Below, in pieces: positions 1 through 64,000 of a DNA stretch of 64,000 bases (the first letter of the stretch is position 1; each line of letters begins with the position of its first letter). Made by a program: the position numbers and the translations under genes. Below the pieces are notes generated by a model that made no database searches, was not told the origin of the DNA, and saw only the letters and a program-made list of their open reading frames with translations. Origin of the DNA: Verrucomicrobiota bacterium (GTDB taxonomy: Bacteria; Verrucomicrobiota; Verrucomicrobiia; Limisphaerales; JADLHS01); NCBI GenBank assembly GCA_029573725.1, contig JAKQDQ010000181.1:372001-436000 (forward strand), written 5' to 3'.

Positions 1-1320
1 CGCATCCATCAACTCCCCATTCAAATAGATGGCGGCTTCGCCCGCCCCCGGAAAGGCCTGGCCGTTGTACGTGGCCACGATGTGGATCCACTGATTGGTC
101 GGGAGAAAACGGCCCGCAATTCCCGGTCGGGCCGCATGGTTGTCCGTCGTGGTGATTTTGAAACGCAGTTCGTTGTTGGGCTTGTCCAGATAAAGCACGT
201 AGGCATCCGCCGCCGAATCAAAGATCGCGCCGTAGTTGCCGGCAAGCTGGGCGGGCAGATTTTGCAGGTTGAGCCAGATCGAGAGGCTGAGTTGATTGGT
301 GCCGATGTCCATCCCGGAGTTTTGGGGCAGGGTCACATACGCGTTTGCGCCCTCCAGCTTCAACGCGCCGCCCAGTTGGGCCCAGGGCGATTGAAACCAG
401 TGCGAAGCGCCGTCGTTGCGGATCAACGCGGCGTTGTTGGTGCCGTGGTCGTCTGCGATGGTGGTGGCGAAGGCATTGGTCAGTCCGTCGTCAAAATTCC
501 AGTAGGCGAACAGATCGTCGGCCAGATGCACCGGGCCGTTGGTATCCGGCGGCAACTGCGCGTTTCGAACCGCGCCCGGATCGTTGGAGATGATGCCGTC
601 CACGCCCAGGCCCACAAGGTAGCGGATTTCGGAAATACTATCCACGGTCCACACGAACAGCTTCAATCCGGCGTTGTGCACCAGGTCCAGCACCGCGGGG
701 GTAACCGCTGATCGCTCCCAGGCGATGGTGCCTGCGCCGGCGGCGATGGCCGCGTTCAGCTTGGCCTCCGTGAACGCCCCGCTGCCCAACGCGGCAAGCC
801 TCAGGTCGGGCGCCAAAGCATGAATGGCACTGAGGAAGTTCCAATCGAATGACTGCACCACCACCTGGTCAACCACCTCCAGGCGTTGGAGCTCGCTCAG
901 GTAGGCACTGGCCGGGCCCTGCTTGTGCTCGATGAGCGGTGTGGCAAACGGCAGGGTGTTGGTGATCATTTCCTCAAGGGTCGGCACCCGCTCTCCGACA
1001 AACTGCGGCCCGAACCAGGAGCCGGCGTCCAGCTGTTTGATTTGCGCCAGGGTTTTGCCGGTGATGGGGCCGGTGCCGTCCGTGGTCCGGTCCACCGTGC
1101 TGTCGTGCATGATGACCAGGTAGCCGTCCGCGGAAACATACACATCGGTTTCCACCAGGTCCGCCTTGCCTTCGGCGGCCATGAACGCCGCCACCGTGTT
1201 CTCCGGAGCAAACCGTGAATTGCCGCGATGGGCAATGCTGAGGACTTCGGCAGCCTGGGCTGTCAGCAACAGGGCAGCCCCTTGCCAGCAGAGAAGCGGG
1301 ACCAATTTGCGTAATAACAT
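1..1320 (-). CDS. Exported glycerophosphodiester phosphodiesterase with C-terminal LamG-like domain (partial, 3' end outside window)
   Basis: Reads on the minus strand from the ATG at 1320 to base 1 without a stop, so the C-terminus is missing. A signal peptide covers about residues 1-24. The GDPD domain follows: HRG at 31-33 with APENT after it, the metal pair E57/D59 and H72-D73, and later the TIM-barrel strands FVWTVDS and DGIISNDPG. These residues fit the family that splits glycerophosphodiesters into glycerol-3-phosphate and an alcohol. From about residue 285 a concanavalin/LamG-like domain begins (AYWNFDDGLTN ... ANAYVTLPQNSG), probably for carbohydrate or surface binding. The fusion and signal peptide suggest an extracytoplasmic enzyme scavenging phospholipid head groups. 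Confidence 0.85.
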   Translation of the reverse strand, partial: MLLRKLVPLLCWQGAALLLTAQAAEVLSIAHRGNSRFAPENTVAAFMAAEGKADLVETDVYVSADGYLVIMHDSTVDRTTDGTGPITGKTLAQIKQLDAGSWFGPQFVGERVPTLEEMITNTLPFATPLIEHKQGPASAYLSELQRLEVVDQVVVQSFDWNFLSAIHALAPDLRLAALGSGAFTEAKLNAAIAAGAGTIAWERSAVTPAVLDLVHNAGLKLFVWTVDSISEIRYLVGLGVDGIISNDPGAVRNAQLPPDTNGPVHLADDLFAYWNFDDGLTNAFATTIADDHGTNNAALIRNDGASHWFQSPWAQLGGALKLEGANAYVTLPQNSGMDIGTNQLSLSIWLNLQNLPAQLAGNYGAIFDSAADAYVLYLDKPNNELRFKITTTDNHAARPGIAGRFLPTNQWIHIVATYNGQAFPGAGEAAIYLNGELMDA

Positions 1321-1408
1321 GGTTAGAGCGTTAACACGCGGGCTGACCCTTGTCAAATGGCGGGAGCGGCGGTCCCGGGACGCCGGCGCGGAAGGAGTGC
1401 CCGGGGTC

Positions 1409-4400
1409 TTACTCCTCCGCGAACAGATATTCCAATTCCGCCCTGGACAGGCTGCGCGCAAAGCCTTCCTCGCCGAGAACATCCGCAATGGTTTGGGCCT
1501 TGCTTTGCTGCAGTTCCCAGATTTTTTCCTCCACGGTGCCGGGGGCGATCAGCCGGTAGGCGTTCACAGTGTGGGTTTGACCAATCCGGTGCGAACGGTC
1601 TATGGCCTGGGCCTCCACGGCGGGGTTCCACCATGGGTCATAAAGCACCACGTAACTGGCGGTGGTGAGATTCAGGCCCGTGCCGGCGGCGCGCAGGCTC
1701 AGGAGGAAGACGCCGGGCGCGGGATCCTGCTGGAACGCGTGGACCACCTGCTGCCGATCCTTGGTTTGGCCGGTGAGCAGGTGGGTGTTGATGTGGCGCG
1801 TGCGGCATTCCTTTTCGAGCAGCTGCAGCATCTGCACGAATTGGGAGAATACGAGCACTTTCTGTCCTTCATGCATCAGGGCGTCGAGCAGTTCAAACAG
1901 TGTTTCCGTTTTGCCGCTGGGCGAGCCGTTGCCGACCAGTGCCGGGTGGCAGCAGACCTGGCGCAGGCGTGTCAGCGCGGCCAGCACGTGCATCTTGCTC
2001 TTGTTGAGTCCCTGTTCGGCGACCGCCTGCATGATCTGCTCCCGGCTGCGGCGCAATTCGGCGAGATACAGTTTCCGCTGCTCATCACCGAGCGGGCAAT
2101 CGCGGCGCTCCTCGATGCGCTCCGGCAGATCCCTGGCCACGTGTTTTTTCAGCCGCCGCAACAGCAGCGGGCGCAACTTGGCGGACAACTGCCGGCGCGC
2201 AATGCGTTGTGCGCTGACCGCGTCGCTTCCGCCCTTCGGCTCGTAGGTTTGCAGGAATTGCTCCTGGCGGCCGAGGTAGCCGGGTTGCACGAAATCCACA
2301 ATGCTCCACAGGTCCAGCAGGCGGTTTTCCAGCGGGGTGCCGGTCAGGGCCAGGCGGCTCTCGGACCTGAGCTGCTTGACGGACTGGGTGACCTGGGCGC
2401 CGGGATTCTTGATGAACTGGGCCTCGTCCAGGATCACCGCCCGGAAGGCGAATTTGTTGAGCTCCTCCAGGTCGCGCCGCAACAGCGCGTAGTTGGTGAC
2501 GATAAGGTCGTGTTCGGGGATTTGCTTGCGCAGGTTGTGCCGGGCCGCTCCGCTTTCCAGCACGAGCACGCGGAGATCCGGCACAAATTTTTCGGCCTCG
2601 CGCCGCCAGTTGTGCAGCACCGAGGCGGGGCAGATGGTCAGGGATGGTTTGGGATGTTTGGGGTGGTGCTCCTTCAACCAGGCCAGCCAGGTGAGCGTCT
2701 GCAGGGTTTTCCCAAGCCCCATGTCGTCGGCCAGAATCCCGCCCAGTTTGAGGCGGGTCTGGTGGGCGAGGAAATCGAAGCCTTCCTTCTGGTAGGGGCG
2801 CAGTTCGGCCCGGATGCTGGTCGGCAGGGCCATGACCGGAACGCCTTTGAAATGGCGGAGGCGTTCGCGCAGGGCACGGGCCTCGGGTGAATCCGCAAAG
2901 CGGGTGAATTCGCTGTCGTTCAGATGGGCGACGTGTTCCAGTCCAACCTTTTGGGGAATGGCCAGCAGACCGCCCAAGCCAAGGTCCGCCATGGCTTCGT
3001 GGGCGTTTTGCACCGCATCGGAATCGAGCTCCACCCAGCCGGAGTTGGGCAGCTTGACGAAACGCCCGGTGGATTGCGCCAGACATTCCAGGTCCGCCTT
3101 GCTCAACTTCATCCCTTCGGCCTCCCATTCCGCCGAGACGGAGAGCCAGTCAATGCCACTGCCCTTGACGATCAGTCTGGGTTTAAGGCGGCGCGGTTGG
3201 AGGAACAGCCGGTGAAACGCCGGGTTCCCGAGAAACTCCACGCCTTCGGGATGGCGTTGCCAGGCGGCGGCGAGCGTGCCCAAACAATTTTCATTGGCGT
3301 CGCCAATCCAGAGCCCGGGTTCGGGATTGAACCAATCCAGCTGCCGCAGCCACCGCAAGGCCGGCTCAATGCTGGGGCTGTCGAGGATTTCAGGCTTGTC
3401 GGCCGGACGCTTTGCCGGGGCGTGCGGGCGCCATTCCTGTCCGGTCCAATGCCAGACACTTCCATCGCGGGCGCTCTTTGCCTGGAGGCGCAACCGGACG
3501 GTGTCGTCGAGCAACTCGAACACGAACTGCGGGGTCACCTGGTGCGTGATGCAGAGCTGTTCCCAGTCCACCCCGTTGGCCCCCGGCGTCTGCCGCAGAT
3601 GCATGAGCAGCCGGTGGCTCAGCCGCCGCACCGGCACCGCCGGCCGGCCGGCCCAGTGTGCAATCACCGCGGAGGGCGGCGCGTTGCGCAGCAGGTAAAA
3701 GGTGTGGTCCACGAGGACCAGCGGCGGTTGCTGGTTAAAGAAGCGGACCTCGGCCATGGACGCGGCTTTCCCGCCGGGGAGAGTCAGGCGATGCGTGAAC
3801 GCCAGTTCTGCGGCCCCGGTTTCCAAATGCGGCTCCAGCGCGGCCACTTGCCCGGTAAATTGCAGCGTCTGCCGGGTGTCGGCGAGTTCCAGCCGTGGGG
3901 TTTGTCCCCAGCGGGCGAGCCATTGAAGCAGTTCGATGTCCGCAAGTTCCAGCAGGTCGCTGCCGTCCTGCCGTTGCCGGTGCGTTTCGGTCAGCCAGGA
4001 AATGAATTCCCAGTCGGCCGGGGGGAAGAGTTCCTGCTCGTGCGCCGCCCGGGTGGCGAGGTCAATCAGATCGCGCAGCGTACGGACTTTTTCCCCGGTC
4101 CGGGCGCGAAACAGGTGAAATTGAACGCCGAGACGATAACGGGCGGGCAGGGTTTTGTCTTCCAGGGGGCGGCACACCACGCGCAGCGTCGCCCGCGGCG
4201 TGTCCAGGTGGGGCAGTGGTGGTGGCAGCAACCAGTTCTCCAAGGCGCGCACGAACTGTTGCTCCTGTTCCGCGGCTTCAGCCCGCCCGAAGCGTTTCAG
4301 GTCCGCATGAGCGGAAAGCTCGGGTGGCAGCGGGCGCCTGGCGCGCAAAAACAGAAACGCCAGCTCTTCGAGGCGTTGAGCGCCGGTGACAGCCAGGAGG

Positions 4401-4684
4401 CGCGGCCACCATTCGGTGGCAGGGAAATCTTTGCGCGCCAGCGACAATTTTTCAAAATAATCTTCCAGTAGCAGCCACGCGCGCTGGGAATCCACACAGG
4501 CGGCGAAGTTGCGCAGAATCTCCTCGCGCTCGTCAACGCGATTCTTGGAGTCGGACAATTCGCGGCGGAGCTCGGCAAACGCGCCGTAAGTTTCCGCCAA
4601 AACCTTGTGGTGTGCGTCGTATTTGGAGGTGCTGCCACTCTGGCGCGTCGCCCCGGTCCCGTTTTTATCAGCAGCTTTGGACAT
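1409..4684 (-). CDS. SNF2-family DNA-dependent ATPase (bacterial Swi2/Snf2 helicase)
   Basis: 1091 residues. The C-terminal half is a canonical SNF2 engine: Walker A in ADDMGLGKT near residue 655, motif II DEAQ near 752, SRLALTGTPLENR, and a helicase-C lobe with LLTGQTKDRQ, SLRAAGTGLNLT and AIDRSHRIGQ. The first ~600 residues are the poorly conserved accessory region of bacterial members. Such proteins translocate on double-stranded DNA and are linked to repair or to recycling RNA polymerase; the target here is unknown. The start ATG at 4684 gives MSKAADKNGTG, a plausible disordered leader. The gene stands alone, with an empty stretch upstream. Confidence 0.93.
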   Translation of the reverse strand: MSKAADKNGTGATRQSGSTSKYDAHHKVLAETYGAFAELRRELSDSKNRVDEREEILRNFAACVDSQRAWLLLEDYFEKLSLARKDFPATEWWPRLLAVTGAQRLEELAFLFLRARRPLPPELSAHADLKRFGRAEAAEQEQQFVRALENWLLPPPLPHLDTPRATLRVVCRPLEDKTLPARYRLGVQFHLFRARTGEKVRTLRDLIDLATRAAHEQELFPPADWEFISWLTETHRQRQDGSDLLELADIELLQWLARWGQTPRLELADTRQTLQFTGQVAALEPHLETGAAELAFTHRLTLPGGKAASMAEVRFFNQQPPLVLVDHTFYLLRNAPPSAVIAHWAGRPAVPVRRLSHRLLMHLRQTPGANGVDWEQLCITHQVTPQFVFELLDDTVRLRLQAKSARDGSVWHWTGQEWRPHAPAKRPADKPEILDSPSIEPALRWLRQLDWFNPEPGLWIGDANENCLGTLAAAWQRHPEGVEFLGNPAFHRLFLQPRRLKPRLIVKGSGIDWLSVSAEWEAEGMKLSKADLECLAQSTGRFVKLPNSGWVELDSDAVQNAHEAMADLGLGGLLAIPQKVGLEHVAHLNDSEFTRFADSPEARALRERLRHFKGVPVMALPTSIRAELRPYQKEGFDFLAHQTRLKLGGILADDMGLGKTLQTLTWLAWLKEHHPKHPKPSLTICPASVLHNWRREAEKFVPDLRVLVLESGAARHNLRKQIPEHDLIVTNYALLRRDLEELNKFAFRAVILDEAQFIKNPGAQVTQSVKQLRSESRLALTGTPLENRLLDLWSIVDFVQPGYLGRQEQFLQTYEPKGGSDAVSAQRIARRQLSAKLRPLLLRRLKKHVARDLPERIEERRDCPLGDEQRKLYLAELRRSREQIMQAVAEQGLNKSKMHVLAALTRLRQVCCHPALVGNGSPSGKTETLFELLDALMHEGQKVLVFSQFVQMLQLLEKECRTRHINTHLLTGQTKDRQQVVHAFQQDPAPGVFLLSLRAAGTGLNLTTASYVVLYDPWWNPAVEAQAIDRSHRIGQTHTVNAYRLIAPGTVEEKIWELQQSKAQTIADVLGEEGFARSLSRAELEYLFAEE

Positions 4685-5149
4685 CTGAAATTTACAACTC
4701 GTGTCTTAGCGTGACATCTCGCCACGGAACCGCGCAGCGGTCAATCAGAAACAAAAAAAGATTCGGGCGGGTGCGACATGCGCTCGGCCGTTGCGTGGGG
4801 GAGACCTGCGGATGACGGCGGGGATGGTTGTGCAGCAGGCCAAACCTCCTGGACAACGCCGGCGGCTGGCCAATGTCGGGGCGCCGTGTGAGCGCCGTGC
4901 CGGGGGCGGTGGTTCTTTCACGGCAGAGCGTGCTGGGCGGTCCGGGAATCCTGATCCCGTGATCCGGCGGCCAGGTCCAGGCCGCCGCTGTCGCCGGGAG
5001 CAAAATCGAGCGGGAGTCGGGAAATCAGAGGCCATTCAAACTCGTGTCAAAAGGGCGGTCCTGTCTCCGAAGCCCACGGGTACGCAGAATTCGGGGTTGA
5101 TTCCGCCACGGATGCAGGCTAAATCTACCCGTCGCATTTTGATGAATTA
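4685..5149. other. Intergenic stretch without a supportable gene
   Basis: 465 bases separate two divergently transcribed genes. Short open frames exist on both strands, but their translations are Arg/Pro/Gly-rich and low in complexity, as expected for chance frames in high-GC DNA. It should hold both promoters; I could not pick a convincing -35/-10 pair. Confidence 0.5.
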
Positions 5150-6274
5150 ATGAAGGAAGCCAAAGCCATTCCGATCTCCGTTTCCGCGTGGTGGCGTGAA
5201 TTGCGCACGCGCGTGTTTCCCCTGGTCGTGCTGGTCGGGGCCATCGGGGCCATCACCGTCATCTGGCGCAACCACACGGGGCAGACGACGTTGCAGGGGA
5301 TTGGCGAGGGGCGGAGTGCCAGCATTACTGCGCCCCAGACCGTGCGGATTGAAAAGTGGCTGGTGGAGCCGCACACCATTGTTGCCGCCGGCACCCCGGT
5401 TGCCATCGTCATTCCCGCGGATGCGCGGGCGGAGTTCGATCGCCTGCGCACCTTGTATGAAGTCGCGCGCATTCAATCGCAGCCCTCCGCGGCGGAGGAG
5501 AACGCCATGGGGTATGAGCGGGTGCGCATCGAGTTGTTGAACACCAAGGCGGAGCTGGCCATCGCCCGGGTCAAACTGGAGCAGGCCGAACGGGATGTGC
5601 AGCGCAACACGCCGTTGTTCCACGAAAAACTCGTGTCCACGGAAATTTATGAGTTGTCCGTCAGCCTGCGCGACGCCTTGAAAGCCGAGGTGGCGGAACG
5701 GGAACGCGCGGTGGCGCAAATTGAACAACGCGTGGATGCCTTGCGGTCCCTGGGCGAACCGGGACCGGACGCCACGGGCACCAATGTTGCCTGGCTGCGG
5801 AATTTGGAGCAAGCCCAGGCCGCAGCGTTCAAAAATCTCGAGCCGCAAACCCTGCAGGCGCCCATCACCGGCATGGTGGGCGTGCCCATCCGTCAAGCGG
5901 GGGAATTTGTCCCCGCCGGCGAGCCGCTGATGCTGATGAGTTCCACCCGGGCTGAAAATGTGATTGCGTATCTGCGGCAGCCGTACCGTTTCGATCCCGA
6001 GGTCGGCATGACGGCGCGGATCATCACCCGCACCTCGGAACGTCAGGCTTTTGCCAGCCAAATCACCCAGGTCGGGGCGCAGGTCGAAGTATTGACCAAT
6101 GCGCTGGCCCTATTGCGGCCGGGATTGCTGGTGGACGCGGCTTTACCGGTCGTTTTGCCGGTGCCCCCGGAAATCCGGATTCGACCTGGGGAAATCGTGG
6201 ATGTGACGATTACCGGGGTGAAAAACCACGCGCCGGACACCCCGGCGGGCGGCGGGACCGCGCCCCGTTTGTAA
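5150..6274 (+). CDS. HlyD-type periplasmic adaptor (membrane fusion) protein
   Basis: 374 residues. One N-terminal membrane anchor (about 21-38) precedes a lipoyl/biotinyl half-motif (SITAPQTVRIEKWLVEPHTI), a long Glu/Arg/Ala-rich alpha-hairpin (about 115-215), and the second half-motif (LQAPITGMVGVPIRQAGEFV) followed by a beta-barrel. This is the HlyD/AcrA layout that bridges an inner-membrane pump to a TolC channel. A DUF3616 gene and a TolC-type gene follow within a few bases, consistent with one transcription unit. No ABC, RND or MFS pump gene is adjacent, so the transporter it serves is not in view. Confidence 0.85.
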   Translation: MKEAKAIPISVSAWWRELRTRVFPLVVLVGAIGAITVIWRNHTGQTTLQGIGEGRSASITAPQTVRIEKWLVEPHTIVAAGTPVAIVIPADARAEFDRLRTLYEVARIQSQPSAAEENAMGYERVRIELLNTKAELAIARVKLEQAERDVQRNTPLFHEKLVSTEIYELSVSLRDALKAEVAERERAVAQIEQRVDALRSLGEPGPDATGTNVAWLRNLEQAQAAAFKNLEPQTLQAPITGMVGVPIRQAGEFVPAGEPLMLMSSTRAENVIAYLRQPYRFDPEVGMTARIITRTSERQAFASQITQVGAQVEVLTNALALLRPGLLVDAALPVVLPVPPEIRIRPGEIVDVTITGVKNHAPDTPAGGGTAPRL

Positions 6275-6277
6275 TTT

Positions 6278-7267
6278 ATGGGACCCCGCCGGAAGTTGCT
6301 TGCGCGCCTGGGATTGGGGCTGGGCGCCGGGCTGTTGAGTGCGACGCTGGGGGCGGCCGAATTTACGATCTGTCGCGGCATGTGCGACGCCTCGGCGGTC
6401 GTCATGCTCGATGATGATTATTTCCTTGTGGCCAATGATGAGGACAACCTGTTGCGGGTGTATTCCCGCACGCGAGGCGGCAGTCCGGCCCAAGTGTTCG
6501 ACTGGTCGGCATTCCTCAACCTGGACCGGCGTTCGCCCGAAGCCGACCTGGAAGGCAGCGCGGTCCTGGACGGTCGCGCCTATTGGATCTCGTCTCACGC
6601 CCGCAACAAAAAAGGCAAGGATCGGCCAAGTCGGCGTCAGTTTTTTGCCACTACTTTTGGCGTGACCAATGGTGCGGTGACGCTCACCCCGGTCGCCCAG
6701 CCCTACAACGGCTTGCTGGCGGACTTATTGCAGGCGCCGCAGTTGCGCCGTTTTGATCTGGCCGCCGCTGCAGAACGCGCACCCAAGACCACAGACGCCC
6801 TGAACATTGAGTCGTTGTGCGCCACACCGGCAGGAAGTCTCTGGATCGGTTTTCGCAACCCCATCCCGGAAGGGAAGGCGTTGCTCGTGCCGTTGTTGAA
6901 TCCGACCGAACTGGGTTCCGGCGCCAGGGCGCGTCTGGGGGAGGCGATGCTGCTGGATTTGGGCGGACTGGGAGTGCGGGATATGACCTGGTTCCACGGG
7001 CGCTACTTCATCATTGCCGGCTCGTACGACGGCAAGGGCGAATCGCGGCTTTATGAGTGGCAGGGAGGTGACGCCATGCCACGGCAGTTGGCGCATCCGG
7101 AATTGAACGGGCTGAATCCCGAAGCCCTGGCCGGTTTTTTTGCGCACGGAAAACCGCATTTACTGGTCGTGAGTGACGATGGCACGCTCAAGATTGGGGG
7201 CGTGGATTGCAAGGAGGTCACGGATCCGGAGCAGAAATATTTTCGGATTACGGTGATTGATTTGTAG
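6278..7267 (+). CDS. Exported DUF3616 family protein
   Basis: 329 residues, starting 3 bases after the HlyD-type gene. Residues 1-24 form a signal peptide. The body matches the DUF3616 pattern: CDASAVVMLDDDYFLVAND near the start, then DLEGSAVLDGRAYWISSHAR and KDRPSRRQFF, with a repeating WIGFRNP / YFIIAGSYDG / HLLVVSDDGT rhythm typical of a beta-propeller. Its function is uncharacterised. Its place between adaptor and outer-membrane channel genes suggests co-expression with an export system, without proving a part in it. Confidence 0.75.
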   Translation: MGPRRKLLARLGLGLGAGLLSATLGAAEFTICRGMCDASAVVMLDDDYFLVANDEDNLLRVYSRTRGGSPAQVFDWSAFLNLDRRSPEADLEGSAVLDGRAYWISSHARNKKGKDRPSRRQFFATTFGVTNGAVTLTPVAQPYNGLLADLLQAPQLRRFDLAAAAERAPKTTDALNIESLCATPAGSLWIGFRNPIPEGKALLVPLLNPTELGSGARARLGEAMLLDLGGLGVRDMTWFHGRYFIIAGSYDGKGESRLYEWQGGDAMPRQLAHPELNGLNPEALAGFFAHGKPHLLVVSDDGTLKIGGVDCKEVTDPEQKYFRITVIDL

Positions 7268-7271
7268 GCTC

Positions 7272-8843
7272 ATGCGAAAACTTCTGCGCGCCAATTTGCT
7301 GCCGGGTCTGCTGCTGGGATTCTCCAGCCTGGTCCTGGCGCCAACGACCGCCGGGAGCGCCACTTCACCAGAGCCTGCCGCGGCCTCTTTCCAGGCGCAG
7401 CGAATGCGGCTGGATGAATGTGTCTTTTCGGCGCTGCGGAACAACCGTCAATTGCAGATTGAACGGCTGACCCCGGCCGTGGCGGCGTCCTATCTGAGCG
7501 GGGCCTATGGGTATTACAATCCCCTGTTTACGGCCCAGTTTAACCTCGCCCATTCCCAGGATAACGGCACCTTGGATCCCGAGGACTTCAGCCGGGAAGC
7601 GCTTTACGATGCTGATTCCCAGCGCGCCTACGGCACGATCACCGGGGTGCTGCCCTGGGGACTGAATTACAGCCTCACGGGCAATTACGCGCACAGTGAC
7701 GGCACCCGCAATTTCTTCAACTTTGAATCCTACGGCTTGCAGGCGGGGATTGAAGTGCGCCAACCGTTGTTGCGGGATTTCTGGATTGATCAGGGGCGTC
7801 TGACCATCCAGATCAACAAGCGCACCCTGAAAATCAGCGAGCTGGGGGTGCGTTATGTGGCAATGGACGTGATCAATCGCACCCAGCTCGCGTATTATGA
7901 ACTGGCCTACGCCATTGAGGCGGCCCAGACGCAGCGCGACCTGCTGGCCACACGGGAGGCCTTGCTCGCGTCCGTCAAACGGCGCGTCGAAATGGGGACA
8001 CTGACGATCCTCGACCAGCGCCTGGCCGAGGCGCGGGTGGCCACGGTGGCGACGAGTCTGGCGGCGGCCGAGAACGCGGTGCATCTGGCGGAGAATGAAT
8101 TGAAAACCCAGCTCGGAGACAGTTGGACCAATTCCCGGTTGACGCGCATCGAACCCGTTGATGCCCTGTTGGCGGTGCCGCAGTTCTTTGATGTGCAGGC
8201 CAGCTGGCAGCAGGGTCTGGCGGAGCGACCCGATTTGAAGCAACTGCGCGAAGATCTGGCCAAGGCGGAAATCGACTTGAAGTACCGGCGCAACCAGCTT
8301 TTTCCCGCGCTGGATCTCGTGGCGGGCTACTCCGTGCGCGGTTCGGATACCGACAAGGTGCTTCCACCCTTCCAGCCCTCGGGATCGTTGGGCACCGCCC
8401 GTCGCCAGCTCACTCGCGCGGACATGCCCTCGGATCTGATTGGCGTCTTGTTTTCCATTCCGCTGGGATCAACTGCGGAGCGGGCCAATTTCCGGGCCAG
8501 CAAACAGCTGCGTGAACAGGCCGGCCTGCGCGTCAAACAGTACGAGGAATTGGTGATGCGCCAGATTTCCGACGCCTTGCACACCGCCAAAAGCCAGCTG
8601 GAACGGGTGCAGCTGACCCGGCGCGCCCGTGAGTTGTCTGAAGCCGCACTGGAAGCCGAGAATGAAAAATTGATCGGCGGGAAAAGCACGGTCTTTCTGG
8701 TGCTGGAAATGCAAAATGATCTCGCCGTGGCGCGGACAGCGGAATGGCGCGCGAAGACCGATTACAATCAGGCCCGCTCTCAACTGCATTTTGCCGAAGC
8801 CTCGTTGCTTGACGACTGGCGGGTGCTGATCGAGCTCAAGTGA
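7272..8843 (+). CDS. TolC-like outer membrane efflux channel
   Basis: About 523 residues. I chose the ATG at 7272, 4 bases after the previous stop, over the in-frame TTG at 7257, which would overlap the upstream gene and delay the signal peptide (MRKLLRANLLPGLLLGFSS). Two OEP repeats are visible: MRLDECVFSALRNNRQLQIE at the start of repeat one, long Leu/Ala/Glu helices (EAALLA... type) through 220-290, and a second half beginning near RPDLKQLREDLAKAEIDLKY. It should form the trimeric outer-membrane duct for the HlyD-type adaptor encoded upstream. Confidence 0.87.
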   Translation: MRKLLRANLLPGLLLGFSSLVLAPTTAGSATSPEPAAASFQAQRMRLDECVFSALRNNRQLQIERLTPAVAASYLSGAYGYYNPLFTAQFNLAHSQDNGTLDPEDFSREALYDADSQRAYGTITGVLPWGLNYSLTGNYAHSDGTRNFFNFESYGLQAGIEVRQPLLRDFWIDQGRLTIQINKRTLKISELGVRYVAMDVINRTQLAYYELAYAIEAAQTQRDLLATREALLASVKRRVEMGTLTILDQRLAEARVATVATSLAAAENAVHLAENELKTQLGDSWTNSRLTRIEPVDALLAVPQFFDVQASWQQGLAERPDLKQLREDLAKAEIDLKYRRNQLFPALDLVAGYSVRGSDTDKVLPPFQPSGSLGTARRQLTRADMPSDLIGVLFSIPLGSTAERANFRASKQLREQAGLRVKQYEELVMRQISDALHTAKSQLERVQLTRRARELSEAALEAENEKLIGGKSTVFLVLEMQNDLAVARTAEWRAKTDYNQARSQLHFAEASLLDDWRVLIELK

Positions 8844-8982
8844 CGTGGCCGGAGATGTTGCCGGGACGTTTCGCCGGCCCGGGCATGCGGCCATCCTGGA
8901 TTTCCTGCTTCCCTTTTCGCTGCTGTTCCTGATTATATTCGGGCCTGTACGGTTAAAGTTTATCTGATTTGATCCTGAATTT

Positions 8983-11052
8983 ATGGCCGCTGATCCATCT
9001 TCCGCCGTCGCCCCAGTCGACGCCCCACCGCTCCGTCCGCTTGCGTTGAATTCCCGCCTGGCCGCCACACCAAAGGCCGCACCGAAGCATGCGGTCAAAG
9101 TCAAAAACGCCGCGGGTGCGGACGTCACCCTCGCGGACCCGCGGGCCAGCCGGGCGCTGCTCGCGTTGATGAACCTGCACGCGGTGCTGGGGGGGGCGGC
9201 GTGCCACTGGGGCGGACCGGCGGCATTTGCGGAAATCATCGCCTCCGTTCACGGCATCATGTTCGCCACCACTGGGCGCGAGTGGTACGAGGCGTATAAC
9301 TTCGTCAACGACACCGGCCACGCCGAAAACGGCATCTACGCCCTGCGGGCGCTCTACGGGTTTGATGGTCTGACCTATGAACAATTGCAGGGTTTTCGCG
9401 GCATCCGGAGCAAACTCACCGGCCACGGGGAATCGCATCTGAATCCGGAAGGCGTGTTGTTGAGCAACGGCCCGCTGAGTTCCGCGCTGGCCCAGGCGCA
9501 AGGCCTGGCCCTTGGCGACCGGGCGGCAAAACGGGACCGCGTCACCATTTGCACCGTGTCTGACGGCGCCAGCATGGAAGGCGAAGCCAAGGAGGCGTTC
9601 GCCGCCATCCCCGGTCTGGCCGCCAAGGGACGCTTGAATCCTTTCGTGCTGATCATTTCGGACAATGACATCAAGCTGTCCGGGCACATCTCCAGCGACG
9701 CCTTCACCATGGAACCGACGTTTGCGGCGCTCAGCGTGCTGGGATGGAACACCCTGACGGTGCCGCACGGCAACGATTTGCAGGCAGTGTATCTGGCGAT
9801 TGAAAAAGGCATTGCGGCTGCGCGCGCACATCCCCGGCAGCCCGTGGCCATTCTTTGCAAAACTGTCAAGGGTTGTGGCATCAAGGCGACCGAGGAAAGC
9901 GCCACGGGCGGACACGGTTTTCCGTTGAAGAACGGCGAGAAGATCGTGGCTTGGATGCGGGAGTTGTTCCACAACGATGCCGTGCCGGCCGACATCTTGA
10001 GCTGGGCGGAATCGCTGCACGCGGATTGGCAAAAGGCGGAGGCCACGCGCCAGGCCAGGACGGGTGCGCCGGCCCCCGCCAAACCCAGGACCGACAAGGT
10101 CCAGGCGGGACTGGTACGCGCGGTGATCCGCGCCGCCACGGCGGGGCTGCCGGTGTTTTCCGTCTCCTCGGATGTGCAGGGGTCCACCGGCATCAGTCAT
10201 TTTCACCAGAGTTTTCCGGACCGTTTCGTGGAGGTGGGCATTGCCGAAGCCAACATGATCAGCACCGGGGCCGGGCTTTCCAAGGCGGGCTTCATTGCGA
10301 TCGTGGACACCTTCGGCCAATTCGCCATCACCAAGGGCAACCTGCCGCTCACAATGGCGGCGCTGTCGCAGGCCCCGGTCATTGCCATCTTCTCGCACGT
10401 GGGCTTCCAGGACGCCGCCGACGGGGCGAGTCATCAAGCGACGACGTATTTCGCCGCCACGAGCGCGATTCCCCACACGGTCGTCATTGCGCCCAGTTGT
10501 GCGGACGAGGCGGAAGCATTGATGGAGCAGGCCATCCAGCGCTTCGCCGCCGATCGCGCCGCCGGCAAGGACGGCGAGAGCTACCTGTTCTTCGTCGGCC
10601 GCGAGAATTATCCGCTGACGTGGATCGCCGGGGCGACCTATCCATGGGGCAAAGCGCAGGTGCTGGCGCACGGGCAGGACGTGGTGTTGATCGGGTGCGG
10701 CGTGCTGGTGAACAAGGCGATTGAAGCGGGAAAACTGCTCGCGGCGCAGGGCGTTAAAGCCACCGTGATCAACAATCCGTTCATCAATCGCGTGGACCTG
10801 GAAACGATCGGCGGCGCGGTCAAGACGTGTGGAGGCCGGGTCGTGACGATTGAAGATCATCAGCGCATTGGCGGCATGGGCGCGCAGGTTTCCCATGCGC
10901 TCAGTTGCGCGGGCATTGCGCACACGCTGACTTCGTTGGGCGTGTCGGGGGAGTTCGGCCAATCGGCGTACGTGGCCGAGCACCTCTATGAACATCACGG
11001 CCTGACGGCGCCAAAAATGGCGGCCGCCGCCCTGGCGTTGCTGGGGAAATAA
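8983..11052 (+). CDS. Transketolase-like thiamine diphosphate enzyme (divergent)
   Basis: 689 residues, the full length of a single-chain transketolase: ThDP-binding domain (about 50-330), pyrimidine domain (370-540) and C-terminal domain (560-689). Conserved pieces include GHGESHLNPEG, NGPLSSALAQAQGLALG, the Glu in GIAEANM, and HVGFQDAADGASHQA. Two motifs depart from the textbook: S183-D184-G185 stands where GDG is usual, and GIAEANM where GIAEQNM is usual. The first ~40 residues are an unusual Ala/Pro-rich extension. It probably transfers C2 ketol units in the pentose phosphate pathway, but substrate specificity should not be assumed. A hairpin terminator follows. Confidence 0.82.
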   Translation: MAADPSSAVAPVDAPPLRPLALNSRLAATPKAAPKHAVKVKNAAGADVTLADPRASRALLALMNLHAVLGGAACHWGGPAAFAEIIASVHGIMFATTGREWYEAYNFVNDTGHAENGIYALRALYGFDGLTYEQLQGFRGIRSKLTGHGESHLNPEGVLLSNGPLSSALAQAQGLALGDRAAKRDRVTICTVSDGASMEGEAKEAFAAIPGLAAKGRLNPFVLIISDNDIKLSGHISSDAFTMEPTFAALSVLGWNTLTVPHGNDLQAVYLAIEKGIAAARAHPRQPVAILCKTVKGCGIKATEESATGGHGFPLKNGEKIVAWMRELFHNDAVPADILSWAESLHADWQKAEATRQARTGAPAPAKPRTDKVQAGLVRAVIRAATAGLPVFSVSSDVQGSTGISHFHQSFPDRFVEVGIAEANMISTGAGLSKAGFIAIVDTFGQFAITKGNLPLTMAALSQAPVIAIFSHVGFQDAADGASHQATTYFAATSAIPHTVVIAPSCADEAEALMEQAIQRFAADRAAGKDGESYLFFVGRENYPLTWIAGATYPWGKAQVLAHGQDVVLIGCGVLVNKAIEAGKLLAAQGVKATVINNPFINRVDLETIGGAVKTCGGRVVTIEDHQRIGGMGAQVSHALSCAGIAHTLTSLGVSGEFGQSAYVAEHLYEHHGLTAPKMAAAALALLGK

Positions 11053-11091
11053 ATCCGGCATGACCGGTGCGCGAATGGCGCGCCACCGTTT

Positions 11092-11138
11092 TCGGCCCCG
11101 GGAAACTTTGTCCGGCCCCCGGGGCCGATCTCCTTTCT
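11092..11138 (+). terminator. Intrinsic terminator after the transketolase-like gene
   Basis: A perfect 11-bp stem pairs 11092-11102 (TCGGCCCCGGG) with 11118-11128 and is followed by the pyrimidine-rich TCTCCTTTCT. It lies 40 bases past the stop codon. The opposite gene converges here, so it may serve both strands. Confidence 0.6.
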
Positions 11139-11174
11139 GACAGGCATTTCGGCGGCGGACCGGATTCTCCGGCT

Positions 11175-12059
11175 TCAACCCGGCGTTGCGTGCCGCCCCT
11201 TGAACGTCAGTTCGGCGATGCCGGATTTGTCGAGTTCGCCCAAGCCTTCCTTGATCAGGCGGTCGTATTGCTTCTTAGTCGCGGCGGCGAGCGGGAGGTG
11301 CAAGCCCTGTTCCTTCGCCAGTTTGAGGGCGATGCCAGAATCCTTGGCGGCGTGCGCGGCGGAGAAGTAGCAGGAGTGCTCGCGGTTTTGCATGTCTTCG
11401 CCGTCGGTTTGCAACACGCCGGAACGCGCGCCGGTCTGGGAAAACACCTCGCGCAACATCGTGAGGTCCAATCCGAGCGCGGCGCCCAAGCCCAGTCCTT
11501 CCGCCAGCGCGGCGGTATTGGCGTTCATGACCATGTTGACAAGCGCCTTCACTTCGGCGGCTTTGCCCGCGGGGCCGATGTAACGCAGCGCGCTGCCGAG
11601 TTTTTCCAGAATGGGTTTGGCGCGCTCAAATACTTCCGGTTTGCCGCCGCACATGAGATACAGTGAGCCTTGCCGCGCCTGCGTGATGCTGGAAGCCATG
11701 CAGGCTTCCAGGGAACTCGCGCCTTTGGCGTCGCATTTTTGTTCCACCCAACGATGCACGGCGGGCGTGACGGTGGCGCAATTGATGAAGAGCCTGCCGC
11801 GGGCGCGCGTCAACAAACCGCCGTTGTAAATCCGTTTCATGGCCCGATCATCGCTGACCACCGTGATGATTACATCGGCCGCCGCCGTCACCGCTTTGAG
11901 ATCCGGTGCCGCCGTGGTGTGAATTTCCGCCGCCAGGTGTTGCGCCGCCGCCGGATCAACATCGAACACGGCTGTGATCGGCTGGCCACACTCGTACAGA
12001 CGCCGCGCCATGTTCGCGCCCATGCGGCCCACTCCCACAAAACCAATTTTTTCGAGCAT
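11175..12059 (-). CDS. NAD(P)-dependent beta-hydroxyacid dehydrogenase (3-hydroxyisobutyrate dehydrogenase family)
   Basis: 294 residues. The N-terminus has the Rossmann dinucleotide motif GFVGVGRMGANMARR; the middle shows AAADVIITVVSDDRAM; and the catalytic Lys lies in the GPAGKAAEVKALVN helix. The C-terminal all-alpha domain ends normally. The family oxidises beta-hydroxy acids such as 3-hydroxyisobutyrate or tartronate semialdehyde. The sequence does not identify the substrate. The start at 12059 begins MLEKIGFVG, as is usual. The upstream PfkB kinase gene on the same strand is 161 bases away. Confidence 0.85.
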   Translation of the reverse strand: MLEKIGFVGVGRMGANMARRLYECGQPITAVFDVDPAAAQHLAAEIHTTAAPDLKAVTAAADVIITVVSDDRAMKRIYNGGLLTRARGRLFINCATVTPAVHRWVEQKCDAKGASSLEACMASSITQARQGSLYLMCGGKPEVFERAKPILEKLGSALRYIGPAGKAAEVKALVNMVMNANTAALAEGLGLGAALGLDLTMLREVFSQTGARSGVLQTDGEDMQNREHSCYFSAAHAAKDSGIALKLAKEQGLHLPLAAATKKQYDRLIKEGLGELDKSGIAELTFKGRHATPG

Positions 12060-12220
12060 AAATTTTTCCCGTCCCGTTTACAGTCCGGGCCGAGCTTGGT
12101 TCCGGATTGGAGACAAGTCAAATCCGGGCGCCGCGGCTGCCGCAGCAAAATTCCGTCCCACCCGGGCGGCGTGGTCACGCTGCTGGTGTGTCAAACCGGG
12201 GGGAGGCGGAGGCTTCGTTT

Positions 12221-13261
12221 TCAGCCGAGCGCGGGCTGGAAGCCGTATTTTCGGGCCAAAGCCAGGGCGGAGCCCAGCGATTTGACGCCTCTTGTGCATG
12301 TGGGATCTGCGAGGGAAGCGGCGGCCAAACAGACGCCCGTGAGCAGGCTGCGCGACAGATCCCAGTCTTCGTGCAGCCCCCAAAGCACGCCAGCGCAAAA
12401 GGCGTCTCCCGCCCCTGCAGTGCCCCGGATGTATTGGGCCGGCAGCTTGAGCGCTGACTGCCAGACATCCGCGCCATGCCGGTTGCGCGCCAGGGCGCCT
12501 TCCGGAAAGTGAATCACCACAAGGTCGCTGACCCCCAGTTGCAGCAGGGCACCCGCCGCATGCCGTAGCGCCGCGGGATCGGGACGTCCGTCTGCCTGGC
12601 GCACTTTGAATCCGGTGATCCGCCCCGCCTCGATCTCATTCAAGATGCAATAATCCACGTGCTTGAGCGTCGGCCGCACCAACTCCACGAAGCGGTTGCT
12701 GTCTTCGCTGACCGTATCCACGCTGGTCCGGAGACCCGCCGCCTGCGCGGTGGCGAGCAGGCGTCCCGCTTTGGTGCCGTAGCGGGCGTCCGGCCGGTCC
12801 AATTGATCCAGGAGCAGCAGATACCCCAGGTGGAAGATCCTGGCCCGGGTTTTGTGAAAATCGATCGTCGCCCCATCCCACAGCGCGTTTGCGCCCCGCG
12901 CGTGGAAAAACGTCCGCCGGCCCGACGTTTGTTCCGTCATGACATCGGTGTAGGAGGTGAAGGTCCGGGGTGTGCTCTTCAGGAATCGCGTGGAGATTTT
13001 GCGGCGGCGGCAATCGGCAATGATGCCCGCCCCATCGGCGTCCTGGCCCACCAGCCCCGCGGCCGCCAGGGGAAAGGGCGCACCCGCCTGGGCCAGATCC
13101 AGCAGCACGTTGTAGGGGCCGCCACCCGTGCCGGTGTGTTCGTGGCTGATGTTGGCCAGTTGTTCCGGTTGCGGATAGACATCAATCAGTTTGACGTGGT
13201 CAATGATCCAGTTCCCGCCGGCCAGTAAACCATGCCGCCGCTGTGTCGAAACCCGTTTCAT
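12221..13261 (-). CDS. PfkB/ribokinase-family carbohydrate kinase
   Basis: 346 residues. An N-terminal GGNWIIDHVKLID strand and a GTGGGPYNVLLDLA segment stand where PfkB signature 1 lies. The C-terminal signature GTAGAGDAFCAG carries the catalytic base D286 and the anion hole. Members phosphorylate sugars or nucleosides; the substrate cannot be named from sequence. It is transcribed divergently from the PTS enzyme I gene, and the 136 bases between them must contain both promoters. Confidence 0.87.
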   Translation of the reverse strand: MKRVSTQRRHGLLAGGNWIIDHVKLIDVYPQPEQLANISHEHTGTGGGPYNVLLDLAQAGAPFPLAAAGLVGQDADGAGIIADCRRRKISTRFLKSTPRTFTSYTDVMTEQTSGRRTFFHARGANALWDGATIDFHKTRARIFHLGYLLLLDQLDRPDARYGTKAGRLLATAQAAGLRTSVDTVSEDSNRFVELVRPTLKHVDYCILNEIEAGRITGFKVRQADGRPDPAALRHAAGALLQLGVSDLVVIHFPEGALARNRHGADVWQSALKLPAQYIRGTAGAGDAFCAGVLWGLHEDWDLSRSLLTGVCLAAASLADPTCTRGVKSLGSALALARKYGFQPALG

Positions 13262-13397
13262 AGCACTTCGGATTGGGGGCTAGTGAACGTCAGGTCCCGT
13301 CCAGGAAGCAAGCGCATTCTGTCCGCCCCGCGAGATTTTTCGATCCTGCGGGTAAGAATTGCTTTTCAAAATCGGGGCGTCCGTTAATCCTGTTCCC

Positions 13398-15176
13398 ATG
13401 GCTGAACAGGTGAGCGCGAGCGAGCGGATCCTCCGCGGCATCCCGGTGTCCCCCGGGGTTTGCCAGGGCAGGATTTTGGTGCTCGACAAGACCCGCTTTC
13501 GCGTGGAGAAACGCCTGGTGCCGGACGCCGAAATTTCCGGTGAATTGAACCGTTTTCAACAGGCGCTCGTGAAAACGCGCGAGCAGATGCAGGAGACGCA
13601 ACGGCAGCTGCTCCAGAATCTCGGGGCGAACCACGCCGGCATCTTCGACGCCCATCTCCTGGTGTTGGAGGATCCCTCGGTGATTGATGAGGTCGTCCGC
13701 CGGATCCAGGAGGAGAAGGTGAATGCCGAGTATGCGTTCGGGCAGGTGACCGAGCGGTACATCGAAGCCCTGGCCCGGGTGGAAGACGAATATTTGCGCG
13801 AACGCGCCAGCGACCTGCGCGATGTCAGCGGCCGGATCATGGGGCAACTGCTCGGGGTCAGCGACCAGGTGAACCTGGCGCAACTCAGTGAGCCCTGCAT
13901 TCTCATTGCCCACGATTTGTCGCCCACCAGGACGGCCCAGCTGGACCGCAAAAACGTGCTGGGTTTCGCCACTGATATCGGCAGCCGCACCTCGCACACG
14001 GCGATCATGGCGCAGTCGTTGCGCATTCCCGCCGTGGTTGGCCTGAAAGATGCCAGCGAACAACTGGCGAGCGGGGAGTTTGCGCTGCTGGATGGTTTCA
14101 ATGGCCGGGTGGTGATCAACCCCACCGCGTCCACCCTGGCCGAATACGGCCAACTGGTGCAGAAGCAGGTGTCCCTGGCGGAAAAGCTGCGTGGCACGCT
14201 GGCGCAGGAAGCCATCACCCTCGACCGCCGGCGCATCGTCATCTCGGCGAACATCGAGCGCGCGGAGGATGTGGATTCCGTCCGCTCCAGCGGCGCGGAA
14301 GGGGTGGGCCTGTTCCGAACCGAATACCTGTTCCTGAACCGCGACCATCTACCAACCGAAGCGGAACAATACCAGGCCTACCGCCAGGTGGCGGAGGCGT
14401 TGCGGCCGGATCCGGTGGTGATCCGCACCCTGGACCTGGGGGCGGACAAATTGCTGCCGCTGCTCGGCATGCCGGCCGAGATGAACCCCGCCCTGGGCTG
14501 GCGGGCCATCCGTTATTGTCTGCAACACGAGGAAATTTTCCGGACGCAACTGCGCGCCATCCTCCGGGCCAGTCCCGGCGGCAACGTGAAACTCATGTAC
14601 CCCATGATCTCCGGCCTGGACGAGTTGATTCAGGCCAACGCGTTCCTGGAACAGTGCAAAGCGGAATTGCGAAAGGAAGGCGTGCCGTTTGACCCCCGGC
14701 TGGAAGTAGGCATCATGGTCGAGACCCCGGCAGCCGTGGCGATCAGCGACCTCCTGAGCCGTCACGCGCAATTTTTCAGCCTCGGCACGAATGATCTGAT
14801 CCAATACACGCTCGCCGTGGATAGGGTGAATGAGAAGATTGCGCATCTCTACGAGCCGACGCATCCGGCCATCATCCGGTTGATTCATCAAACCGTGCAA
14901 GCGGCGCGCGCCCGCGGCATTTGGGTCAGTGTCTGCGGCGAACTGGCGGGCGAGGTTGAACTCACCCCCCTATTGCTGGGTTTGGGCGTGGATGAATTGA
15001 GCGCCGCTCCGCCGGCCCTGCCGCCACTCAAATTTCTGCTCCGCCGGCTCCAATTTGCCGAAGCGCAGGAACTGGTCCAATTCGCCCTCAAGTCCGAGTC
15101 GGCCGCCGAAATTCTCTCGCGCAGCGTGGCCCTCGCGCGCCGCGCCGCCCCCAGCCTGTTTGAAGCCAAAAAATGA
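13398..15176 (+). CDS. ptsI: PTS enzyme I (phosphoenolpyruvate-protein phosphotransferase)
   Basis: 592 residues from the ATG at 13398; an in-frame TTG at 13359 would add 13 residues unlike the family. The EI N-domain begins ILRGIPVSPGVCQG. The phosphorylated histidine is H200 in GSRTSHTAIMAQ. The PEP-binding barrel shows EGVGLFRTEYLF, the RTLDLGADK segment, GIMVETPAA, and SLGTNDLIQYTLAVDR with a Cys in VSVCGELAG. It transfers phosphate from PEP to HPr. No HPr or EII gene is in the window, so the system is probably regulatory or scattered. Confidence 0.93.
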   Translation: MAEQVSASERILRGIPVSPGVCQGRILVLDKTRFRVEKRLVPDAEISGELNRFQQALVKTREQMQETQRQLLQNLGANHAGIFDAHLLVLEDPSVIDEVVRRIQEEKVNAEYAFGQVTERYIEALARVEDEYLRERASDLRDVSGRIMGQLLGVSDQVNLAQLSEPCILIAHDLSPTRTAQLDRKNVLGFATDIGSRTSHTAIMAQSLRIPAVVGLKDASEQLASGEFALLDGFNGRVVINPTASTLAEYGQLVQKQVSLAEKLRGTLAQEAITLDRRRIVISANIERAEDVDSVRSSGAEGVGLFRTEYLFLNRDHLPTEAEQYQAYRQVAEALRPDPVVIRTLDLGADKLLPLLGMPAEMNPALGWRAIRYCLQHEEIFRTQLRAILRASPGGNVKLMYPMISGLDELIQANAFLEQCKAELRKEGVPFDPRLEVGIMVETPAAVAISDLLSRHAQFFSLGTNDLIQYTLAVDRVNEKIAHLYEPTHPAIIRLIHQTVQAARARGIWVSVCGELAGEVELTPLLLGLGVDELSAAPPALPPLKFLLRRLQFAEAQELVQFALKSESAAEILSRSVALARRAAPSLFEAKK

Positions 15177-15255
15177 AACCACGGTTGCGGCCATCCCAAT
15201 TCCGCTGGATGGTCGTTTGTGAATGTTTCTCATTCCCGCGCCAAAGTTTCCAGCC

Positions 15256-15879
15256 ATGAGCGTCAAAGTTAAAATTTGCGGCATCACCAATGTGACGGAT
15301 GCCGTCACGGCAGCGACGGCGGGCGCCGATTTGATTGGCCTGATGTTCTACGAACGCAGCCCGCGTCATGTTTCCATGTCCATGGCTGCTGACATTGCCC
15401 GCACGTTGCCACCCGCGGTACTCAAAGTCGGCGTATTTGTGAACCCTGACGCCGGACTGGTTTGGCGCGCCATTCAGGAATGCAATCTGACTCTGCTGCA
15501 ATTTCATGGCGAGGAATCTCCCGACTTTTGTGCGCAGTTTGGCGTGCGCAGCATGAAGGCCTTTCGCATTCAAAACTCCGCGTCCCTGCGCGCATTGCCG
15601 GACTACGCCACGGAAGCGTATCTGCTTGACGCTTATTCTCCCGCCGCTCACGGCGGCACGGGCGCGCAATTTAACTGGGAACTGGCGGTGAGCGCCAAGC
15701 AACACGGCAAACCCATTTTCCTGGCGGGTGGGTTGACGCCGGAAAACGTCGCGGCAGCGGTGCGGCAAGTGCGACCGTTCGGCGTGGATGTGTCCAGCGG
15801 TGTCGAATCCGCGCCCGGAAAAAAAGACCCAGCAAAAGTGCAGGCGTTCATCCAGAACGCCCACCGTCAGAAGTGCTGA
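15256..15879 (+). CDS. trpF: Phosphoribosylanthranilate isomerase
   Basis: 207 residues from the ATG at 15256, giving MSVKVKICGIT, the invariant start of the family; an in-frame upstream ATG at 15223 would add 11 unrelated residues. The Cys in KICGIT and the Asp in FGVDVSSGVES are the usual catalytic and phosphate-site positions, and LAGGLTPENV forms the second phosphate-binding loop. It performs the Amadori rearrangement of the third tryptophan-pathway step. No other trp genes are nearby, so this trpF is detached from a trp operon. Confidence 0.95.
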   Translation: MSVKVKICGITNVTDAVTAATAGADLIGLMFYERSPRHVSMSMAADIARTLPPAVLKVGVFVNPDAGLVWRAIQECNLTLLQFHGEESPDFCAQFGVRSMKAFRIQNSASLRALPDYATEAYLLDAYSPAAHGGTGAQFNWELAVSAKQHGKPIFLAGGLTPENVAAAVRQVRPFGVDVSSGVESAPGKKDPAKVQAFIQNAHRQKC

Positions 15880-16312
15880 CCCATTCAACCCCGTCAGTGC
15901 CAAGCCACTGGCACGACAGTGTATGCGGCGGTGGAGAAAACAGGGCATCATCGGGGCGTGAGCGGCTTGGAAGTGCTCCGGGACGCCAGCCGGCAACTGC
16001 GCACGTTCCACCGCGCCTGATCCGTGACAACCTTTTGTTGCATATGCAACATACAGTCGGTCAAGGCAACTGCGTTGCGGTTTGGAGTTTATGTGAGAGT
16101 TGAGATTCTCCGATGGCGTGTGTCAGACGCATTGGCAGAGTAATTCGCGAACCTGCGAGATTCGTGCATTCAGTGAACCAGTGACGAAGTCGGCGTTGGG
16201 CAAAACGGTTTCAAGTTCAAGGCAACTTAGCGGACTACGCTCAACGAAAGCCCGGAAGTTGTGCTTGATGACCCGGCTCGTACAAGCCTGATTGTTGCGG
16301 ACAATAAACACG
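15880..16312. other. Intergenic stretch, 433 bases, with one strong palindrome
   Basis: No open frame here looks like a protein. The stretch marks the change from high-GC housekeeping DNA to the AT-richer patch that follows. Apart from the palindrome at 16036-16051, listed separately, I see a short GTGCCA/TGGCAC hairpin near 15900 without a T-run, which may be a weak terminator for trpF. Confidence 0.4.
16036..16051. promoter_or_regulatory. Perfect 16-bp palindrome, possible operator
   Basis: TGTTGCATATGCAACA is perfectly self-complementary. TTGCATATGCAA cores resemble operators of MarR-type dimeric repressors. It lies about 260 bases upstream of the gene at 16313. No regulator gene is adjacent, so the role is a guess. 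Confidence 0.35.
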
Positions 16313-17449
16313 ATGAAAAGGAACTCGCCGAAGTCTTCAACACGTCGTTTTGTTTCAATCGTAAGAACCTTTGTAGTGCCTATCATTATCCTTTTCGCTG
16401 TTGAATCCAAATCTGCGCCCTTGGAAATAAGAGGCCAGATTTCGGCGCACATTTACATGAATTCCTCGACAGCCCACGTCGCTAGCAATTGGTTTGTTGT
16501 AACGATTGACGATAAGAACACGCGGATTAAGGCTGGCCCGATGGGTGATCCCGCGATAATTGATTTTGAATATGGCCTGTTGGATGCCGATTCATATTTG
16601 CTCATAAATTACGCAACCAACCTATTGGTAACGGAGATCAATCAAGTCGTGGATGGAGTGGCTAAGAAAGTCAAACTGGCGACTCCAAAGAAGGCGGAAA
16701 ACACCGCGATGATTTTCGTGAATAACGGCAGAATTCCGGAATACGCGCTGGGGATGTTGAGTCCCGTCTGGTTGGCCTACTGTTTCAATCTCGACTTGCC
16801 GGATTCTGAAACAAACCACTTTCAGGCTTCGCCCATTTTTTCAATGGGGAAAGCTTACCGCGAACAGGGTGGACTGGCTGACATGACTTATGCACTGAAT
16901 TCTCAACCCCCGTTTTTTTTGCAGACATTGACCGAATCAGGCGACTCCAAACATTTCGAAACATTGAAAATGCTTTCGCCTTCGCGGGGAGTTTTCACAA
17001 ACGGGGTTTACAATGTTGAAAGGTGGACAAATGTCGCCAGCCTTACGGTGCCTCAAAAGTTTTATGCAACCAACTATTTTGTAATGGGACCGAGTGGACT
17101 GGCTGATGTGGAGAAGATCGTTTTTGAGGGCACGGCAACAGATTTTGTCGCGAACGCGCCCTCACCAACGCCTTTCAATATCCCGCTGGTGACAAGAGTG
17201 GTCGAAAGACGATCCACGCTGGTTGCACCCATGTCCGACTTCAGCTATACGACAACGAACGGCATCCTTATGAGCAGAGAGAAATTGGTGCAGCACGAGG
17301 ACTTTATTGCCGAACTGTCTGAAAAGCATGGATCAATGCCATCTGGGCCAAATTTGAAAAGTCGGCTGATCGTCCGCGTTACCTTTGGAGCGTTGGTTGT
17401 TCTACCCTTTGCTATTTGGTGGTTCATGAGAAGAAAATCTCTGCGATAG
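16313..17449 (+). CDS. Exported or membrane-anchored protein of unknown function
   Basis: 378 residues from the ATG at 16313 (MKRNSPKSS). I do not recognise a family. A hydrophobic N-terminal segment (about 16-32, ending AVESKSA) looks like a signal sequence. The body has mixed alpha/beta composition with motifs such as FEYGLLDADSYLLINYATN, and a C-terminal membrane helix (VTFGALVVLPFAIWWFM) ends with the basic tail RRKSLR, as in a tail-anchored or type I envelope protein. Codon use is clearly AT-richer than in the flanking genes. Two further exported small proteins follow on the same strand. Confidence 0.6.
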   Translation: MKRNSPKSSTRRFVSIVRTFVVPIIILFAVESKSAPLEIRGQISAHIYMNSSTAHVASNWFVVTIDDKNTRIKAGPMGDPAIIDFEYGLLDADSYLLINYATNLLVTEINQVVDGVAKKVKLATPKKAENTAMIFVNNGRIPEYALGMLSPVWLAYCFNLDLPDSETNHFQASPIFSMGKAYREQGGLADMTYALNSQPPFFLQTLTESGDSKHFETLKMLSPSRGVFTNGVYNVERWTNVASLTVPQKFYATNYFVMGPSGLADVEKIVFEGTATDFVANAPSPTPFNIPLVTRVVERRSTLVAPMSDFSYTTTNGILMSREKLVQHEDFIAELSEKHGSMPSGPNLKSRLIVRVTFGALVVLPFAIWWFMRRKSLR

Positions 17450-17524
17450 AACTGCGAATTTCTCCTCGCAGTGAGGAGGTTAGAGTAAATAAAAACAAAC
17501 ACCCAAACAAGAAAGGAAAATCAA

Positions 17525-17827
17525 ATGAAAAACAGAACAAAACTTATTGTCGTTTTGGCTATGCTCTGTCTGTCGGCTGCTGCTGCGATAGCGGCGTGCC
17601 AATATTGTACCAAAGTAGATACGTTGGTAACGTATATCGGCAACGGTACGAGCTGTGACGCTGTTTGCCCGGCCGCGCCGGCGTGCGGCCCTTCGTCATG
17701 GCGAACATGCGATTTTCCAGAACCAGTCACCTTTGTTAATATAACATGCACGCTCTATTACCCTTGTGCTGGTACCATTACTCAACAATTCGGTAACTGT
17801 AAGAGCCATTGGGGTTGCGGCGGTTAA
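17525..17827 (+). CDS. Small secreted cysteine-rich protein
   Basis: 100 residues with a good ribosome site (GAAAGGAAA) just before the ATG. A classical signal peptide (residues 1-23, ending AIA) is followed by a mature part of about 77 residues with ten cysteines at 25, 28, 44, 48, 54, 62, 75, 81, 92 and 98. The even number would permit five disulfides in the oxidising periplasm or outside the cell. CxxC (CQYC) and CDAVC spacings could instead bind a metal. No family is recognised. Candidates are a secreted structural or toxin-like peptide, or an envelope protein. Confidence 0.6.
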   Translation: MKNRTKLIVVLAMLCLSAAAAIAACQYCTKVDTLVTYIGNGTSCDAVCPAAPACGPSSWRTCDFPEPVTFVNITCTLYYPCAGTITQQFGNCKSHWGCGG

Positions 17828-18044
17828 CCCGTGTCGTTCACCATCAAAATCCATAGCAGCGGTTTTAGACCCAAACCGATGCGTGGAGTTTTCGCGCATT
17901 CTCTGCGCTTTGACTAATGCTGCCCGCGGTGACCGGACGGTCGTGAAGATTCACGAGGGCGTCCACGCAATAGTTGCTGAAGCTGGACATAGAGTCAAAG
18001 CATTCTCGTGGCATATACGGTTCAAAAGAAAACAAAGGACAAGT

Positions 18045-18380
18045 ATGAGAATTATGAAAATCATCGGCCTAACATTTGCAGTAGTGCTCGCTGTAGCTGT
18101 GGCTGCATTGGCAATTGATCTGCCCAACTCCAAGGGAGAGGTCAAGCTGGTTCGTATCATTGCTGGAGGCAGGGTTGTCGCGGAGGTAAAAATTCTTGAG
18201 CCGGGCAGCATCAATATTGATCCTCAAACCGTCTCAATCATGAAAGACCCGAACGGTGGGAGCACCTACGTTTGCAGCGGTGGCGTCAAGCTGAAGTTTT
18301 CAACCGATGGCAAAACCACTTTCACACTCTCAGCGGATCGTATTCAAGTCGAAAACGCAAAGCCGGATTCATCAAAGTGA
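18045..18380 (+). CDS. Small exported protein of unknown function
   Basis: 111 residues. The ATG at 18045 is preceded by AAAGGAC at proper spacing and opens a signal peptide (MRIMKIIGLTFAVVLAVAV...). The frame continues open upstream to 17766, but that part has no signal sequence and overlaps the preceding gene. The mature part is beta-rich (VCSGGVKLKFSTDGK, TFTLSADRIQVE), faintly like the beta-jellyroll repeats of OstA/LptA proteins; I would not name it on that basis. It shares the AT-rich codon use of the two genes before it. Confidence 0.55.
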   Translation: MRIMKIIGLTFAVVLAVAVAALAIDLPNSKGEVKLVRIIAGGRVVAEVKILEPGSINIDPQTVSIMKDPNGGSTYVCSGGVKLKFSTDGKTTFTLSADRIQVENAKPDSSK

Positions 18381-18537
18381 CACGCGGTCGAGTACGTCGA
18401 ACAGGCCTTTGAAAGATGCCGGTGAGTTGCAGTTCGGTTGGCGCATTGGTCAGCCCCCTCCGACCGAAACAACGCGTGTTGCACATAAATGGTTTCGGCG
18501 AGGGTGACGAAACCGACACGCAGAGGCGTGTGCTTTC

Positions 18538-18704
18538 TATTTGTTGAACAACGAATCAATTTTCTTTCGCACGCCTTCATCCATCTTAACCAACGGTGGC
18601 CACGCGCGCTTGAAACCTTCGCCGGGAAGTTTCTTCGTCGCATCAATGCCGAGTTTGCTGCCGATGGCGATTTCGTTGGTGGCGTGGTCGAGCACGTCGG
18701 CCAT
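18538..18704 (-). pseudogene. Detached second copy of the ubiD 3' end
   Basis: On the minus strand this encodes ADVLDHATNEIAIGSKLGID and continues to a stop at SLFNK, matching the last ~55 codons of the intact ubiD at 19445-21007. By eye the DNA is roughly 85-90% identical, so it is an old or allelic copy and not a fresh duplication. The match ends abruptly at ACGTCGGCC, exactly where the REPIN begins. It has no start codon or upstream coding part of its own. Confidence 0.75.
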
Positions 18705-18800
18705 TGTAGCAGCCGACGTTAGTCGGCTCACTCTTTCTTCGGTTGGCTTCGATGACGTCAGCATGGCAAATGTTTGAGCGGCCTCACGTCCGCTGCTACA
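18705..18800. repeat. REPIN: two inverted REP sequences
   Basis: A 25-base REP at 18705-18729 begins TGTAGCAGCCGAC. A second, in opposite orientation, occupies 18776-18800 and ends GTCCGCTGCTACA. Each forms its own short hairpin (the first has stem GCCGAC/GTCGGC, loop GTTA), and together they make the ~96-base inverted pair that defines a REPIN. The RAYT gene starts its 3' end 3 bases beyond. Confidence 0.8.
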
Positions 18801-18802
18801 GG

Positions 18803-19417
18803 TCAGAATGGTGGCCTCGTAATGTATCGGGCATCAGGAGCACGATTGGCAGCATACAGTTTCCAGAACGTCGGCCAGAAATCGTCTTCCAGCGGATGCA
18901 TGGCCGGGTAGCCGGAGATTATCGCTCCGCAAAACTTCCATTCCTTGGGATGTTCCACCAGTCCCTCCTTTCGTGCGTTGTCCATGATGTAGAAGCAGAC
19001 CTTGGCGAAAGCGTTGCGTTTGCGTTGTTCGGCTCTCAGTACGTGGTCGTGAGCCTGGTGTTGGAAACGATGTGGACGCAGCTTCCGCGCGAGGTGTTCG
19101 CGAAGGAACTTCATGTCGTTCTTTTGGTCGGTGTCGCGCCGCATTCCCATCCAGACCAGATGAATGTGATCCGGCATCAAGCAATAGGTTGGGCAAAACA
19201 ACCCCTCACGTGCCGCAGCGTGGAGCATGACTTCCCGAAAGTGGGCGTGGAACGCATCGTTCAGCCAGCCCGTGCCGCGCAGGGCGATGGGCATGGTCCA
19301 GTGAACCACGGCGTCGGCCTGGTGGTATTCGCGCGGCAGGCGTTGCAGATAGAAACTCCGATTTGTGCCCGAGCCGTTCAACGGATTTGCGTCGTCAGGT
19401 TGCTCGGATGGTTTCAT
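18803..19417 (-). mobile_element. REP-associated tyrosine transposase (RAYT), apparently intact
   Basis: 204 residues of the Y1 single-strand transposase family. The HUH-type metal motif is H84-I-H86 in LMPDHIHLVWMG and the catalytic tyrosine is probably Y143 in FYIMDNARKEG. The REPIN at 18705-18800 and the REP at 19425-19449 lie immediately outside the gene, the usual RAYT context; such enzymes recognise REP hairpins. Length and motifs are complete, so the enzyme may be active. It sits between the two copies of the ubiD 3' end. Confidence 0.88.
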
Positions 19418-19424
19418 TTGGTTA

Positions 19425-19449
19425 GAGCGGACTTACGTCCGCTGCTACA
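19425..19449 (+). repeat. Single REP sequence supplying the ubiD stop codon
   Basis: Starts GAGCGGACTTACGTCCGC, a perfect GCGGAC/GTCCGC hairpin with loop TTAC, and ends TGCTACA, matching the right arm of the REPIN at 18776-18800. Read on the minus strand, its TGTAG start contributes the TAG stop codon of ubiD at 19445-19447. Confidence 0.8.
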
Positions 19450-21007
19450 GGTTCAGGATGTGCGCCACGCGCGCTTTCACCGCTTCATCCATCTTGATGA
19501 GCGGTGGCCACGGTCTTTTGAATCCTTCGCCGGGAAGTTTCTTCGTCGCATCAATGCCCAGCTTGCTGCCGATGGCGATTTCGCTGGTGGCGTGGTCGAG
19601 TACGTCGGCCGGGCCTTTAGTGAAGATGCTGTCGCGTTGCGGGTCGGTGTTGGCGCACAGCCGGAACAGGACTTCGCTGGTGTTATGCACGTCCACGTCG
19701 GCGTCCACCACCACGATGTATTTAGTGAACATCATCTGCCCCATGCCCCAAAGGCCGTGCATGATTTTATACGCCTGCATCGGGTAGGTCTTTTTGATGC
19801 TCACGAAAACGAGGTTGTGGAACACGCCTTCCGCCGGCAGCGCGATGTCCACGATCTCGGGGAAGTTCATCTTGAAGATGGGCAGGAACAACTTCACCGA
19901 CGCGCCGCCCATGTAGAAATCTTCCATCGGCGGAATGCCGACGATGGTGGCCGGATAGACGGCGTCTTTGCGGTGCGTGATGGCGGTGACGTGGAAGACG
20001 GGATACGGCTCGGGCAACGTGTAATAGCCGGTGTGATCGCCGAACGGGCCTTCGTCGCGCAGCGGCTCGGTCGGGTCAACGTAGCCTTCGATGACGAAGT
20101 CGGCGTTGGCGGGCACTTCGAGGTCGTTGGTCTCGCACTTCACGAGTTCGACGGATTTTTTGCGGAGATAACCGGCGAGGAGGAATTCATCCAAACCATC
20201 CGGCAACGGCGCGGTGGCGGCAAAGGTGAATACCGGATCTCCGCCAAAAAAAATCGCGACGGGCATGCGCGTGCCGGTCTCATAGTAACGGCGGCCGTGG
20301 CGCGCACCGACTTTCTGGAGCTGCCAGTGCATGCCGGTGGTTTTGTCGTCGTAGATCTGTATGCGATACATGCCGACGTTGCGTTCGCCGGTGTCGGGGT
20401 CCTGGGTGACGACGCAGGGGAGCGTGATGAAGCGTCCGCCGTCCAAGGGCCAGCATTGCAAAATGGGGAGTGCGGAATGCGGAGTGCGGAGTGTGGGGAG
20501 CGCATGCGCCTCGCGTGCCGCGGTTGACGAGGCGTGCGCGCTCCCCAGAATATCCATCGTCGTCGGCCACGGTTCCCGGCGCGAGGGCGGGGCGTCGAAT
20601 TTGTGAATCACTTCCTTGCACGGGCCGCTCTTCACTGTCTTCGGTTTCGCGTGGCGGAGGTCAAACGCCTGGCCGAGCAGTTTGATCGCTTCGCGCATGG
20701 AAGTGGGCGGCTTGGCCTTCAGCAGCGCGCCGAGTTCGTTGGCCACCTCGTCCACAGAATTTGCGCCCAGGCTCATGGCCATGCGTTTATGCGATCCCAT
20801 CGTGTTGATGGCGACGGGAAACGGTGAGACGACGCCATTGACCGTTGGCTGTTCGATGAGCAACGCCTTGCCGCCGCCCGGGGATTTCATTTCGCGGTCG
20901 GCGAGTTCGGTGATTTCGAGTTCGGTGGCGACTGCTTGCGTGATGCGTTTGAGTTCGCCCGCGCGGTCGAGTTGTTGGACAAAGTCGCGGAATGAATCGA
21001 AAGCCAT
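19445..21007 (-). CDS. ubiD: UbiD-family prenylated-FMN decarboxylase
   Basis: 520 residues. Family landmarks include PFPVAINTMGSHKRMAMSLG, PILQCWPLDGGRFITLP, VGMYRIQIYDDKTTGMHWQL, the Glu-rich LRDEGPFGDHTGYYT with the catalytic E and Asp, and MMFTKYIVVVDADVDVHNT. UbiD enzymes decarboxylate aromatic or unsaturated acids, classically 4-hydroxy-polyprenylbenzoate in quinone synthesis; no quinone genes are adjacent. Two oddities: about 35 extra in-frame residues (roughly 143-179) come from a palindromic repeat, and the stop codon falls inside a REP. A sugar isomerase gene lies 108 bases upstream on the same strand. Confidence 0.9.
   Translation of the reverse strand: MAFDSFRDFVQQLDRAGELKRITQAVATELEITELADREMKSPGGGKALLIEQPTVNGVVSPFPVAINTMGSHKRMAMSLGANSVDEVANELGALLKAKPPTSMREAIKLLGQAFDLRHAKPKTVKSGPCKEVIHKFDAPPSRREPWPTTMDILGSAHASSTAAREAHALPTLRTPHSALPILQCWPLDGGRFITLPCVVTQDPDTGERNVGMYRIQIYDDKTTGMHWQLQKVGARHGRRYYETGTRMPVAIFFGGDPVFTFAATAPLPDGLDEFLLAGYLRKKSVELVKCETNDLEVPANADFVIEGYVDPTEPLRDEGPFGDHTGYYTLPEPYPVFHVTAITHRKDAVYPATIVGIPPMEDFYMGGASVKLFLPIFKMNFPEIVDIALPAEGVFHNLVFVSIKKTYPMQAYKIMHGLWGMGQMMFTKYIVVVDADVDVHNTSEVLFRLCANTDPQRDSIFTKGPADVLDHATSEIAIGSKLGIDATKKLPGEGFKRPWPPLIKMDEAVKARVAHILNL
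20465..20546. repeat. Palindromic repeat with short tandem units inside ubiD, in frame
   Basis: 20497-20546 is a near-perfect inverted repeat with arms ending in GGGGAGCGC and GCGCTCCCC. Beside it, about 20468-20495 holds four 7-base near-repeats (GAGTGCG, GAATGCG, GAGTGCG, GAGTGTG). Together they encode Ala/His/Ser/Thr-rich protein (SAHASSTAAREAHALPTLR) just before the conserved PILQCWP strand, where other UbiD proteins go straight from their PP-SL-type linker to this strand. Confidence 0.65.
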
Positions 21008-21115
21008 GCCGGGAAGTTAGCAAAGCCGGTTGAAGTCGAAACACAAAACTGGGCCGGTCACCGTGGCGCGGTCGCCGGGAGGAGGGCGCCAATGACGTCC
21101 GTTGGCGGGGTGTGA

Positions 21116-22030
21116 CTATGAATCGCCCCAAAGCTCTTTGACGTGGGCGACGCCTTGTTTGAGTGCTCCGACGGGCAGGGCGGGGCTGAATTCGAAAATT
21201 TTCAGGTGGTCGGGTTTTACGAGCGGTTTCAGCGCAGCAAAGTTCACCGAGCCGGAGCCGGGGGCGCAATGATCGTGGACGAGATTTTGTACGTCGTGGA
21301 GGTGAAAGCCGGCCAGGCGATCGGCATAGGTGCGCAGATGCAGGTCGTGATTCACGAAGCCGAGATTTTCTTTGATTTGTGCGTGCCCCGTGTCGTGCCA
21401 GTAAGCCAGCGCCGGACTTTGCAACTCGTAAAACAGCAGGCCGAAATCATCTTCAAACGGGATTTCCTCGACGGCTTCGCGATTTTCGCAACCGAGTCGA
21501 AGTCCCCGCGATTCGGCCTCCGGCAGGAGCTGGCGGAGTGAATCGAGGAGTCGCGCGACAAACGGCTTTTTGCGCGCTTCGCGTTTCTCCATGGCTTCGG
21601 CCTTGAGCCTGGCGTATTTGCGCGAATCCTGCCCGTCGCGCACGGCCAGCTCCTTCAAGCGGCCGGTGTAATCCTTCAATTCCACACTGCCCAGATGCAG
21701 GACGACCACGGGCGCGTTCACCCGGACGGCGAAGTCAAACGTCTTGAGGGTGTGTTTGATGGCCGCGTCCCGTTCGCGCGGCGCGGCGGCGGTAAACTGA
21801 TAGAGATTGGGCGCGGATTGGTTGACGCCCATGGGGAGCGGACAAAAATTGTGCAGCGAGGAGATTTTGATTTCCCCGGCCTGCACCGCCTCCAGAATTC
21901 CGGGGACGAGGCTGATGCGCGTGCCGTGACTCAGCTCCGCGTGCGTGAAACCGAGGTCGCGGATCTCGCGCAGCATGGCGCGTCCGTCCGTGTGACGGTG
22001 CGCATTCCAGCAGGTGGAGAGTGAATACAT
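21116..22030 (-). CDS. Sugar phosphate isomerase/epimerase-like TIM barrel (AP endonuclease 2 superfamily)
   Basis: 304 residues from the ATG at 22030 (MYSLSTCWNAHRHTDGRAML), which starts the barrel correctly; the frame stays open 68 codons upstream but overlaps the rpsU terminator region. Metal-ligand style residues recur at strand ends: LHLGSVELKD, LGCENREAVEEIP, YWHDTGHAQI, GFHLHDVQN and a late FEFSP. These suit the xylose-isomerase-like divalent-metal barrel. The substrate is unknown. ubiD lies 108 bases downstream and may be co-transcribed. Confidence 0.8.
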   Translation of the reverse strand: MYSLSTCWNAHRHTDGRAMLREIRDLGFTHAELSHGTRISLVPGILEAVQAGEIKISSLHNFCPLPMGVNQSAPNLYQFTAAAPRERDAAIKHTLKTFDFAVRVNAPVVVLHLGSVELKDYTGRLKELAVRDGQDSRKYARLKAEAMEKREARKKPFVARLLDSLRQLLPEAESRGLRLGCENREAVEEIPFEDDFGLLFYELQSPALAYWHDTGHAQIKENLGFVNHDLHLRTYADRLAGFHLHDVQNLVHDHCAPGSGSVNFAALKPLVKPDHLKIFEFSPALPVGALKQGVAHVKELWGDS

Positions 22031-22040
22031 CCTGGTGTTG

Positions 22041-22085
22041 GAAAAAGGGCAACCGGGCGCGGCCGTTCGGCGAGCCGGCCCGGTT
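22041..22085 (-). terminator. Intrinsic terminator of rpsU
   Basis: Read on the minus strand, AACCGGGC (22085-22078) pairs with GCCCGGTT (22058-22051), and a run of five T follows at 22046-22042. It lies 19 bases past the rpsU stop and just before the isomerase start, so isomerase expression depends on read-through or its own promoter. Confidence 0.55.
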
Positions 22086-22103
22086 CGAGGTTGAAGGGAC
22101 GAA

Positions 22104-22301
22104 TTATTGATCCGCGTAGCGGGCGGCGAGCATGGCAGAAAAGCGCGCCACTTTCTCCTTGCGGCGGCGGCGTTCGCTGGGCTTCTCGTACGACCGGCGC
22201 ATGCGCACGGTGCGCAGGGTGCCTTCGCGATCAATCTTCTTTTTCAGGCGGCGCAGCGCCTTGTCCACGGGTTCGCCTTTTTTCAGTTTAATCTCGGTCA
22301 A
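22104..22301 (-). CDS. rpsU: 30S ribosomal protein S21
   Basis: 65 residues, basic throughout, with the bS21 pattern: KKGEPVDKALRRLKKKIDRE at the start, then RRSYEKPSERRRRKEK and a short C-terminal helix. The start is a TTG at 22301 (TTG ACC GAG ATT); no ATG fits, and GGAAAGGAAG lies upstream as ribosome site. bS21 binds the 3' region of 16S rRNA and aids initiation. A terminator hairpin follows. Confidence 0.95.
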   Translation of the reverse strand: MTEIKLKKGEPVDKALRRLKKKIDREGTLRTVRMRRSYEKPSERRRRKEKVARFSAMLAARYADQ

Positions 22302-22907
22302 TCCAAATCACTTCCTTTCCGCGAGCGGTCGGCGCATGGGCCGGGCGCTCGAAAGCTGGTCGTCAAGCATGGTTTTTTCAGACGGCCAGGTCAATCGGCA
22401 AAAATGAAAATGCGGAAAAGACGATGCAGCGGGAGGGCGAATTCGCCTGGCCGGCCCGCATCAAGCGCAAGTTCTGGAAACGCGCGCCGGTCGAAAACCC
22501 GGGAGGAATCGCGGTTTGGCGTCTTGGTTCCCCGGGGCGGGAAATTGATCCAAGTCAAGAAGATGTCGTAATGAGGGATAATGGGATATTGACATCCTAT
22601 TATGCCCCCATAGTCTGGCGCGGTGAAATTCAATTTGCACCACGTTCGCTCTCGCGGGCACAAAGCGAGGCGTTTGGTGCGTGAAGCACGGCCGATCCAC
22701 CGGGCCAGTTCTCCAATCGCCATCAACGCGTGTGGCGCGGATGTGTGGGTGGGGCGGTGTGTTGCACAATGAAGAATTCCGCATGAACAGGCTGATGGTC
22801 ATCATCATGGGTTGGGCGCGCCGGGGCGGTTTGGCGCGTCGCAAAGAGGGTGGCGGGCCGTGGATCCGTGCGGTAATGCCGGTAACCAACCTCAACCCCC
22901 TGAATAC
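22302..22907. other. Intergenic stretch, 606 bases, holding the nor promoter and a long leader
   Basis: No convincing gene. The first half should hold the rpsU promoter (minus) and contains the FNR-like box and promoter of the nor operon (listed separately). From the predicted transcription start near 22623 a leader of about 285 bases precedes the first nor gene at 22908. A 76-codon open frame at 22681-22911 is Arg/Gly-rich, unlike a real protein. Such a long leader could hide a regulatory RNA structure, but I see no recognisable one. Confidence 0.5.
22545..22616 (+). promoter_or_regulatory. FNR/Dnr-like box and promoter of the norCB operon
   Basis: TTGATCCAAGTCAA (22545-22558) matches the FNR-family consensus TTGAT-N4-ATCAA at nine of ten positions. 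TTGACA at 22589-22594 and TAGTCT at 22611-22616, 16 bases apart, make a plausible sigma-70 promoter. The box centre would be near -71 from a start at about 22623, a class I activator position. Nearly the same module recurs at 26019-26089. Confidence 0.65.
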
Positions 22908-23186
22908 ATGACACGAATTGTTGATTGGACGCTTGCGGTGCTGGGCAGTGCGGCAGGTTTTGCCCTGTCGTGGCCCTTTTGGCGGGATTTCGAATATTTT
23001 GCCGAATCGCGCGATTTTTGGTGGATCTATTTCGTTGTGGGCTATTTGCTGGCGGTTTACGTGTTTTACGTGTTCATCGCCTGCACCCGCATGTTGTTCC
23101 TCCATGACCACTTGATCAAAACCGGGGAGATCGAACCCGGCCCGGCTTTGGAGGAGACCGAAACCGACAAGAAAGGAAAGAAATGA
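22908..23186 (+). CDS. Small membrane protein preceding norC
   Basis: 92 residues from the ATG at 22908 (MTRIVDWTLAVLG). Two membrane helices are evident, about 7-22 and 38-58 (WWIYFVVGYLLAVYVFYVFI), followed by a charged cytoplasmic tail ending EETETDKKGKK. It overlaps norC by the ATGA start/stop, so translation is coupled. I do not recognise a family. Its position as first gene of the operon suggests an assembly factor or small accessory subunit of the nitric oxide reductase, which is inference. Confidence 0.7.
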   Translation: MTRIVDWTLAVLGSAAGFALSWPFWRDFEYFAESRDFWWIYFVVGYLLAVYVFYVFIACTRMLFLHDHLIKTGEIEPGPALEETETDKKGKK

Positions 23187-24157
23187 GCTGTCCAGGAGGA
23201 ATTTGCAAAGAACCCGGCAAGCGCCTGCGGGCGCTCATCATGTTGGGTTTGATGATGCTGGTGTTCATCGTGCTCTCCGGTTTTTCGTTCTTGGGGTCGA
23301 GAAACCAGGTGACGCCGGACGAGATCACTTTTGGAACGCACTACGCCACGGATGGGAAGAAAATCTTTCAAGCCTACAACTGCATGGACTGTCATACGAT
23401 TGTGGGCAACGGCGCTTATCTGGGACCGGATCTCACCAAGAAGTACGCCGCCCTCGGACCGGCCTGGCTGGCGGCGTTTCTGCCCTCGGCCAACATGTGG
23501 CCCACCGAGTTTGCCGTTCAAACGCAGTTGAAGGACAAGGACATCGCGGCGGATGCCGGCGTGGACACCATCGAAGCTTACTACGAGAAATATCCGGAGG
23601 CGAAGGAGCGGGTGCAGCGGCGCGGAGGCAAACCTACCTACATGCCGACGCTGCGGTTCCGGGCCGGGGAAGTTTCGCAGTTGATCGCATTTTTGAAATA
23701 TACGTCGGCGATGAACACCGAAGGTTGGCCGCCCAAGGTCATGACGGGCAGCCTGGAACATCGCCTGGAACTGCTGCACGGTCGCGTTGCCGGCAGCGCG
23801 GCCGCCACGCCGGCCGGCAGTTCCTCCGCCCCAGGGGCCGCCACATCTGCAGGCGGAGGCGCGGGCGGAGCGGTGGAGCGCGGGGCGCAGTTGGCCCAGA
23901 CGCTCGGATGCGCGGCGTGTCATTCAACGGACGGCAAGAAAATCACTGGTCCAACGTGGAAGGGAATTTACGGCAGCCACGAGAAATTGGTGGGCGGCGG
24001 TACCGCCACCGTGGATGACGCTTACATCATCGAGTCCATCCTCAAGCCAAACGCCAAGGTGGTGGAAGGTTATCCGGAAGGCACCATGCCGCCCTACGAA
24101 GGTTTGGTCACCGATGAACAGATCCAGGACCTCATCGCCTACATCAAAACCCTCTAA
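23183..24157 (+). CDS. norC: Diheme cytochrome c subunit of nitric oxide reductase (NorC fused to a second cytochrome c)
   Basis: 324 residues, about twice a classical NorC. One membrane anchor (about 17-37) precedes a NorC-type domain with heme site C67-M-D-C70-H71 and axial-ligand candidate M144 in PTYMPTLRF. An Ala/Gly/Ser-rich linker (about 202-222) leads to a second cytochrome c domain with C233-A-A-C236-H237 and M292 in GTMPPYEG, like the domain found at the end of cytochrome oxidase subunit II. It should pass electrons from periplasmic donors to NorB. The ribosome site GGAAAG lies before the ATG. Confidence 0.88.
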   Translation: MSCPGGICKEPGKRLRALIMLGLMMLVFIVLSGFSFLGSRNQVTPDEITFGTHYATDGKKIFQAYNCMDCHTIVGNGAYLGPDLTKKYAALGPAWLAAFLPSANMWPTEFAVQTQLKDKDIAADAGVDTIEAYYEKYPEAKERVQRRGGKPTYMPTLRFRAGEVSQLIAFLKYTSAMNTEGWPPKVMTGSLEHRLELLHGRVAGSAAATPAGSSSAPGAATSAGGGAGGAVERGAQLAQTLGCAACHSTDGKKITGPTWKGIYGSHEKLVGGGTATVDDAYIIESILKPNAKVVEGYPEGTMPPYEGLVTDEQIQDLIAYIKTL

Positions 24158-24162
24158 GCACC

Positions 24163-25881
24163 GTGATACAACCAAAATACCAAACTCAACGTTTGAGCAT
24201 GCGATTTTTCATGCTCATGCTCATCCTGTTTTTTGTGCAAGTCGGCCTGGGATTGCTCCTGGCCCTGCAGCATAATGACCCCACGTTGCTCGCCGGCACG
24301 CTGAACTTCAACGTCGTGCGTTCAACCCACCTCAATCTGGGACTGATTTGGATTCTCAGCGGTTTTATTGGCTCCATCCTGTATGTCGGGCCGCTGCTGT
24401 CGAAGCGCGAGCTGGCGTCGCCCTGGTTGATTAAATTCCTGTTTTACGCCGTGGTGGCGGTCACCCTCTGGAACGTGGGCACCCAAAGCCTGGCCATGCA
24501 GGGCAGTGCGGGCTGGTGGGCCGGCCAGCCTTGGTTGCAGGAGGGCTTGGAGTACATCGAAGGCGGGCGGGTCTTTGACGTGATTGTTTTGATCGGCTTT
24601 GCCATTCTTTGCTACGTCGTTCTGCGCACCTTCCCCAAAGTGCGCGAGTGGAATGAAATTCACTGGGGCCTGGGCTTGGGCGTCGTGGCGCTCACTGTTG
24701 TCTGGCTGTTTGGCATGTTTTACGTGCCGCGGGTGGATTTGCAGGAATACTTCCGCTGGTTCGTGGTGCACTACTGGGTGGAAGGGGTTTGGGAGGTCAT
24801 TCACATCAGCCTGGTGGGAATTTTGATCGTTCTGCTGTTCAAGGTGAGCGTGAAGGAAGTGGGCTACGCGGTGTTCTGGGGCATTTTGCTCGTGTGGCTG
24901 TCGGGATTGCTCGGCAACGCCCACCATTATTTTTGGGTGGGCACGCCGGAATTCTGGCAATTCTGGGGCTCCCTCTTCAGCGCGCTGGAGCCGCTCCCGA
25001 TGATATTCTGTTTCTGGCATATTTATCTGGATGCTCACGCGAATCGCAAGCCGCTGGAAAATGCCCCGGCATTTTACTTCATCCTTGGCTCCGTGGTTCT
25101 GGAGCAGGTGGGGGCGGGGATTCTGGGCTTCACCATGACCTTTGCTTTGACCAATGTCTGGTCGCACGGAACGTGGGTGACTCCGGCGCACGGCCACCTG
25201 GCGTTGTTCGGTACGTTTGGCCTGCTGGTCCTCGGCGCGGCGTATTATGCCGTGCCCATGTTGCGCCGGGGCAAACCGGGCGACTTCGATCAGCGCCTCG
25301 GCCGGCTGGGATTCTGGCTGGTGTTTTCCGGCATCATCGGACTGGCGCTGGCCTTTGCGTTGGGCGGCACGGTGCAGGTTTATATCAGCCGTATCCTGGG
25401 TTTCGAGTGGTTGAGTGGCGATTTGATGCCTTCCATGAACCTCTACAAAGTTCTCGTGGTTTCATTTGGTTTTGTCCTGACCGTGGGGGCGGGGGTGATT
25501 GTTTATGACTTGTGTACGCTCGGCCGGCAGACGGAACGCACGAAAGCCACGGAACCCGCCCCGGCTCAAATCCCGGCGCGCCCGGCCACGGGCTGGAGCC
25601 GTCCGCTTACCGGATTCGAGGCTGGCACCTGGTTGATGGGCATGTGGATCTTTGGCTTCATCGTCACGTTCAACCTCCTGAGCTACAACCTGGATATTGT
25701 GCGCGTGCATGGTGATCCGACCCTGCCGTACGTGCTGGCGGGGATTGGCTATCCGGGTTTATTCCTGACGACCCTGTTGTTTGTGTGGCGTTTCCTGGCC
25801 TCGATGGAAGCGCGGGTGGCTGAGGCGGCACTAAGTCCGGCGCCCAATCCGGCAGCGGTCGGGGGGGGCGGCCGGGCCTGA
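24163..25881 (+). CDS. norB: Nitric oxide reductase large subunit
   Basis: 572 residues with about 12 membrane helices. It has the quinol/cytochrome NOR active-site set: H56 (RSTHLNLG) and H345 as heme b ligands, H203 with E207 (HYWVEGVWEVIH), H254-H255 (GNAHHYFWVG) for the non-heme iron, E276 in ALEPLPM, and H343 (TPAHGHLALFG) for heme b3. The Glu residues replace the Tyr of oxygen-reducing relatives, supporting NO reduction to N2O. The GTG start at 24163 gives the usual KYQTQR lead-in. The linker near 455-490 is Pro/Ala-rich. A terminator follows. Confidence 0.95.
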   Translation: MIQPKYQTQRLSMRFFMLMLILFFVQVGLGLLLALQHNDPTLLAGTLNFNVVRSTHLNLGLIWILSGFIGSILYVGPLLSKRELASPWLIKFLFYAVVAVTLWNVGTQSLAMQGSAGWWAGQPWLQEGLEYIEGGRVFDVIVLIGFAILCYVVLRTFPKVREWNEIHWGLGLGVVALTVVWLFGMFYVPRVDLQEYFRWFVVHYWVEGVWEVIHISLVGILIVLLFKVSVKEVGYAVFWGILLVWLSGLLGNAHHYFWVGTPEFWQFWGSLFSALEPLPMIFCFWHIYLDAHANRKPLENAPAFYFILGSVVLEQVGAGILGFTMTFALTNVWSHGTWVTPAHGHLALFGTFGLLVLGAAYYAVPMLRRGKPGDFDQRLGRLGFWLVFSGIIGLALAFALGGTVQVYISRILGFEWLSGDLMPSMNLYKVLVVSFGFVLTVGAGVIVYDLCTLGRQTERTKATEPAPAQIPARPATGWSRPLTGFEAGTWLMGMWIFGFIVTFNLLSYNLDIVRVHGDPTLPYVLAGIGYPGLFLTTLLFVWRFLASMEARVAEAALSPAPNPAAVGGGGRA

Positions 25882-25909
25882 CCCGCGCACGGAATGAGTG
25901 GCATTCGTC

Positions 25910-25948
25910 AACACTGCTGGGGCCTGCTCCCGGCAGTGTTTTCTTTTG
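25910..25948 (+). terminator. Intrinsic terminator after norB
   Basis: AACACTGCTGGG (25910-25921) pairs with CCCGGCAGTGTT (25929-25940) with one mismatch; TTCTTTTG follows. It separates the norCB unit from the next one, which has its own FNR-like promoter. Confidence 0.75.
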
Positions 25949-26018
25949 GCGCAGCGGACGCTTTACCGTTGAGCCGGCCGACGGCGAGGACGTAAGTGGT
26001 TGCGGATGCTTGGGGCAT

Positions 26019-26089
26019 TTGATTTGAGTCAAACTTCGGGTGATCCCGGACGAACCGGACATTGACATCCGGTTGTTCGCTTCTACGCT
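26019..26089 (+). promoter_or_regulatory. Second FNR/Dnr-like box and promoter
   Basis: TTGATTTGAGTCAA (26019-26032) is again an FNR-family box. TTGACA at 26062-26067 and TACGCT at 26084-26089 are 16 bases apart. Box-to-hexamer distance differs by one base from the module before norCB, and TTGACATCC is identical in both. The predicted start near 26097 leaves a leader of about 78 bases. Confidence 0.65.
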
Positions 26090-26173
26090 GCCAGCGTGAA
26101 CTTCGTTGCGCGGTTGAGACTTCGATCGCCTGGCCGAAGTGCGTCTTGAAAAACCAATTGAAAATACACGACC

Positions 26174-27040
26174 ATGAACACGTCCCTCCCCAGTTCTGCC
26201 GCCACCAGTGATCCGCATCGTGATCCAAAGGTGGTTTTTGACGTTCGTCCCATCCCCGGCCGGGTGAAACACGCGCAGATTTTTCAACGCTGGCTGGATT
26301 TGCCGCTCAATGGATTTTTTGTCTTGTTGAACGACCATGATCCCGTGCCGCTGCGCTATCAGTTCGAGCGCGAATTTCCACAAGCCTTTACGTGGGAATA
26401 CCTCGAACGTGGCCCGGAGGAGTTCCGCGTGAAAATCACCAAACTGCGCCATGCCATTGCGCCGGAAACGATGCCGCGAGGGTGTGGGACGGGCAGCCAT
26501 GGCGCGGATCCCAACCGTGATCCCCGGGTCGTTTTTGATGTGCGCCCCATTCCCGGCCGCGTGAAACACGCGCAAATTTTCCAGCGCTGGCTCGATCTGC
26601 CGGTGGGCAAGTTTTTCGTGCTGCTCAATGACCATGATCCCGTGCCGCTGCGCTATCAATTCGAACACGAATTTCCCGAAGCCTTCTCCTGGGAATACCT
26701 GGAGCAGGGGCCGGAAGAGTTCCGGGTTAAAATCACCAAGCTCAAAGCTGTGCATGCTCCCGAAACCACGCCGCAAGGTTGCGGTTCATCCGCTCCGGCC
26801 CCGGCGGTTCGGACGGTGGCGGCAGACGTGCAGGAGATTGACGTGCGCGGCTTGGAACCGCCGGAACCGCTCGTCCGCGTGTTGGACGCGTTGGAAGCCC
26901 TGCCGGCCGGCCAGAAGCTGCGCGCCCATACCGATCGTGAACCGTGCCACTTGTTCGGCGAAGCCAAACAACGCGGCTTCAACACGGACTGCACGCAACA
27001 GCCTGATGGCAGTTGGATTACGGTGCTGACCCGTGCCTGA
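26174..27040 (+). CDS. Protein with two near-identical DUF2249 repeats and a third SirA/DUF2249-like domain
   Basis: 288 residues. Repeat one (about 13-104) and repeat two (112-203) are offset by exactly 99 residues and share RVKHAQIFQRWLDLP, LLNDHDPVPLRYQFE and EEFRVKITKL; each ends in GCG. The third domain (about 218-288) starts EIDVRGLEPPEPLVRVLDAL, as in TusA/SirA-like and DUF2249 proteins, with a Cys in EPCHLF. DUF2249 proteins often accompany NO and nitrite respiration genes, and LNDHDP with its His/Asp is their hallmark. A heme-related or electron-transfer role is possible but unproven. Confidence 0.82.
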   Translation: MNTSLPSSAATSDPHRDPKVVFDVRPIPGRVKHAQIFQRWLDLPLNGFFVLLNDHDPVPLRYQFEREFPQAFTWEYLERGPEEFRVKITKLRHAIAPETMPRGCGTGSHGADPNRDPRVVFDVRPIPGRVKHAQIFQRWLDLPVGKFFVLLNDHDPVPLRYQFEHEFPEAFSWEYLEQGPEEFRVKITKLKAVHAPETTPQGCGSSAPAPAVRTVAADVQEIDVRGLEPPEPLVRVLDALEALPAGQKLRAHTDREPCHLFGEAKQRGFNTDCTQQPDGSWITVLTRA

Positions 27041-28412
27041 ACCCGGTTCCCATCCGTCCCCGGCCGCCGCCCCGCGACCGGCCAGCAAACAAAGCTGGCT
27101 GGCCGCGCAGGGCCGGTTGCCGCTGGCGTTCATGGGGCTGGCGCTGATTTGGTTGTTGGTGGCGACCACGTTGCTGGTGGCACATCCCGGACTGCTGGGG
27201 ATGCCACACGCCGCGCCGCCGGTGATTGCGTTGACCCACAGTTGGATGCTGGGCTTTTTCGTTACGGTGGCCTGCGGTGCCGTCTATCAACTTGTGCCGG
27301 TGGCTTTGACCACCACGCTGTGGAAGGAAAACCTGGGATGGTGGCACTTCTGGCTGCATGCGGTCGGAGTTCCCGGCATGGTGTTTTTTTTCCAAAGTTA
27401 CCAGTTGAAATGGGTCGCGCTTTTCGCCACGGCAGTGATTTTGGGGGTGCTGTTGTTCACGGTGAACACTTGGGTCACGGTGGGGCGCTCAACCCGTCGC
27501 GATGTGGTGGCTTGGGCGATCATTCTCGCCGCCGGCTGGTTGTGTCTGGCGGTGTTGGCGGGGTTGTTTCTGGCGTTGAACCGGCTGTTCACTTGGGTGC
27601 CGGTTGCGCCACTGGCCTTGTTGCGGATGCACGCCCATCTGGGATTGATCGGCTTCTTTCTGGCCCTGCTGCAAGGAGTGGCGTTTCAACTGATTCCCAT
27701 GTTCACCATGGGTGAAGTGCGGGATTGGGGGCCGGCGAAAGCCGGGCTCTGGTTTTCCCAAGCCGGACTGGTCGCTCTGGTGCCGGCGTTGATCTGGCAG
27801 TGGGCGGTGCTGACCTATCTCGGTGCGGTGGCGGTGACGATCGGCCTCGTGTTTTCTGGCTACGGCCTGCAGCAATCCCTGACCACGCGCAAAAAGCGCA
27901 AGTTGGATCCGGGCATTGCCGTGTTTCTTCGCGGGGGGATTGGGATTTACGCGGCCGCCCTGGCCGGCATCGCCTTGACGCTTCCTGACTCAACGCGGAG
28001 TACCGCCGTCGGCGGGTTTAATCCCATGATATATGCGCTGCTTGGCATTCTGGGCGGGTTGATGCCGTGCATTGCGGGCATGATGTGCAAGGTGGTGCCT
28101 TTTCTGACCTGGATGCGGGTTTACGGTCCGCTTGTGGGGCGGCGACCGACGCCACCCGCACATTCGCTGACGCATCCGCGCCTGGAATACTGGGGGCTGG
28201 GATTGCAACAATTTGCCGTGCTGCCGTTGCTGGTGGGCGCCTGGTGGTCCAGTCAGCTTTGGCTGCATTTGGGAGCCTGGCTTCTGGCGGTGGGCGTCGT
28301 GTTGTTTCTCGCCGACATGGTGGGGGTGATGAAACATTTGTGGCTGCCTGCCACCGCCCCGGCGCCGGGCCCGGCGCTCAAACCGAAACTAACCGCATCG
28401 CAAACCAAATGA
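27033..28412 (+). CDS. Polytopic membrane protein, heme-copper oxidase subunit I / NnrS-like
   Basis: 459 residues with about 12 membrane helices. It starts at a GTG overlapping the previous gene by 8 bases. Two segments recall heme-binding helices of heme-copper oxidase-like proteins: LTHSWMLGFFVTVACGAVYQ and RMHAHLGLIGFFLALLQGV, each with His followed by Gly-Phe and a Gln-Leu-x-Pro exit. It lacks the NorB catalytic His-His and Glu set, so it is not a second NO reductase. Position suggests a heme-binding partner of the DUF2249 protein in NO handling; I infer this from context only. Confidence 0.65.
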   Translation: MPEPGSHPSPAAAPRPASKQSWLAAQGRLPLAFMGLALIWLLVATTLLVAHPGLLGMPHAAPPVIALTHSWMLGFFVTVACGAVYQLVPVALTTTLWKENLGWWHFWLHAVGVPGMVFFFQSYQLKWVALFATAVILGVLLFTVNTWVTVGRSTRRDVVAWAIILAAGWLCLAVLAGLFLALNRLFTWVPVAPLALLRMHAHLGLIGFFLALLQGVAFQLIPMFTMGEVRDWGPAKAGLWFSQAGLVALVPALIWQWAVLTYLGAVAVTIGLVFSGYGLQQSLTTRKKRKLDPGIAVFLRGGIGIYAAALAGIALTLPDSTRSTAVGGFNPMIYALLGILGGLMPCIAGMMCKVVPFLTWMRVYGPLVGRRPTPPAHSLTHPRLEYWGLGLQQFAVLPLLVGAWWSSQLWLHLGAWLLAVGVVLFLADMVGVMKHLWLPATAPAPGPALKPKLTASQTK

Positions 28413-28714
28413 ATGTAACTCCCGAAACTGCCGCCGTGTGGGACGCGCTGAAAACCATTCCCGATCCCGAATTTGGTCTCAACATTGTGGACATGGGACT
28501 GATCTACAGTGTGGAGAACCAGGATGGCAACATCGCTGTGACGATGACGCTCACCACGGAAAACTGCCCGTCCGGCGAGTGGATTTACGAAGGCGTCAAG
28601 ACGGCGCTGAACGCCCTGCCTGAGGCCAGGAACGTTGAGGTCACCATGACGTTCGATCCGCACTGGACGCCCGACATGCTCAGCGAAGACGGCAAACGTC
28701 AGTTGGGAATGTAA
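28409..28714 (+). CDS. DUF59/MIP18-family metal-sulfur cluster assembly protein
   Basis: 101 residues from the ATG at 28409, which overlaps the preceding stop as ATGA. The family core is clear: ALKTIPDPEFGLNIVDMGLI at the start, VTMTLTTENCPSGEWI with the conserved Cys, and VTMTFDPHWTPDMLSEDGK. Members (PaaD, SufT, MIP18) help mature Fe-S proteins. As last gene of an FNR-box-controlled unit it may repair or deliver clusters under nitrosative stress, when NO destroys Fe-S centres. Confidence 0.85.
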   Translation: MNVTPETAAVWDALKTIPDPEFGLNIVDMGLIYSVENQDGNIAVTMTLTTENCPSGEWIYEGVKTALNALPEARNVEVTMTFDPHWTPDMLSEDGKRQLGM

Positions 28715-28735
28715 CGCGCGGGCCGGGTGGCGGAG

Positions 28736-30094
28736 CTACACGGTTACGGCCTTGGGGCGGCGCAGACTCGCGCGCAGGGCCACGGCAAACGCGGCGATCG
28801 CGCCCCAGCCGCACAACCCGGCGACCGGGAACAGGCGGTCGGTCCAGTTGACTCCGCTGAAATCCTCTGGGGAAAACAGGGCCGGGACAATGCGGAGCAA
28901 GGTGGCCAGATTGGCCAGCAGGAGGGCGCTCCACATCAGGCCGCGCGCTCGTGGCCGTCCCCCGCCAAATCCGGGCAGCATTTTCCAGCCGACGGACAGG
29001 ATCAGCAGCGTCATGAAACCTGCCCCCAGCGCGTGACGGGGCAGATTGTTTTGTCCGAGTGACGGCGGAATGGGCAGCCCGAACTGTTGCAGGGCGATGA
29101 GGAGGAGAAAGAGCGCCGCCATCAGACACCAGACGTACGCACAGACGACCCCGATGGCCGCAGGATCCTCCCAGAGGCGATAGGGGGCCGCGGGATGGGA
29201 AGTGGGTTTGCGCGGATGAAAAATCCGCACCGCAAAAATTCCACAGCCCAGTCCGCCCGCCCGGCACAGAGCCGCCCCTCCTGTGAACGCGGGGCTGCTG
29301 CCGGAAAGCGCGGAGCGGGCGGCCTCCAGCAGGGTGAAGATCAGTCCAAGCGCCAGTAAGCCAGCGGCGCTCTGCAAGCCCGGTGAACTCGCGAGCTTGG
29401 TGCGAAAGGTCAGCGGGAACAGGCGCGCGGACATGCCGATCGAGACGGCGGCGATAAATCCGAACAACATCAGATCCGCAGCGAGCCACGAAGGCCGGGA
29501 GGCCAGCAGGGCGAGAGTGGCGCCGGTTACGAGAGGTTCTACCGTCGCAACGCACCAGGCCAGTTGTGCCAGGAGCAGCGCGATTCCGGCCACCCCCAGC
29601 AACGGGAGGATTTGGCGAAAGCCTTCATTTTGTTTGAGCGGCCGGCCGGAGCGAAACGTAATGGTCAGGAGCAGAAGGAGACCAACGACACCAATCGTCT
29701 GTGCGCCGACGCCGCCTGCAACGACCGCGTTCAACCAACGGACTTTGCCGGCTGGTCCGGCGGGGGCAAGCGCGGCGAGCCACCACTGACCGACCATGCG
29801 CAAAACCAGTCCGAGCGCCAGTCCTCCGAACAGGGCTGCGGCCCATTCGGGGCGGTGCAATTTGACCGCGCGAAGACGGGGCAAAAAATGGAGAGCAACG
29901 CCCAGGATCATCGCGCCGCCCCAGCCCATCATCAGCGCGACGGAGTGGATCTGGAGGCTGGCCAGATAGCACCATCCACGTGGCAGGGCGAACCACCACG
30001 CCCCAGTCATCCACGCCGCCAGGCCAAAACCCGGCACCAGTGCGCAGATCAACGCCAGCCGGACGAAGCGCAACCAGAGCCGGTCGGGGTTCAT
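28736..30094 (-). CDS. NnrS-like polytopic membrane protein
   Basis: 452 residues, about 12 membrane helices, converging on the DUF59 gene 21 bases away. Segments such as QIHSVALMMGWGGAMILGVA with FLPR after it, and RHALGAGFMTLLILSVGWKM, have the His-rich, Gly-rich helix pattern of NnrS proteins, heme- and copper-containing membrane proteins that relieve NO stress. Assignment is by pattern and neighbourhood; the family is diverse. The Rrf2 regulator gene lies 78 bases upstream on the same strand. Confidence 0.65.
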   Translation of the reverse strand: MNPDRLWLRFVRLALICALVPGFGLAAWMTGAWWFALPRGWCYLASLQIHSVALMMGWGGAMILGVALHFLPRLRAVKLHRPEWAAALFGGLALGLVLRMVGQWWLAALAPAGPAGKVRWLNAVVAGGVGAQTIGVVGLLLLLTITFRSGRPLKQNEGFRQILPLLGVAGIALLLAQLAWCVATVEPLVTGATLALLASRPSWLAADLMLFGFIAAVSIGMSARLFPLTFRTKLASSPGLQSAAGLLALGLIFTLLEAARSALSGSSPAFTGGAALCRAGGLGCGIFAVRIFHPRKPTSHPAAPYRLWEDPAAIGVVCAYVWCLMAALFLLLIALQQFGLPIPPSLGQNNLPRHALGAGFMTLLILSVGWKMLPGFGGGRPRARGLMWSALLLANLATLLRIVPALFSPEDFSGVNWTDRLFPVAGLCGWGAIAAFAVALRASLRRPKAVTV

Positions 30095-30172
30095 TGGGGG
30101 CGGCGGTTGACGGGGGTGTCCCCCCGCATCATCGGGTTCACCGCCGTCACGTGGCTGGTTTCCATCACGCGC

Positions 30173-30637
30173 TCAACGGCCGGTTGGGGCTGCCGGTTTG
30201 CCAGGTTTCAATTTGATGCCCAGCGGTACCGAGGCCGAGTCGGTGTTCAGCAGGTCCACCAGTTTGGATTGCGCGAACGTCGCTTCCATTTGGGCCGCCA
30301 CGTCGTCCATGCCGCGATGCAGCGGGCAGAGCTTGTGCGCGTGTTCCTTCAATCCCAGGGGGCAGGCCAGGATGCGTTCCAGCGGGTCCACGGCGTTGAT
30401 GACTTCCAAAACGGAAACCTTTGCGGGATCGCTGGCGAATTGAAAGCCGCCGCCCAGTCCGCGTTGACTGCGCACCAGTCCGGCCTTGGTCAACAATTGC
30501 AGCACCTTCAAGGTGTAATCCGGCGGGGTGCGCGTGCCGGCGGCGATCTGCCGCGCGGTCTGTGAACGGGCGGGCTCCTGGAGCAACCAGAGAATGGCGC
30601 GTAAGGCGTATTCAGCCGTGCGTGAAATCAATTGCAC
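30173..30637 (-). CDS. Rrf2-family transcriptional regulator (NsrR/IscR-like)
   Basis: 154 residues from a GTG at 30637 (MQLISRTAEYALRA, the typical Rrf2 opening). The winged helix includes TPPDYTLKVLQLLTKAGLV and SQRGLGGGF. The cluster-binding loop has only two cysteines, C92 and C104, with His residues around them (CPLGLKEHAHKLC); classical NsrR and IscR have three. The protein may bind an Fe-S cluster with a His or outside ligand, or another cofactor. The neighbouring NnrS-like and nor genes make nitrosative stress its likely signal. Confidence 0.85.
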   Translation of the reverse strand: MQLISRTAEYALRAILWLLQEPARSQTARQIAAGTRTPPDYTLKVLQLLTKAGLVRSQRGLGGGFQFASDPAKVSVLEVINAVDPLERILACPLGLKEHAHKLCPLHRGMDDVAAQMEATFAQSKLVDLLNTDSASVPLGIKLKPGKPAAPTGR

Positions 30638-30650
30638 GCATCAAAATGCG
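30637..30650. promoter_or_regulatory. Inverted repeat over the Rrf2 start codon, possible autoregulatory site
   Basis: CGCATCAAAATGCG forms 5-base arms CGCAT/ATGCG around CAAA and touches the first base of the GTG start. Rrf2 regulators commonly repress their own genes from sites overlapping the promoter. The short arms make chance occurrence possible. Confidence 0.3.
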
Positions 30651-30766
30651 AGGCGGTTGTCCAGTTTTGCAAGCTGATAGTGGTGTCCCGCCGCCGACCG
30701 GCCGGCGGGGCTGGCGCGAAGGTTGGTCGCCGTCACCACCGGAGTGCATCCAGGAATGGACCCGGC

Positions 30767-32215
30767 CTAGCCGCCATTGGGCAGCGCGAGGCTGGGGTCG
30801 CCGAAGAGCATGAATTTCATGCCTTGAAAGAAAATGCTGGGAGGATACCAGCCCGCGTCCGGTTTCAGGGTGGCGAGCCGCTCCTTGTTGAAGTAATGCC
30901 GGATCGCGTCGGCCCAGCAGTCGCCCAGGTGCGGTTGCGGGGTGCGGGCCCACGCGGTGACAAATCCTTCGACCAGGGTCAGGCCGCATGGTTGACTGCC
31001 CGTATTGCAACCGATGTAGGCCACGCTGCCATGGGTGCCGCGTTTCAAGACTTGTTCTCCCAGGCCGGTGGGATTGAATTTCCCGCGCTGATACGGCGCG
31101 GGGGGCGGCGGAGGGGCGGTAAAAACTTCCTGGTGATCCGAACCCGCGTGTTCGTGACCGTCAACATCCACGTAAGGCTCGTACGGCGGCAGCGGCGCAA
31201 AATACGCCGTGCTGCAGCCGGCGGAAATGATGACGGGCAGCCGGGCTGCGTTGGTAATCGCTTGCAAATCACGAAGGTGGAAGCACTGTTCCCACTCGTC
31301 CGGCTGACCGTGTCCGGCATGCACCAGCAGATCCACGCCTTCATTCAACAACTGCCGCACTTGCTCGTGATCGGGCGGGGCGGAGGAATTCTGACGGCGG
31401 GCATCGGAATAATACCGCTTTTCCACCTGCCATGGCCGGGGCAGTTTGGCGGCCCAGTCGTCCATGGCGCCGCGACTGTCCACCCAGCCGCCCACCGCAA
31501 TGAACCCCGCCCGCAGCGGACGCGATGCCTCCCGGGCGAGTTGGCGGGTTTCATAGGCCATGGTTTTCGTGGCCATCACCTGCACCTCTGCGGCCGTACT
31601 GACCGGCCAGCGCCCCACCGCGATTTCCGGAAGATAATCCACGGCATCGAAATTGATCGGATCGGATTTGTTTTTTTCGCCGCGCACCTCGCCGAAATAA
31701 CCGGCGTGGAATCCTTCCGTTTGCGCATTCCAATTCTCGAAACGACCATCCCGTTTGGCCAGGTCCGAGTAATACAGGTCGCTGGGATAAAATGCGTAAT
31801 CAAACGCCGCCGCAGTGATGCGGTCCAGCGTCATGTAGCGCACGGGCAGCACGTCAACGTCTCCCACCAGCAACACGTAACCCAGGCCGGAATGCCGCCA
31901 CTGTTGGTACAAAAAGCGTTTGAGTTTTTCCGGATCATCCACGCCCTCGGATTCACGGAGGATTTGTTCCAAAGACCGGAATGTGGTGGGGCGCAGGCGT
32001 TGTTTATGGGCGAGAAATTCCTGAAGGACCGGGGCAAATGCTTCGGGCGCCACGACCAGGAGGCGGGATTGGCGGGTGGAGGAAAGGGCGGGTTGGCTCC
32101 CGGTGCCGGTGACGAACAGACCGGCGAGCAGGAGTCCCAGCCCAATCCGTGGGTGGGAGCGCGGCCGTCTGGAGGGCCCGTCCGCGTCCGGTCGCCGGCA
32201 GAGGGAGAAGTTCAT
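30767..32215 (-). CDS. Exported gingipain-like cysteine peptidase (family C25)
   Basis: 482 residues with an N-terminal export segment (about 23-45). The C25 fold is marked by YVLLVGDVDVLPVR, LPEIAVGRWPVSTAAEVQ, the catalytic-type His in VHAGHGQ (H302) and Cys in SAGCSTAYF (C334), and a late FMLFGDPSLAL. It lacks the long C-terminal adhesin or sorting domains of Porphyromonas gingipains and ends right after the catalytic core. It is probably a secreted or periplasmic protease. The Ser/Thr kinase gene lies 40 bases upstream on the same strand. Confidence 0.82.
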   Translation of the reverse strand: MNFSLCRRPDADGPSRRPRSHPRIGLGLLLAGLFVTGTGSQPALSSTRQSRLLVVAPEAFAPVLQEFLAHKQRLRPTTFRSLEQILRESEGVDDPEKLKRFLYQQWRHSGLGYVLLVGDVDVLPVRYMTLDRITAAAFDYAFYPSDLYYSDLAKRDGRFENWNAQTEGFHAGYFGEVRGEKNKSDPINFDAVDYLPEIAVGRWPVSTAAEVQVMATKTMAYETRQLAREASRPLRAGFIAVGGWVDSRGAMDDWAAKLPRPWQVEKRYYSDARRQNSSAPPDHEQVRQLLNEGVDLLVHAGHGQPDEWEQCFHLRDLQAITNAARLPVIISAGCSTAYFAPLPPYEPYVDVDGHEHAGSDHQEVFTAPPPPPAPYQRGKFNPTGLGEQVLKRGTHGSVAYIGCNTGSQPCGLTLVEGFVTAWARTPQPHLGDCWADAIRHYFNKERLATLKPDAGWYPPSIFFQGMKFMLFGDPSLALPNGG

Positions 32216-32255
32216 GGTGGATCTGTCCGAAAGGGAGGCGGCTGTTCCGGGCGGG

Positions 32256-33260
32256 TCAGCGCCGCCACCAGCTGGTTTTGGTTTTGGATTTGGGCTGGTC
32301 GGATTGCGTGTATTGCTGCACCAGCAGCAGACTGCGCGAAGCTTCCATGGCCATCCGGAATTCGTCGTAGCTCAGGTAGCGGTCGGCCGGATTTTTTGAG
32401 AGTACCTTGACCAGGATGTCGCTGGTGGTCTGAGTGATCTCCGGCACCACCAGATTGGGCGGCCGCAGCGGGATGTGGACATGGGCCGCCACCAGCTCCT
32501 CCACGGTGGGCGCGTCGAACGGCGGGTAGCCGGTCAACGCCTGGTACAACGTGCATCCCAGGCTGTACATGTCGGACAGGAAGGTCTCCTTTTCACGCTT
32601 GATTTTCTCCGGCGCAACATAATAGGGCGTGCCGTCGGTGACGGAACCGATTTCGGGTTCCGCCTCCACGCTGCGCGCCAGACCAAAGTCCACCAGTTTC
32701 GGCACGTTGTCGCTGTCGAACAAAATATTGCCCGGTTTGATGTCGCGATGCAGCAAATTGTGTTTCAACGCCAGGTCCAATGCCGAGGCGATCGCGATGC
32801 CGATGTCCAGCACGTGCAACTCCGCCACCCGGGTTTGTTTTTCAATGCGGCCATCCAAGCTGCCGTGGTCGGCCAGTTCCATGACCAGATAGGCCTGCCC
32901 CTCGAATTCATCGAAGTTGTAGATGTGAATGATGTTGGTGTGATTCAGCCGGGCGCAGGCACGCGCTTCGCGCAGGAAACTGCCCATGGCCTCCGGGTCC
33001 TCCATTTTCTCCTTCTTGATCAGCTTCACGGCCACGAGCCGTTCGAGAATCGTATCGAACGCGCGGTAAACCGTGCCATAACCTCCAGCGGCGATGATGT
33101 TGCGCAGCTCAAACTGGCGCAAAATTTTGGGCATCATGATCGGATGACCGCACTTGGAACACGGGACGGTGGCCAGCGGCGCCAGATCACCCGGAATGAA
33201 AACTTTCGTGTCGCACCAGCCGCAGGTGACCATCCGCAGAGGTTTTTCGGTCGTACTCAT
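32256..33260 (-). CDS. Serine/threonine protein kinase with N-terminal zinc ribbon
   Basis: 334 residues from the ATG at 33260 (MSTTEKPLRM); upstream in-frame codons lack kinase-like sequence. A zinc ribbon uses C13/C16 and C34/C37. The kinase domain (about 48-310) has the Gly loop AAGGYGTVYRAFD, K79 in VAVKL, catalytic HRD at 171-173, and DFG at 191-193. It is a complete Hanks-type kinase without a transmembrane segment or sensor domain, so it should be soluble. It ends in a basic tail (KSKTKTSWWRR). Targets are unknown. Confidence 0.9.
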   Translation of the reverse strand: MSTTEKPLRMVTCGWCDTKVFIPGDLAPLATVPCSKCGHPIMMPKILRQFELRNIIAAGGYGTVYRAFDTILERLVAVKLIKKEKMEDPEAMGSFLREARACARLNHTNIIHIYNFDEFEGQAYLVMELADHGSLDGRIEKQTRVAELHVLDIGIAIASALDLALKHNLLHRDIKPGNILFDSDNVPKLVDFGLARSVEAEPEIGSVTDGTPYYVAPEKIKREKETFLSDMYSLGCTLYQALTGYPPFDAPTVEELVAAHVHIPLRPPNLVVPEITQTTSDILVKVLSKNPADRYLSYDEFRMAMEASRSLLLVQQYTQSDQPKSKTKTSWWRR

Positions 33261-33441
33261 ATTGTTTGGTATTTTACCATGCCTGAGCGCACTGGCCAGC
33301 GATTCAAGCGGCGACCTGGTGGCGGAGCAAGGCTGGCTGTGCTTGTAACCCTTTGCGCCGCCGGCGTCAATCTGCGCTTGCGCCGGCCCGCCCCCGCATT
33401 GAAACTGCTGCCTGGGAAAGGACCGTCCCGCCCGGTTCTGC

Positions 33442-33978
33442 ATGGAAGCCACGCCGGTTCAAGCGAAACAAACACGCTCCCCTTCGGGGCTGCGCAGAGT
33501 GTTGCTCGGGCGCAAGCCCGGGAGGACGCTGATGCGCGCCGGAGGCGTGGCGGCGCTCGCCCTCGTGGTGTTCAAGTTCTGGTTGCTGCCAATTCGACTG
33601 GAAGGGGCGAGCATGGAACCCACCTACAAGTCCGGTTCGGTCAATTTCATCAACCGACTGGCGTACTGGCGGCACGAACCGCAACGCGGGGACGTGGTGG
33701 GGGTGCGTTACAGCGGTCACAGCATCATGTTGCTGAAACGCATTGTGGGGTTGCCGGGGGAAACTGTGGAATTCGTGGACGGACAACTCTGGATCAATGG
33801 CCGGCGGTTGCCTGAACCTTACTTGCACTACGAGAGCCGTTGGAATGTGCGTCCGGAACATTACCGGCTCGGACCGGACGAGTACTACGTGGTGGGCGAC
33901 AACCGTTCCATGCCCTACGAGTTGCACGAGAAGGGCGCCGCGCGGCGCGAGCGGATTGTGGGGCGGGTGCTGCTATGA
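33442..33978 (+). CDS. lepB: Signal peptidase I
   Basis: 178 residues, a short form. One membrane anchor (about 33-48) precedes the catalytic core with the nucleophile S57 in LEGASMEPTY, the general base K99 in LLKRIVGLPGE, and the conserved VVGDNRSMP box. It cleaves signal peptides at the periplasmic face. The next gene overlaps by ATGA, starting a four-gene coupled string with a SnoaL-like protein, a DNA glycosylase and a transporter whose functions look unrelated. It diverges from the kinase gene. Confidence 0.92.
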   Translation: MEATPVQAKQTRSPSGLRRVLLGRKPGRTLMRAGGVAALALVVFKFWLLPIRLEGASMEPTYKSGSVNFINRLAYWRHEPQRGDVVGVRYSGHSIMLLKRIVGLPGETVEFVDGQLWINGRRLPEPYLHYESRWNVRPEHYRLGPDEYYVVGDNRSMPYELHEKGAARRERIVGRVLL

Positions 33979-34508
33979 AACGCCTTTCGCGGACGCTGGC
34001 CGTCCTGACGCTGCTCGGCGGTGCCGTGTGGCTGTGGCTCCATTTTTATCCTTCCCCGGAAACCGCCATCCGCCGGCAGTTGCAGCGTCTGGGCGCAACG
34101 GCGACCTTCGCGGGGCGCGAGAGCCTGCTGGCGCGCGGCCTGGCCGCGCAAAAGTTCGGAGATTTTTTTGCGCCGCAGGTGCATCTGCAGCTTGAACCGC
34201 GCAATCTGCTGGACGAGGAGGTGACCCGGCAGGACCTCATCGAACTCATGGTGCGGATCCGTTCGCTGCCGGGAGTTCAGGCGTTCAAGGTGCGCCTCCT
34301 GGATCCCGTCGTCACACTGGCGGCAGACCGGGAACATGCCCGGGTGGAAGTGACGGTCAATGCGGAGAGCTCGGGGGAGCGACATCGTTTTGTGCAGGAA
34401 CTGGAGCTGGGCATGGCCCGGATTGAGGGTGAATGGCGGATCACCACCGTCGCCACGGTGCGCGTGCTCAACCGCGCCCCCGCCGTGTTTTTCATGGCAA
34501 GCCAATGA
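33975..34508 (+). CDS. Membrane-anchored SnoaL/NTF2-like protein
   Basis: 177 residues from the ATG at 33975, overlapping the lepB stop. An N-terminal hydrophobic segment (about 7-24, LAVLTLLGGAVWLWLHF) is followed by a domain of alternating helix and strand: ETAIRRQLQRLGATATF, a VTRQDLIELM helix, and strands HARVEVTVNAES and EGEWRITTVATVRV. This resembles the cone-shaped SnoaL/NTF2 fold, but no active site is evident. The assignment is by predicted fold, so the function is open. Confidence 0.55.
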   Translation: MKRLSRTLAVLTLLGGAVWLWLHFYPSPETAIRRQLQRLGATATFAGRESLLARGLAAQKFGDFFAPQVHLQLEPRNLLDEEVTRQDLIELMVRIRSLPGVQAFKVRLLDPVVTLAADREHARVEVTVNAESSGERHRFVQELELGMARIEGEWRITTVATVRVLNRAPAVFFMASQ

Positions 34509-35140
34509 CGGCCAGCGCGATCCAGCATTTACGCCGCCGCGACCGGGCGCTGGCTGCGATCATGCGCCGGGCAGGCCCCTGCACCCTGGCGCCCCAACCC
34601 GGGATCGAGCCGTGGCAGGCCCTGGTGCGTTCGGTGGTTTACCAGCAACTGCATGGCACGGCGGCCGGCGCCATTTTCAACCGTCTGCTGGCAGTGTTCC
34701 CGCGCCACCAATGGCCACCGCCGGAAGTGCTGGCCGCGTGGCCCGAGGCGTCGTTGCGGGATGTGGGTCTGTCCCGCGCCAAGGCGCTCGCCATCAAGGA
34801 GGTCGCCGCGCAAACCGTGGCCGGCGTGGTGCCGAACCGCCGCCAGATTCGCCGGCTTTCGGATGCGGAGATCATGGCGCGTCTGACCTTGATTCGCGGT
34901 GTCGGGCCGTGGACGGTGGAGATGCTGTTGATGTTCACCCTCGGACGGCTGGACGTTTTGCCGGCCACCGATTACGGCGTGCGCAACGGTTTTGCGCTGA
35001 TCCATGGGTTGAAGGAATTGCCGACGCCGAAGGAACTGCTGACTTACGGTGAGCGCTGGCGGCCGTACCGCTCCGTGGCCGCCTGGTACTTGTGGCGGGC
35101 GGTGGATCTGGCCCGGGAACGGCAGCGGCCGGAAACATGA
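34505..35140 (+). CDS. DNA-3-methyladenine glycosylase II (AlkA-like)
   Basis: 211 residues from the ATG at 34505, coupled to the preceding stop. The HhH-GPD superfamily core is clear: SVVYQQLHGTAAGAIF, a helix-hairpin-helix at LTLIRGVGPWTVEM (about 127-140), and the catalytic aspartate D156 in LPATDYGVRNGF. It removes alkylated purines by breaking the N-glycosidic bond. It lacks the N-terminal domain of E. coli AlkA, as do many bacterial family members. Confidence 0.88.
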   Translation: MTASAIQHLRRRDRALAAIMRRAGPCTLAPQPGIEPWQALVRSVVYQQLHGTAAGAIFNRLLAVFPRHQWPPPEVLAAWPEASLRDVGLSRAKALAIKEVAAQTVAGVVPNRRQIRRLSDAEIMARLTLIRGVGPWTVEMLLMFTLGRLDVLPATDYGVRNGFALIHGLKELPTPKELLTYGERWRPYRSVAAWYLWRAVDLARERQRPET

Positions 35141-36057
35141 TTGCTGCCCTCGGCGCCTGTCTGCTGTTCGCCGGCTCCATCATTTGCGGGCATCGCGCCT
35201 CGCATTTGCTGGGCGGCGCAAGCGCCAACTTCTGGCGGCTGGTCCTGGCCACCGTGCTGCTCGGTGCCTGGTCTTACCTTGGCGGCGTGGGTCTGGGGGG
35301 CGGTGGTTTCAGCTATTTTTTCATCAGCGGTGTGCTGGGGTTTGGCGTGGGGGATGTGGCGTTGTATCAGGCGCTTCCCCGGCTGGGTTCGCGGTTGACG
35401 ATGCTCTTCACCCAATGTCTGGCCGCGCCGTTCGGGATCATCATTGAGCGCGTCTGGCTGGGGACGCGCCTGTCCTGGCTGCAAATTCTGTTCATTGGCG
35501 TAATCATGGCCGGCGTGGCCCTGGCCCTGGCGCCGCAGGATTCGGTGAAACGAAACCCGCGGGAATGGCGGCTGGGTTCCGTTTACGGGGTGTTGTCCGC
35601 CCTGGGCGGGGCGCTTGGCGCCGTCTTCAGTCGCCGCGCGTTCCTGGCGGTGCGTGAGGCGCATCAGTTCCTGGACGGCGCGAACGCCGCCTTTCAACGC
35701 ATTCTCGGCGGTTTGTTGGTCGGCGCGGTGTTTCTGGCCTTCATCCGCTGGCAGGAACGCGCACCGGGCCGGGCATGGTTGCATGATGCGGGTGGGGAAG
35801 CCACCGCCGCCGCTTCGTTGCATCCCTGGGGGTGGGTGGCGGGCAATGCCCTGGCCGGCCCGGCGCTGGGCGTCAGTTGCATGCAATGGGCGTTGAGCAC
35901 CACGCCGACGGGCATCGTGCTGGCCATCATCGCCTTGACGCCGCTGGCGGTGATCCCGCTGGCGCGCCTTTTCGAGAAGGAACGGCCGACCGCGCGCTCG
36001 CTCTGGGGCAGTGTGGTTGCGGTCGCAGGTGCAGTGGGACTGACTTTGGCCCCGTAA
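35137..36057 (+). CDS. EamA-family (DMT superfamily) transporter
   Basis: 306 residues from the ATG at 35137, overlapping the glycosylase stop. Ten membrane helices in two five-helix EamA repeats are readable, the first with VLGFGVGDVALYQALPRLG and the second with LGVSCMQWALSTTPTGIVLA and a typical LAIIALTPLAVIPLARLFEKE end. Substrates of such transporters range from amino acids to nucleobase precursors, and this one is not identifiable. It ends the lepB string and converges on nadC. Confidence 0.85.
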   Translation: MIAALGACLLFAGSIICGHRASHLLGGASANFWRLVLATVLLGAWSYLGGVGLGGGGFSYFFISGVLGFGVGDVALYQALPRLGSRLTMLFTQCLAAPFGIIIERVWLGTRLSWLQILFIGVIMAGVALALAPQDSVKRNPREWRLGSVYGVLSALGGALGAVFSRRAFLAVREAHQFLDGANAAFQRILGGLLVGAVFLAFIRWQERAPGRAWLHDAGGEATAAASLHPWGWVAGNALAGPALGVSCMQWALSTTPTGIVLAIIALTPLAVIPLARLFEKERPTARSLWGSVVAVAGAVGLTLAP

Positions 36058-36082
36058 ATTTCCACCAGCCCGGCGCCGCCGG

Positions 36083-36967
36083 TCAGGTCCGATAATCCAG
36101 CCCGATATCCACGGCCCGCGCGGAATGCGTCAGCGCCCCCACGGAAATGGCCTCCACTCCGGTCAAGGCGCGGCCGCGCACGGTTCTGCGGGTGATGCCG
36201 CCGCTGGCTTCGGTCCTGGCCCGTCCCGCGATCAGCTTCACTGCGCGGCGCAGGTCCGCATTGCTCATGTTGTCCAGCAGAATGATGTCGGCGCCGGCGG
36301 CAACCGCCTGGCGCACTTGCGCGAGCGTGTCCGTCTCCACCTCCACTGGCAGCCGGGGGTATTTTTTGCGGGCGCGTTGCACCGCGGCGGCGATGGCGTT
36401 GGGCCGGGCCGCCCGCAACACCGCCAGATGGTTGTCCTTGATCAACACGAGATCGAACAGCCCCAACCGGTGGTTGCTCCCGCCGCCGCAGGCGACGGCG
36501 TACTTCTCAAAAACGCGCCAGCCGGGCGTTGTTTTCCGGGTGTCCAGAATGCGCGCCCCGGTGCCGCGCACCGCGCGGACAAATTGCTGCGTCAGCGTGG
36601 CCACGCCGGAAAGCCGTTGCACAAAGTTCAACGCCACCCGCTCGGCCGTCAAAATGGCGCGCGCTGGTCCGGAAACTTCCATCAATTCGGCGCCCGCGCG
36701 CAACGAGTCTCCATCCTGCGCCCGGTGTCTAATCCGTACCCGCCGGGAGCAAAGCTGGAACGCGGCCGTGGCGAAGCCCAGGCCGGCGACCGTCAGGGGT
36801 TCGCGTGCGCGCATCACCGCGGTCAGCCGGGCGCCGGCCGGGATGGTGGCCAGCGTGGTCACGTCTCCCGAACCGACATCCTCCCGCAGGGCGCTTCGCA
36901 CCGCGATACGAATTTCACGATCGGATAATTTCACGCCGGCAAGATGAGAGGAAAGTTGCAGGCGCAA
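36083..36967 (-). CDS. nadC: Nicotinate-nucleotide pyrophosphorylase (carboxylating)
   Basis: 294 residues if translation starts at the TTG at 36967. I chose it because GGGAGGA lies about 8 bases upstream; a GTG at 36934 is an in-frame alternative, and no ATG is suitably placed. The quinolinate phosphoribosyltransferase signature is complete: ALREDVGSGDVTT, ERVALNFVQRLSGVAT, ARILDTRKTTPG, GGGSNHRLGLFD with IKDNH, VEVETD and ILLDNMS. It makes nicotinate mononucleotide from quinolinate and PRPP in NAD synthesis. No nadA or nadB is nearby. Confidence 0.93.
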   Translation of the reverse strand: MRLQLSSHLAGVKLSDREIRIAVRSALREDVGSGDVTTLATIPAGARLTAVMRAREPLTVAGLGFATAAFQLCSRRVRIRHRAQDGDSLRAGAELMEVSGPARAILTAERVALNFVQRLSGVATLTQQFVRAVRGTGARILDTRKTTPGWRVFEKYAVACGGGSNHRLGLFDLVLIKDNHLAVLRAARPNAIAAAVQRARKKYPRLPVEVETDTLAQVRQAVAAGADIILLDNMSNADLRRAVKLIAGRARTEASGGITRRTVRGRALTGVEAISVGALTHSARAVDIGLDYRT

Positions 36968-37350
36968 AAGCAAAATTCCTCCCTGGGTGTTTCCGTGCCG
37001 CTGTCGCGGCCGGGGTGGCGTCCCGGATCCCGATGCAGCGGATTTCGGCGGCCCGCCGGCCGTTGATCCGGCCTTTTCAGGCTGGCCAGTCATCCACCGT
37101 CGAATCATCTTCAGCCCGGAGGATCGCGCGCGGACAAGGAGGTCGTTGCGCGATGGCTTGCCACTGGGGGACAGACGAGATTCCGGGCGGCGTGACCGGG
37201 CTTGCGCGCCAGGCTTTCCAGCCGCAATCAATAAAGACTGTCCCGGACAGAGATTTTCGCCTGCCCATGGCGATGCCGCGGCAGGCGGTTCCTGCGCGCT
37301 CCGGATGCCCGGCCTGATGCAAGTCCCCTTGGTCAGGAGTGACCATCAAG
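36968..37350. other. Intergenic stretch, 383 bases
   Basis: Between nadC and the L7Ae-like gene, both on the minus strand. Short frames on either strand give Arg/Pro-rich translations without family features. It should contain the nadC promoter and the end of the phosphonolipid-linked transcript. I see no clear hairpin terminator or repeat. Confidence 0.45.
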
Positions 37351-37728
37351 TCACGCCGCGGCCGATGATGGTGATCCCCCGGCGCAAAATCCGGATCCCC
37401 GGGCGGGCCGGTTGATGCGATACGCCTTCATCTCCGCGTATAGGGAACGGGCCAGATCTGATTTGGCGAATCCGATCACCTTCGTGCCCTGCAAACCGAA
37501 GTGGTTTTCCAGATCCGCTGCGGTGAAATGTTGCACCACGGGATAAGGCGCGTAGTCCTGCAAAACCCGGGTGCGACTGTTTTCCGAAAGGTCGGTGGTG
37601 ATAAGAATAAATTGCAACCGCGATTTACTGCGGGCCAGCGTGTCGCGACCTGCAATCAACACCCGCGCCTTTAACACGAACGGAAACAGTCGCGTAACGG
37701 GCTTGTGGGTTTCGGGCCTGGTCGCCAT
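37351..37728 (-). CDS. L7Ae-like RNA-binding protein (YlxQ-type)
   Basis: 125 residues from the ATG at 37728 (MATRPETHKPVTRLF). The fold markers are ARVLIAGRDTLARSKSRLQF, ILITTDLSENSRTRVLQDY, VQHFTAADLENHFGLQGTKV and IGFAKSDLARSL, the order seen in small bacterial L7Ae relatives that bind kink-turn RNA. The last ~18 residues are Arg/Gly/Ser/Ala-rich. It begins 10 bases after the cytidylyltransferase stop, so it appears to be the last gene of that operon, an unexpected partner for lipid genes. Confidence 0.7.
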   Translation of the reverse strand: MATRPETHKPVTRLFPFVLKARVLIAGRDTLARSKSRLQFILITTDLSENSRTRVLQDYAPYPVVQHFTAADLENHFGLQGTKVIGFAKSDLARSLYAEMKAYRINRPARGSGFCAGGSPSSAAA

Positions 37729-37738
37729 GCCGGCTGCT

Positions 37739-38515
37739 TTATGCGGATAGTTTCTCAATTGCTGGCAGCACTTCGGCGCGCGCCCGTTCGACGTCCGCCG
37801 GAAAATCAATTTCCGTCCACGGCAGACCGGTGACATCCACGTGGCCAAACCGCCCGGCCTGCACCAGTTGCCGCAGCACGTCGTCGTAGGACGCCTGGCG
37901 GTTGGTCGCGCTCATCCGCTGCGTGAGCGCGATCAATTCCGGCAGATCTGCGCCGGCCACCTTGAAGAAGCCGATGGATTCGCCGACTTGTTCCGCGCTG
38001 CCGGACCATTTTTTGACGAAATCAAACGGACGTCCGTGGGTCACGGGCACCAGCACCGGATCGTCGTCCGCGGTGGAATACTCCCGATCAATCAACAACG
38101 CGGTCCGCGCGGGCGCCGCCAGCAGTTGCCGCAGGAATCCGGTCGGGTAGAGCACATCGCCATCCATCAACAGCGCGCGCGCGGTGGGGGCCAGGGTTTG
38201 CAGCACGGGCAGGGAGGTGGCGAAACTCAGCACGCTGCCTTCGGTGAAATCCGGGTTGATCAACTGCCGGATGGCGATGGGATAACGCGCGGCCAGGTCC
38301 GGCAGCAACGCCGCGATCTGCTGGTGCTGGTAACCGGTGACCAGGGTGAGCCGGGTGACGCCGACGGCGTGCAGATGGCGCAAATGCCGCTCCAACAAGG
38401 TTTGTCCGCCAAACTCGAGCAAGATTTTGGGGCGCGCGCCGAAGGCGGATTGCAAACGCAGGCCGATGCCTGCGGCATAGATGAAGGCGTGCGGGGTGTG
38501 ATCAGTTGTATTCAT
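37739..38515 (-). CDS. LicC-like nucleotidyltransferase (probable phospho- or phosphono-choline/ethanolamine cytidylyltransferase)
   Basis: 258 residues. The N-terminal signature FIYAAGIGLRLQSAFGARPK carries the nucleotide-binding AAG and the catalytic Lys; LLMDGDVLYP holds the metal Asp; and WTEIDFPADVERARAE is the usual C-terminal segment. LicC-type enzymes couple CTP to phosphocholine or similar small head groups. Adjacent genes for a CDP-alcohol phosphotransferase and a flippase-like protein imply that the CDP-activated product feeds lipid synthesis. It overlaps the flippase gene by ATGA. Confidence 0.82.
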   Translation of the reverse strand: MNTTDHTPHAFIYAAGIGLRLQSAFGARPKILLEFGGQTLLERHLRHLHAVGVTRLTLVTGYQHQQIAALLPDLAARYPIAIRQLINPDFTEGSVLSFATSLPVLQTLAPTARALLMDGDVLYPTGFLRQLLAAPARTALLIDREYSTADDDPVLVPVTHGRPFDFVKKWSGSAEQVGESIGFFKVAGADLPELIALTQRMSATNRQASYDDVLRQLVQAGRFGHVDVTGLPWTEIDFPADVERARAEVLPAIEKLSA

Positions 38516-39531
38516 TGACTGGTGGATGCTTCCTGCGCCGCCCGCGTCAAGGTGGTGCGCAGCGCGGCGCCTTCCGCGTAGAGCAGCATACCGCCGACCA
38601 GGACGTAGAACAACTCCCGTCCGCGGCGGAGGATGGCATAAGTCACCGCCAGCGGAATGGGCAGCGCAAAAATGTTGAAGAGCAACACCACCCCCGATTC
38701 CTGCACGCCCAGAGCCGCAGGAACGAAAATGCCCATCGCCTTGGCCACGCTGATGAAGGCTTCGATGGCGATGGCTTCCGCCACCGTCAACGGCAATCCG
38801 AGCAAATGGCAGACGACGAAGATTTCCAGGGCGTCGGCCAGCCAGCCGAGAAAAAACACCGAGGTGGTTTGAAAAAAACGCCGGCGGTCCGTGCGGTAAA
38901 AGCGGTAAATCTGCTCGTCCAGTTTGCGCAGGTGGGCCGCGTGCCGCTCCAGCATTTTCGGTCGCAGCGATAATGTTTTCAGCACCCCCTGCACCGTGCT
39001 GAACAGGCCGCGCCGCTGCAGGAGCAGCAGCAGGAGCACCACGCCGAAAGCCGCAAGGGTGATGATGATCATGCCGTGGCGCGCTTCGGAATCCGGCGGC
39101 AGCACGGGCAGCGCGAGCAATGCGCCCAGTCCGATGAAGGCGACCTGTGCAATCACCTGACAGGTTTTGGAAGCCACCACACTCGTACCGCAGGTTAAAC
39201 CAGGCACGCCGCGCCGGTGCAACAGATAGGCTTTCACGGCTTCGCCGCCGACGTAACCCGAAGGAATCACGTTGTTGACCGCTTCACCCGCCCAGCGGAC
39301 GCGGAACAGGGTTGGAAACCGCGGCGGCGTCCCGGCGTATTGGCCAAACGAAAGCTGCCAACCCCAGGTGTCGAAAAGGTAAACCACCAGATAAGGCAGC
39401 AGGACCAGCGGCGCGGCCCATCCGAGTTGGCGCACGTGCGCCCAAATTTCTGCCGGTCCGGCACGATGGATGAACCAGCCAAACAGGCTCAAGCCGAGCA
39501 GCAATAAAATCCAGCGCGCGATGGTTTTCAC
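38512..39531 (-). CDS. Flippase-like integral membrane protein (LPG synthase TM domain family, UPF0104)
   Basis: 339 residues with about eight membrane helices. Family marks are the early GWFIHRAG, WAGEAVNNVIPSGYVGGEA, SVVASKTCQVIAQ, and the late AFISVAKAMGIFVPAALGVQESG. Relatives include the N-terminal half of MprF, which flips modified phospholipids, and AglD-type proteins. It is coupled by ATGA overlaps to the CDP-alcohol phosphotransferase before it and the cytidylyltransferase after it, so moving the new lipid across the membrane is the likely job. Confidence 0.82.
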   Translation of the reverse strand: MKTIARWILLLLGLSLFGWFIHRAGPAEIWAHVRQLGWAAPLVLLPYLVVYLFDTWGWQLSFGQYAGTPPRFPTLFRVRWAGEAVNNVIPSGYVGGEAVKAYLLHRRGVPGLTCGTSVVASKTCQVIAQVAFIGLGALLALPVLPPDSEARHGMIIITLAAFGVVLLLLLLQRRGLFSTVQGVLKTLSLRPKMLERHAAHLRKLDEQIYRFYRTDRRRFFQTTSVFFLGWLADALEIFVVCHLLGLPLTVAEAIAIEAFISVAKAMGIFVPAALGVQESGVVLLFNIFALPIPLAVTYAILRRGRELFYVLVGGMLLYAEGAALRTTLTRAAQEASTSQ

Positions 39532-40637
39532 GAGGTGGATTGGTGCGGCGCGACGCCGGGCGCGCGTTGCAGTTGCAACCCCAGCGCGAGCACCCAGAAC
39601 ACCTGCACGCCCACGGCGGTCAGCCAGAGAAACCAGTCCAGCCTGCCGAAGCCGGCGAGAATCAGGAGCAGCACGGAGAAATCGCGATTCGTGGTGGCGT
39701 CAATCAATTTTTGCAAACGGGAATTGCGGTGCGTTTCCGGTTGCCTCAGGCCGCGCAGGACGAGGAGGAATGAAATGACCACCCCGACGGCCGCGGCGCC
39801 GGCCAGCCACAACACCGGCGCGGTGCTGCCGGCGCGATGCAAACCAACGCCGATGGCCACGAACACACCGAGATGCACAATTTGATCACCGACAAGGTCG
39901 AGCCATTTGCCCAGCGGCGATTCTTTGAACAACACCCGCGCCAGATCGCCATCCACACAATCCACCACGGCGGAAAATTGCAACAAGACCGCGCCCCAGA
40001 TCGCGGCGGTCGCGTGGCCCAACGCAAAGCACCACGCCGCCAGCACGCCAATCAGCGTCGCAACCACCGAGACTTGATTGGGCGAAACAGGTGTGTGAAT
40101 GAGTTGCTTCGAGAACAGGACGCGGCCCACCGGACGATTGAAATACTTGTCCACCAAACCATCCGCTGCCGAGGTGAGGGAAGCCCAGAGCTTCTTCGTG
40201 GCGCAGGCGGCGGAGGTTGGGTCACTGACCCGTTCGGCCACGCCCACGGCGGTCAGGGCCGGGCGGTGCGCCAATTGGGAATCAAGCGCGGCGGCGGAAA
40301 TCGAATCGAGCACCCCAACCGGCAGCGGCGTTCCATCGGGTTTCACCAAGCGTCCGCGTTGTTCAATGACGCGCTTCAGGTCGGACGCCTGCACCAAGAC
40401 GCCGGTTGAGAGCGCGAGCACTGGATGGTTTGCGGTTGGCGCTTGGGACGCTATCTGAAAGGTGATGCCCAGCGCGGGCGTCCGTTTTAATCGCGGCAAC
40501 GGCACGGCGGAAACCACCGTGATCCGCGTCGCTCCCGCCCGGTGCGCGGCCACGAGCAGGCGGTCCAACAGGCGCAAACCGGCCACGGGTTGCGCCGCGG
40601 ATTCAGCCGCGCAGAAAATGACGGCGGGCAGACTCAC
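39528..40637 (-). CDS. CDP-alcohol phosphotransferase with degenerate N-terminal nucleotidyltransferase-like domain
   Basis: 369 residues. The catalytic CDP-alcohol motif is perfect: D226-x2-D229-G230-x2-A233-R234-x8-G243-x3-D247-x3-D251, inside a bundle of about six helices (165-369). Residues 1-150 resemble a shrunken nucleotidyltransferase (AVIFCAAE...GLRLLDRLLVAAHRAGATRI) that lacks the Gly-rich loop and Lys, so it is probably inactive. The architecture recalls the fused cytidylyltransferase/DIPP synthase of inositol-phosphate metabolism. It would transfer a phospho- or phosphono-head group from CMP to a lipid alcohol. The active cytidylyltransferase is encoded two genes downstream. Confidence 0.85.
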   Translation of the reverse strand: MSLPAVIFCAAESAAQPVAGLRLLDRLLVAAHRAGATRITVVSAVPLPRLKRTPALGITFQIASQAPTANHPVLALSTGVLVQASDLKRVIEQRGRLVKPDGTPLPVGVLDSISAAALDSQLAHRPALTAVGVAERVSDPTSAACATKKLWASLTSAADGLVDKYFNRPVGRVLFSKQLIHTPVSPNQVSVVATLIGVLAAWCFALGHATAAIWGAVLLQFSAVVDCVDGDLARVLFKESPLGKWLDLVGDQIVHLGVFVAIGVGLHRAGSTAPVLWLAGAAAVGVVISFLLVLRGLRQPETHRNSRLQKLIDATTNRDFSVLLLILAGFGRLDWFLWLTAVGVQVFWVLALGLQLQRAPGVAPHQSTS

Positions 40638-40829
40638 GACGGACGGATACGTTCTGATTCACAAAGCGGCCCGAGGTTTCGGGATGCGCCAACCACCGGC
40701 CGTACTTCCATCGTCAACCGGCGACCACAAAGAGGCGCAGTGCGGACGCAGGTCGAAACGCCCATGCGCCCGATGCGCTGCTCCAGCGTGCGTGCTGCAG
40801 TGCAAAAGGTGTTCCTTGCCACGCCCGGC

Positions 40830-41597
40830 CTATGGCGATTTTTTGCCGCCGAGGAAAACTTGTTTCAGGCCAAAGTAAGCGATGGAGTCCTTCATGTTCG
40901 ACACAAACCGCATGAACGGATTCATTTCGCCCGACGTGACGTATTGCATTGAAACCATGAACCGTTCTTCGTTGGCTTTCGTGGGCGTCACGGCGTGATA
41001 CACCTTGTCGCCGTTGAACAACACGAGCGTGCCGGGCGAGACTTGCAGACTCAACTCTTCCGGTTTATGCCCGGGATTTTTTGTGTGCAATTTGCACACG
41101 AGCCGCGCGCTGGAGTTGTCTTGAAAACCAACCAGCAACGTCCACCGGCGATCCTTGTAATACGAGGTGTCGTAGTGCCAGCCGATGTGGTCGCCCTCCT
41201 CGGTGTAGGCGTAGAGCGCGCAACGATGCAGGTCCGAGTCGGGACACTCCTGCATTTCGGCATCGGTGATGTGTTTCAACAGGCCGAGCAGCGCGGGGCT
41301 TTGATAAACGGCGTTCATGGCGGGCGCAAGTTCGCGCACCGTGTCGTAGGCCACGCTTCCTCCCTTCTTGTGCTTCGGAATGAAACTGCGGTGCAGGTGC
41401 GGGCGCAGCGCGGGCAGCTGGGCGTCCCATTGGGCCATGATTTCCGACGGCAGAAAATTGTCGAGGATTAGAAATTCATCCTGAGCGTAATAGGTTTTTC
41501 GCAATGCTGCGGCGTCCAATTTGGCCGCCTGATTGGCGATGATGCGCTCGATCTCGGCGCGGCCCAGCGTTGGTTCGGGAGTCGTGGCGGTTTTCAT
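40830..41597 (-). CDS. 2-oxoglutarate/Fe(II)-dependent oxygenase
   Basis: 255 residues. The iron facial triad is visible as H141-x-D143 (GWHYDTSYY) and H201 (KVYHAVTP), with R212 (ERFMVSMQ) as the 2-oxoglutarate ligand. The double-stranded beta-helix core spans about 120-220. It diverges from the PEP mutase gene with 128 bases between, and lies 192 bases upstream of the CDP-alcohol phosphotransferase on the same strand. A tailoring hydroxylation of aminoethylphosphonate, the head group or the lipid chain is likely. The substrate is inferred from context only. Confidence 0.82.
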   Translation of the reverse strand: MKTATTPEPTLGRAEIERIIANQAAKLDAAALRKTYYAQDEFLILDNFLPSEIMAQWDAQLPALRPHLHRSFIPKHKKGGSVAYDTVRELAPAMNAVYQSPALLGLLKHITDAEMQECPDSDLHRCALYAYTEEGDHIGWHYDTSYYKDRRWTLLVGFQDNSSARLVCKLHTKNPGHKPEELSLQVSPGTLVLFNGDKVYHAVTPTKANEERFMVSMQYVTSGEMNPFMRFVSNMKDSIAYFGLKQVFLGGKKSP

Positions 41598-41725
41598 AAG
41601 TTATGCATGAATCAGGGAGCGGGTGACGACAAGCTCAAATCCGGACTGGACGCGTCCCGCGCCGCTCATCCACCAAATGATGTTGCGTCATCCCGGGGTT
41701 GCAAGGCAAGCTTACAAGCTTTTTG

Positions 41726-43330
41726 ATGAAGAAAACGACGCAATTTCGTCGCTTGTTGCAGCCCGGCCGCCTGGAATTCCTGATGGAAGCACACAATGGT
41801 CTCAGCGCCACCATCGTGGCGGAGGCCGGGTTCAAAGGCATCTGGGCCAGCGGCCTTTCGATCGCCGCGGCGCTGGGCGTGCGCGACAACAACGAGGCCA
41901 GCTGGACGCAGGTGCTCGAGGTGGTCGAGTTCATGAGCGATGCCACGGACATTCCCATTCTGCTCGACGGTGACACGGGCTTCGGCAACTTCAACAACGC
42001 GCGGCGCCTGGTGCAAAAGCTCGAGCAGCGCGGTTGCGCGGCGGTGTGCATTGAAGACAAACTTTTTCCGAAGACCAATTCCTTCATCGCCGGCGAAAAG
42101 CAGGCGCTGGCCGACGTGGATGAATTCGCCGGCAAGATCAAATCCATGAAGGATGCGCAGAGGGACCCGGATTTTTGCGTGGTGGCGCGACTGGAAGCGT
42201 TCATCGCGGGGTGGGGACTGGAGGAAATGCTGCGGCGCGCGGAAGCGTATCATGCCGCCGGGGCGGACGCCTTGCTCATCCACAGCAAAACGAAAACGCC
42301 GGATCAGGTGCTGGCGTTCGGACGCGCCTGGCAAGAGCGCTGTCCACTCGTCTGCGTGCCGACCACGTATTACGCCACGCCGGTGGAACAACTGGAGCAA
42401 GCCGGATACAACCTGGTTATTTGGGCGAACCACAATTGCCGCGCCGCCATCACGGCGATGCAAAACGTGTCGCGCACTATTTTTCAACAGCGCTCGCTGG
42501 TCAGCGTCGAGGATAAAATCGCAACGGTGAAGGAGGTGTTTCGTCTGCAACGCGCGGAGGAACTGGCGGCGGCCGAGGATCGTTACCTGCCGCGCCGGGC
42601 GGAATTTGCGCGCGCCATCATTCTGGCCGCTTCGCAAGGCGCCGAGTTGGGCGAAGTCACCCGCACCGTTCCCAAGGCCATGGTGCGAATCGGGAACACG
42701 CCCTTGTTGCACAAGCTCGTTTCCGACCTGCGCGCGGAACGCATCAAGGAAATCGTCGTGGTCCGCGGATTCGCCAAAAATGAGGTGCGGGTGCCCGGGG
42801 TGACGTTCGTGGACAACGACGCGTATGCCACCACGGCGGAACTGGCTTCGTTGCAAAAAGCGGCGGAGTGGATCACCGGCGAAGTGGTGCTGACGTTTGG
42901 CGACATTCTCTTCCGCCGTTACATCCTGAGCAATCTGTTGGCGGACCCGCACGACATCGTGGTGGTGGTGGACGCGAACTGGCAACCACGCCCGCCGGTG
43001 GGCCAGATGGATTACGTGATCACCAATCGTCCGTTCTCGCTCAAATACTCGGAGGACGACGTCATGCTGGAAGCTGTGGGGGCTGATTTGCCGAAAGCCC
43101 GGATCACTGGTGAGTGGATTGGTCTGATCAAAACCACCGCGACCGGCTCGCAGCGTTTGCAAGCTGCGCTGGCCGAGTTGGCAAAGCGGCCGGACTTCAA
43201 TCAATTGCGCTTCGATGCCCTGTTCCGGCACCTGCTCGCGCAATCGACGCCAATCAAGGTCCATTTCATCACCGGCCATTGGCTCGATGTGGACAATGCC
43301 GAGACGTTGCTCGAAGCCCAAAATTTCTGA
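41726..43330 (+). CDS. aepX: Phosphoenolpyruvate mutase fused to a nucleotidyltransferase domain
   Basis: 534 residues from the ATG at 41726. The mutase domain (about 1-290) has the diagnostic [11 protein letters not shown] at 110-120, whose EDK and NS residues separate PEP mutases from isocitrate lyases, plus [11 protein letters not shown] and a C-terminal barrel ([13 protein letters not shown]). It rearranges PEP to phosphonopyruvate, the first C-P bond step. From about 305 a sugar-nucleotide/CTP transferase fold begins ([13 protein letters not shown]...[14 protein letters not shown]), with LTFGDILF and [11 protein letters not shown] later. This may activate the phosphonate with CTP, as in PntC-type enzymes. 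Confidence 0.93.
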
Positions 43331-43332
43331 CC

Positions 43333-44505
43333 ATGCTGAATGCCCGTTCCTTCATTGAACATCTGCGCCGTCTGAATTACGCGCAATATGCCGGAGTGCC
43401 GTGCTCGTTTCTCAAACCGTTCATCAACTACGTCATTGACGATCCGTCGCTGGATTATGTCGGCGCCACCAGCGAAGGCGAAGCCGTCGGCTTTACGCTG
43501 GGCGCCTACCTTGGCGGACGCAAGACCGTGACGATGTGCCAAAACTCCGGTCTCGGGAACATGGTGAATCCGTTGACGTCGCTTAACCATCCGTTTCGCG
43601 TGCCCACGTTGCTGATCACGACCTGGCGCGGACAACCCGGCGTGGATGATGAACCGCAGCACGTTCACATGGGGCACGTGACGCACCGGTTGCTGGAGGC
43701 GATTGAAATTCCCTGGCTGCCGTTTCCCTCCACCGAAGCGGAAATTCCGGCCGTCATGGCGCAGGTTGAGGCCAGCCAGCAGGAACGGCAGCGGCCCTTC
43801 GCGCTCATCATGAAGAAGGACACCGTCGCCCCCCATCAATTGACGCGTCCCCCACAGGTCCATCGGGTCAAAACCGCGACGGAATTTCATCCCGCCGCGC
43901 CGCCGGCCGGGCGGCTGACCCGCACCCAGGCCATCGAATTGATCCTCGGTGAACTGAGCGGGGCCGAAGCGATCATCGCCACCACCGGCATGACCGGCCG
44001 CGAGCTGTTTACGGCGGCGGATCGCGCAAACCAGCTTTATGTCGTGGGCGGCATGGGCACGGCCTCGGCAATCGGCTTTGGGGTTGCCCACGCGCTGCCG
44101 CATCAGCCTGTCGTGGTGCTCGATGGCGACGGGGCGGCGTTGATGAAATTGGGCAACTTCGCCACCATCGGCTACTACCAGCCCAAAAACTTTCTCCACA
44201 TCGTGCTCGACAACGAGGTGCATGATTCCACCGGCGGACAGCAAACCTCATCACCGGTGACACGGTTTGCGGCCATCGCCGCGGCCACGAATTACCAAAA
44301 CGCGCACGCCGCGGATCACGCGGACGACGTGCGGACGAGCCTGCGCCATTTGCGGCAGACCCCCGGACCATCGCTGTTGCACATTAAAATCAAACCGGGT
44401 TCGCCCAAGAGCATCGGCCGGCCCACAGTGCCGCCCCACGTGGTGAAGGAGCGTTTTATGGAATTCCTGCGGGCGCATCAACCCGCCCCGCCGCCGGCCG
44501 CATGA
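43333..44505 (+). CDS. aepY: Phosphonopyruvate decarboxylase
   Basis: 390 residues, starting 2 bases after aepX. This is a compact ThDP decarboxylase: GVPCSFLKPFINYV, the cofactor-activating E48 in ATSEGEAVGF, TTWRGQPGVDDEPQH, and the ThDP-Mg motif G255-D-G257 to N284 (VLDNEVHDSTGGQ). These match the Ppd family, which converts phosphonopyruvate to phosphonoacetaldehyde and so drives the unfavourable mutase reaction forward. It overlaps the next gene by ATGA. The last ~15 residues are Pro/Ala-rich. Confidence 0.94.
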   Translation: MLNARSFIEHLRRLNYAQYAGVPCSFLKPFINYVIDDPSLDYVGATSEGEAVGFTLGAYLGGRKTVTMCQNSGLGNMVNPLTSLNHPFRVPTLLITTWRGQPGVDDEPQHVHMGHVTHRLLEAIEIPWLPFPSTEAEIPAVMAQVEASQQERQRPFALIMKKDTVAPHQLTRPPQVHRVKTATEFHPAAPPAGRLTRTQAIELILGELSGAEAIIATTGMTGRELFTAADRANQLYVVGGMGTASAIGFGVAHALPHQPVVVLDGDGAALMKLGNFATIGYYQPKNFLHIVLDNEVHDSTGGQQTSSPVTRFAAIAAATNYQNAHAADHADDVRTSLRHLRQTPGPSLLHIKIKPGSPKSIGRPTVPPHVVKERFMEFLRAHQPAPPPAA

Positions 44506-45623
44506 ACACCGACAGACTGCTCTTCACGCCCGGGCCGCTGACCACCAGTCCCACGGTCAAGCAAGCCATGCAACACGATGCCGGTTCGCGTGATCCACGG
44601 TTCATTGCGATGATCCGCGACATCCGCGAACGGTTGCTGCAACTCGGCGGCGTCAGTCAAGCGGCCGGGTATGAAGCGATTTTGCTGCAGGGCAGCGGCA
44701 CGTTTGGCGTGGAATCCGTGATCAGTTCCGCGATTCCAACGGATGGAAAAATCCTGATCCTCATCAATGGCGTGTATGGCGAGCGGATGGCCACCATGGC
44801 CGGACGGCACGGCCTGGCCGCCACCGCGTTGCGCACGGCAGAAAACCAACTGCCGGACCTGACGGTGCTGGATCACGCACTGACGCAAGACCAATCCATT
44901 ACACATGTCGCGGCGGTGCATTGTGAAACGACGACTGGCATTCTGAATCCCATCGAAAAAATCGGCGCGCTGGTGCGTCGGCATCGGCGCCGCTTCATTG
45001 TGGACGCCATGAGCAGTTTCGGCGCCGTTCCACTGGATCTGACGGCGGCGGGCATGGATTACCTGATTTCCTCCGCCAACAAGTGCATTGAAGGCGTGCC
45101 GGGTTTTTCCTTTGTGCTCGCGCGCCGCGAAGTTTTATCGGCAATCGCCGGTCGGGCGCGCACGTTGAGCCTCGATTTGTTCGCGCAATGGCAGGGGTTG
45201 GAGCAGGACGGACAGTTTCGTTTCACGCCCCCGACCCATGCGCTGCTTGCGTTTGATCAGGCGTTGCGGGAATTGGAGGCGGAAGGCGGCGTGACCGGAC
45301 GCGGCCGACGTTATGCGGCCAATCATCAACTGTTAGTTGCGGGCATGCGCAAGCTGGGGTTCCGTCCGTATCTCACGCCCGAAACGCAAAGTTACATCAT
45401 CACCACGTTTCATTATCCAACCGATCCGCGTTTTCGCTTTGCCCATTTTTATCAGCGGCTCTTCGAGAAGGGTTTTGTGATTTATCCCGGCAAACTCACC
45501 CGGCTTGACTGCTTTCGTATTGGCAACATTGGTCGCATCGGCGAAGCGGAAATTCAGTCGCTCCTGACGGCGATCGCCGAAACCTTGCACGAATCGGGGT
45601 TGCCCGTGCCATTGCCCGCGTAA
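44502..45623 (+). CDS. phnW: 2-aminoethylphosphonate:pyruvate aminotransferase
   Basis: 373 residues. It starts LLFTPGPLTTSPTVKQAM like characterised PhnW proteins. D168 (FIVDAMSSFG) contacts PLP, and K194 in ISSANKCIEGVPGF forms the Schiff base. In a cluster with aepX and aepY it should run in the biosynthetic direction, aminating phosphonoacetaldehyde to 2-aminoethylphosphonate. No phosphonatase (PhnX) or C-P lyase gene is near, which argues against a catabolic role. A hairpin terminator follows. Confidence 0.93.
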   Translation: MNTDRLLFTPGPLTTSPTVKQAMQHDAGSRDPRFIAMIRDIRERLLQLGGVSQAAGYEAILLQGSGTFGVESVISSAIPTDGKILILINGVYGERMATMAGRHGLAATALRTAENQLPDLTVLDHALTQDQSITHVAAVHCETTTGILNPIEKIGALVRRHRRRFIVDAMSSFGAVPLDLTAAGMDYLISSANKCIEGVPGFSFVLARREVLSAIAGRARTLSLDLFAQWQGLEQDGQFRFTPPTHALLAFDQALRELEAEGGVTGRGRRYAANHQLLVAGMRKLGFRPYLTPETQSYIITTFHYPTDPRFRFAHFYQRLFEKGFVIYPGKLTRLDCFRIGNIGRIGEAEIQSLLTAIAETLHESGLPVPLPA

Positions 45624-45628
45624 ACATT

Positions 45629-45653
45629 CCAATCAGATGAAGTGATTGGTTTT
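45629..45653 (+). terminator. Intrinsic terminator of the aminoethylphosphonate operon
   Basis: CCAATCA (45629-45635) pairs perfectly with TGATTGG (45643-45649) around a 7-base loop, followed by TTTT. It lies 5 bases past the phnW stop, at the junction with the converging helicase gene. Confidence 0.65.
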
Positions 45654-45667
45654 GGCCCGCACCGGCT

Positions 45668-47803
45668 TCAGGCCACTTTGACCTTCACCTTGTGACCTTT
45701 GATTTGCGCGCGTTTAAGTCGGGACACGATGATGTTGGCGCTCTCCTGGTTCACATCCACGAACAAATGCTTTTCCCGGATGTCCACCGTACCCACCACT
45801 TTGGCGGGCAAACCCGTTTCTCCGGAAATGGCCGTCACGATATCCGCCGGCCGGATTTGATGTGCGACTCCGAGGTTCATCCACAGTCGTGTCTGGTGCC
45901 TGGGCGTCGCGCGACTCGGGCGCGGAGCTTTCTCCGGCGGAACCCGATCGCGTTTCTTTGTGGCCCAAGGTGGTAAATGGGGCGAACCGCCGGACTTCGA
46001 TGGAACTGGCGTTGGCGACTTTGCCGAAGCCGGAATTTCTTCGTCAGAGTAAGTTTTCACCACCGCTGCTTTTGCCGGGGTTGCTGGAGTTTCGCTTTCC
46101 GGGACAAGGGGAGCCGGTGCCGGACGGGGCGGTGCGACACGCGGTTTGGTGGTCGGTGGGAGCACCTTAGAACCGGGAGCTTTCGCTGAAGCTGGCGACT
46201 GCGGCTCGTCAATCACGGTCTTGACCGGGTTTTCCGACGGAGTCGGAGCAGTCACGGGTGTGGTGGCGATGCGCGGTGGCGCCGCCTTCTCCCGGCTCTG
46301 AGCGGCCGCCGTTGCCGCTGGACGCGACCAACTGGAAGGCGCGGTTGGCTTGGATGAATCCGGTCGCAATGGAGGCCGCGTCCGCTCCCGGCGATCCGTG
46401 TGGACGCTGTGATTTTCAGTGGGGTTGCGACGGTCCGGGCGCCGGGTGTCGGCATCAAACCGGGCCGCTCGCTTTGGCGGTTCCGATTTAGTGGCGCCGG
46501 CAGGTTCATCGCCGGATTCCGCCTGCAGGAGCGTCAGGCAGGCACTGGCGATATCCGCAGAAGAAAAGCCTTCTTCCAACAAGCGTTCCACCAAAAATTC
46601 ATTGCGTTTGCCGTCGCCCGCCAGCAGGGCGGCGCGGATTTTGCCGAGGAACAAGTCCGCCCGCGCGTCTTCCACCTCGGCAGTGGTGGGGATGCGTCCG
46701 CGCTGCAGCCGCTGGTTGGTATAGCGCTCAATGTTGCGGATTTGAAACAACTCGCGCCCGGAGACAAATGAAATCGCCCGCCCGCTGCGTCCCGCCCGTC
46801 CGGTGCGGCCGATGCGATGCACGTAATCCTCCACGTCGTAGGGCAGATCGTAATTGAACACCACCTGCACGTCGTCCACGTCAATCCCCCGCGCGGCGAT
46901 GTCCGTGGCCACCAGGAATTTCATCGCCGACTTGCGGAACTTGTTCATGACCCGATCGCGCATGGCCTGGGTCATGTCGCCATGCAACCGGTCGGCTTGA
47001 TATCCCTGCGCCTCCAGGGCGTCCACAAGATCATCCACCATGCGCTTGGTGTTGCAGAAAATGATGCCCAGTTGGAGATCGTGCAAATCAATCAGGCGCG
47101 TGAGCAATTCCACCTTGAAGCGCCGGTCCACCTCGTAATAAATCTGCTCCACCGTCGCCACGGTGACCGCTTTTTGCTCGATGTGGATGCTTTGCGGTGT
47201 CCGCGCGTATTGTGCGATCAACTCGCGGATCGGCCGCGGCATGGTGGCCGAGAAAAAGGCGGTCTGCCGCTCCGCCGGCACGGTTTGCAGAATGGCCTCG
47301 ATGTCTTCACGAAAGCCCATGTCCAGCATGACATCCGCCTCGTCCAGCACGACCATTTTGACCGCGTCCAGCCGCAGGGTGCCGCGGCGCAGATGGTCGA
47401 GCAATCGTCCAGGCGTGCCGATGACGATTTGCGCGCCCTGGTTGAGGCCGTAGAACTGGCGCTCGTAAGATTGTCCTCCGTAGATGGGCAGCGCCTGAAT
47501 TCCGCGTTTGAACAGCGCGAGTTTGTGAATCTCGCCCGAAACCTGCACCGCCAACTCGCGCGTGGGACAAAGGATCAAGACCTGCACCGCGCGCAAATTC
47601 GGATCGGTCTTTTCAATGGCGGGGATGCCGAACGCCGCCGTTTTTCCGGAGCCGGTTTGCGATTGACCCACCAGATCGCGCCCCGACAAAAGCACGGGAA
47701 TGGATTCGGCCTGAATGGGTGAGGCCTGTTCGAAGCCCAGCCTGGCGACGGCCTTGAGCAGTTCCGGAGAGAGGCCGAGCTCGGCAAAGGATTTGGATGT
47801 CAT
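45668..47803 (-). CDS. DEAD-box RNA helicase (CsdA/DbpA type)
   Basis: 711 residues. The Q motif lies in GFEQASPIQAESIP, Walker A is SQTGSGKT (48-55), then VVLDEADVMLD, FFSATMPRP, and HRIGRTGRAGR in lobe two. A long Pro/Ala/Ser/Lys linker (about 430-630), likely disordered, leads to a DbpA-type RNA-binding domain (HQIRPADIVTAISGETGLP ... VDIREKHLFVDV). Such helicases remodel ribosomal RNA during assembly or help at low temperature. The linker is longer than in E. coli DeaD. Confidence 0.93.
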   Translation of the reverse strand: MTSKSFAELGLSPELLKAVARLGFEQASPIQAESIPVLLSGRDLVGQSQTGSGKTAAFGIPAIEKTDPNLRAVQVLILCPTRELAVQVSGEIHKLALFKRGIQALPIYGGQSYERQFYGLNQGAQIVIGTPGRLLDHLRRGTLRLDAVKMVVLDEADVMLDMGFREDIEAILQTVPAERQTAFFSATMPRPIRELIAQYARTPQSIHIEQKAVTVATVEQIYYEVDRRFKVELLTRLIDLHDLQLGIIFCNTKRMVDDLVDALEAQGYQADRLHGDMTQAMRDRVMNKFRKSAMKFLVATDIAARGIDVDDVQVVFNYDLPYDVEDYVHRIGRTGRAGRSGRAISFVSGRELFQIRNIERYTNQRLQRGRIPTTAEVEDARADLFLGKIRAALLAGDGKRNEFLVERLLEEGFSSADIASACLTLLQAESGDEPAGATKSEPPKRAARFDADTRRPDRRNPTENHSVHTDRRERTRPPLRPDSSKPTAPSSWSRPAATAAAQSREKAAPPRIATTPVTAPTPSENPVKTVIDEPQSPASAKAPGSKVLPPTTKPRVAPPRPAPAPLVPESETPATPAKAAVVKTYSDEEIPASAKSPTPVPSKSGGSPHLPPWATKKRDRVPPEKAPRPSRATPRHQTRLWMNLGVAHQIRPADIVTAISGETGLPAKVVGTVDIREKHLFVDVNQESANIIVSRLKRAQIKGHKVKVKVA

Positions 47804-47919
47804 AGTGTGGATCGCCCTGGCGATTGCGGCCCAACGTAGCAGCCCTGCAATCCAAACGAGAGCGAAATTTTATCGCGCGCGGGTCGGCCTCACCGGAGTG
47901 CCGCCGGGGTGCGCCAGTC

Positions 47920-49242
47920 TCAGAGGAGGTTCGCGGCCAGTTCCGCCAATTCCGAGCGCTCGCCTTTCTGCAGTTCGACGTGCGCGGCGACGGATTCCGG
48001 ACGGAATTTGCTGACGATGTAGTTGAATCCGTTCGAGGAACTGTCCACGTAGGGATTGTCAATCTGGTACGGATCCCCCGTGAAGACGATCTTGGTGCCG
48101 TTGCCGACGCGGGTCACAATGGTCTTGACCTCCAGCGGCGTCAGGTTTTGCGCCTCGTCAATGATCATGAACTGGTTCGCAATGCTGCGGCCGCGGATGT
48201 AGCTCAACGCCTCCACCACGATGCTGCCGCTGCGCATCAGGTCGGTGCTGCGGCGATGGTCGTGGCCCATGTTGAGGTCGCTCAGCATTTCCAGCGCGTC
48301 GTGAATGGGCTGCATCCACGGCGCAAGTTTTTCCTCCAACGAGCCCGGCAGGAAGCCGAGTTCCTTCCCCATGGAAATCGTGGGGCGGGCGACCACCACG
48401 CGGCGAAATTCGCGATCCTGCACGGTGCGCTTCAAGCCGGCGGCCATGGCCAGCAGTGTCTTGCCGGTGCCCGCCTTGCCCATGAGCGTGACGAGCTTCA
48501 CGCGATCGTCGAGCAGGGCGTCCAGGGCGTAGTGTTGCTCGCGGTTCCGCGGTTTGATGCCCCACACGCCGTCGCGCGCGTCGAGGATGGGCACGAGCCG
48601 GTCGCCGGCGGCGTTCACCTTGGTCAAGGCGCACTTCTTCGGATTGGTTTCATCCACCAACGTGCAGTACTCATTGGGAAAATAAATTTTACCGTCGTGA
48701 ACCTCCAATTCGCCGTTGGCGCGGAACGCGGCCAGCCGTTGTGGACTGGTCTGAATTTCCACCATGCCTGTGTAGAGGTCCTTGATGTACACCCGGTCCG
48801 TTTCGTAGTCCTCGGCGTCCAGGCCCAGGGCGTCCGCCTTGATCCGCAAATTGATGTCCTTCGAGACGAGAATGGTTTTGTGCCGGGGTTCAGTCCGTTG
48901 CAACGTCCGGGCAATGGCGAGAATCTTGTTGTCCGCGCTCAAGGAATTGCCCGGGGTCTTGCCGTTCCCATTCCCGTTGGTCAAACGGCGTCTCGGCACG
49001 GCGATGCGCAGTTTGCCGCCGGTCGGCAGCCTCACCCCGTCGCTCAGACTGCCCTGGGCGCGATAGGCGTCCAGCAGGCGCGAAACCGAGCGGGCGTTCT
49101 GCCCCAGCTCGGAGGGCTCGCGTTTGAACCGGTCAATTTCCTCGATGACTTCAATGGGAATGAGTACGTTGTTCTCGCGGAAATTGAGCAAGGAATTCGG
49201 ATCGTGCAGCAGCACATTGGTGTCGAGAATGTAATTCTTCAC
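47920..49242 (-). CDS. PIN domain-PhoH ATPase fusion (YlaK/PhoH2-like)
   Basis: 440 residues from the GTG at 49242, which overlaps the GST stop as GTGA and starts VKNYILDTNVLLHDPNSL; an ATG 15 codons upstream would read inside the GST gene. The PIN nuclease-like domain (about 1-140) shows DTNVLLHD, IEEIDRFKRE and ILVSKDINLRIKAD acid positions. The PhoH domain has Walker A LMGKAGTGKTLLAM, Walker B MIIDEAQNLTPLEVK and VFTGDPYQID. PhoH2 proteins couple RNA unwinding to cleavage; the cellular role here is not known. Confidence 0.9.
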   Translation of the reverse strand: MKNYILDTNVLLHDPNSLLNFRENNVLIPIEVIEEIDRFKREPSELGQNARSVSRLLDAYRAQGSLSDGVRLPTGGKLRIAVPRRRLTNGNGNGKTPGNSLSADNKILAIARTLQRTEPRHKTILVSKDINLRIKADALGLDAEDYETDRVYIKDLYTGMVEIQTSPQRLAAFRANGELEVHDGKIYFPNEYCTLVDETNPKKCALTKVNAAGDRLVPILDARDGVWGIKPRNREQHYALDALLDDRVKLVTLMGKAGTGKTLLAMAAGLKRTVQDREFRRVVVARPTISMGKELGFLPGSLEEKLAPWMQPIHDALEMLSDLNMGHDHRRSTDLMRSGSIVVEALSYIRGRSIANQFMIIDEAQNLTPLEVKTIVTRVGNGTKIVFTGDPYQIDNPYVDSSSNGFNYIVSKFRPESVAAHVELQKGERSELAELAANLL

Positions 49243-49910
49243 GTGACGAATTGAGTCAGCCGGGCGGCGGTGATCCGGCAGTACCACTGATGCAGCTGCG
49301 GCAGTCGTGCCGGCCAGGCGTAATGGCCGGAATACAGAAAGTTGTCCAGCAGGCCGAGCAGGTCGAAGTCCACAAAGCTGGGTCGGTCGCGCAGGAGAAA
49401 CGGACGATGCATCACCATGCGCTCGAACGGCGTCAGTTTCGCCACCAATCCGGCCAGCAGGGACGCGCGTTGCGCGCGCCAGGCCTCAATGCAACCACGA
49501 CCAAACTTGCGTTCTTTATGGCGAAGGAACGAAAGCTGGCCGGCTTGAGCCACAAACTCGCGATAGTAGATGTCGTTCAGCTTGAACGTCAGGCTTTCGA
49601 TCTCCCCTTCGAGGTATTGCCAGAGGATGATCTGCTCGCCTTCACGTTCACGCGGAAACAAGTTCAGCTTGAATTTCCGATCCAGATATTTGCCGATGAC
49701 CTGGGAAGTCTCGTCGGTCTCAAAGACCACGCGCGTTCCATCGCGCAGGATGGGAACGCCGTAATAGCGTGCCTTGGTAAGTTTCCAGATGCGCGCCCGG
49801 TCGCCGATACATTGGAGGTTGGTGGTTTTGAAACGAACTCCGGCAAACCGCAGAATGTGGCGCTGCACCAGGCAGAACGGGCTCCACGGGAACTGAATCA
49901 ACTCAATCAT
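49239..49910 (-). CDS. Glutathione S-transferase family protein
   Basis: 223 residues. The thioredoxin-like N-domain begins MIELIQFPWSPFCLVQRHIL, with SPFC at the position of the catalytic Ser/Cys, and has the cis-Pro loop YYGVPILRDG and the ETDETSQVIGKYLD helix. An all-helical C-domain follows with DRPSFVDFDLLGLLDNF. Verrucomicrobia generally do not make much glutathione, so the thiol substrate is uncertain. It is coupled to the PIN-PhoH gene by a GTGA overlap. Confidence 0.8.
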   Translation of the reverse strand: MIELIQFPWSPFCLVQRHILRFAGVRFKTTNLQCIGDRARIWKLTKARYYGVPILRDGTRVVFETDETSQVIGKYLDRKFKLNLFPREREGEQIILWQYLEGEIESLTFKLNDIYYREFVAQAGQLSFLRHKERKFGRGCIEAWRAQRASLLAGLVAKLTPFERMVMHRPFLLRDRPSFVDFDLLGLLDNFLYSGHYAWPARLPQLHQWYCRITAARLTQFVT

Positions 49911-50049
49911 TTCAAAACCACGTTACGTCAGACATCGGCAACATGTTGGGAGGGGCCGCATCCGGTGACAAGCCGAAGTTTTCTGAAGCGCCGTTGCGTG
50001 GGGCTTTGGCGATGAAAAAAATTCACGCGAAATCGCGCCGGTCAAAGCC

Positions 50050-51228
50050 TCACTTTTTCGACAGGGCTTCAAACAGCGTCACAAAACATCTGGCTGAATC
50101 CGCCCCGCGATCTTTTTCGCGGAACGCGCCGGACTGCACCACGGCATACGCGTTGACAAACTCCGGCACGCTGCACCAGGTGGTTTGCACCATGCCCAGG
50201 GCGTGCCGCGCCAGTTGGGGATCAGCGCGCAGGGCGCGCATTTGCGCCAGTTGTTCCAGCGCCACCTGGGGGCGACGCCACGGACACGTCACCACATCAA
50301 ATCCTTTTTCGGCAAACCACTTCGCCGTTGGCGCGGGCGCTTCGTAATGCCAGTCGCAGATTGTCAGGTCCCTGGGCACCCGGTCAATTGCCGGGGCCGT
50401 GCCGTTGTCACTGGCCTCCCATTTGCCCAGCCGGGTGGTTTTCGCATCCAGAAACCGGTCTCCCCAGATCCAGGTGCGGCAACCTTGTGCCTTCAGATGG
50501 GCATGCAACCGGTTGACTTCATCCGCAAACAGCTGAGCCGGATCCTTGCCTTGGCAGCGCGGGCAGTCGGGATCCGCCAGAATAAAAACCTCATCCATGC
50601 CGACATGGAACGCCTTGGCCTCGCAGACTTTGATCAATTCATCCATCAAAGCGAACACGACGTCATGCACCTGCGGATGTAACGGACAATAACTGCGACA
50701 GTAAATCCCCTTGTTTTCCGGATATTTACCCGGCGTTTCATCAAACTCGGGATGCTTGTCCAGCAGGCGGCCATTGTATTGGGCCCAGGATTGATGCCCC
50801 AAACAATTGATTTGTGGAATCAACTCGATGCCCTTTTCCCGACACGCTTGCAGCACTTGCTTAAGCTCCACTTCGCCCATGGCCGACGAATCGGCAAATT
50901 CTGGAAGCGACGTGTAATCGTACTGGTAACCTATCTCCAAGATCAGCGTGTTCACGTCCATTTTGGGCAGTTCCTGGCGAATGAACGTGAGCAGTTGTGG
51001 CGTTGCCGACTTTGCCGGAGCGGAGAGGTGCAGACCACGAATGGGCAGGACGCCGGCCGAGGGGCGCTCGGCGGGGGCGGCGGGGGCGGCGGGGGCGCCG
51101 ACCCCCAGCCAACCCAAGACGATGCGCAGCGCGAGGGCGCACTGCCAGTTCCGGCTTCGGGCGACAGCGATTGGGAGGAAATTCCGCAGGGTGGTCATGA
51201 TTGTCGTCAGGGGCGCTTCGGTGGTCAT
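50050..51228 (-). CDS. Exported GH20-like beta-N-acetylhexosaminidase
   Basis: 392 residues from the ATG at 51228; an ATG at 51198 is an alternative. A signal-like segment (about 25-45, Ala/Pro-rich after it) precedes the barrel. The catalytic pair is D212-E213 in FHVGMDEVF, with LIPQINCLGHQSW at an earlier strand and WIWGDRFLDA and VTCPWRRPQ later, matching GH20. It should release terminal GlcNAc or GalNAc from glycans. It is last in the operon with the sialidase and ABC importer, 126 bases after the binding-protein gene. Confidence 0.82.
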   Translation of the reverse strand: MTTEAPLTTIMTTLRNFLPIAVARSRNWQCALALRIVLGWLGVGAPAAPAAPAERPSAGVLPIRGLHLSAPAKSATPQLLTFIRQELPKMDVNTLILEIGYQYDYTSLPEFADSSAMGEVELKQVLQACREKGIELIPQINCLGHQSWAQYNGRLLDKHPEFDETPGKYPENKGIYCRSYCPLHPQVHDVVFALMDELIKVCEAKAFHVGMDEVFILADPDCPRCQGKDPAQLFADEVNRLHAHLKAQGCRTWIWGDRFLDAKTTRLGKWEASDNGTAPAIDRVPRDLTICDWHYEAPAPTAKWFAEKGFDVVTCPWRRPQVALEQLAQMRALRADPQLARHALGMVQTTWCSVPEFVNAYAVVQSGAFREKDRGADSARCFVTLFEALSKK

Positions 51229-51354
51229 TGGTTTGCGACCATCAATGCCAGCCTGCGCCGGGTCGTCAAGCGGCAATATCCGGGGTTCACGCGTTCGGCA
51301 TTCCGGCGCAGCAACCGGTCCGAAATGCCGTGGCCGGTCGGGCGGCGCGTCCGT

Positions 51355-52365
51355 TCAGAAATCGAACTGGTCAATGTTGTCCCGTGTGAACACCACGGGT
51401 TTGCCCAGCAGGATATTGTCGCCCACGATGGGTAATGTGCCCAAAGTCCCGGCCTGCAGGGAGGCATCGCCCGGCTTGAGAGTGCCGCGCGCCAAGGCGT
51501 GCGCCGCATAAATGGTGAGGTAGCCCAGGTTTTCGGTGTTCCACAAAATCACACTGGCGGTCACCCCTTCGTGAACATAACGCCGGTTTTCACTGGGCAA
51601 TCCCAAACCGAGGACCTGCACTTTGCCGGCTTTGCCGGCCTGTTTCACCGCCTCCGCCGCGCCGGGCACCGCCGGGGAACAAATGGCCATGATGCATTTC
51701 AAATCCGGATTGGCGCTGAGCAGGGCGGTCGCCTCACTTTGCGCCTTGTCCTTGAGGTCGTCGCAGGGGCGCAGGGCGATCATCCGCATGTGCGGGTATT
51801 TTTCCGCCCGGCGGGCTTCAATGTATTTCTGCCATTCAATCATGTTTGCCGCCGTCAGGCTGGCCGTGATGATGGCAAACTCGCCTTCGCCGCCGCACAA
51901 GCGCGCCGCCTCATCCATCAACGTGAAGCCAATGCCCTCCGGCGTGGCCTGGTTGACGAAGAAATCCCGCGCGTCGGGCCGGGCATCTGCATCGTAGGTG
52001 ACCACTTTGATGCCCTTGTTTCGGGCGCGGCGCAGCGCGGTGGAGATGCCCTCGCGATTCTCACAGGCCACCGCAATCACATCCACTCCCATCGTGATCC
52101 AGTTTTCCACGATTTCATTTTGCCGGGCGGGGTCGGGATCGGTGGGCCCGTCGAAGAGCAGTTCCACCCCCAATTCCTGCACCGCCCGGTCCGCGCCGGC
52201 TTTGCAGGAAATGAAATAGGCATTCCCCTTGGATTTGGGCATCAGCGCGATGGAGATCTTTTTTACGCCCGCCGGGAGGGAATCACCGTTCGGGCCGGAA
52301 CTTTTGCCGCAACCGGCCAGGAAACCCAGGCCGGCCAGCATCAATGGCAACAGAAATTTTTTCAT
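51355..52365 (-). CDS. Sugar ABC transporter substrate-binding lipoprotein (RhaS/LsrB type)
   Basis: 336 residues from the ATG at 52365 (MKKFLLPLMLAG); the frame opens 5 codons earlier without a better start. The lipobox LAGC places the acylated cysteine at C19. The periplasmic-binding type 1 fold shows ISIALMPKSKGNAYFISCK, GVDVIAVACENREGISTAL, GIKVVTYDADARP and VLGLGLPSENRRYV, as in rhamnose and autoinducer-2 binding proteins. It delivers a sugar to the two permeases encoded directly upstream. Confidence 0.87.
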   Translation of the reverse strand: MKKFLLPLMLAGLGFLAGCGKSSGPNGDSLPAGVKKISIALMPKSKGNAYFISCKAGADRAVQELGVELLFDGPTDPDPARQNEIVENWITMGVDVIAVACENREGISTALRRARNKGIKVVTYDADARPDARDFFVNQATPEGIGFTLMDEAARLCGGEGEFAIITASLTAANMIEWQKYIEARRAEKYPHMRMIALRPCDDLKDKAQSEATALLSANPDLKCIMAICSPAVPGAAEAVKQAGKAGKVQVLGLGLPSENRRYVHEGVTASVILWNTENLGYLTIYAAHALARGTLKPGDASLQAGTLGTLPIVGDNILLGKPVVFTRDNIDQFDF

Positions 52366-52380
52366 GGCAAAACCGTGCAT

Positions 52381-53367
52381 TTAATGGGGGGCATTCTGGC
52401 GGCGCGGCCAGCGTTGCGCCAGCACTTTAGGCAGGCTGGCGCCGGCCAGGGCGAGGATCAACAACAAGCCGGTCAACATGCCGGCGACCTCGCGCGGCTG
52501 CCGCGCGTGGACCAGGCCGTTGTTCAGGATGGCAATTGCCGCGGTGCCGAGCAGGGTGCCATGCACCGTGCCGCTGCCGCCAAAAATGCTGGTCCCGCCG
52601 AGTACGACCGCGGTGATTGCCAGCAGCTCGTAGCCGGTGCCTGCATCCGCCTTGGCCTGGCCCAGCCGCGCCGTGTAAATGATGGCGGCGATGGCCGCGA
52701 TGATTCCCGCCAGGACGTAAACCAAAGCCAGGCGGCGTGAGACTGGCAAGCCGGCATAGCGCGCGCCTTCCGGCGCGTAGCCGATGGCGCGGAAGGACCG
52801 GCCCAGCGTGGTGCGATGCACCAGCAGCCAGACCCCGGCGGCGATCAGCAGGAAAATGGGGGCCTGCGCCGGCATGCCCAGCCAATGTTCCTGTCCCAGA
52901 AACAGGAACGCGGCGGGAAAGTTGGTGAACGTGTCCACGCCGTGAGTTAATGCCTCGGCCAGACCGCGGAACAGCGAGAAGGTGCCCAGGGTGACGATTA
53001 ACGCCGGCAGCCGCCAGCGCGCGATCAACACGGCGTTGAGTCCGCCCGCCGCCGCGCCGCAAACCAGGGTGACAGCGGCAGCCAGGGGAATGGGCAGTCC
53101 TGCGTCACGCCAGAATTTGCCGAACAATACCGCGCACAACCCGAGCAGGGAACCCACGGAAAGATCAATCCCACCGGTCAGAATGACGGGGGTCATGGCC
53201 AGGGCCAGCAGGCCAATTCCCACCGAATGGCGGAGCAGATCAAACGTGTTGTCCAGCGAACCAAAGCTTGGTCCCATCGCGTTGAAACAAAACCACTCCA
53301 GCACCACCACCACCAGCAGCACGGTTTCGTGGCGGAGCAGCGCGGTCTTGATTCCAGGTCGGTTCAT
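52381..53367 (-). CDS. Sugar ABC transporter permease (RhaQ/RbsC type), second
   Basis: 328 residues from the ATG at 53367 (MNRPGIKTALLRHETV); the longer open frame upstream is an overlap with the other permease. About eight to ten membrane helices, with the family motif MTPVILTGGIDLSVGSLLGLC and the cytoplasmic coupling stretch RAIGYAPEGARYAGLPVSRR, then VLGGTSIFGGSGTVHG. It pairs with the permease at 53388-54317, 20 bases upstream, to form a heterodimeric channel as in RhaPQ. Confidence 0.88.
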   Translation of the reverse strand: MNRPGIKTALLRHETVLLVVVVLEWFCFNAMGPSFGSLDNTFDLLRHSVGIGLLALAMTPVILTGGIDLSVGSLLGLCAVLFGKFWRDAGLPIPLAAAVTLVCGAAAGGLNAVLIARWRLPALIVTLGTFSLFRGLAEALTHGVDTFTNFPAAFLFLGQEHWLGMPAQAPIFLLIAAGVWLLVHRTTLGRSFRAIGYAPEGARYAGLPVSRRLALVYVLAGIIAAIAAIIYTARLGQAKADAGTGYELLAITAVVLGGTSIFGGSGTVHGTLLGTAAIAILNNGLVHARQPREVAGMLTGLLLILALAGASLPKVLAQRWPRRQNAPH

Positions 53368-53387
53368 GGGATTGCCAGTCGGAGCGG

Positions 53388-54317
53388 TTATTTGCGGTGT
53401 CGCCAGCCGTCCGCCACCACCGCCAGTAAAATAATGCCTCCCTGGATGGCTTTTTCCCAATACGCCTCCAAGTGCAGATGGGTCAACGCCGGCCCGATGC
53501 AGGCCAGTAATAACAGCCCGGCCAAAACGCCCCAGAGCCGGCCCCGGCCACCGGTGATTTCCACGCCGCCCACCACTGCGGCGGCGATGGCCTTCAGCTC
53601 CAAACCGGTGCCGGCCTTCGGGTCCACCTGTGGCGATTGCACGAGGTTCATCACGGCCGCCAGACCCGCCAGCGCCCCCATCAGAACAAACACGAGAAAC
53701 GTGATCATCTGCGGACGGATGCCCGAGAGCCGGGCCGCCTCGGCGTCGCTGCCCACGGCGTAGATGAATCGGCCCAGGGCCAAATGCTGCGTCGCCCAAA
53801 CCAATCCCAGCAAGCCCAGCAGGGCGGCGACGATCAGGGTCCACTGGCCGGCGGTCTGGCTTAAACCCAGCCACTGCGTGCCGTCGGGCAGATCCACGAA
53901 TTGGCCCTGGCGCAGCCAGCGCAAACCCTCGCGCCACGTCACCATGGTGGCGAGCGTGACCACGATCGAGGGCAGGCGCAGTCCGGCCACCAGAACTCCG
54001 TTGATGGCGCCCAGGAGCGTTCCGACGGCGATTGAGAGGGGCACGACCAGCAGCAGCGGCAGGCCTTGCGCAGCCAGCAGGCCCGCCGCCACGCTGCACA
54101 CCGCGAACTGGGAGCCCACGGAAATATCAATCTGCCGGCAGATGATGACGAGTGCCGCCCCGCAGGCCACCACGAGCGCCGGAGCTTCACGCGCGAGCAG
54201 CGAAAGCAGCGGTTGCGGCTGGTAGAAGGCGGGCGCAAAGACGGCCAGCAATACCAGGAGCACGCCGAGCACCACGGCGGCCGACCAATCGCGCAGCTTG
54301 ATTTTTCCTCCGGTCAT
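53388..54317 (-). CDS. Sugar ABC transporter permease (RhaP/RbsC type), first
   Basis: 309 residues, about nine helices. Motifs parallel the second permease: CGAALVIICRQIDISVGSQ, AINGVLVAGLRLPSIVVTLA, IYAVGSDAEAARLSGIRP and VVGGVEITGGRGRLWG. Its start overlaps the sialidase stop as ATGA, so the sialidase is translated directly ahead of the permeases. Confidence 0.88.
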   Translation of the reverse strand: MTGGKIKLRDWSAAVVLGVLLVLLAVFAPAFYQPQPLLSLLAREAPALVVACGAALVIICRQIDISVGSQFAVCSVAAGLLAAQGLPLLLVVPLSIAVGTLLGAINGVLVAGLRLPSIVVTLATMVTWREGLRWLRQGQFVDLPDGTQWLGLSQTAGQWTLIVAALLGLLGLVWATQHLALGRFIYAVGSDAEAARLSGIRPQMITFLVFVLMGALAGLAAVMNLVQSPQVDPKAGTGLELKAIAAAVVGGVEITGGRGRLWGVLAGLLLLACIGPALTHLHLEAYWEKAIQGGIILLAVVADGWRHRK

Positions 54318-55528
54318 CGTGGCGCAACCGGCGGAGGGGAGGGGGGCCGCGGCGTTGGGTGGGGACCGGCCGGTTCCAGCCAGGTCAGTGGAATGCGCGC
54401 CAGCCGGAGGCGTCTGGCGTCGTTGGGTTCAAACAGGCAGCCAATCTGACCATCGGGCAGGCGCGTCAGCACGCTGTACGCAAATCCCTCCGGCACCAAA
54501 GTTCGTTTGACCGGCCAGGTGGCGCCATCATCATAACTCAGGTACAGGGTCCCGTTGCGGCGTTGGTCGCTGTCCGGACCGCTGAAGAGCAGCCGGCCCC
54601 GGCCCTGAGCGTCGTCGAAGGAATAACGCAGCACGCTCGCATTGCAGCTGGGATCGCGCAGCTCCGGCACGTCTGTCACCGGTGACCAGGTCTGGCCGCC
54701 ATCGTGGCTGACCGCCGTCTTGCGCAGTTTGTTTCCCGCGAATTGGCGGCTGTTCAAACGCACCGCGCCATCACTCAGTTCCACCATTTGCACCTCATTA
54801 ATCTGACTGCGCCGCCGGCCCTGGGCATCCTGCACCAACGCGCCGGGCACGTTTTCGCCCCACTGCCAGTGTTCGCCGCCGTCGTCGCTGTAAACCGCGT
54901 AGTTGTTCCACTGATAGAACGGCCCCTCATTGAAGGGAATGAGCAGCCGCCCCCGGTGCGCACCGCGGGTCAACTGGATGCCGATGCCGGGGCCGCTGGC
55001 AATCGTGGTGGCGCCCGTCGGGCGTTTAACGGACGGCGTGATGTCCTCCGGGGGGGACCAGGTTTTCCCCGCGTCGTCTGACCAGGTGACCAAACTGCGG
55101 TAAACATTGGTGCCGCTGTAACCCGTGACGATCTGCGCGTCGTGTTCCTTGAGGTGGGCGGGAATGTATTGATACATCAAAAAAATCCGCCCGGATTTCT
55201 GCTCAACCACTGCCGTGGGGTTGTTGAGTGAAGCCGCGCCCGCATCGGCAACCACCTGCAGGGGGAGCCAGGTGCGCCCCCCATCCGGGCTGCGCTTGAG
55301 GATGATGTCATTGGCCGCCTGATCCTGGTTCGCCGCCCGCCCTTCGGCGAAGGCCAGCACGGTTCCCGCGCGGGCCACCACAAGGGCCGGAATCCGGATG
55401 GAAGCGTAGCCGTCCCGGGCGGCCTCAAACACGGTGTGGATCTCCGGGACGGGACCGGCCTGGCCGACGCCCGCTCCCAGTGCCAGGATGAACAGGCAGC
55501 GCCAGCCATATTGCAGCGGATGAATCAT
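54314..55528 (-). CDS. Exported exo-sialidase (GH33-like, BNR repeats)
   Basis: 404 residues with a signal peptide (about 1-24). The RIP motif R45-I-P47 binds the sialate carboxylate. Asp-boxes recur (SPDGGRTW near 80, SDDAGKTW, SHDGGQTW, SYDDGATW), and AFAEGRAANQD supplies the acidic residue. The six-bladed propeller ends with the RLARIPLTWLE strand and a Pro-rich tail. It should cut terminal sialic acid or a related glycosidic sugar. It is unusual that the gene lies inside an ABC importer operon, between ATPase and permease, overlapping both by 4 bases. Confidence 0.85.
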   Translation of the reverse strand: MIHPLQYGWRCLFILALGAGVGQAGPVPEIHTVFEAARDGYASIRIPALVVARAGTVLAFAEGRAANQDQAANDIILKRSPDGGRTWLPLQVVADAGAASLNNPTAVVEQKSGRIFLMYQYIPAHLKEHDAQIVTGYSGTNVYRSLVTWSDDAGKTWSPPEDITPSVKRPTGATTIASGPGIGIQLTRGAHRGRLLIPFNEGPFYQWNNYAVYSDDGGEHWQWGENVPGALVQDAQGRRRSQINEVQMVELSDGAVRLNSRQFAGNKLRKTAVSHDGGQTWSPVTDVPELRDPSCNASVLRYSFDDAQGRGRLLFSGPDSDQRRNGTLYLSYDDGATWPVKRTLVPEGFAYSVLTRLPDGQIGCLFEPNDARRLRLARIPLTWLEPAGPHPTPRPPSPPPVAPR

Positions 55529-57021
55529 GTGTTTTCCTTTGCCCCCAAGGCGGCGGTCATCACTGTATTGGCGGCAGCGTGGCCGGGCAGCAAGGCGGCG
55601 AGGGTGCCGCCGCGCATCACCGCAATGCGATCACTCATGCCCAGAATTTCCGGCAGGTCGCTGGAAATCATCAACACGGCCAATCCTTCACCGGCCAGTT
55701 GCCGGATGAGTTTGTGGATTTCACTTTTGGCGCCGACATCCACGCCCTGGGTGGGTTCGTCAAGGATGAGCAGTTTGGGACGTGTCGCCAGCCAGCGGGC
55801 GAGGGAAACCTTTTGCTGGTTGCCGCCGGAGAGGGAACTGCCGGGCGCGCTTGGGCTGGCAGCCTTGATGCCCAGCGTTTGGATGCAATCCAGGGCGAAC
55901 CGCCGCTCGGCTCCCAGCCGCAGCCACATGCCGCGGAAAATCTGCCGGTGAATGGCCAGGGTCATGTTGTGCGCTATGGGCATTTCCAAAATGATGCCAT
56001 GCCGCCGCCGGTCTTCGGGCACATAAGCGATGCCAAACGCCGTGGCCTCTTGCGGTGAAGAAATCCGGATGCGCTCCCCGTCCAGGCGGATCTCTCCGGA
56101 ATCGGCGGGGGTGATTCCAAACAACACCCGCGCCAGTTCGGTGCGACCGGCCCCCACCAATCCGGCCAGCCCCAGGATCTCCCCGGCATGCACGGTGAGA
56201 TTGATCCCGTGCACCCCGGCCGCGGCACAGGCAAGCTCCCTGAGTTCGAGCCGGGGGCGTCCCGCCGGCCCGGCGGCCGCCGGGTAAATTTGCGATACTT
56301 CGCGCCCGACCATGAGATGAATCAGGGCGGCCTCGTTGGTGTCCGCCAGGGCGCAGGTGTGCAAACTCTCCCCGTCCCGGAGCACCGTGACGCGATCCGC
56401 GAGGGCAAAAATTTCCTCCAGCCGGTGGGAGATGTAAATGATGCCCACTCCGCGCGCGCGCAACGTCCTGACCAGGGTGAAGAGCCGGCGCTGCTCCGGC
56501 TGGGTGAGCGAGGCGGTCGGCTCATCCATGATGACGACCCGCGCTCCCGCGCCCACCGCGCAGGCGATTTCCACCAATTGCTGTTCCGGCATGGAGAGGG
56601 ACCGGATTTCGGCCGCCGGCGAAATGGCGGCCCCGATGCGTTGCAACAACGCCTGCGCCTGCGCCTGGCGCGGCGCCCACCTCACCCGGTGCCACACCGA
56701 CGCGGCTTCGAGCCGCAAGGCGATGTTTTCCGCCACCGTCAGGTCGGGGAACAAGGCGGGTTGCTGGTAAATGCAGGCGATGCCCAGTTTGCGGGCCACG
56801 GCGGGGGTCAGATGCCGGACGCGTGTGCGGTGGATTTCGAGGATGCCGCCATCGGGCTGGTGGGCGCCGGTGATGATTTTGATCAGGGTGGATTTGCCCG
56901 CGCCATTCTCACCCAACAGGGCATGGACTTCGCCCGGCTGCAGATCGAACGAGACGTTCCGCAGCGCCCGCACCGCCCCGAAGGATTTCGTCACGGAAAT
57001 TAAACGCAGCAGATCAGCCAT
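55525..57021 (-). CDS. Sugar ABC transporter ATPase with two ABC domains (RbsA/RhaT type)
   Basis: 498 residues in two fused ATPase halves. The first has Walker A ALLGENGAGKST and signature LSMPEQQLVEIA with VIMDEPTASLT. The second has the degenerate loop GLAGLVGAGRTEL, then signature LSGGNQQKVSLARWLAT and LLILDEPTQGVDVGAKSEI. This is the CUT2 layout of monosaccharide importers. First gene of the operon; the 200 bases to the divergent gene at 57222 must hold its promoter. Confidence 0.93.
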   Translation of the reverse strand: MADLLRLISVTKSFGAVRALRNVSFDLQPGEVHALLGENGAGKSTLIKIITGAHQPDGGILEIHRTRVRHLTPAVARKLGIACIYQQPALFPDLTVAENIALRLEAASVWHRVRWAPRQAQAQALLQRIGAAISPAAEIRSLSMPEQQLVEIACAVGAGARVVIMDEPTASLTQPEQRRLFTLVRTLRARGVGIIYISHRLEEIFALADRVTVLRDGESLHTCALADTNEAALIHLMVGREVSQIYPAAAGPAGRPRLELRELACAAAGVHGINLTVHAGEILGLAGLVGAGRTELARVLFGITPADSGEIRLDGERIRISSPQEATAFGIAYVPEDRRRHGIILEMPIAHNMTLAIHRQIFRGMWLRLGAERRFALDCIQTLGIKAASPSAPGSSLSGGNQQKVSLARWLATRPKLLILDEPTQGVDVGAKSEIHKLIRQLAGEGLAVLMISSDLPEILGMSDRIAVMRGGTLAALLPGHAAANTVMTAALGAKENT

Positions 57022-57221
57022 GAGCCGGGGAGCGGTTCAACGCGACGGAAACGGGGCGGCAGCCTGCAAATAAAAATTCATGATGCGTCAGGCGGAACTT
57101 GGTCGTTGCGCCAACAAGCTACAAAGAACGGCCGCGGACGCAAGGCAAAGTCCACCATTGCCCCCGCGACACCGCGCATTTTGTGGGTTGGATTTGGCGC
57201 GGCATTCCATAAAATGACGGC

Positions 57222-57803
57222 ATGAGTTCAGTCGCTGCTGTCCGACCCAAACTACCCGAGGCCCTGGCCGCGTGGAAAAATCTGCTCACCGAACGCGGGT
57301 TTGCCCCCGAGTTGCTCTGGATTTTCGAGGAAAACCTTTGCTTTGAACGCAAGCCCGACGTGCCGGGCGGCATTCATATCGGTTTCCAAACCCGGTTCGC
57401 GCCCGTGCCCGGGGAAGCCTTGGAAATTGCCTACGAACATTTTTGCGAGTCTGACGCGCGCCTGGTGTTCTACCGGCTCGGCGAAAGCCAGGGGCGTTCC
57501 GTCTGCATTCTGCTGGGCGATCCATGGTTCGCCGACAAGCAGGCGGCGGAAGGCTACCTGCGCCGTGATGATTGGGGCATCTCGTTTTTCCCGGGCCAAA
57601 AAATCGAGATCGAGCAAATCAACGACATGCGCCGCTGGATCCGGCGCCTGCGCCGCGAGCGCCCGTTGCACGACGTGGACTTTTGCATGACGCTGGCCTC
57701 CCTGGACGAAATCCAGATTCACGGCCGCGTCCTGAGCGCGGGCGAACGGTACTCGGAAGAGATGTTGGGCAAGCTCCGCCGCATTTTTTCCTACTCCCAA
57801 TAA
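57222..57803 (+). CDS. Conserved-looking soluble protein of unknown function
   Basis: 193 residues from the ATG at 57222. No signal peptide or membrane helix. Composition and periodicity are those of a real globular protein: AWKNLLTERGFAPELLWIFE, GGIHIGFQTRFAPVP, RLVFYRLGESQGRSVCILLG, DWGISFFPGQKIEIEQI and a C-terminal CMTLASLDEIQIHGRVL. I do not recognise a family. An SDR gene follows 46 bases later on the same strand and may be co-transcribed. Confidence 0.65.
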   Translation: MSSVAAVRPKLPEALAAWKNLLTERGFAPELLWIFEENLCFERKPDVPGGIHIGFQTRFAPVPGEALEIAYEHFCESDARLVFYRLGESQGRSVCILLGDPWFADKQAAEGYLRRDDWGISFFPGQKIEIEQINDMRRWIRRLRRERPLHDVDFCMTLASLDEIQIHGRVLSAGERYSEEMLGKLRRIFSYSQ

Positions 57804-57849
57804 GACCTCCTCCGGCCGGTCGGCGTCGTCGGCGGCTGGTCCCCTTCGA

Positions 57850-58677
57850 ATGGAGACGCGCTTGCGAGACAAGGTGGTGGTCGTCACCGGGGCTTCCGGC
57901 GGCATCGGCACGGCGATCGCCCGGCAGTTTGCCGCTGAAGGCGCGAAACTGATCCTGCACTGCCACAACAATCCGGTCGCCGCCCGGCGGCTGCAAAGGA
58001 CATTGGGGGACGGCGAATCCTTGGTGGTCAGTGCGGACCTGACGCGGGAGGCGGCGGTCAAAAAGCTGTTCGTCCAGGCGCGCGCCCGCTTTGGGCGCGT
58101 GGACACGCTCGTAGCCAATGCCGGCTGCTGGGAAACGCGCGCGGTGCCGCTCCACGAAATGTCGCTGACGCAATGGCGTCGCACCCAGGACGGGGTGCTC
58201 ACTTCGGTCTTTCTCTGCGTGCGGGAATTTTTCCGTCTCGTGGCCGCGCAAAAGGCTGGCAACGTCGTGCTCATGGGTTCGACCGCCGCGGTCTTTGGCG
58301 AAGCGGGCCACGCCGACTATGCGGCCGCCAAGGCGGCGCTGGCCTACGGCTTCACCCGCACGCTGAAAAACGAGATTGCACGCCTGGCGCCGCCCACGCC
58401 GGACTATTGCGGCGGCCGGCTCAACTGCGTCTGTCCCGGCTGGACGGTGGTGCCGCGCAACGCCGCCAAACTTCAACAGGCCTCCTTCGTCCGTCACGTC
58501 ACCGCCACCCTGGCCCTGCCCAAAATGGCGCGTCCGGAAGACATCGCCAGCGCGGTGGTCTTTCTATCCGCAGATCATCTCGCCGGGCATCTCACCGGGC
58601 AGACCCTGGTCATCGCGGGGGGCATGGAAGGCCGCACTCTCTGGTCTGCAAGTGAGATTGATCCCGCCCTTGCGTAA
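57850..58677 (+). CDS. Short-chain dehydrogenase/reductase
   Basis: 275 residues. The cofactor loop is VVVTGASGGIGTAIA; VANAG stands at the NNAG position; the catalytic Ser lies in VVLMGSTAAVFG; and the Y-x3-K pair is in HADYAAAKAALAYG. The C-terminus shows VCPGWTVVPRNA and HLTGQTLVIAGGME, typical of FabG-like members. The basic HCHNN after strand two suggests NADP(H). The substrate is unknown. It converges on rhaT with 5 bases between the stops. Confidence 0.88.
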   Translation: METRLRDKVVVVTGASGGIGTAIARQFAAEGAKLILHCHNNPVAARRLQRTLGDGESLVVSADLTREAAVKKLFVQARARFGRVDTLVANAGCWETRAVPLHEMSLTQWRRTQDGVLTSVFLCVREFFRLVAAQKAGNVVLMGSTAAVFGEAGHADYAAAKAALAYGFTRTLKNEIARLAPPTPDYCGGRLNCVCPGWTVVPRNAAKLQQASFVRHVTATLALPKMARPEDIASAVVFLSADHLAGHLTGQTLVIAGGMEGRTLWSASEIDPALA

Positions 58678-58682
58678 ATTGG

Positions 58683-59876
58683 TCAGTTTGCCGCCCGCCC
58701 GGACGGCGGGGCGGAAATTTCCGCGGCCGGCGTTGCGCTGTCAGATCCGGTGGTTTGTCCCTTCAAATACGTGCCGTAACCAATGACAATGGTGGAAAGA
58801 ATCAGCGTGGCGATGCCCGCCGCGATCAGCGCGTGCGCCTTGCGGCTGGCACCCTGCCATTCCCGCAGGATCCAACCCCACAGGGTGCTGAAAATGATGA
58901 TGCTGGCCATGTGCAACGTCCACGACGCAAACCCGTATTTGCCCATTTGCGTCTCCCCCATGGTGTAGAAAAAAAACTGGAAATACCACAACGTGCCGGC
59001 CAGTGCGGAAAAAAAGTAATTGTTCAGCCGGGGGATTTTCAAACTGGCCGCGCCGCCGGTCAGGCCATCCGACTTGGCGTGCTCCGCGCGCAGGTGTGAG
59101 GCCAGATACTGGTAGCCGGTGCGGTTCTTCAGATTTAAAAACGCGCACCAGACAAAGTTCGTGGTAAAGCCGCCCAGCAACACCACCACCAGCTTGGGCA
59201 GGCCACTCCAGATCACCGTGGTGCCGGCGGCGACCGAGGCCTCGCCGATCGGCGTGCCGGCGGTCAGCGCAAACGCGAAACAGGCGCTCATGATGCCCGA
59301 AAAAGTCGCCACCAGCAGGCCCTTGGTGAAATGGAATTCAGCGATGGCCTTTCGTTTCTCGGCTTCCGGCATCTCGCGTTCCTTCGTCAACCCGGCATAC
59401 GCCGCCACGGCAATGCCCACCAGGCAGATCACCACCCCGCCCAGCGTGATCTGGCCGGGCCGGGTGGCGGCGATTTCGGTGATGGTTTCCGCCACGGGTA
59501 TCGTGGGAGTAAACAGTTTGAAAATGGGCGGCAACAGCGTGCCGAACGCCGCCGTGTAACCGAGCGCCACCCCCATGCCCAGGGACATGCCGAGGTAACG
59601 CATCGTCAATCCGAAGGTCAGTCCGCCAAAGCCCCACATCGCGCCGAAAAAGTACGTCCACCAGAGCGTGCTGCCCGACTGCTGCCGGAGTACACCCGGC
59701 AGATCATTGGTCATCAGCGAGGCCAGCAGCCACGGACAGATGATCCACGAGAAAAAGCCGCCCACCAGCCAGTAGGTTTCCCACGACCATTTTCGCACCG
59801 CCTTGTAAGGAACATAGAAGCTCCCGGAGGCCAGGCCGCCGAGCCAGTGAAAAAAAACGCCGAGGAATGGATTCAT
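58683..59876 (-). CDS. rhaT: L-rhamnose-proton symporter
   Basis: 397 residues with ten membrane helices. It opens MNPFLGVFFHWLGGLASGSF and continues with VPYKAVRKWSWETYWLVGG, and later has WGFGGLTFGLTMRYLGMSLG, both characteristic of RhaT. It imports rhamnose or a closely related 6-deoxy sugar with a proton. No rhamnose catabolic genes (rhaA, rhaB, rhaD) are in the window. A rhamnose-type ABC importer is encoded 1.7 kb away in the sialidase operon. Confidence 0.9.
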   Translation of the reverse strand: MNPFLGVFFHWLGGLASGSFYVPYKAVRKWSWETYWLVGGFFSWIICPWLLASLMTNDLPGVLRQQSGSTLWWTYFFGAMWGFGGLTFGLTMRYLGMSLGMGVALGYTAAFGTLLPPIFKLFTPTIPVAETITEIAATRPGQITLGGVVICLVGIAVAAYAGLTKEREMPEAEKRKAIAEFHFTKGLLVATFSGIMSACFAFALTAGTPIGEASVAAGTTVIWSGLPKLVVVLLGGFTTNFVWCAFLNLKNRTGYQYLASHLRAEHAKSDGLTGGAASLKIPRLNNYFFSALAGTLWYFQFFFYTMGETQMGKYGFASWTLHMASIIIFSTLWGWILREWQGASRKAHALIAAGIATLILSTIVIGYGTYLKGQTTGSDSATPAAEISAPPSGRAAN

Positions 59877-60230
59877 GGTGTTTCGCGCAGAGTGATGGTC
59901 GCCAAGATATGGGGCGGATTTTAGGAATCAGCGGCTGCCTGGCAAGCCTCGTTTGGAAAACGATCGGGACAGCCCATTCCTGCGCAGACCGGCCGCAGGG
60001 CGTTAGCCTGCAAATTTCACAAATTTCTTGGAACCGCCGTCCGGGTGATGGTTTTCAGTGCCCAAAGCACTGCGCCGTTCCGTTTTTGGGAAATGTGATT
60101 GGGTCACCCGCCGGATCCGGTGTTCGCGCTCTCCTTTTTGGCCTTTTTCCGCCGGTTTGGACGACACGACTCCCTCTCGCTCAGGGGCGCTCCCTCGCTT
60201 CCGGCGTTGGGGACGGGAGTTTCCCGCCCA
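59877..60230. other. Intergenic stretch, 354 bases, containing the left end of an IS
   Basis: The first ~125 bases should hold the rhaT promoter. The IS1380-like element begins at 60007, so the rest is its non-coding left end. I see no other gene. Confidence 0.5.
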
Positions 60231-60757
60231 CTACGTCGCCCCGGCCGCCACGCCGCCCAGTTGTCGCGCGCAGCGCTGATACAACGCTTGCAGCGGATCC
60301 GCCGAACTCAAGCGCACCCACACCCGCCGCACACTCACCGTCACGCGCGCCGCCACTTTCAAGAGCCGCGTCCGGATCGTCCCCACCGTCGCCCGGGCCA
60401 GTTCGCTCCCGCGCAAACCCACGCTCCGCAGCCGTTCCAGCAGCAGATACGCCAGCGTCGCCAGCCAGAGCCGCAATTGGTTGCTCCCCAGCTGATGGGT
60501 CGAGTGCCGGTCGGCCGACAGGTCCAGTGTCTGTTGCTTGAGCACGTTTTCCATCTCGCCCCGGCCGCAATAGATTTCTTCGTAGAGCCGCGCGGCGCGG
60601 AAGCGTTGCCGGTCTTCGCCGCGAAATCCTTCGGCCGGCAGGTTGGTCACGACGAAACGCGGGTTGTCCCCCGCAGCCATCACTTCGGCCTTGGCCACCA
60701 CCCGGCGGGGCCGACGCCAACTCTGGCGGGTCTGATATTCAAATTCGGTGAACGCGC
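60231..60757 (-). pseudogene. IS1380-family transposase, C-terminal fragment
   Basis: Reads FEYQTRQSWRRPRRVVAKAE, then GDNPRFVVTNLP, the conserved C-terminal third of IS1380 transposases, continuing through RLWLATLAYLLLERLR to the stop at 60231. The upstream coding part breaks off near 60757, where the sequence changes to a RAYT-like gene on the other strand. Confidence 0.8.
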
Positions 60758-61446
60758 GCGCGCTTTTCGGCCATTTGTTCAGCGGGCGCTACAAGGCGCT
60801 GGTGGTGGACGGGAGCGGCCGCGGTTATTTGAAGACGGTCTGTGATTACGTGCATCTGAATCCCGTGCGGGCCAGGTTGCTCGGACCGGAAGCGCCGTTG
60901 GGCCAATACCGGTGGAGCAGTTGGCCGGAATATTTGAAAACGCCGCGCCGCCGCTGGCCGTGGTTGAGCGTGGGGCGGGTGTTGGGGGAATATCAGATTC
61001 CCAAGGACAGCGCGGCCGGACGGCGACAATTGGAGTTGGCGTTGGAGGAACGGCGCGCGGGGGAGGCGGGCGCGGACTATAAGCCTGTGCGGCGGGGGTG
61101 GTGTCTGGGCGACAAAGGGTTTCGCAAGGAGTTGTTGGCCCGGATGAAGGAGCGCATGGGCGTCGAACATTACGGATCGGAGCGGCAGGAGAGTGTGGAG
61201 GCACACGCCGAAGGAATAGTGACGGAGGAACTGAAGCGACGGCGTTGGGATGAAAAGGAGTTGGGTCGGCGGGTCAAGGAGGACGGGCAGAAGGTGGCGA
61301 TCGCGATGCGATTGCGCGCGGAGACAGCGGTAACCGTCAAATGGATCGCGGAACGTTTGGGGATGGGGGCGCCGGGTTACGTGAATCACCTGCTCTATCG
61401 CCGGCGAAAGTTGAAAGGGAAGCAATATGCCAAAATCAAGAACTGA
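60748..61446 (+). pseudogene. RAYT-like Y1 transposase, 5'-truncated
   Basis: 232 codons starting at a GTG formed at the junction. It begins FGHLFSGRYKALVVDGSGRG and contains YLKTVCDYVHLNPVRARLLG, the second half of a Y1 transposase with the catalytic-type Tyr. The HUH motif that should precede it is absent, so this is a remnant. The C-terminal helical part (DEKELGRRVKEDGQKVAIAM) and stop at 61446 look intact. It lies on the strand opposite the IS1380 transposase it interrupts. Confidence 0.75.
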
Positions 61447-61499
61447 CCCGTTTACGAGCAGGGCTGGTCTGGGCGGTGGATCGCCCGGGAACTGGGCCT

Positions 61500-61819
61500 G
61501 GATCGCGCCGGAGCGTGTCGTGATCGTTGAGGTCGTCGTAGCCCAGCGCCAGACCGTGGAGGCGTTGGGCCAGCAACTGTTCGAGCGTGTGATCGCAGTA
61601 ACGCGGGTCGCGCCGGTCGGTGAAGGCTTGGGCCAGCGCGCGCGTCACTCCCAGCCCGCGATCCAGTTGGCGCAGGAGCAACGCCTCGCCGTCGCTGGAG
61701 AGGTAGCCACCGGAAAAATCGGCCACGACCTGGCGCGCACCCAGGTCTGCAAAGAGTAGCGGTTGGTCGTTACAGTTTGTCGTCGAAGCAGCGGTGCGGG
61801 GTGTCTTCATCGGGCTCAA
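61500..61819 (-). pseudogene. IS1380-family transposase, N-terminal fragment
   Basis: Starts MSPMKTPRTAAST and runs through DFSGGYLSSDGEALLLRQLD and LHGLALGYDDLNDHDTLRRD, the N-terminal block of IS1380 transposases. After about residue 107 the frame continues with unrelated residues to a stop at 61436, marking the junction near 61500. Confidence 0.8.
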
Positions 61820-61949
61820 TTAAATCAAGCCTTCGGACGCTCCCACCGCGGTTTCGATCAAGTCTTTTGTGAAAAATTTGGGTTAGCATCCCGTCCTTCC
61901 GGCATGCGCCTTGCCCCGGCCGCATTTCCTGCTTAACTTCTGCTTGAAA

Positions 61950-64000
61950 ATGATCGCCCTGCTGACGCGTATTCGGGCACTTGGAGTGGAATGGAAGCCG
62001 CCGCACTGGCGCCTGCTGTTTACATTAGTCTCCGGCCTGGGACTTGCACCAATGAGCAGTCGGGCGACCCCGTTGATCCTGGATGATTTCAACTATGCCA
62101 CCACGCCGGCGGCGCAGACGGCCTGGGTCGGCGGGGCGGGACCGGCCGTGAACATGTTGAACAGCGGGGCGTGGGGGGCGGAACGCGTGATGGTGGCCAA
62201 TTGCGACTTTGCCACGCGCGAAACCCGTTGCTTTTGGGATCGCCAAGTGGCGCTGGACCTCTCGCCGCACGCCGTGTTTGAGCTGGAAGTGTATGCGCCC
62301 AATCCCGCCGCCATTTCCTCCTTCACCTTGTATTTCCGTTCTGGCGGCGGCTGGTACGGCGCTTCACTGCCGCTGACCCGGACCGGCTGGCAAACATTGC
62401 GCTTCAGTCGTGGCGACTTTACGGCGGAAGGGACGCCCGCCGGCTGGCAGCAGATTGATCAAATCCGCCTCTCCCCCTGGAAGGCGCGTTCCGAGAACAC
62501 CTTCCTCGCGTTCCGTGAACTGCGCGCGTTCACTCCAACGGTGTTGGTGGTGCGGGACACGACCAGTTCCAATCCCGATGTGGTGCAGGAGACTGTGGAG
62601 CGGCATCTCGCCTGGCTGGGAAGCTACAACATTGACTGCGGTGTGATCACCCGGACGGAGGTCGAGGCGGGGTTGTTGCAACAAAGTCAACTGGCCATCC
62701 TGCCGTACAACGAAACGGTGTCGGAAACCGAGATGTCCAACTATGAATCCTTTGCGGCCGCGGGCGGAAAATTGATCGTGTATTACCAGTTGCCGGGCCG
62801 TCTGGCGGCCTTGCTGCGCGTCCAGGTCACCGGTTGGATGCAGGGAAATTTTGCCACCTGGCACTTTGCGGATCCCAATATTGCAAACCTGCCCACGCGG
62901 GTGCAGCAGGCGTCCTGGAACATTACCACGGCCGTGCCGGGCGGCCCCCAAGCGCGCGTCACCGCCACCTGGGAGAACGCCCAGGGGCAGGAGACCGGCC
63001 AGGCGGCCTGGCTGGCGAGCGACCGCGGCTTTTTCATGTCTCACATTCTCCTCGGCGATGATGCGGATGCAAAATCCTTCGCCTTGCTGTGTCTGACGGG
63101 CTCGCTCTTGCCGGATGTATGGCCTGCCGCCGCGACGGGGGCGATCAATCAAATCGGACGGGTGGGGCCGTACCTCGATTACGACACGGCCACCTCAGCG
63201 ATTCACCTCCAGGCCGCGCCCACGTTGCGGGCGCACCTGGTCGAAAGCGAACTGCTGCTGGCCGCCACCCATCGCACCCTGGCGCTGGCCGAACACACGA
63301 CGAACCATCACGCGCAGGCCGTTGTGGCCGCCCACACCGCGCGCGCCCACTTGCTGCAGGCGTACGCGTTGAGTTTGAAACCCACCTATCCCGAAGTCCG
63401 CGCGTTTTGGGAACATCACGCCACGGGGCCGTATCCAGGCAACTGGCCCGCCGCCATGGAGGCGCTGGCCACCCATCAATTCAATGCCGTTTTCGTCAAC
63501 CTGCTTTGGGGTGGCCTGGCACATTACAACAGCGCCTATCTCCCCCACTCGGCCGAGTTCAACCAGTACGGCGACCAGATCACGGCGTGCGTCAACGCCG
63601 CCCACGCGCGCGGTCTGCAGGTGCATGTGTGGAAGGTTTGCTGGAACTTGCTGGGCGCGCCGCAAACATTCATCAACTCCATGCGCGCCGCGCAGCGCAC
63701 CCAGGTGTCCAGCGCGGGGACGCCCACGGACTGGCTTTGCCCCTCGCATCCGGACAACTTCGCCCTGGAAACCAATTCCCTGCTCGAAGTGGTGCGCAAT
63801 TACGACGTGGATGGCCTGCACTTTGATTACATCCGTTACCCGGATGCGGATCATTGTTACTGCAGCGGCTGCGCCACCCGCTTCCAGGCCCAAACGGGTC
63901 TCGCCGTCGCCAACTGGCCGGCGGAGGTGCTGACCCCCGGCGCGTTGCGCACCGCCTTTCTCGACTGGCGGCGCGCCCAGATCACGCATCTGGTCGAAGT
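61950..64000 (+). CDS. Exported GHL10-like glycoside hydrolase (partial, 3' end outside window)
   Basis: 683 codons read from the ATG at 61950 to the window end without a stop. Export is suggested by a hydrophobic stretch (about 20-36, WRLLFTLVSGLGLAP) after a basic start. A beta-rich domain with LILDDFNYATTP and ALDLSPHAVFELEVYAP follows. A central segment with VLVVRDTTSSNPDVVQETVE resembles a Rossmann-like or trimerisation region. From about residue 480 the GHL10/DUF187 barrel appears: FNAVFVNLLWGG, ACVNAAHARGLQVHVWKVCW, and YDVDGLHFDYIRYPDADHCY. The family is thought to act on polysaccharides; the linkage is unknown. Confidence 0.75.
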   Translation, partial: MIALLTRIRALGVEWKPPHWRLLFTLVSGLGLAPMSSRATPLILDDFNYATTPAAQTAWVGGAGPAVNMLNSGAWGAERVMVANCDFATRETRCFWDRQVALDLSPHAVFELEVYAPNPAAISSFTLYFRSGGGWYGASLPLTRTGWQTLRFSRGDFTAEGTPAGWQQIDQIRLSPWKARSENTFLAFRELRAFTPTVLVVRDTTSSNPDVVQETVERHLAWLGSYNIDCGVITRTEVEAGLLQQSQLAILPYNETVSETEMSNYESFAAAGGKLIVYYQLPGRLAALLRVQVTGWMQGNFATWHFADPNIANLPTRVQQASWNITTAVPGGPQARVTATWENAQGQETGQAAWLASDRGFFMSHILLGDDADAKSFALLCLTGSLLPDVWPAAATGAINQIGRVGPYLDYDTATSAIHLQAAPTLRAHLVESELLLAATHRTLALAEHTTNHHAQAVVAAHTARAHLLQAYALSLKPTYPEVRAFWEHHATGPYPGNWPAAMEALATHQFNAVFVNLLWGGLAHYNSAYLPHSAEFNQYGDQITACVNAAHARGLQVHVWKVCWNLLGAPQTFINSMRAAQRTQVSSAGTPTDWLCPSHPDNFALETNSLLEVVRNYDVDGLHFDYIRYPDADHCYCSGCATRFQAQTGLAVANWPAEVLTPGALRTAFLDWRRAQITHLVE

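Follow-up and report, generated by a model that had tools for sequence, protein, structure and literature searches.

Background

Promoters that pair a DNR site, placed upstream, with a site for an Rrf2-family regulator further downstream have been described before in other denitrifying bacteria. In beta-proteobacteria the norB, nirK, COG4309-norB and nnrS2 genes are preceded by an upstream DNR site and a downstream NsrR site, and NsrR regulons of other bacteria include ytfE (dnrN) and nnrS, to which some lineages add norB (Rodionov et al. 2005, PMC1274295). The locus described here lies in a 64,000-nucleotide stretch of DNA from a Verrucomicrobiota bacterium ("the window"), and it resembles the beta-proteobacterial system in the order of sites before the nor genes as well as in the target set (nor, nnrS, ytfE/dnrN), but differs from it in three respects: the predicted operator (AAtNGGAYATTGACATCCNaTT rather than gATGyAT-N5-ATrCATc), the Rrf2 protein, which is not NsrR according to the family model, and the DNR box, which is predicted to lie at class I and not at class II distance. 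Enterobacterial hcp-hcr, controlled by FNR and NsrR (PMC1274295), likewise has an FNR-type box upstream and an Rrf2-family operator downstream, whereas its target and operator sequence are different. FNR class I promoters of Escherichia coli are centred at -61.5 or -71.5 (PMC6343905); the centres predicted here from the promoter hexamers (-70.5, -71.5 and -72.5) are similar, but an extra dyad covers the -35. Finally, DNR of Pseudomonas aeruginosa is the best solved match of our Crp/FNR candidate, and its FNR-like box and nor target are those predicted for the candidate as well, although the candidate gene is found about 60 kb from nor and the half-site GTCAA replaces ATCAA. What appears to be new, judging from sequence, is the operator, the non-NsrR clade of Rrf2 proteins and the predicted class I DNR box in this group, a placement for which we found no description in the open-access literature.

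Architecture of the norC and DUF2249 promoters

The initial annotation reported two FNR-like boxes, TTGATCCAAGTCAA and TTGATTTGAGTCAA, each located some 37 bases 5' of the same TTGACATCC, which a 16-base gap separates from a -10-like hexamer; this put both boxes near -71. These measurements were reproduced (Table 1): the 9-mer is identical in both promoters, the box and TTGACA are separated by 30 bases before norC and 29 before the DUF2249 gene (37.5 and 36.5 from the box centre), the 16-base spacer is present in both, and the box centres are predicted at -71.5 and -70.5 (-72.5 for norC in a related genome, G039) if transcription starts 7 bases past the -10. Across these promoters the distance from box to TTGACATCC varies by single bases (29, 30, 31). 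TTGAY-N4-RTCAA fits both boxes without a mismatch, while from the strict palindrome TTGAT-N4-ATCAA they depart at one position (half-site GTCAA). The window contains two such exact boxes where shuffling predicts 0.18. A genome-wide search for the composite, as proposed in the initial annotation, found the box with TTGACA within 20–45 bases at two places in the entire 4.28 Mb genome, namely norC and DUF2249; the relaxed box TTGANNNNNNTCAA with TTGACA gave the same two places alone, and the reversed-pattern control of the composite gave no matches in the whole genome. We rejected a class II placement for either box: at DUF2249 there is no -10 at 21–22 bases, and at norC the sequence GATAAT is off register at 18 bases. 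The string GTGAANTTC, common to both promoters just 3' of the -10 hexamers, is not kept in G039 and was deemed a chance similarity.

Table 1. Genes and predicted regulatory sites of the nor cluster and other promoter-placed boxes of the genome (window positions; C73 and C30 are contigs of the same assembly)
Feature	Position	Strand	Remark
FNR/DNR-type box TTGATCCAAGTCAA, norC promoter	22545..22558	+	centre ~-71.5; position kept in G039 norC promoter
Dyad AATGGGATATTGACATCCTATT, norC promoter	22580..22601	+	spans -35; proposed Rrf2 operator
-35 TTGACA, norC promoter	22589..22594	+	
-10-like TAGTCT, norC promoter	22611..22616	+	16-base spacer
Small membrane protein (92 aa), 5' of norC	22908..23186	+	homologues at the same place in other nor loci
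norC-like cytochrome c subunit of nitric oxide reductase	23183..24157	+	extra C-terminal cytochrome c domain
norB, catalytic subunit of cytochrome c-type nitric oxide reductase	24163..25881	+	
FNR/DNR-type box TTGATTTGAGTCAA, DUF2249 promoter	26019..26032	+	centre ~-70.5
Dyad AACCGGACATTGACATCCGGTT, DUF2249 promoter	26053..26074	+	spans -35; proposed Rrf2 operator
-35 TTGACA, DUF2249 promoter	26062..26067	+	
-10-like TACGCT, DUF2249 promoter	26084..26089	+	16-base spacer
DUF2249 repeats fused to TusA-like domain	26174..27040	+	
Multi-span membrane protein, DUF2249 unit	27033..28412	+	weak COX1 (heme-copper) match
FeS_assembly_P (MIP18/SufT-like) protein	28370..28714	+	last of DUF2249 unit
NnrS-like membrane protein	28736..30094	-	under Pfam cut-off; downstream of Rrf2 gene
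Rrf2-family regulator	30173..30637	-	proposed binder of the two -35 dyads; Cys92 and Cys104
Box, type II DMSO-reductase/nitrate-reductase-like operon	C73:468,446		identical letters to norC box; 21 bases to TATTCT
Box, hemerythrin gene	C30:11,382		22 bases to CAGACT
Box, second DUF2249-TusA gene	C30:1,057		22 bases to CAGAGT

A dyad over the -35 hexamer

The initial annotation took the common box, spacing and -35 as a sign of one Crp/FNR-type activator of norCB and the DUF2249 unit. It overlooked that the shared element exceeds the -35 hexamer, and that GGAYATTGACATCC lies inside a 22-bp dyad. Dyads of this kind precede norC, DUF2249 and ytfE/RIC genes, in six promoters of four genomes, and align to the consensus AAtNGGAYATTGACATCCNaTT; in all six, GGAYATTGACATCC is followed by a 16-base spacer (counted from TTGACA) and TANNNT. 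The best inverted-repeat register coincides with the centre of the motif in every one of them (8, 8, 8, 8, 6 and 7 of 11 pairs). Four pairs directly flank the identical core in each site, and of these 24 pairs 18 are complementary, where within-site shuffling yields 10.0 (p 0.0001, a value that overstates independence, the six dyads representing three orthologous promoter classes and not six independent events). Every site scores at least 26 bits with a model trained without its own promoter class, and in 144 kb of this genome the two sites of the window alone score over 8 bits with the full dyad model.

Outside the window, promoter-placed dyads were found in three genomes of the order. G039 is the one other genome among 320 with close norCB genes; in its norC promoter TTGATTTAAGTCAA is separated by 31 bases from TTGACATCC, which is part of GGATATTGACATCC, and TAACGT stands 16 bases past TTGACA. 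The Rrf2 gene of G039 and norC are divergently transcribed, and the region between them contains the dyad. The G039 DUF2249 promoter has GGATATTGACATCC with the same spacing and no FNR box. In G004, a genome of the same genus, and in G261, the element is found between an Rrf2 gene and the divergent ytfE/RIC gene (iron-centre repair), some 11–12 bases 5' of the Rrf2 start codon; here too TTGACA and a 16-base spacer lead to TATCGT or TATTGT, and no FNR box was seen in either ytfE promoter. Thus, the box is absent from three of the six dyad promoters.

A search for GGAYATTGACATCC in the 320 genomes of the order returned 48 matches in 40 genomes, and all but about a dozen of the matches were inspected; those inspected are coding except the six promoters, and the coding ones often correspond to HHPDIDIRWN of pterin dehydratase or to other DIDI codons. 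A general GGAYATTGACATCC regulon in the order was rejected: of 30 further loci, all but the one from G004 (L169) are in reading frames, the G261 promoter having been added after this set. The reversed-pattern controls for this search and for the list of boxes are weak, because reversed letters hold stop codons or lose the codon bias.

These comparisons bear on the view that the regulon is defined by a single Crp/FNR activator and that TTGACATCC is a mere shared -35 with an extension. The box, the spacing and the -35 are indeed common to both promoters of the window and to norC of G039. Yet the 14-bp element and the dyad arms are kept in the three promoters without an FNR box, the other three DNR-box promoters of the genome, all of class II, lack the element, and the element tracks an Rrf2 gene (see below); we therefore regard a single activator as unlikely. 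Of the original proposal, the FNR/DNR-type activator stands, by the boxes and a DNR-like gene, while the shared -35 as its sign does not, because the dyad also occurs without an FNR box and goes with the Rrf2 regulator gene. In the alignment the shared -35 sequence is the core of a separate dyad and no evidence for an FNR-type activator. The case carries a caution: where two promoters share their -35 letter for letter, that sequence can serve as operator for a second regulator rather than mark one activator. It is very unlikely that the two promoters, 3.5 kb apart in one cluster, are alike through recent copying of one from the other, with no shared control: box and dyad are conserved but the intervening 29–30 bases up to the -35 differ, ytfE promoters of other genomes carry this dyad too, and G039 keeps it in both promoters though the flanks have diverged. 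The module thus probably comprises two sites for two regulators, with one candidate regulator gene in the window.

The Rrf2-family regulator

This candidate, missed by the initial annotation, is an Rrf2-family protein. The profiles PF02082 (92.9 bits over the whole protein, cut-off 30) and TIGR00738 (95.7 bits, cut-off 73.3) identify the family, while the NsrR model NF008240 gives 32.8 bits, far under its cut-off of 182. Two cluster cysteines are present (Cys92 and Cys104; the G039 protein has 92, 104 and 108), and the middle one of NsrR's three is missing from the window protein; we take its expected position, as in IscR/NsrR, to be near 98. The NsrR operator gATGyAT-N5-ATrCATc (PMC1274295) is not matched, the sites here reading GGAYAT-TG-ACATCC with AAT/ATT arms.

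Close orthologues (72–83%) were found in three other genomes of the 320, i.e. G039, G004 and G261, and the four genomes with such a protein are exactly those in which promoter-placed dyads were found. In three of the four, Rrf2 and either ytfE or norC are transcribed divergently with the dyad in between, and the neighbourhood is of the NO type in all of them: ytfE in G004 and G261, norC in G039 and the NnrS-like gene in the window. The dyad could be a real operator of a regulator other than this Rrf2 protein, since there is no dyad before the Rrf2 gene of the window and distant Rrf2 homologues come without it. Against this, the orthologue and the promoter dyad co-occur in the same 4 of 320 genomes, and the dyad is found between Rrf2 and ytfE in two genomes and between Rrf2 and norC in one, which makes another binder improbable.

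More distant Rrf2 homologues (46–52%) also adjoin ytfE/RIC, with other upstream sequences, and no operator matching the dyad was found near distant homologues (46–63%). In G496 an inverted repeat, GGATCTATATATCC (L205 1995–2008), precedes a 49%-identical Rrf2 gene; it is possibly a diverged operator, too weak to use.

Crp/FNR regulators and FNR-type boxes

Scanning of the window revealed no Crp/FNR gene, as the initial annotation had stated, and the suggested search for a Dnr/NnrR-like gene turned up two clear Crp/FNR genes elsewhere in the genome (completeness 96%), at about C73:456,822–457,538 and C149:58,240–59,016. The former is on the same contig as the window, 20.8 kb past its end and about 60 kb from nor. 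Its product carries PF00027 and PF13545, corresponding to a cNMP-binding-like sensor and a Crp-type HTH, and its best solved match is DNR of P. aeruginosa (3dkw, E 2.5e-26), by far the best among characterised regulators (FNR-type regulators: E near 1e-14). Both proteins have an E-x-x-S-R recognition helix, which in the C73 protein reads E-T-F-S-R (ETFSR). We suggest the C73 gene as the best candidate for the DNR-like activator; the genome encodes two DNR-like proteins, and the boxes alone do not tell which of them acts.

Exact TTGAY-N4-RTCAA sites occur at 27 distinct places in the whole genome. Five are placed in promoters, all five 5' of nitrogen-oxide genes, and the remaining ones fall in or across reading frames. 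Besides the two of the window, which alone have a predicted class I layout, these are the boxes of the nar-like operon, the hemerythrin gene and the second DUF2249 gene (Table 1), with a class II layout (21–22 bases to a -10-like hexamer and no -35) and no GGAYATTGACATCC-type element. Across 70 norB loci from other bacteria, the density of exact boxes in the norC promoter slot is 23 times that elsewhere, in line with control of nor by DNR (PMC1274295). An FNR/DNR-type activator at the norC and DUF2249 promoters is well supported by these sites.

The nar-like operon (C73:459,207–468,558, minus strand; L029 3207–12558), with its DNR box at class II distance, encodes a TAT-signal molybdopterin subunit, an FeS subunit, a Nar-type chaperone and a cytochrome c/heme b fusion. 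At the two C30 class II promoters (positions 1057 and 11382) the -10-like hexamers are very near the ATG, which suggests transcripts with very short leaders or none.

Predicted regulation

We consider it likely that the norCB and DUF2249 operons have sigma-70-type promoters served by a DNR-like activator at about -71 and an Rrf2 regulator over the -35. Behind this model stand the observed sites, how they are spaced and conserved, their restriction to nitrogen-oxide genes and the joint occurrence of the dyad and the Rrf2 gene. The DNR-like Crp/FNR protein would bind the TTGAT-N4-GTCAA box and contact RNA polymerase from the class I position, while the Rrf2 protein would bind the 22-bp dyad and so cover the -35 hexamer. 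We infer which protein binds which site, as well as the sign of the Rrf2 control and NO as the signal. The Rrf2 protein is probably an NO-relieved repressor, because its site covers the -35 and by analogy with NsrR; repression would be lifted by NO or its products, following an NsrR-like logic. On this view nor would be expressed only when DNR activates it and NO has lifted the repression, and the Rrf2 regulator would control ytfE of G004 and G261 with no part for DNR. NsrR of Magnetospirillum, an Rrf2-family NO sensor bound over the -35 of mamH, has been reported to act as an activator (PMC11014258), so that the sign may be either. More tentatively, these Rrf2 proteins may form an NO-responsive clade of their own that takes the place of NsrR, marked by two or re-placed cluster cysteines and a distinct 22-bp operator; in every case this operator lies over the -35 of a promoter with a 16-bp spacer, and the protein could be a repressor or an NO-controlled activator of a suboptimal promoter.

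The model describes an NO regulon open to direct testing in a genome that does not belong to the well-studied proteobacteria, names candidates for both regulators and both operators, and supplies a new predicted operator sequence of an Rrf2 clade with which NO regulons may be located in related genomes.

Genes of the cluster and its relatives

The NorC-like subunit has a low-complexity linker before its extra cytochrome c domain, and the layout in G039 is identical. NorB is 76% identical to a protein from a Phycisphaerales MAG and 74% to those from Rhodanobacter-type MAGs. No other of the 320 genomes of the order has a full-length close NorB homologue (E <= 1e-100), the G039 copy ending at a contig end. 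Such relationships suggest that the nor cluster may have spread horizontally.

The DUF2249 protein of the window, whose family we take to be the same as COG4309, has at least two tandem DUF2249 repeats. In other genomes of the order the DUF2249 and TusA-like pieces are separate genes about 2 kb apart. In several DUF2249 loci of other genomes in the order (L136, L137, L141, L142, L146, L153 and L156), the space between divergent genes contains two FNR-type boxes some 55 bases from each other, and on the side of each box a -10-like hexamer follows at about 22 bases, an arrangement that looks like back-to-back class II promoters.
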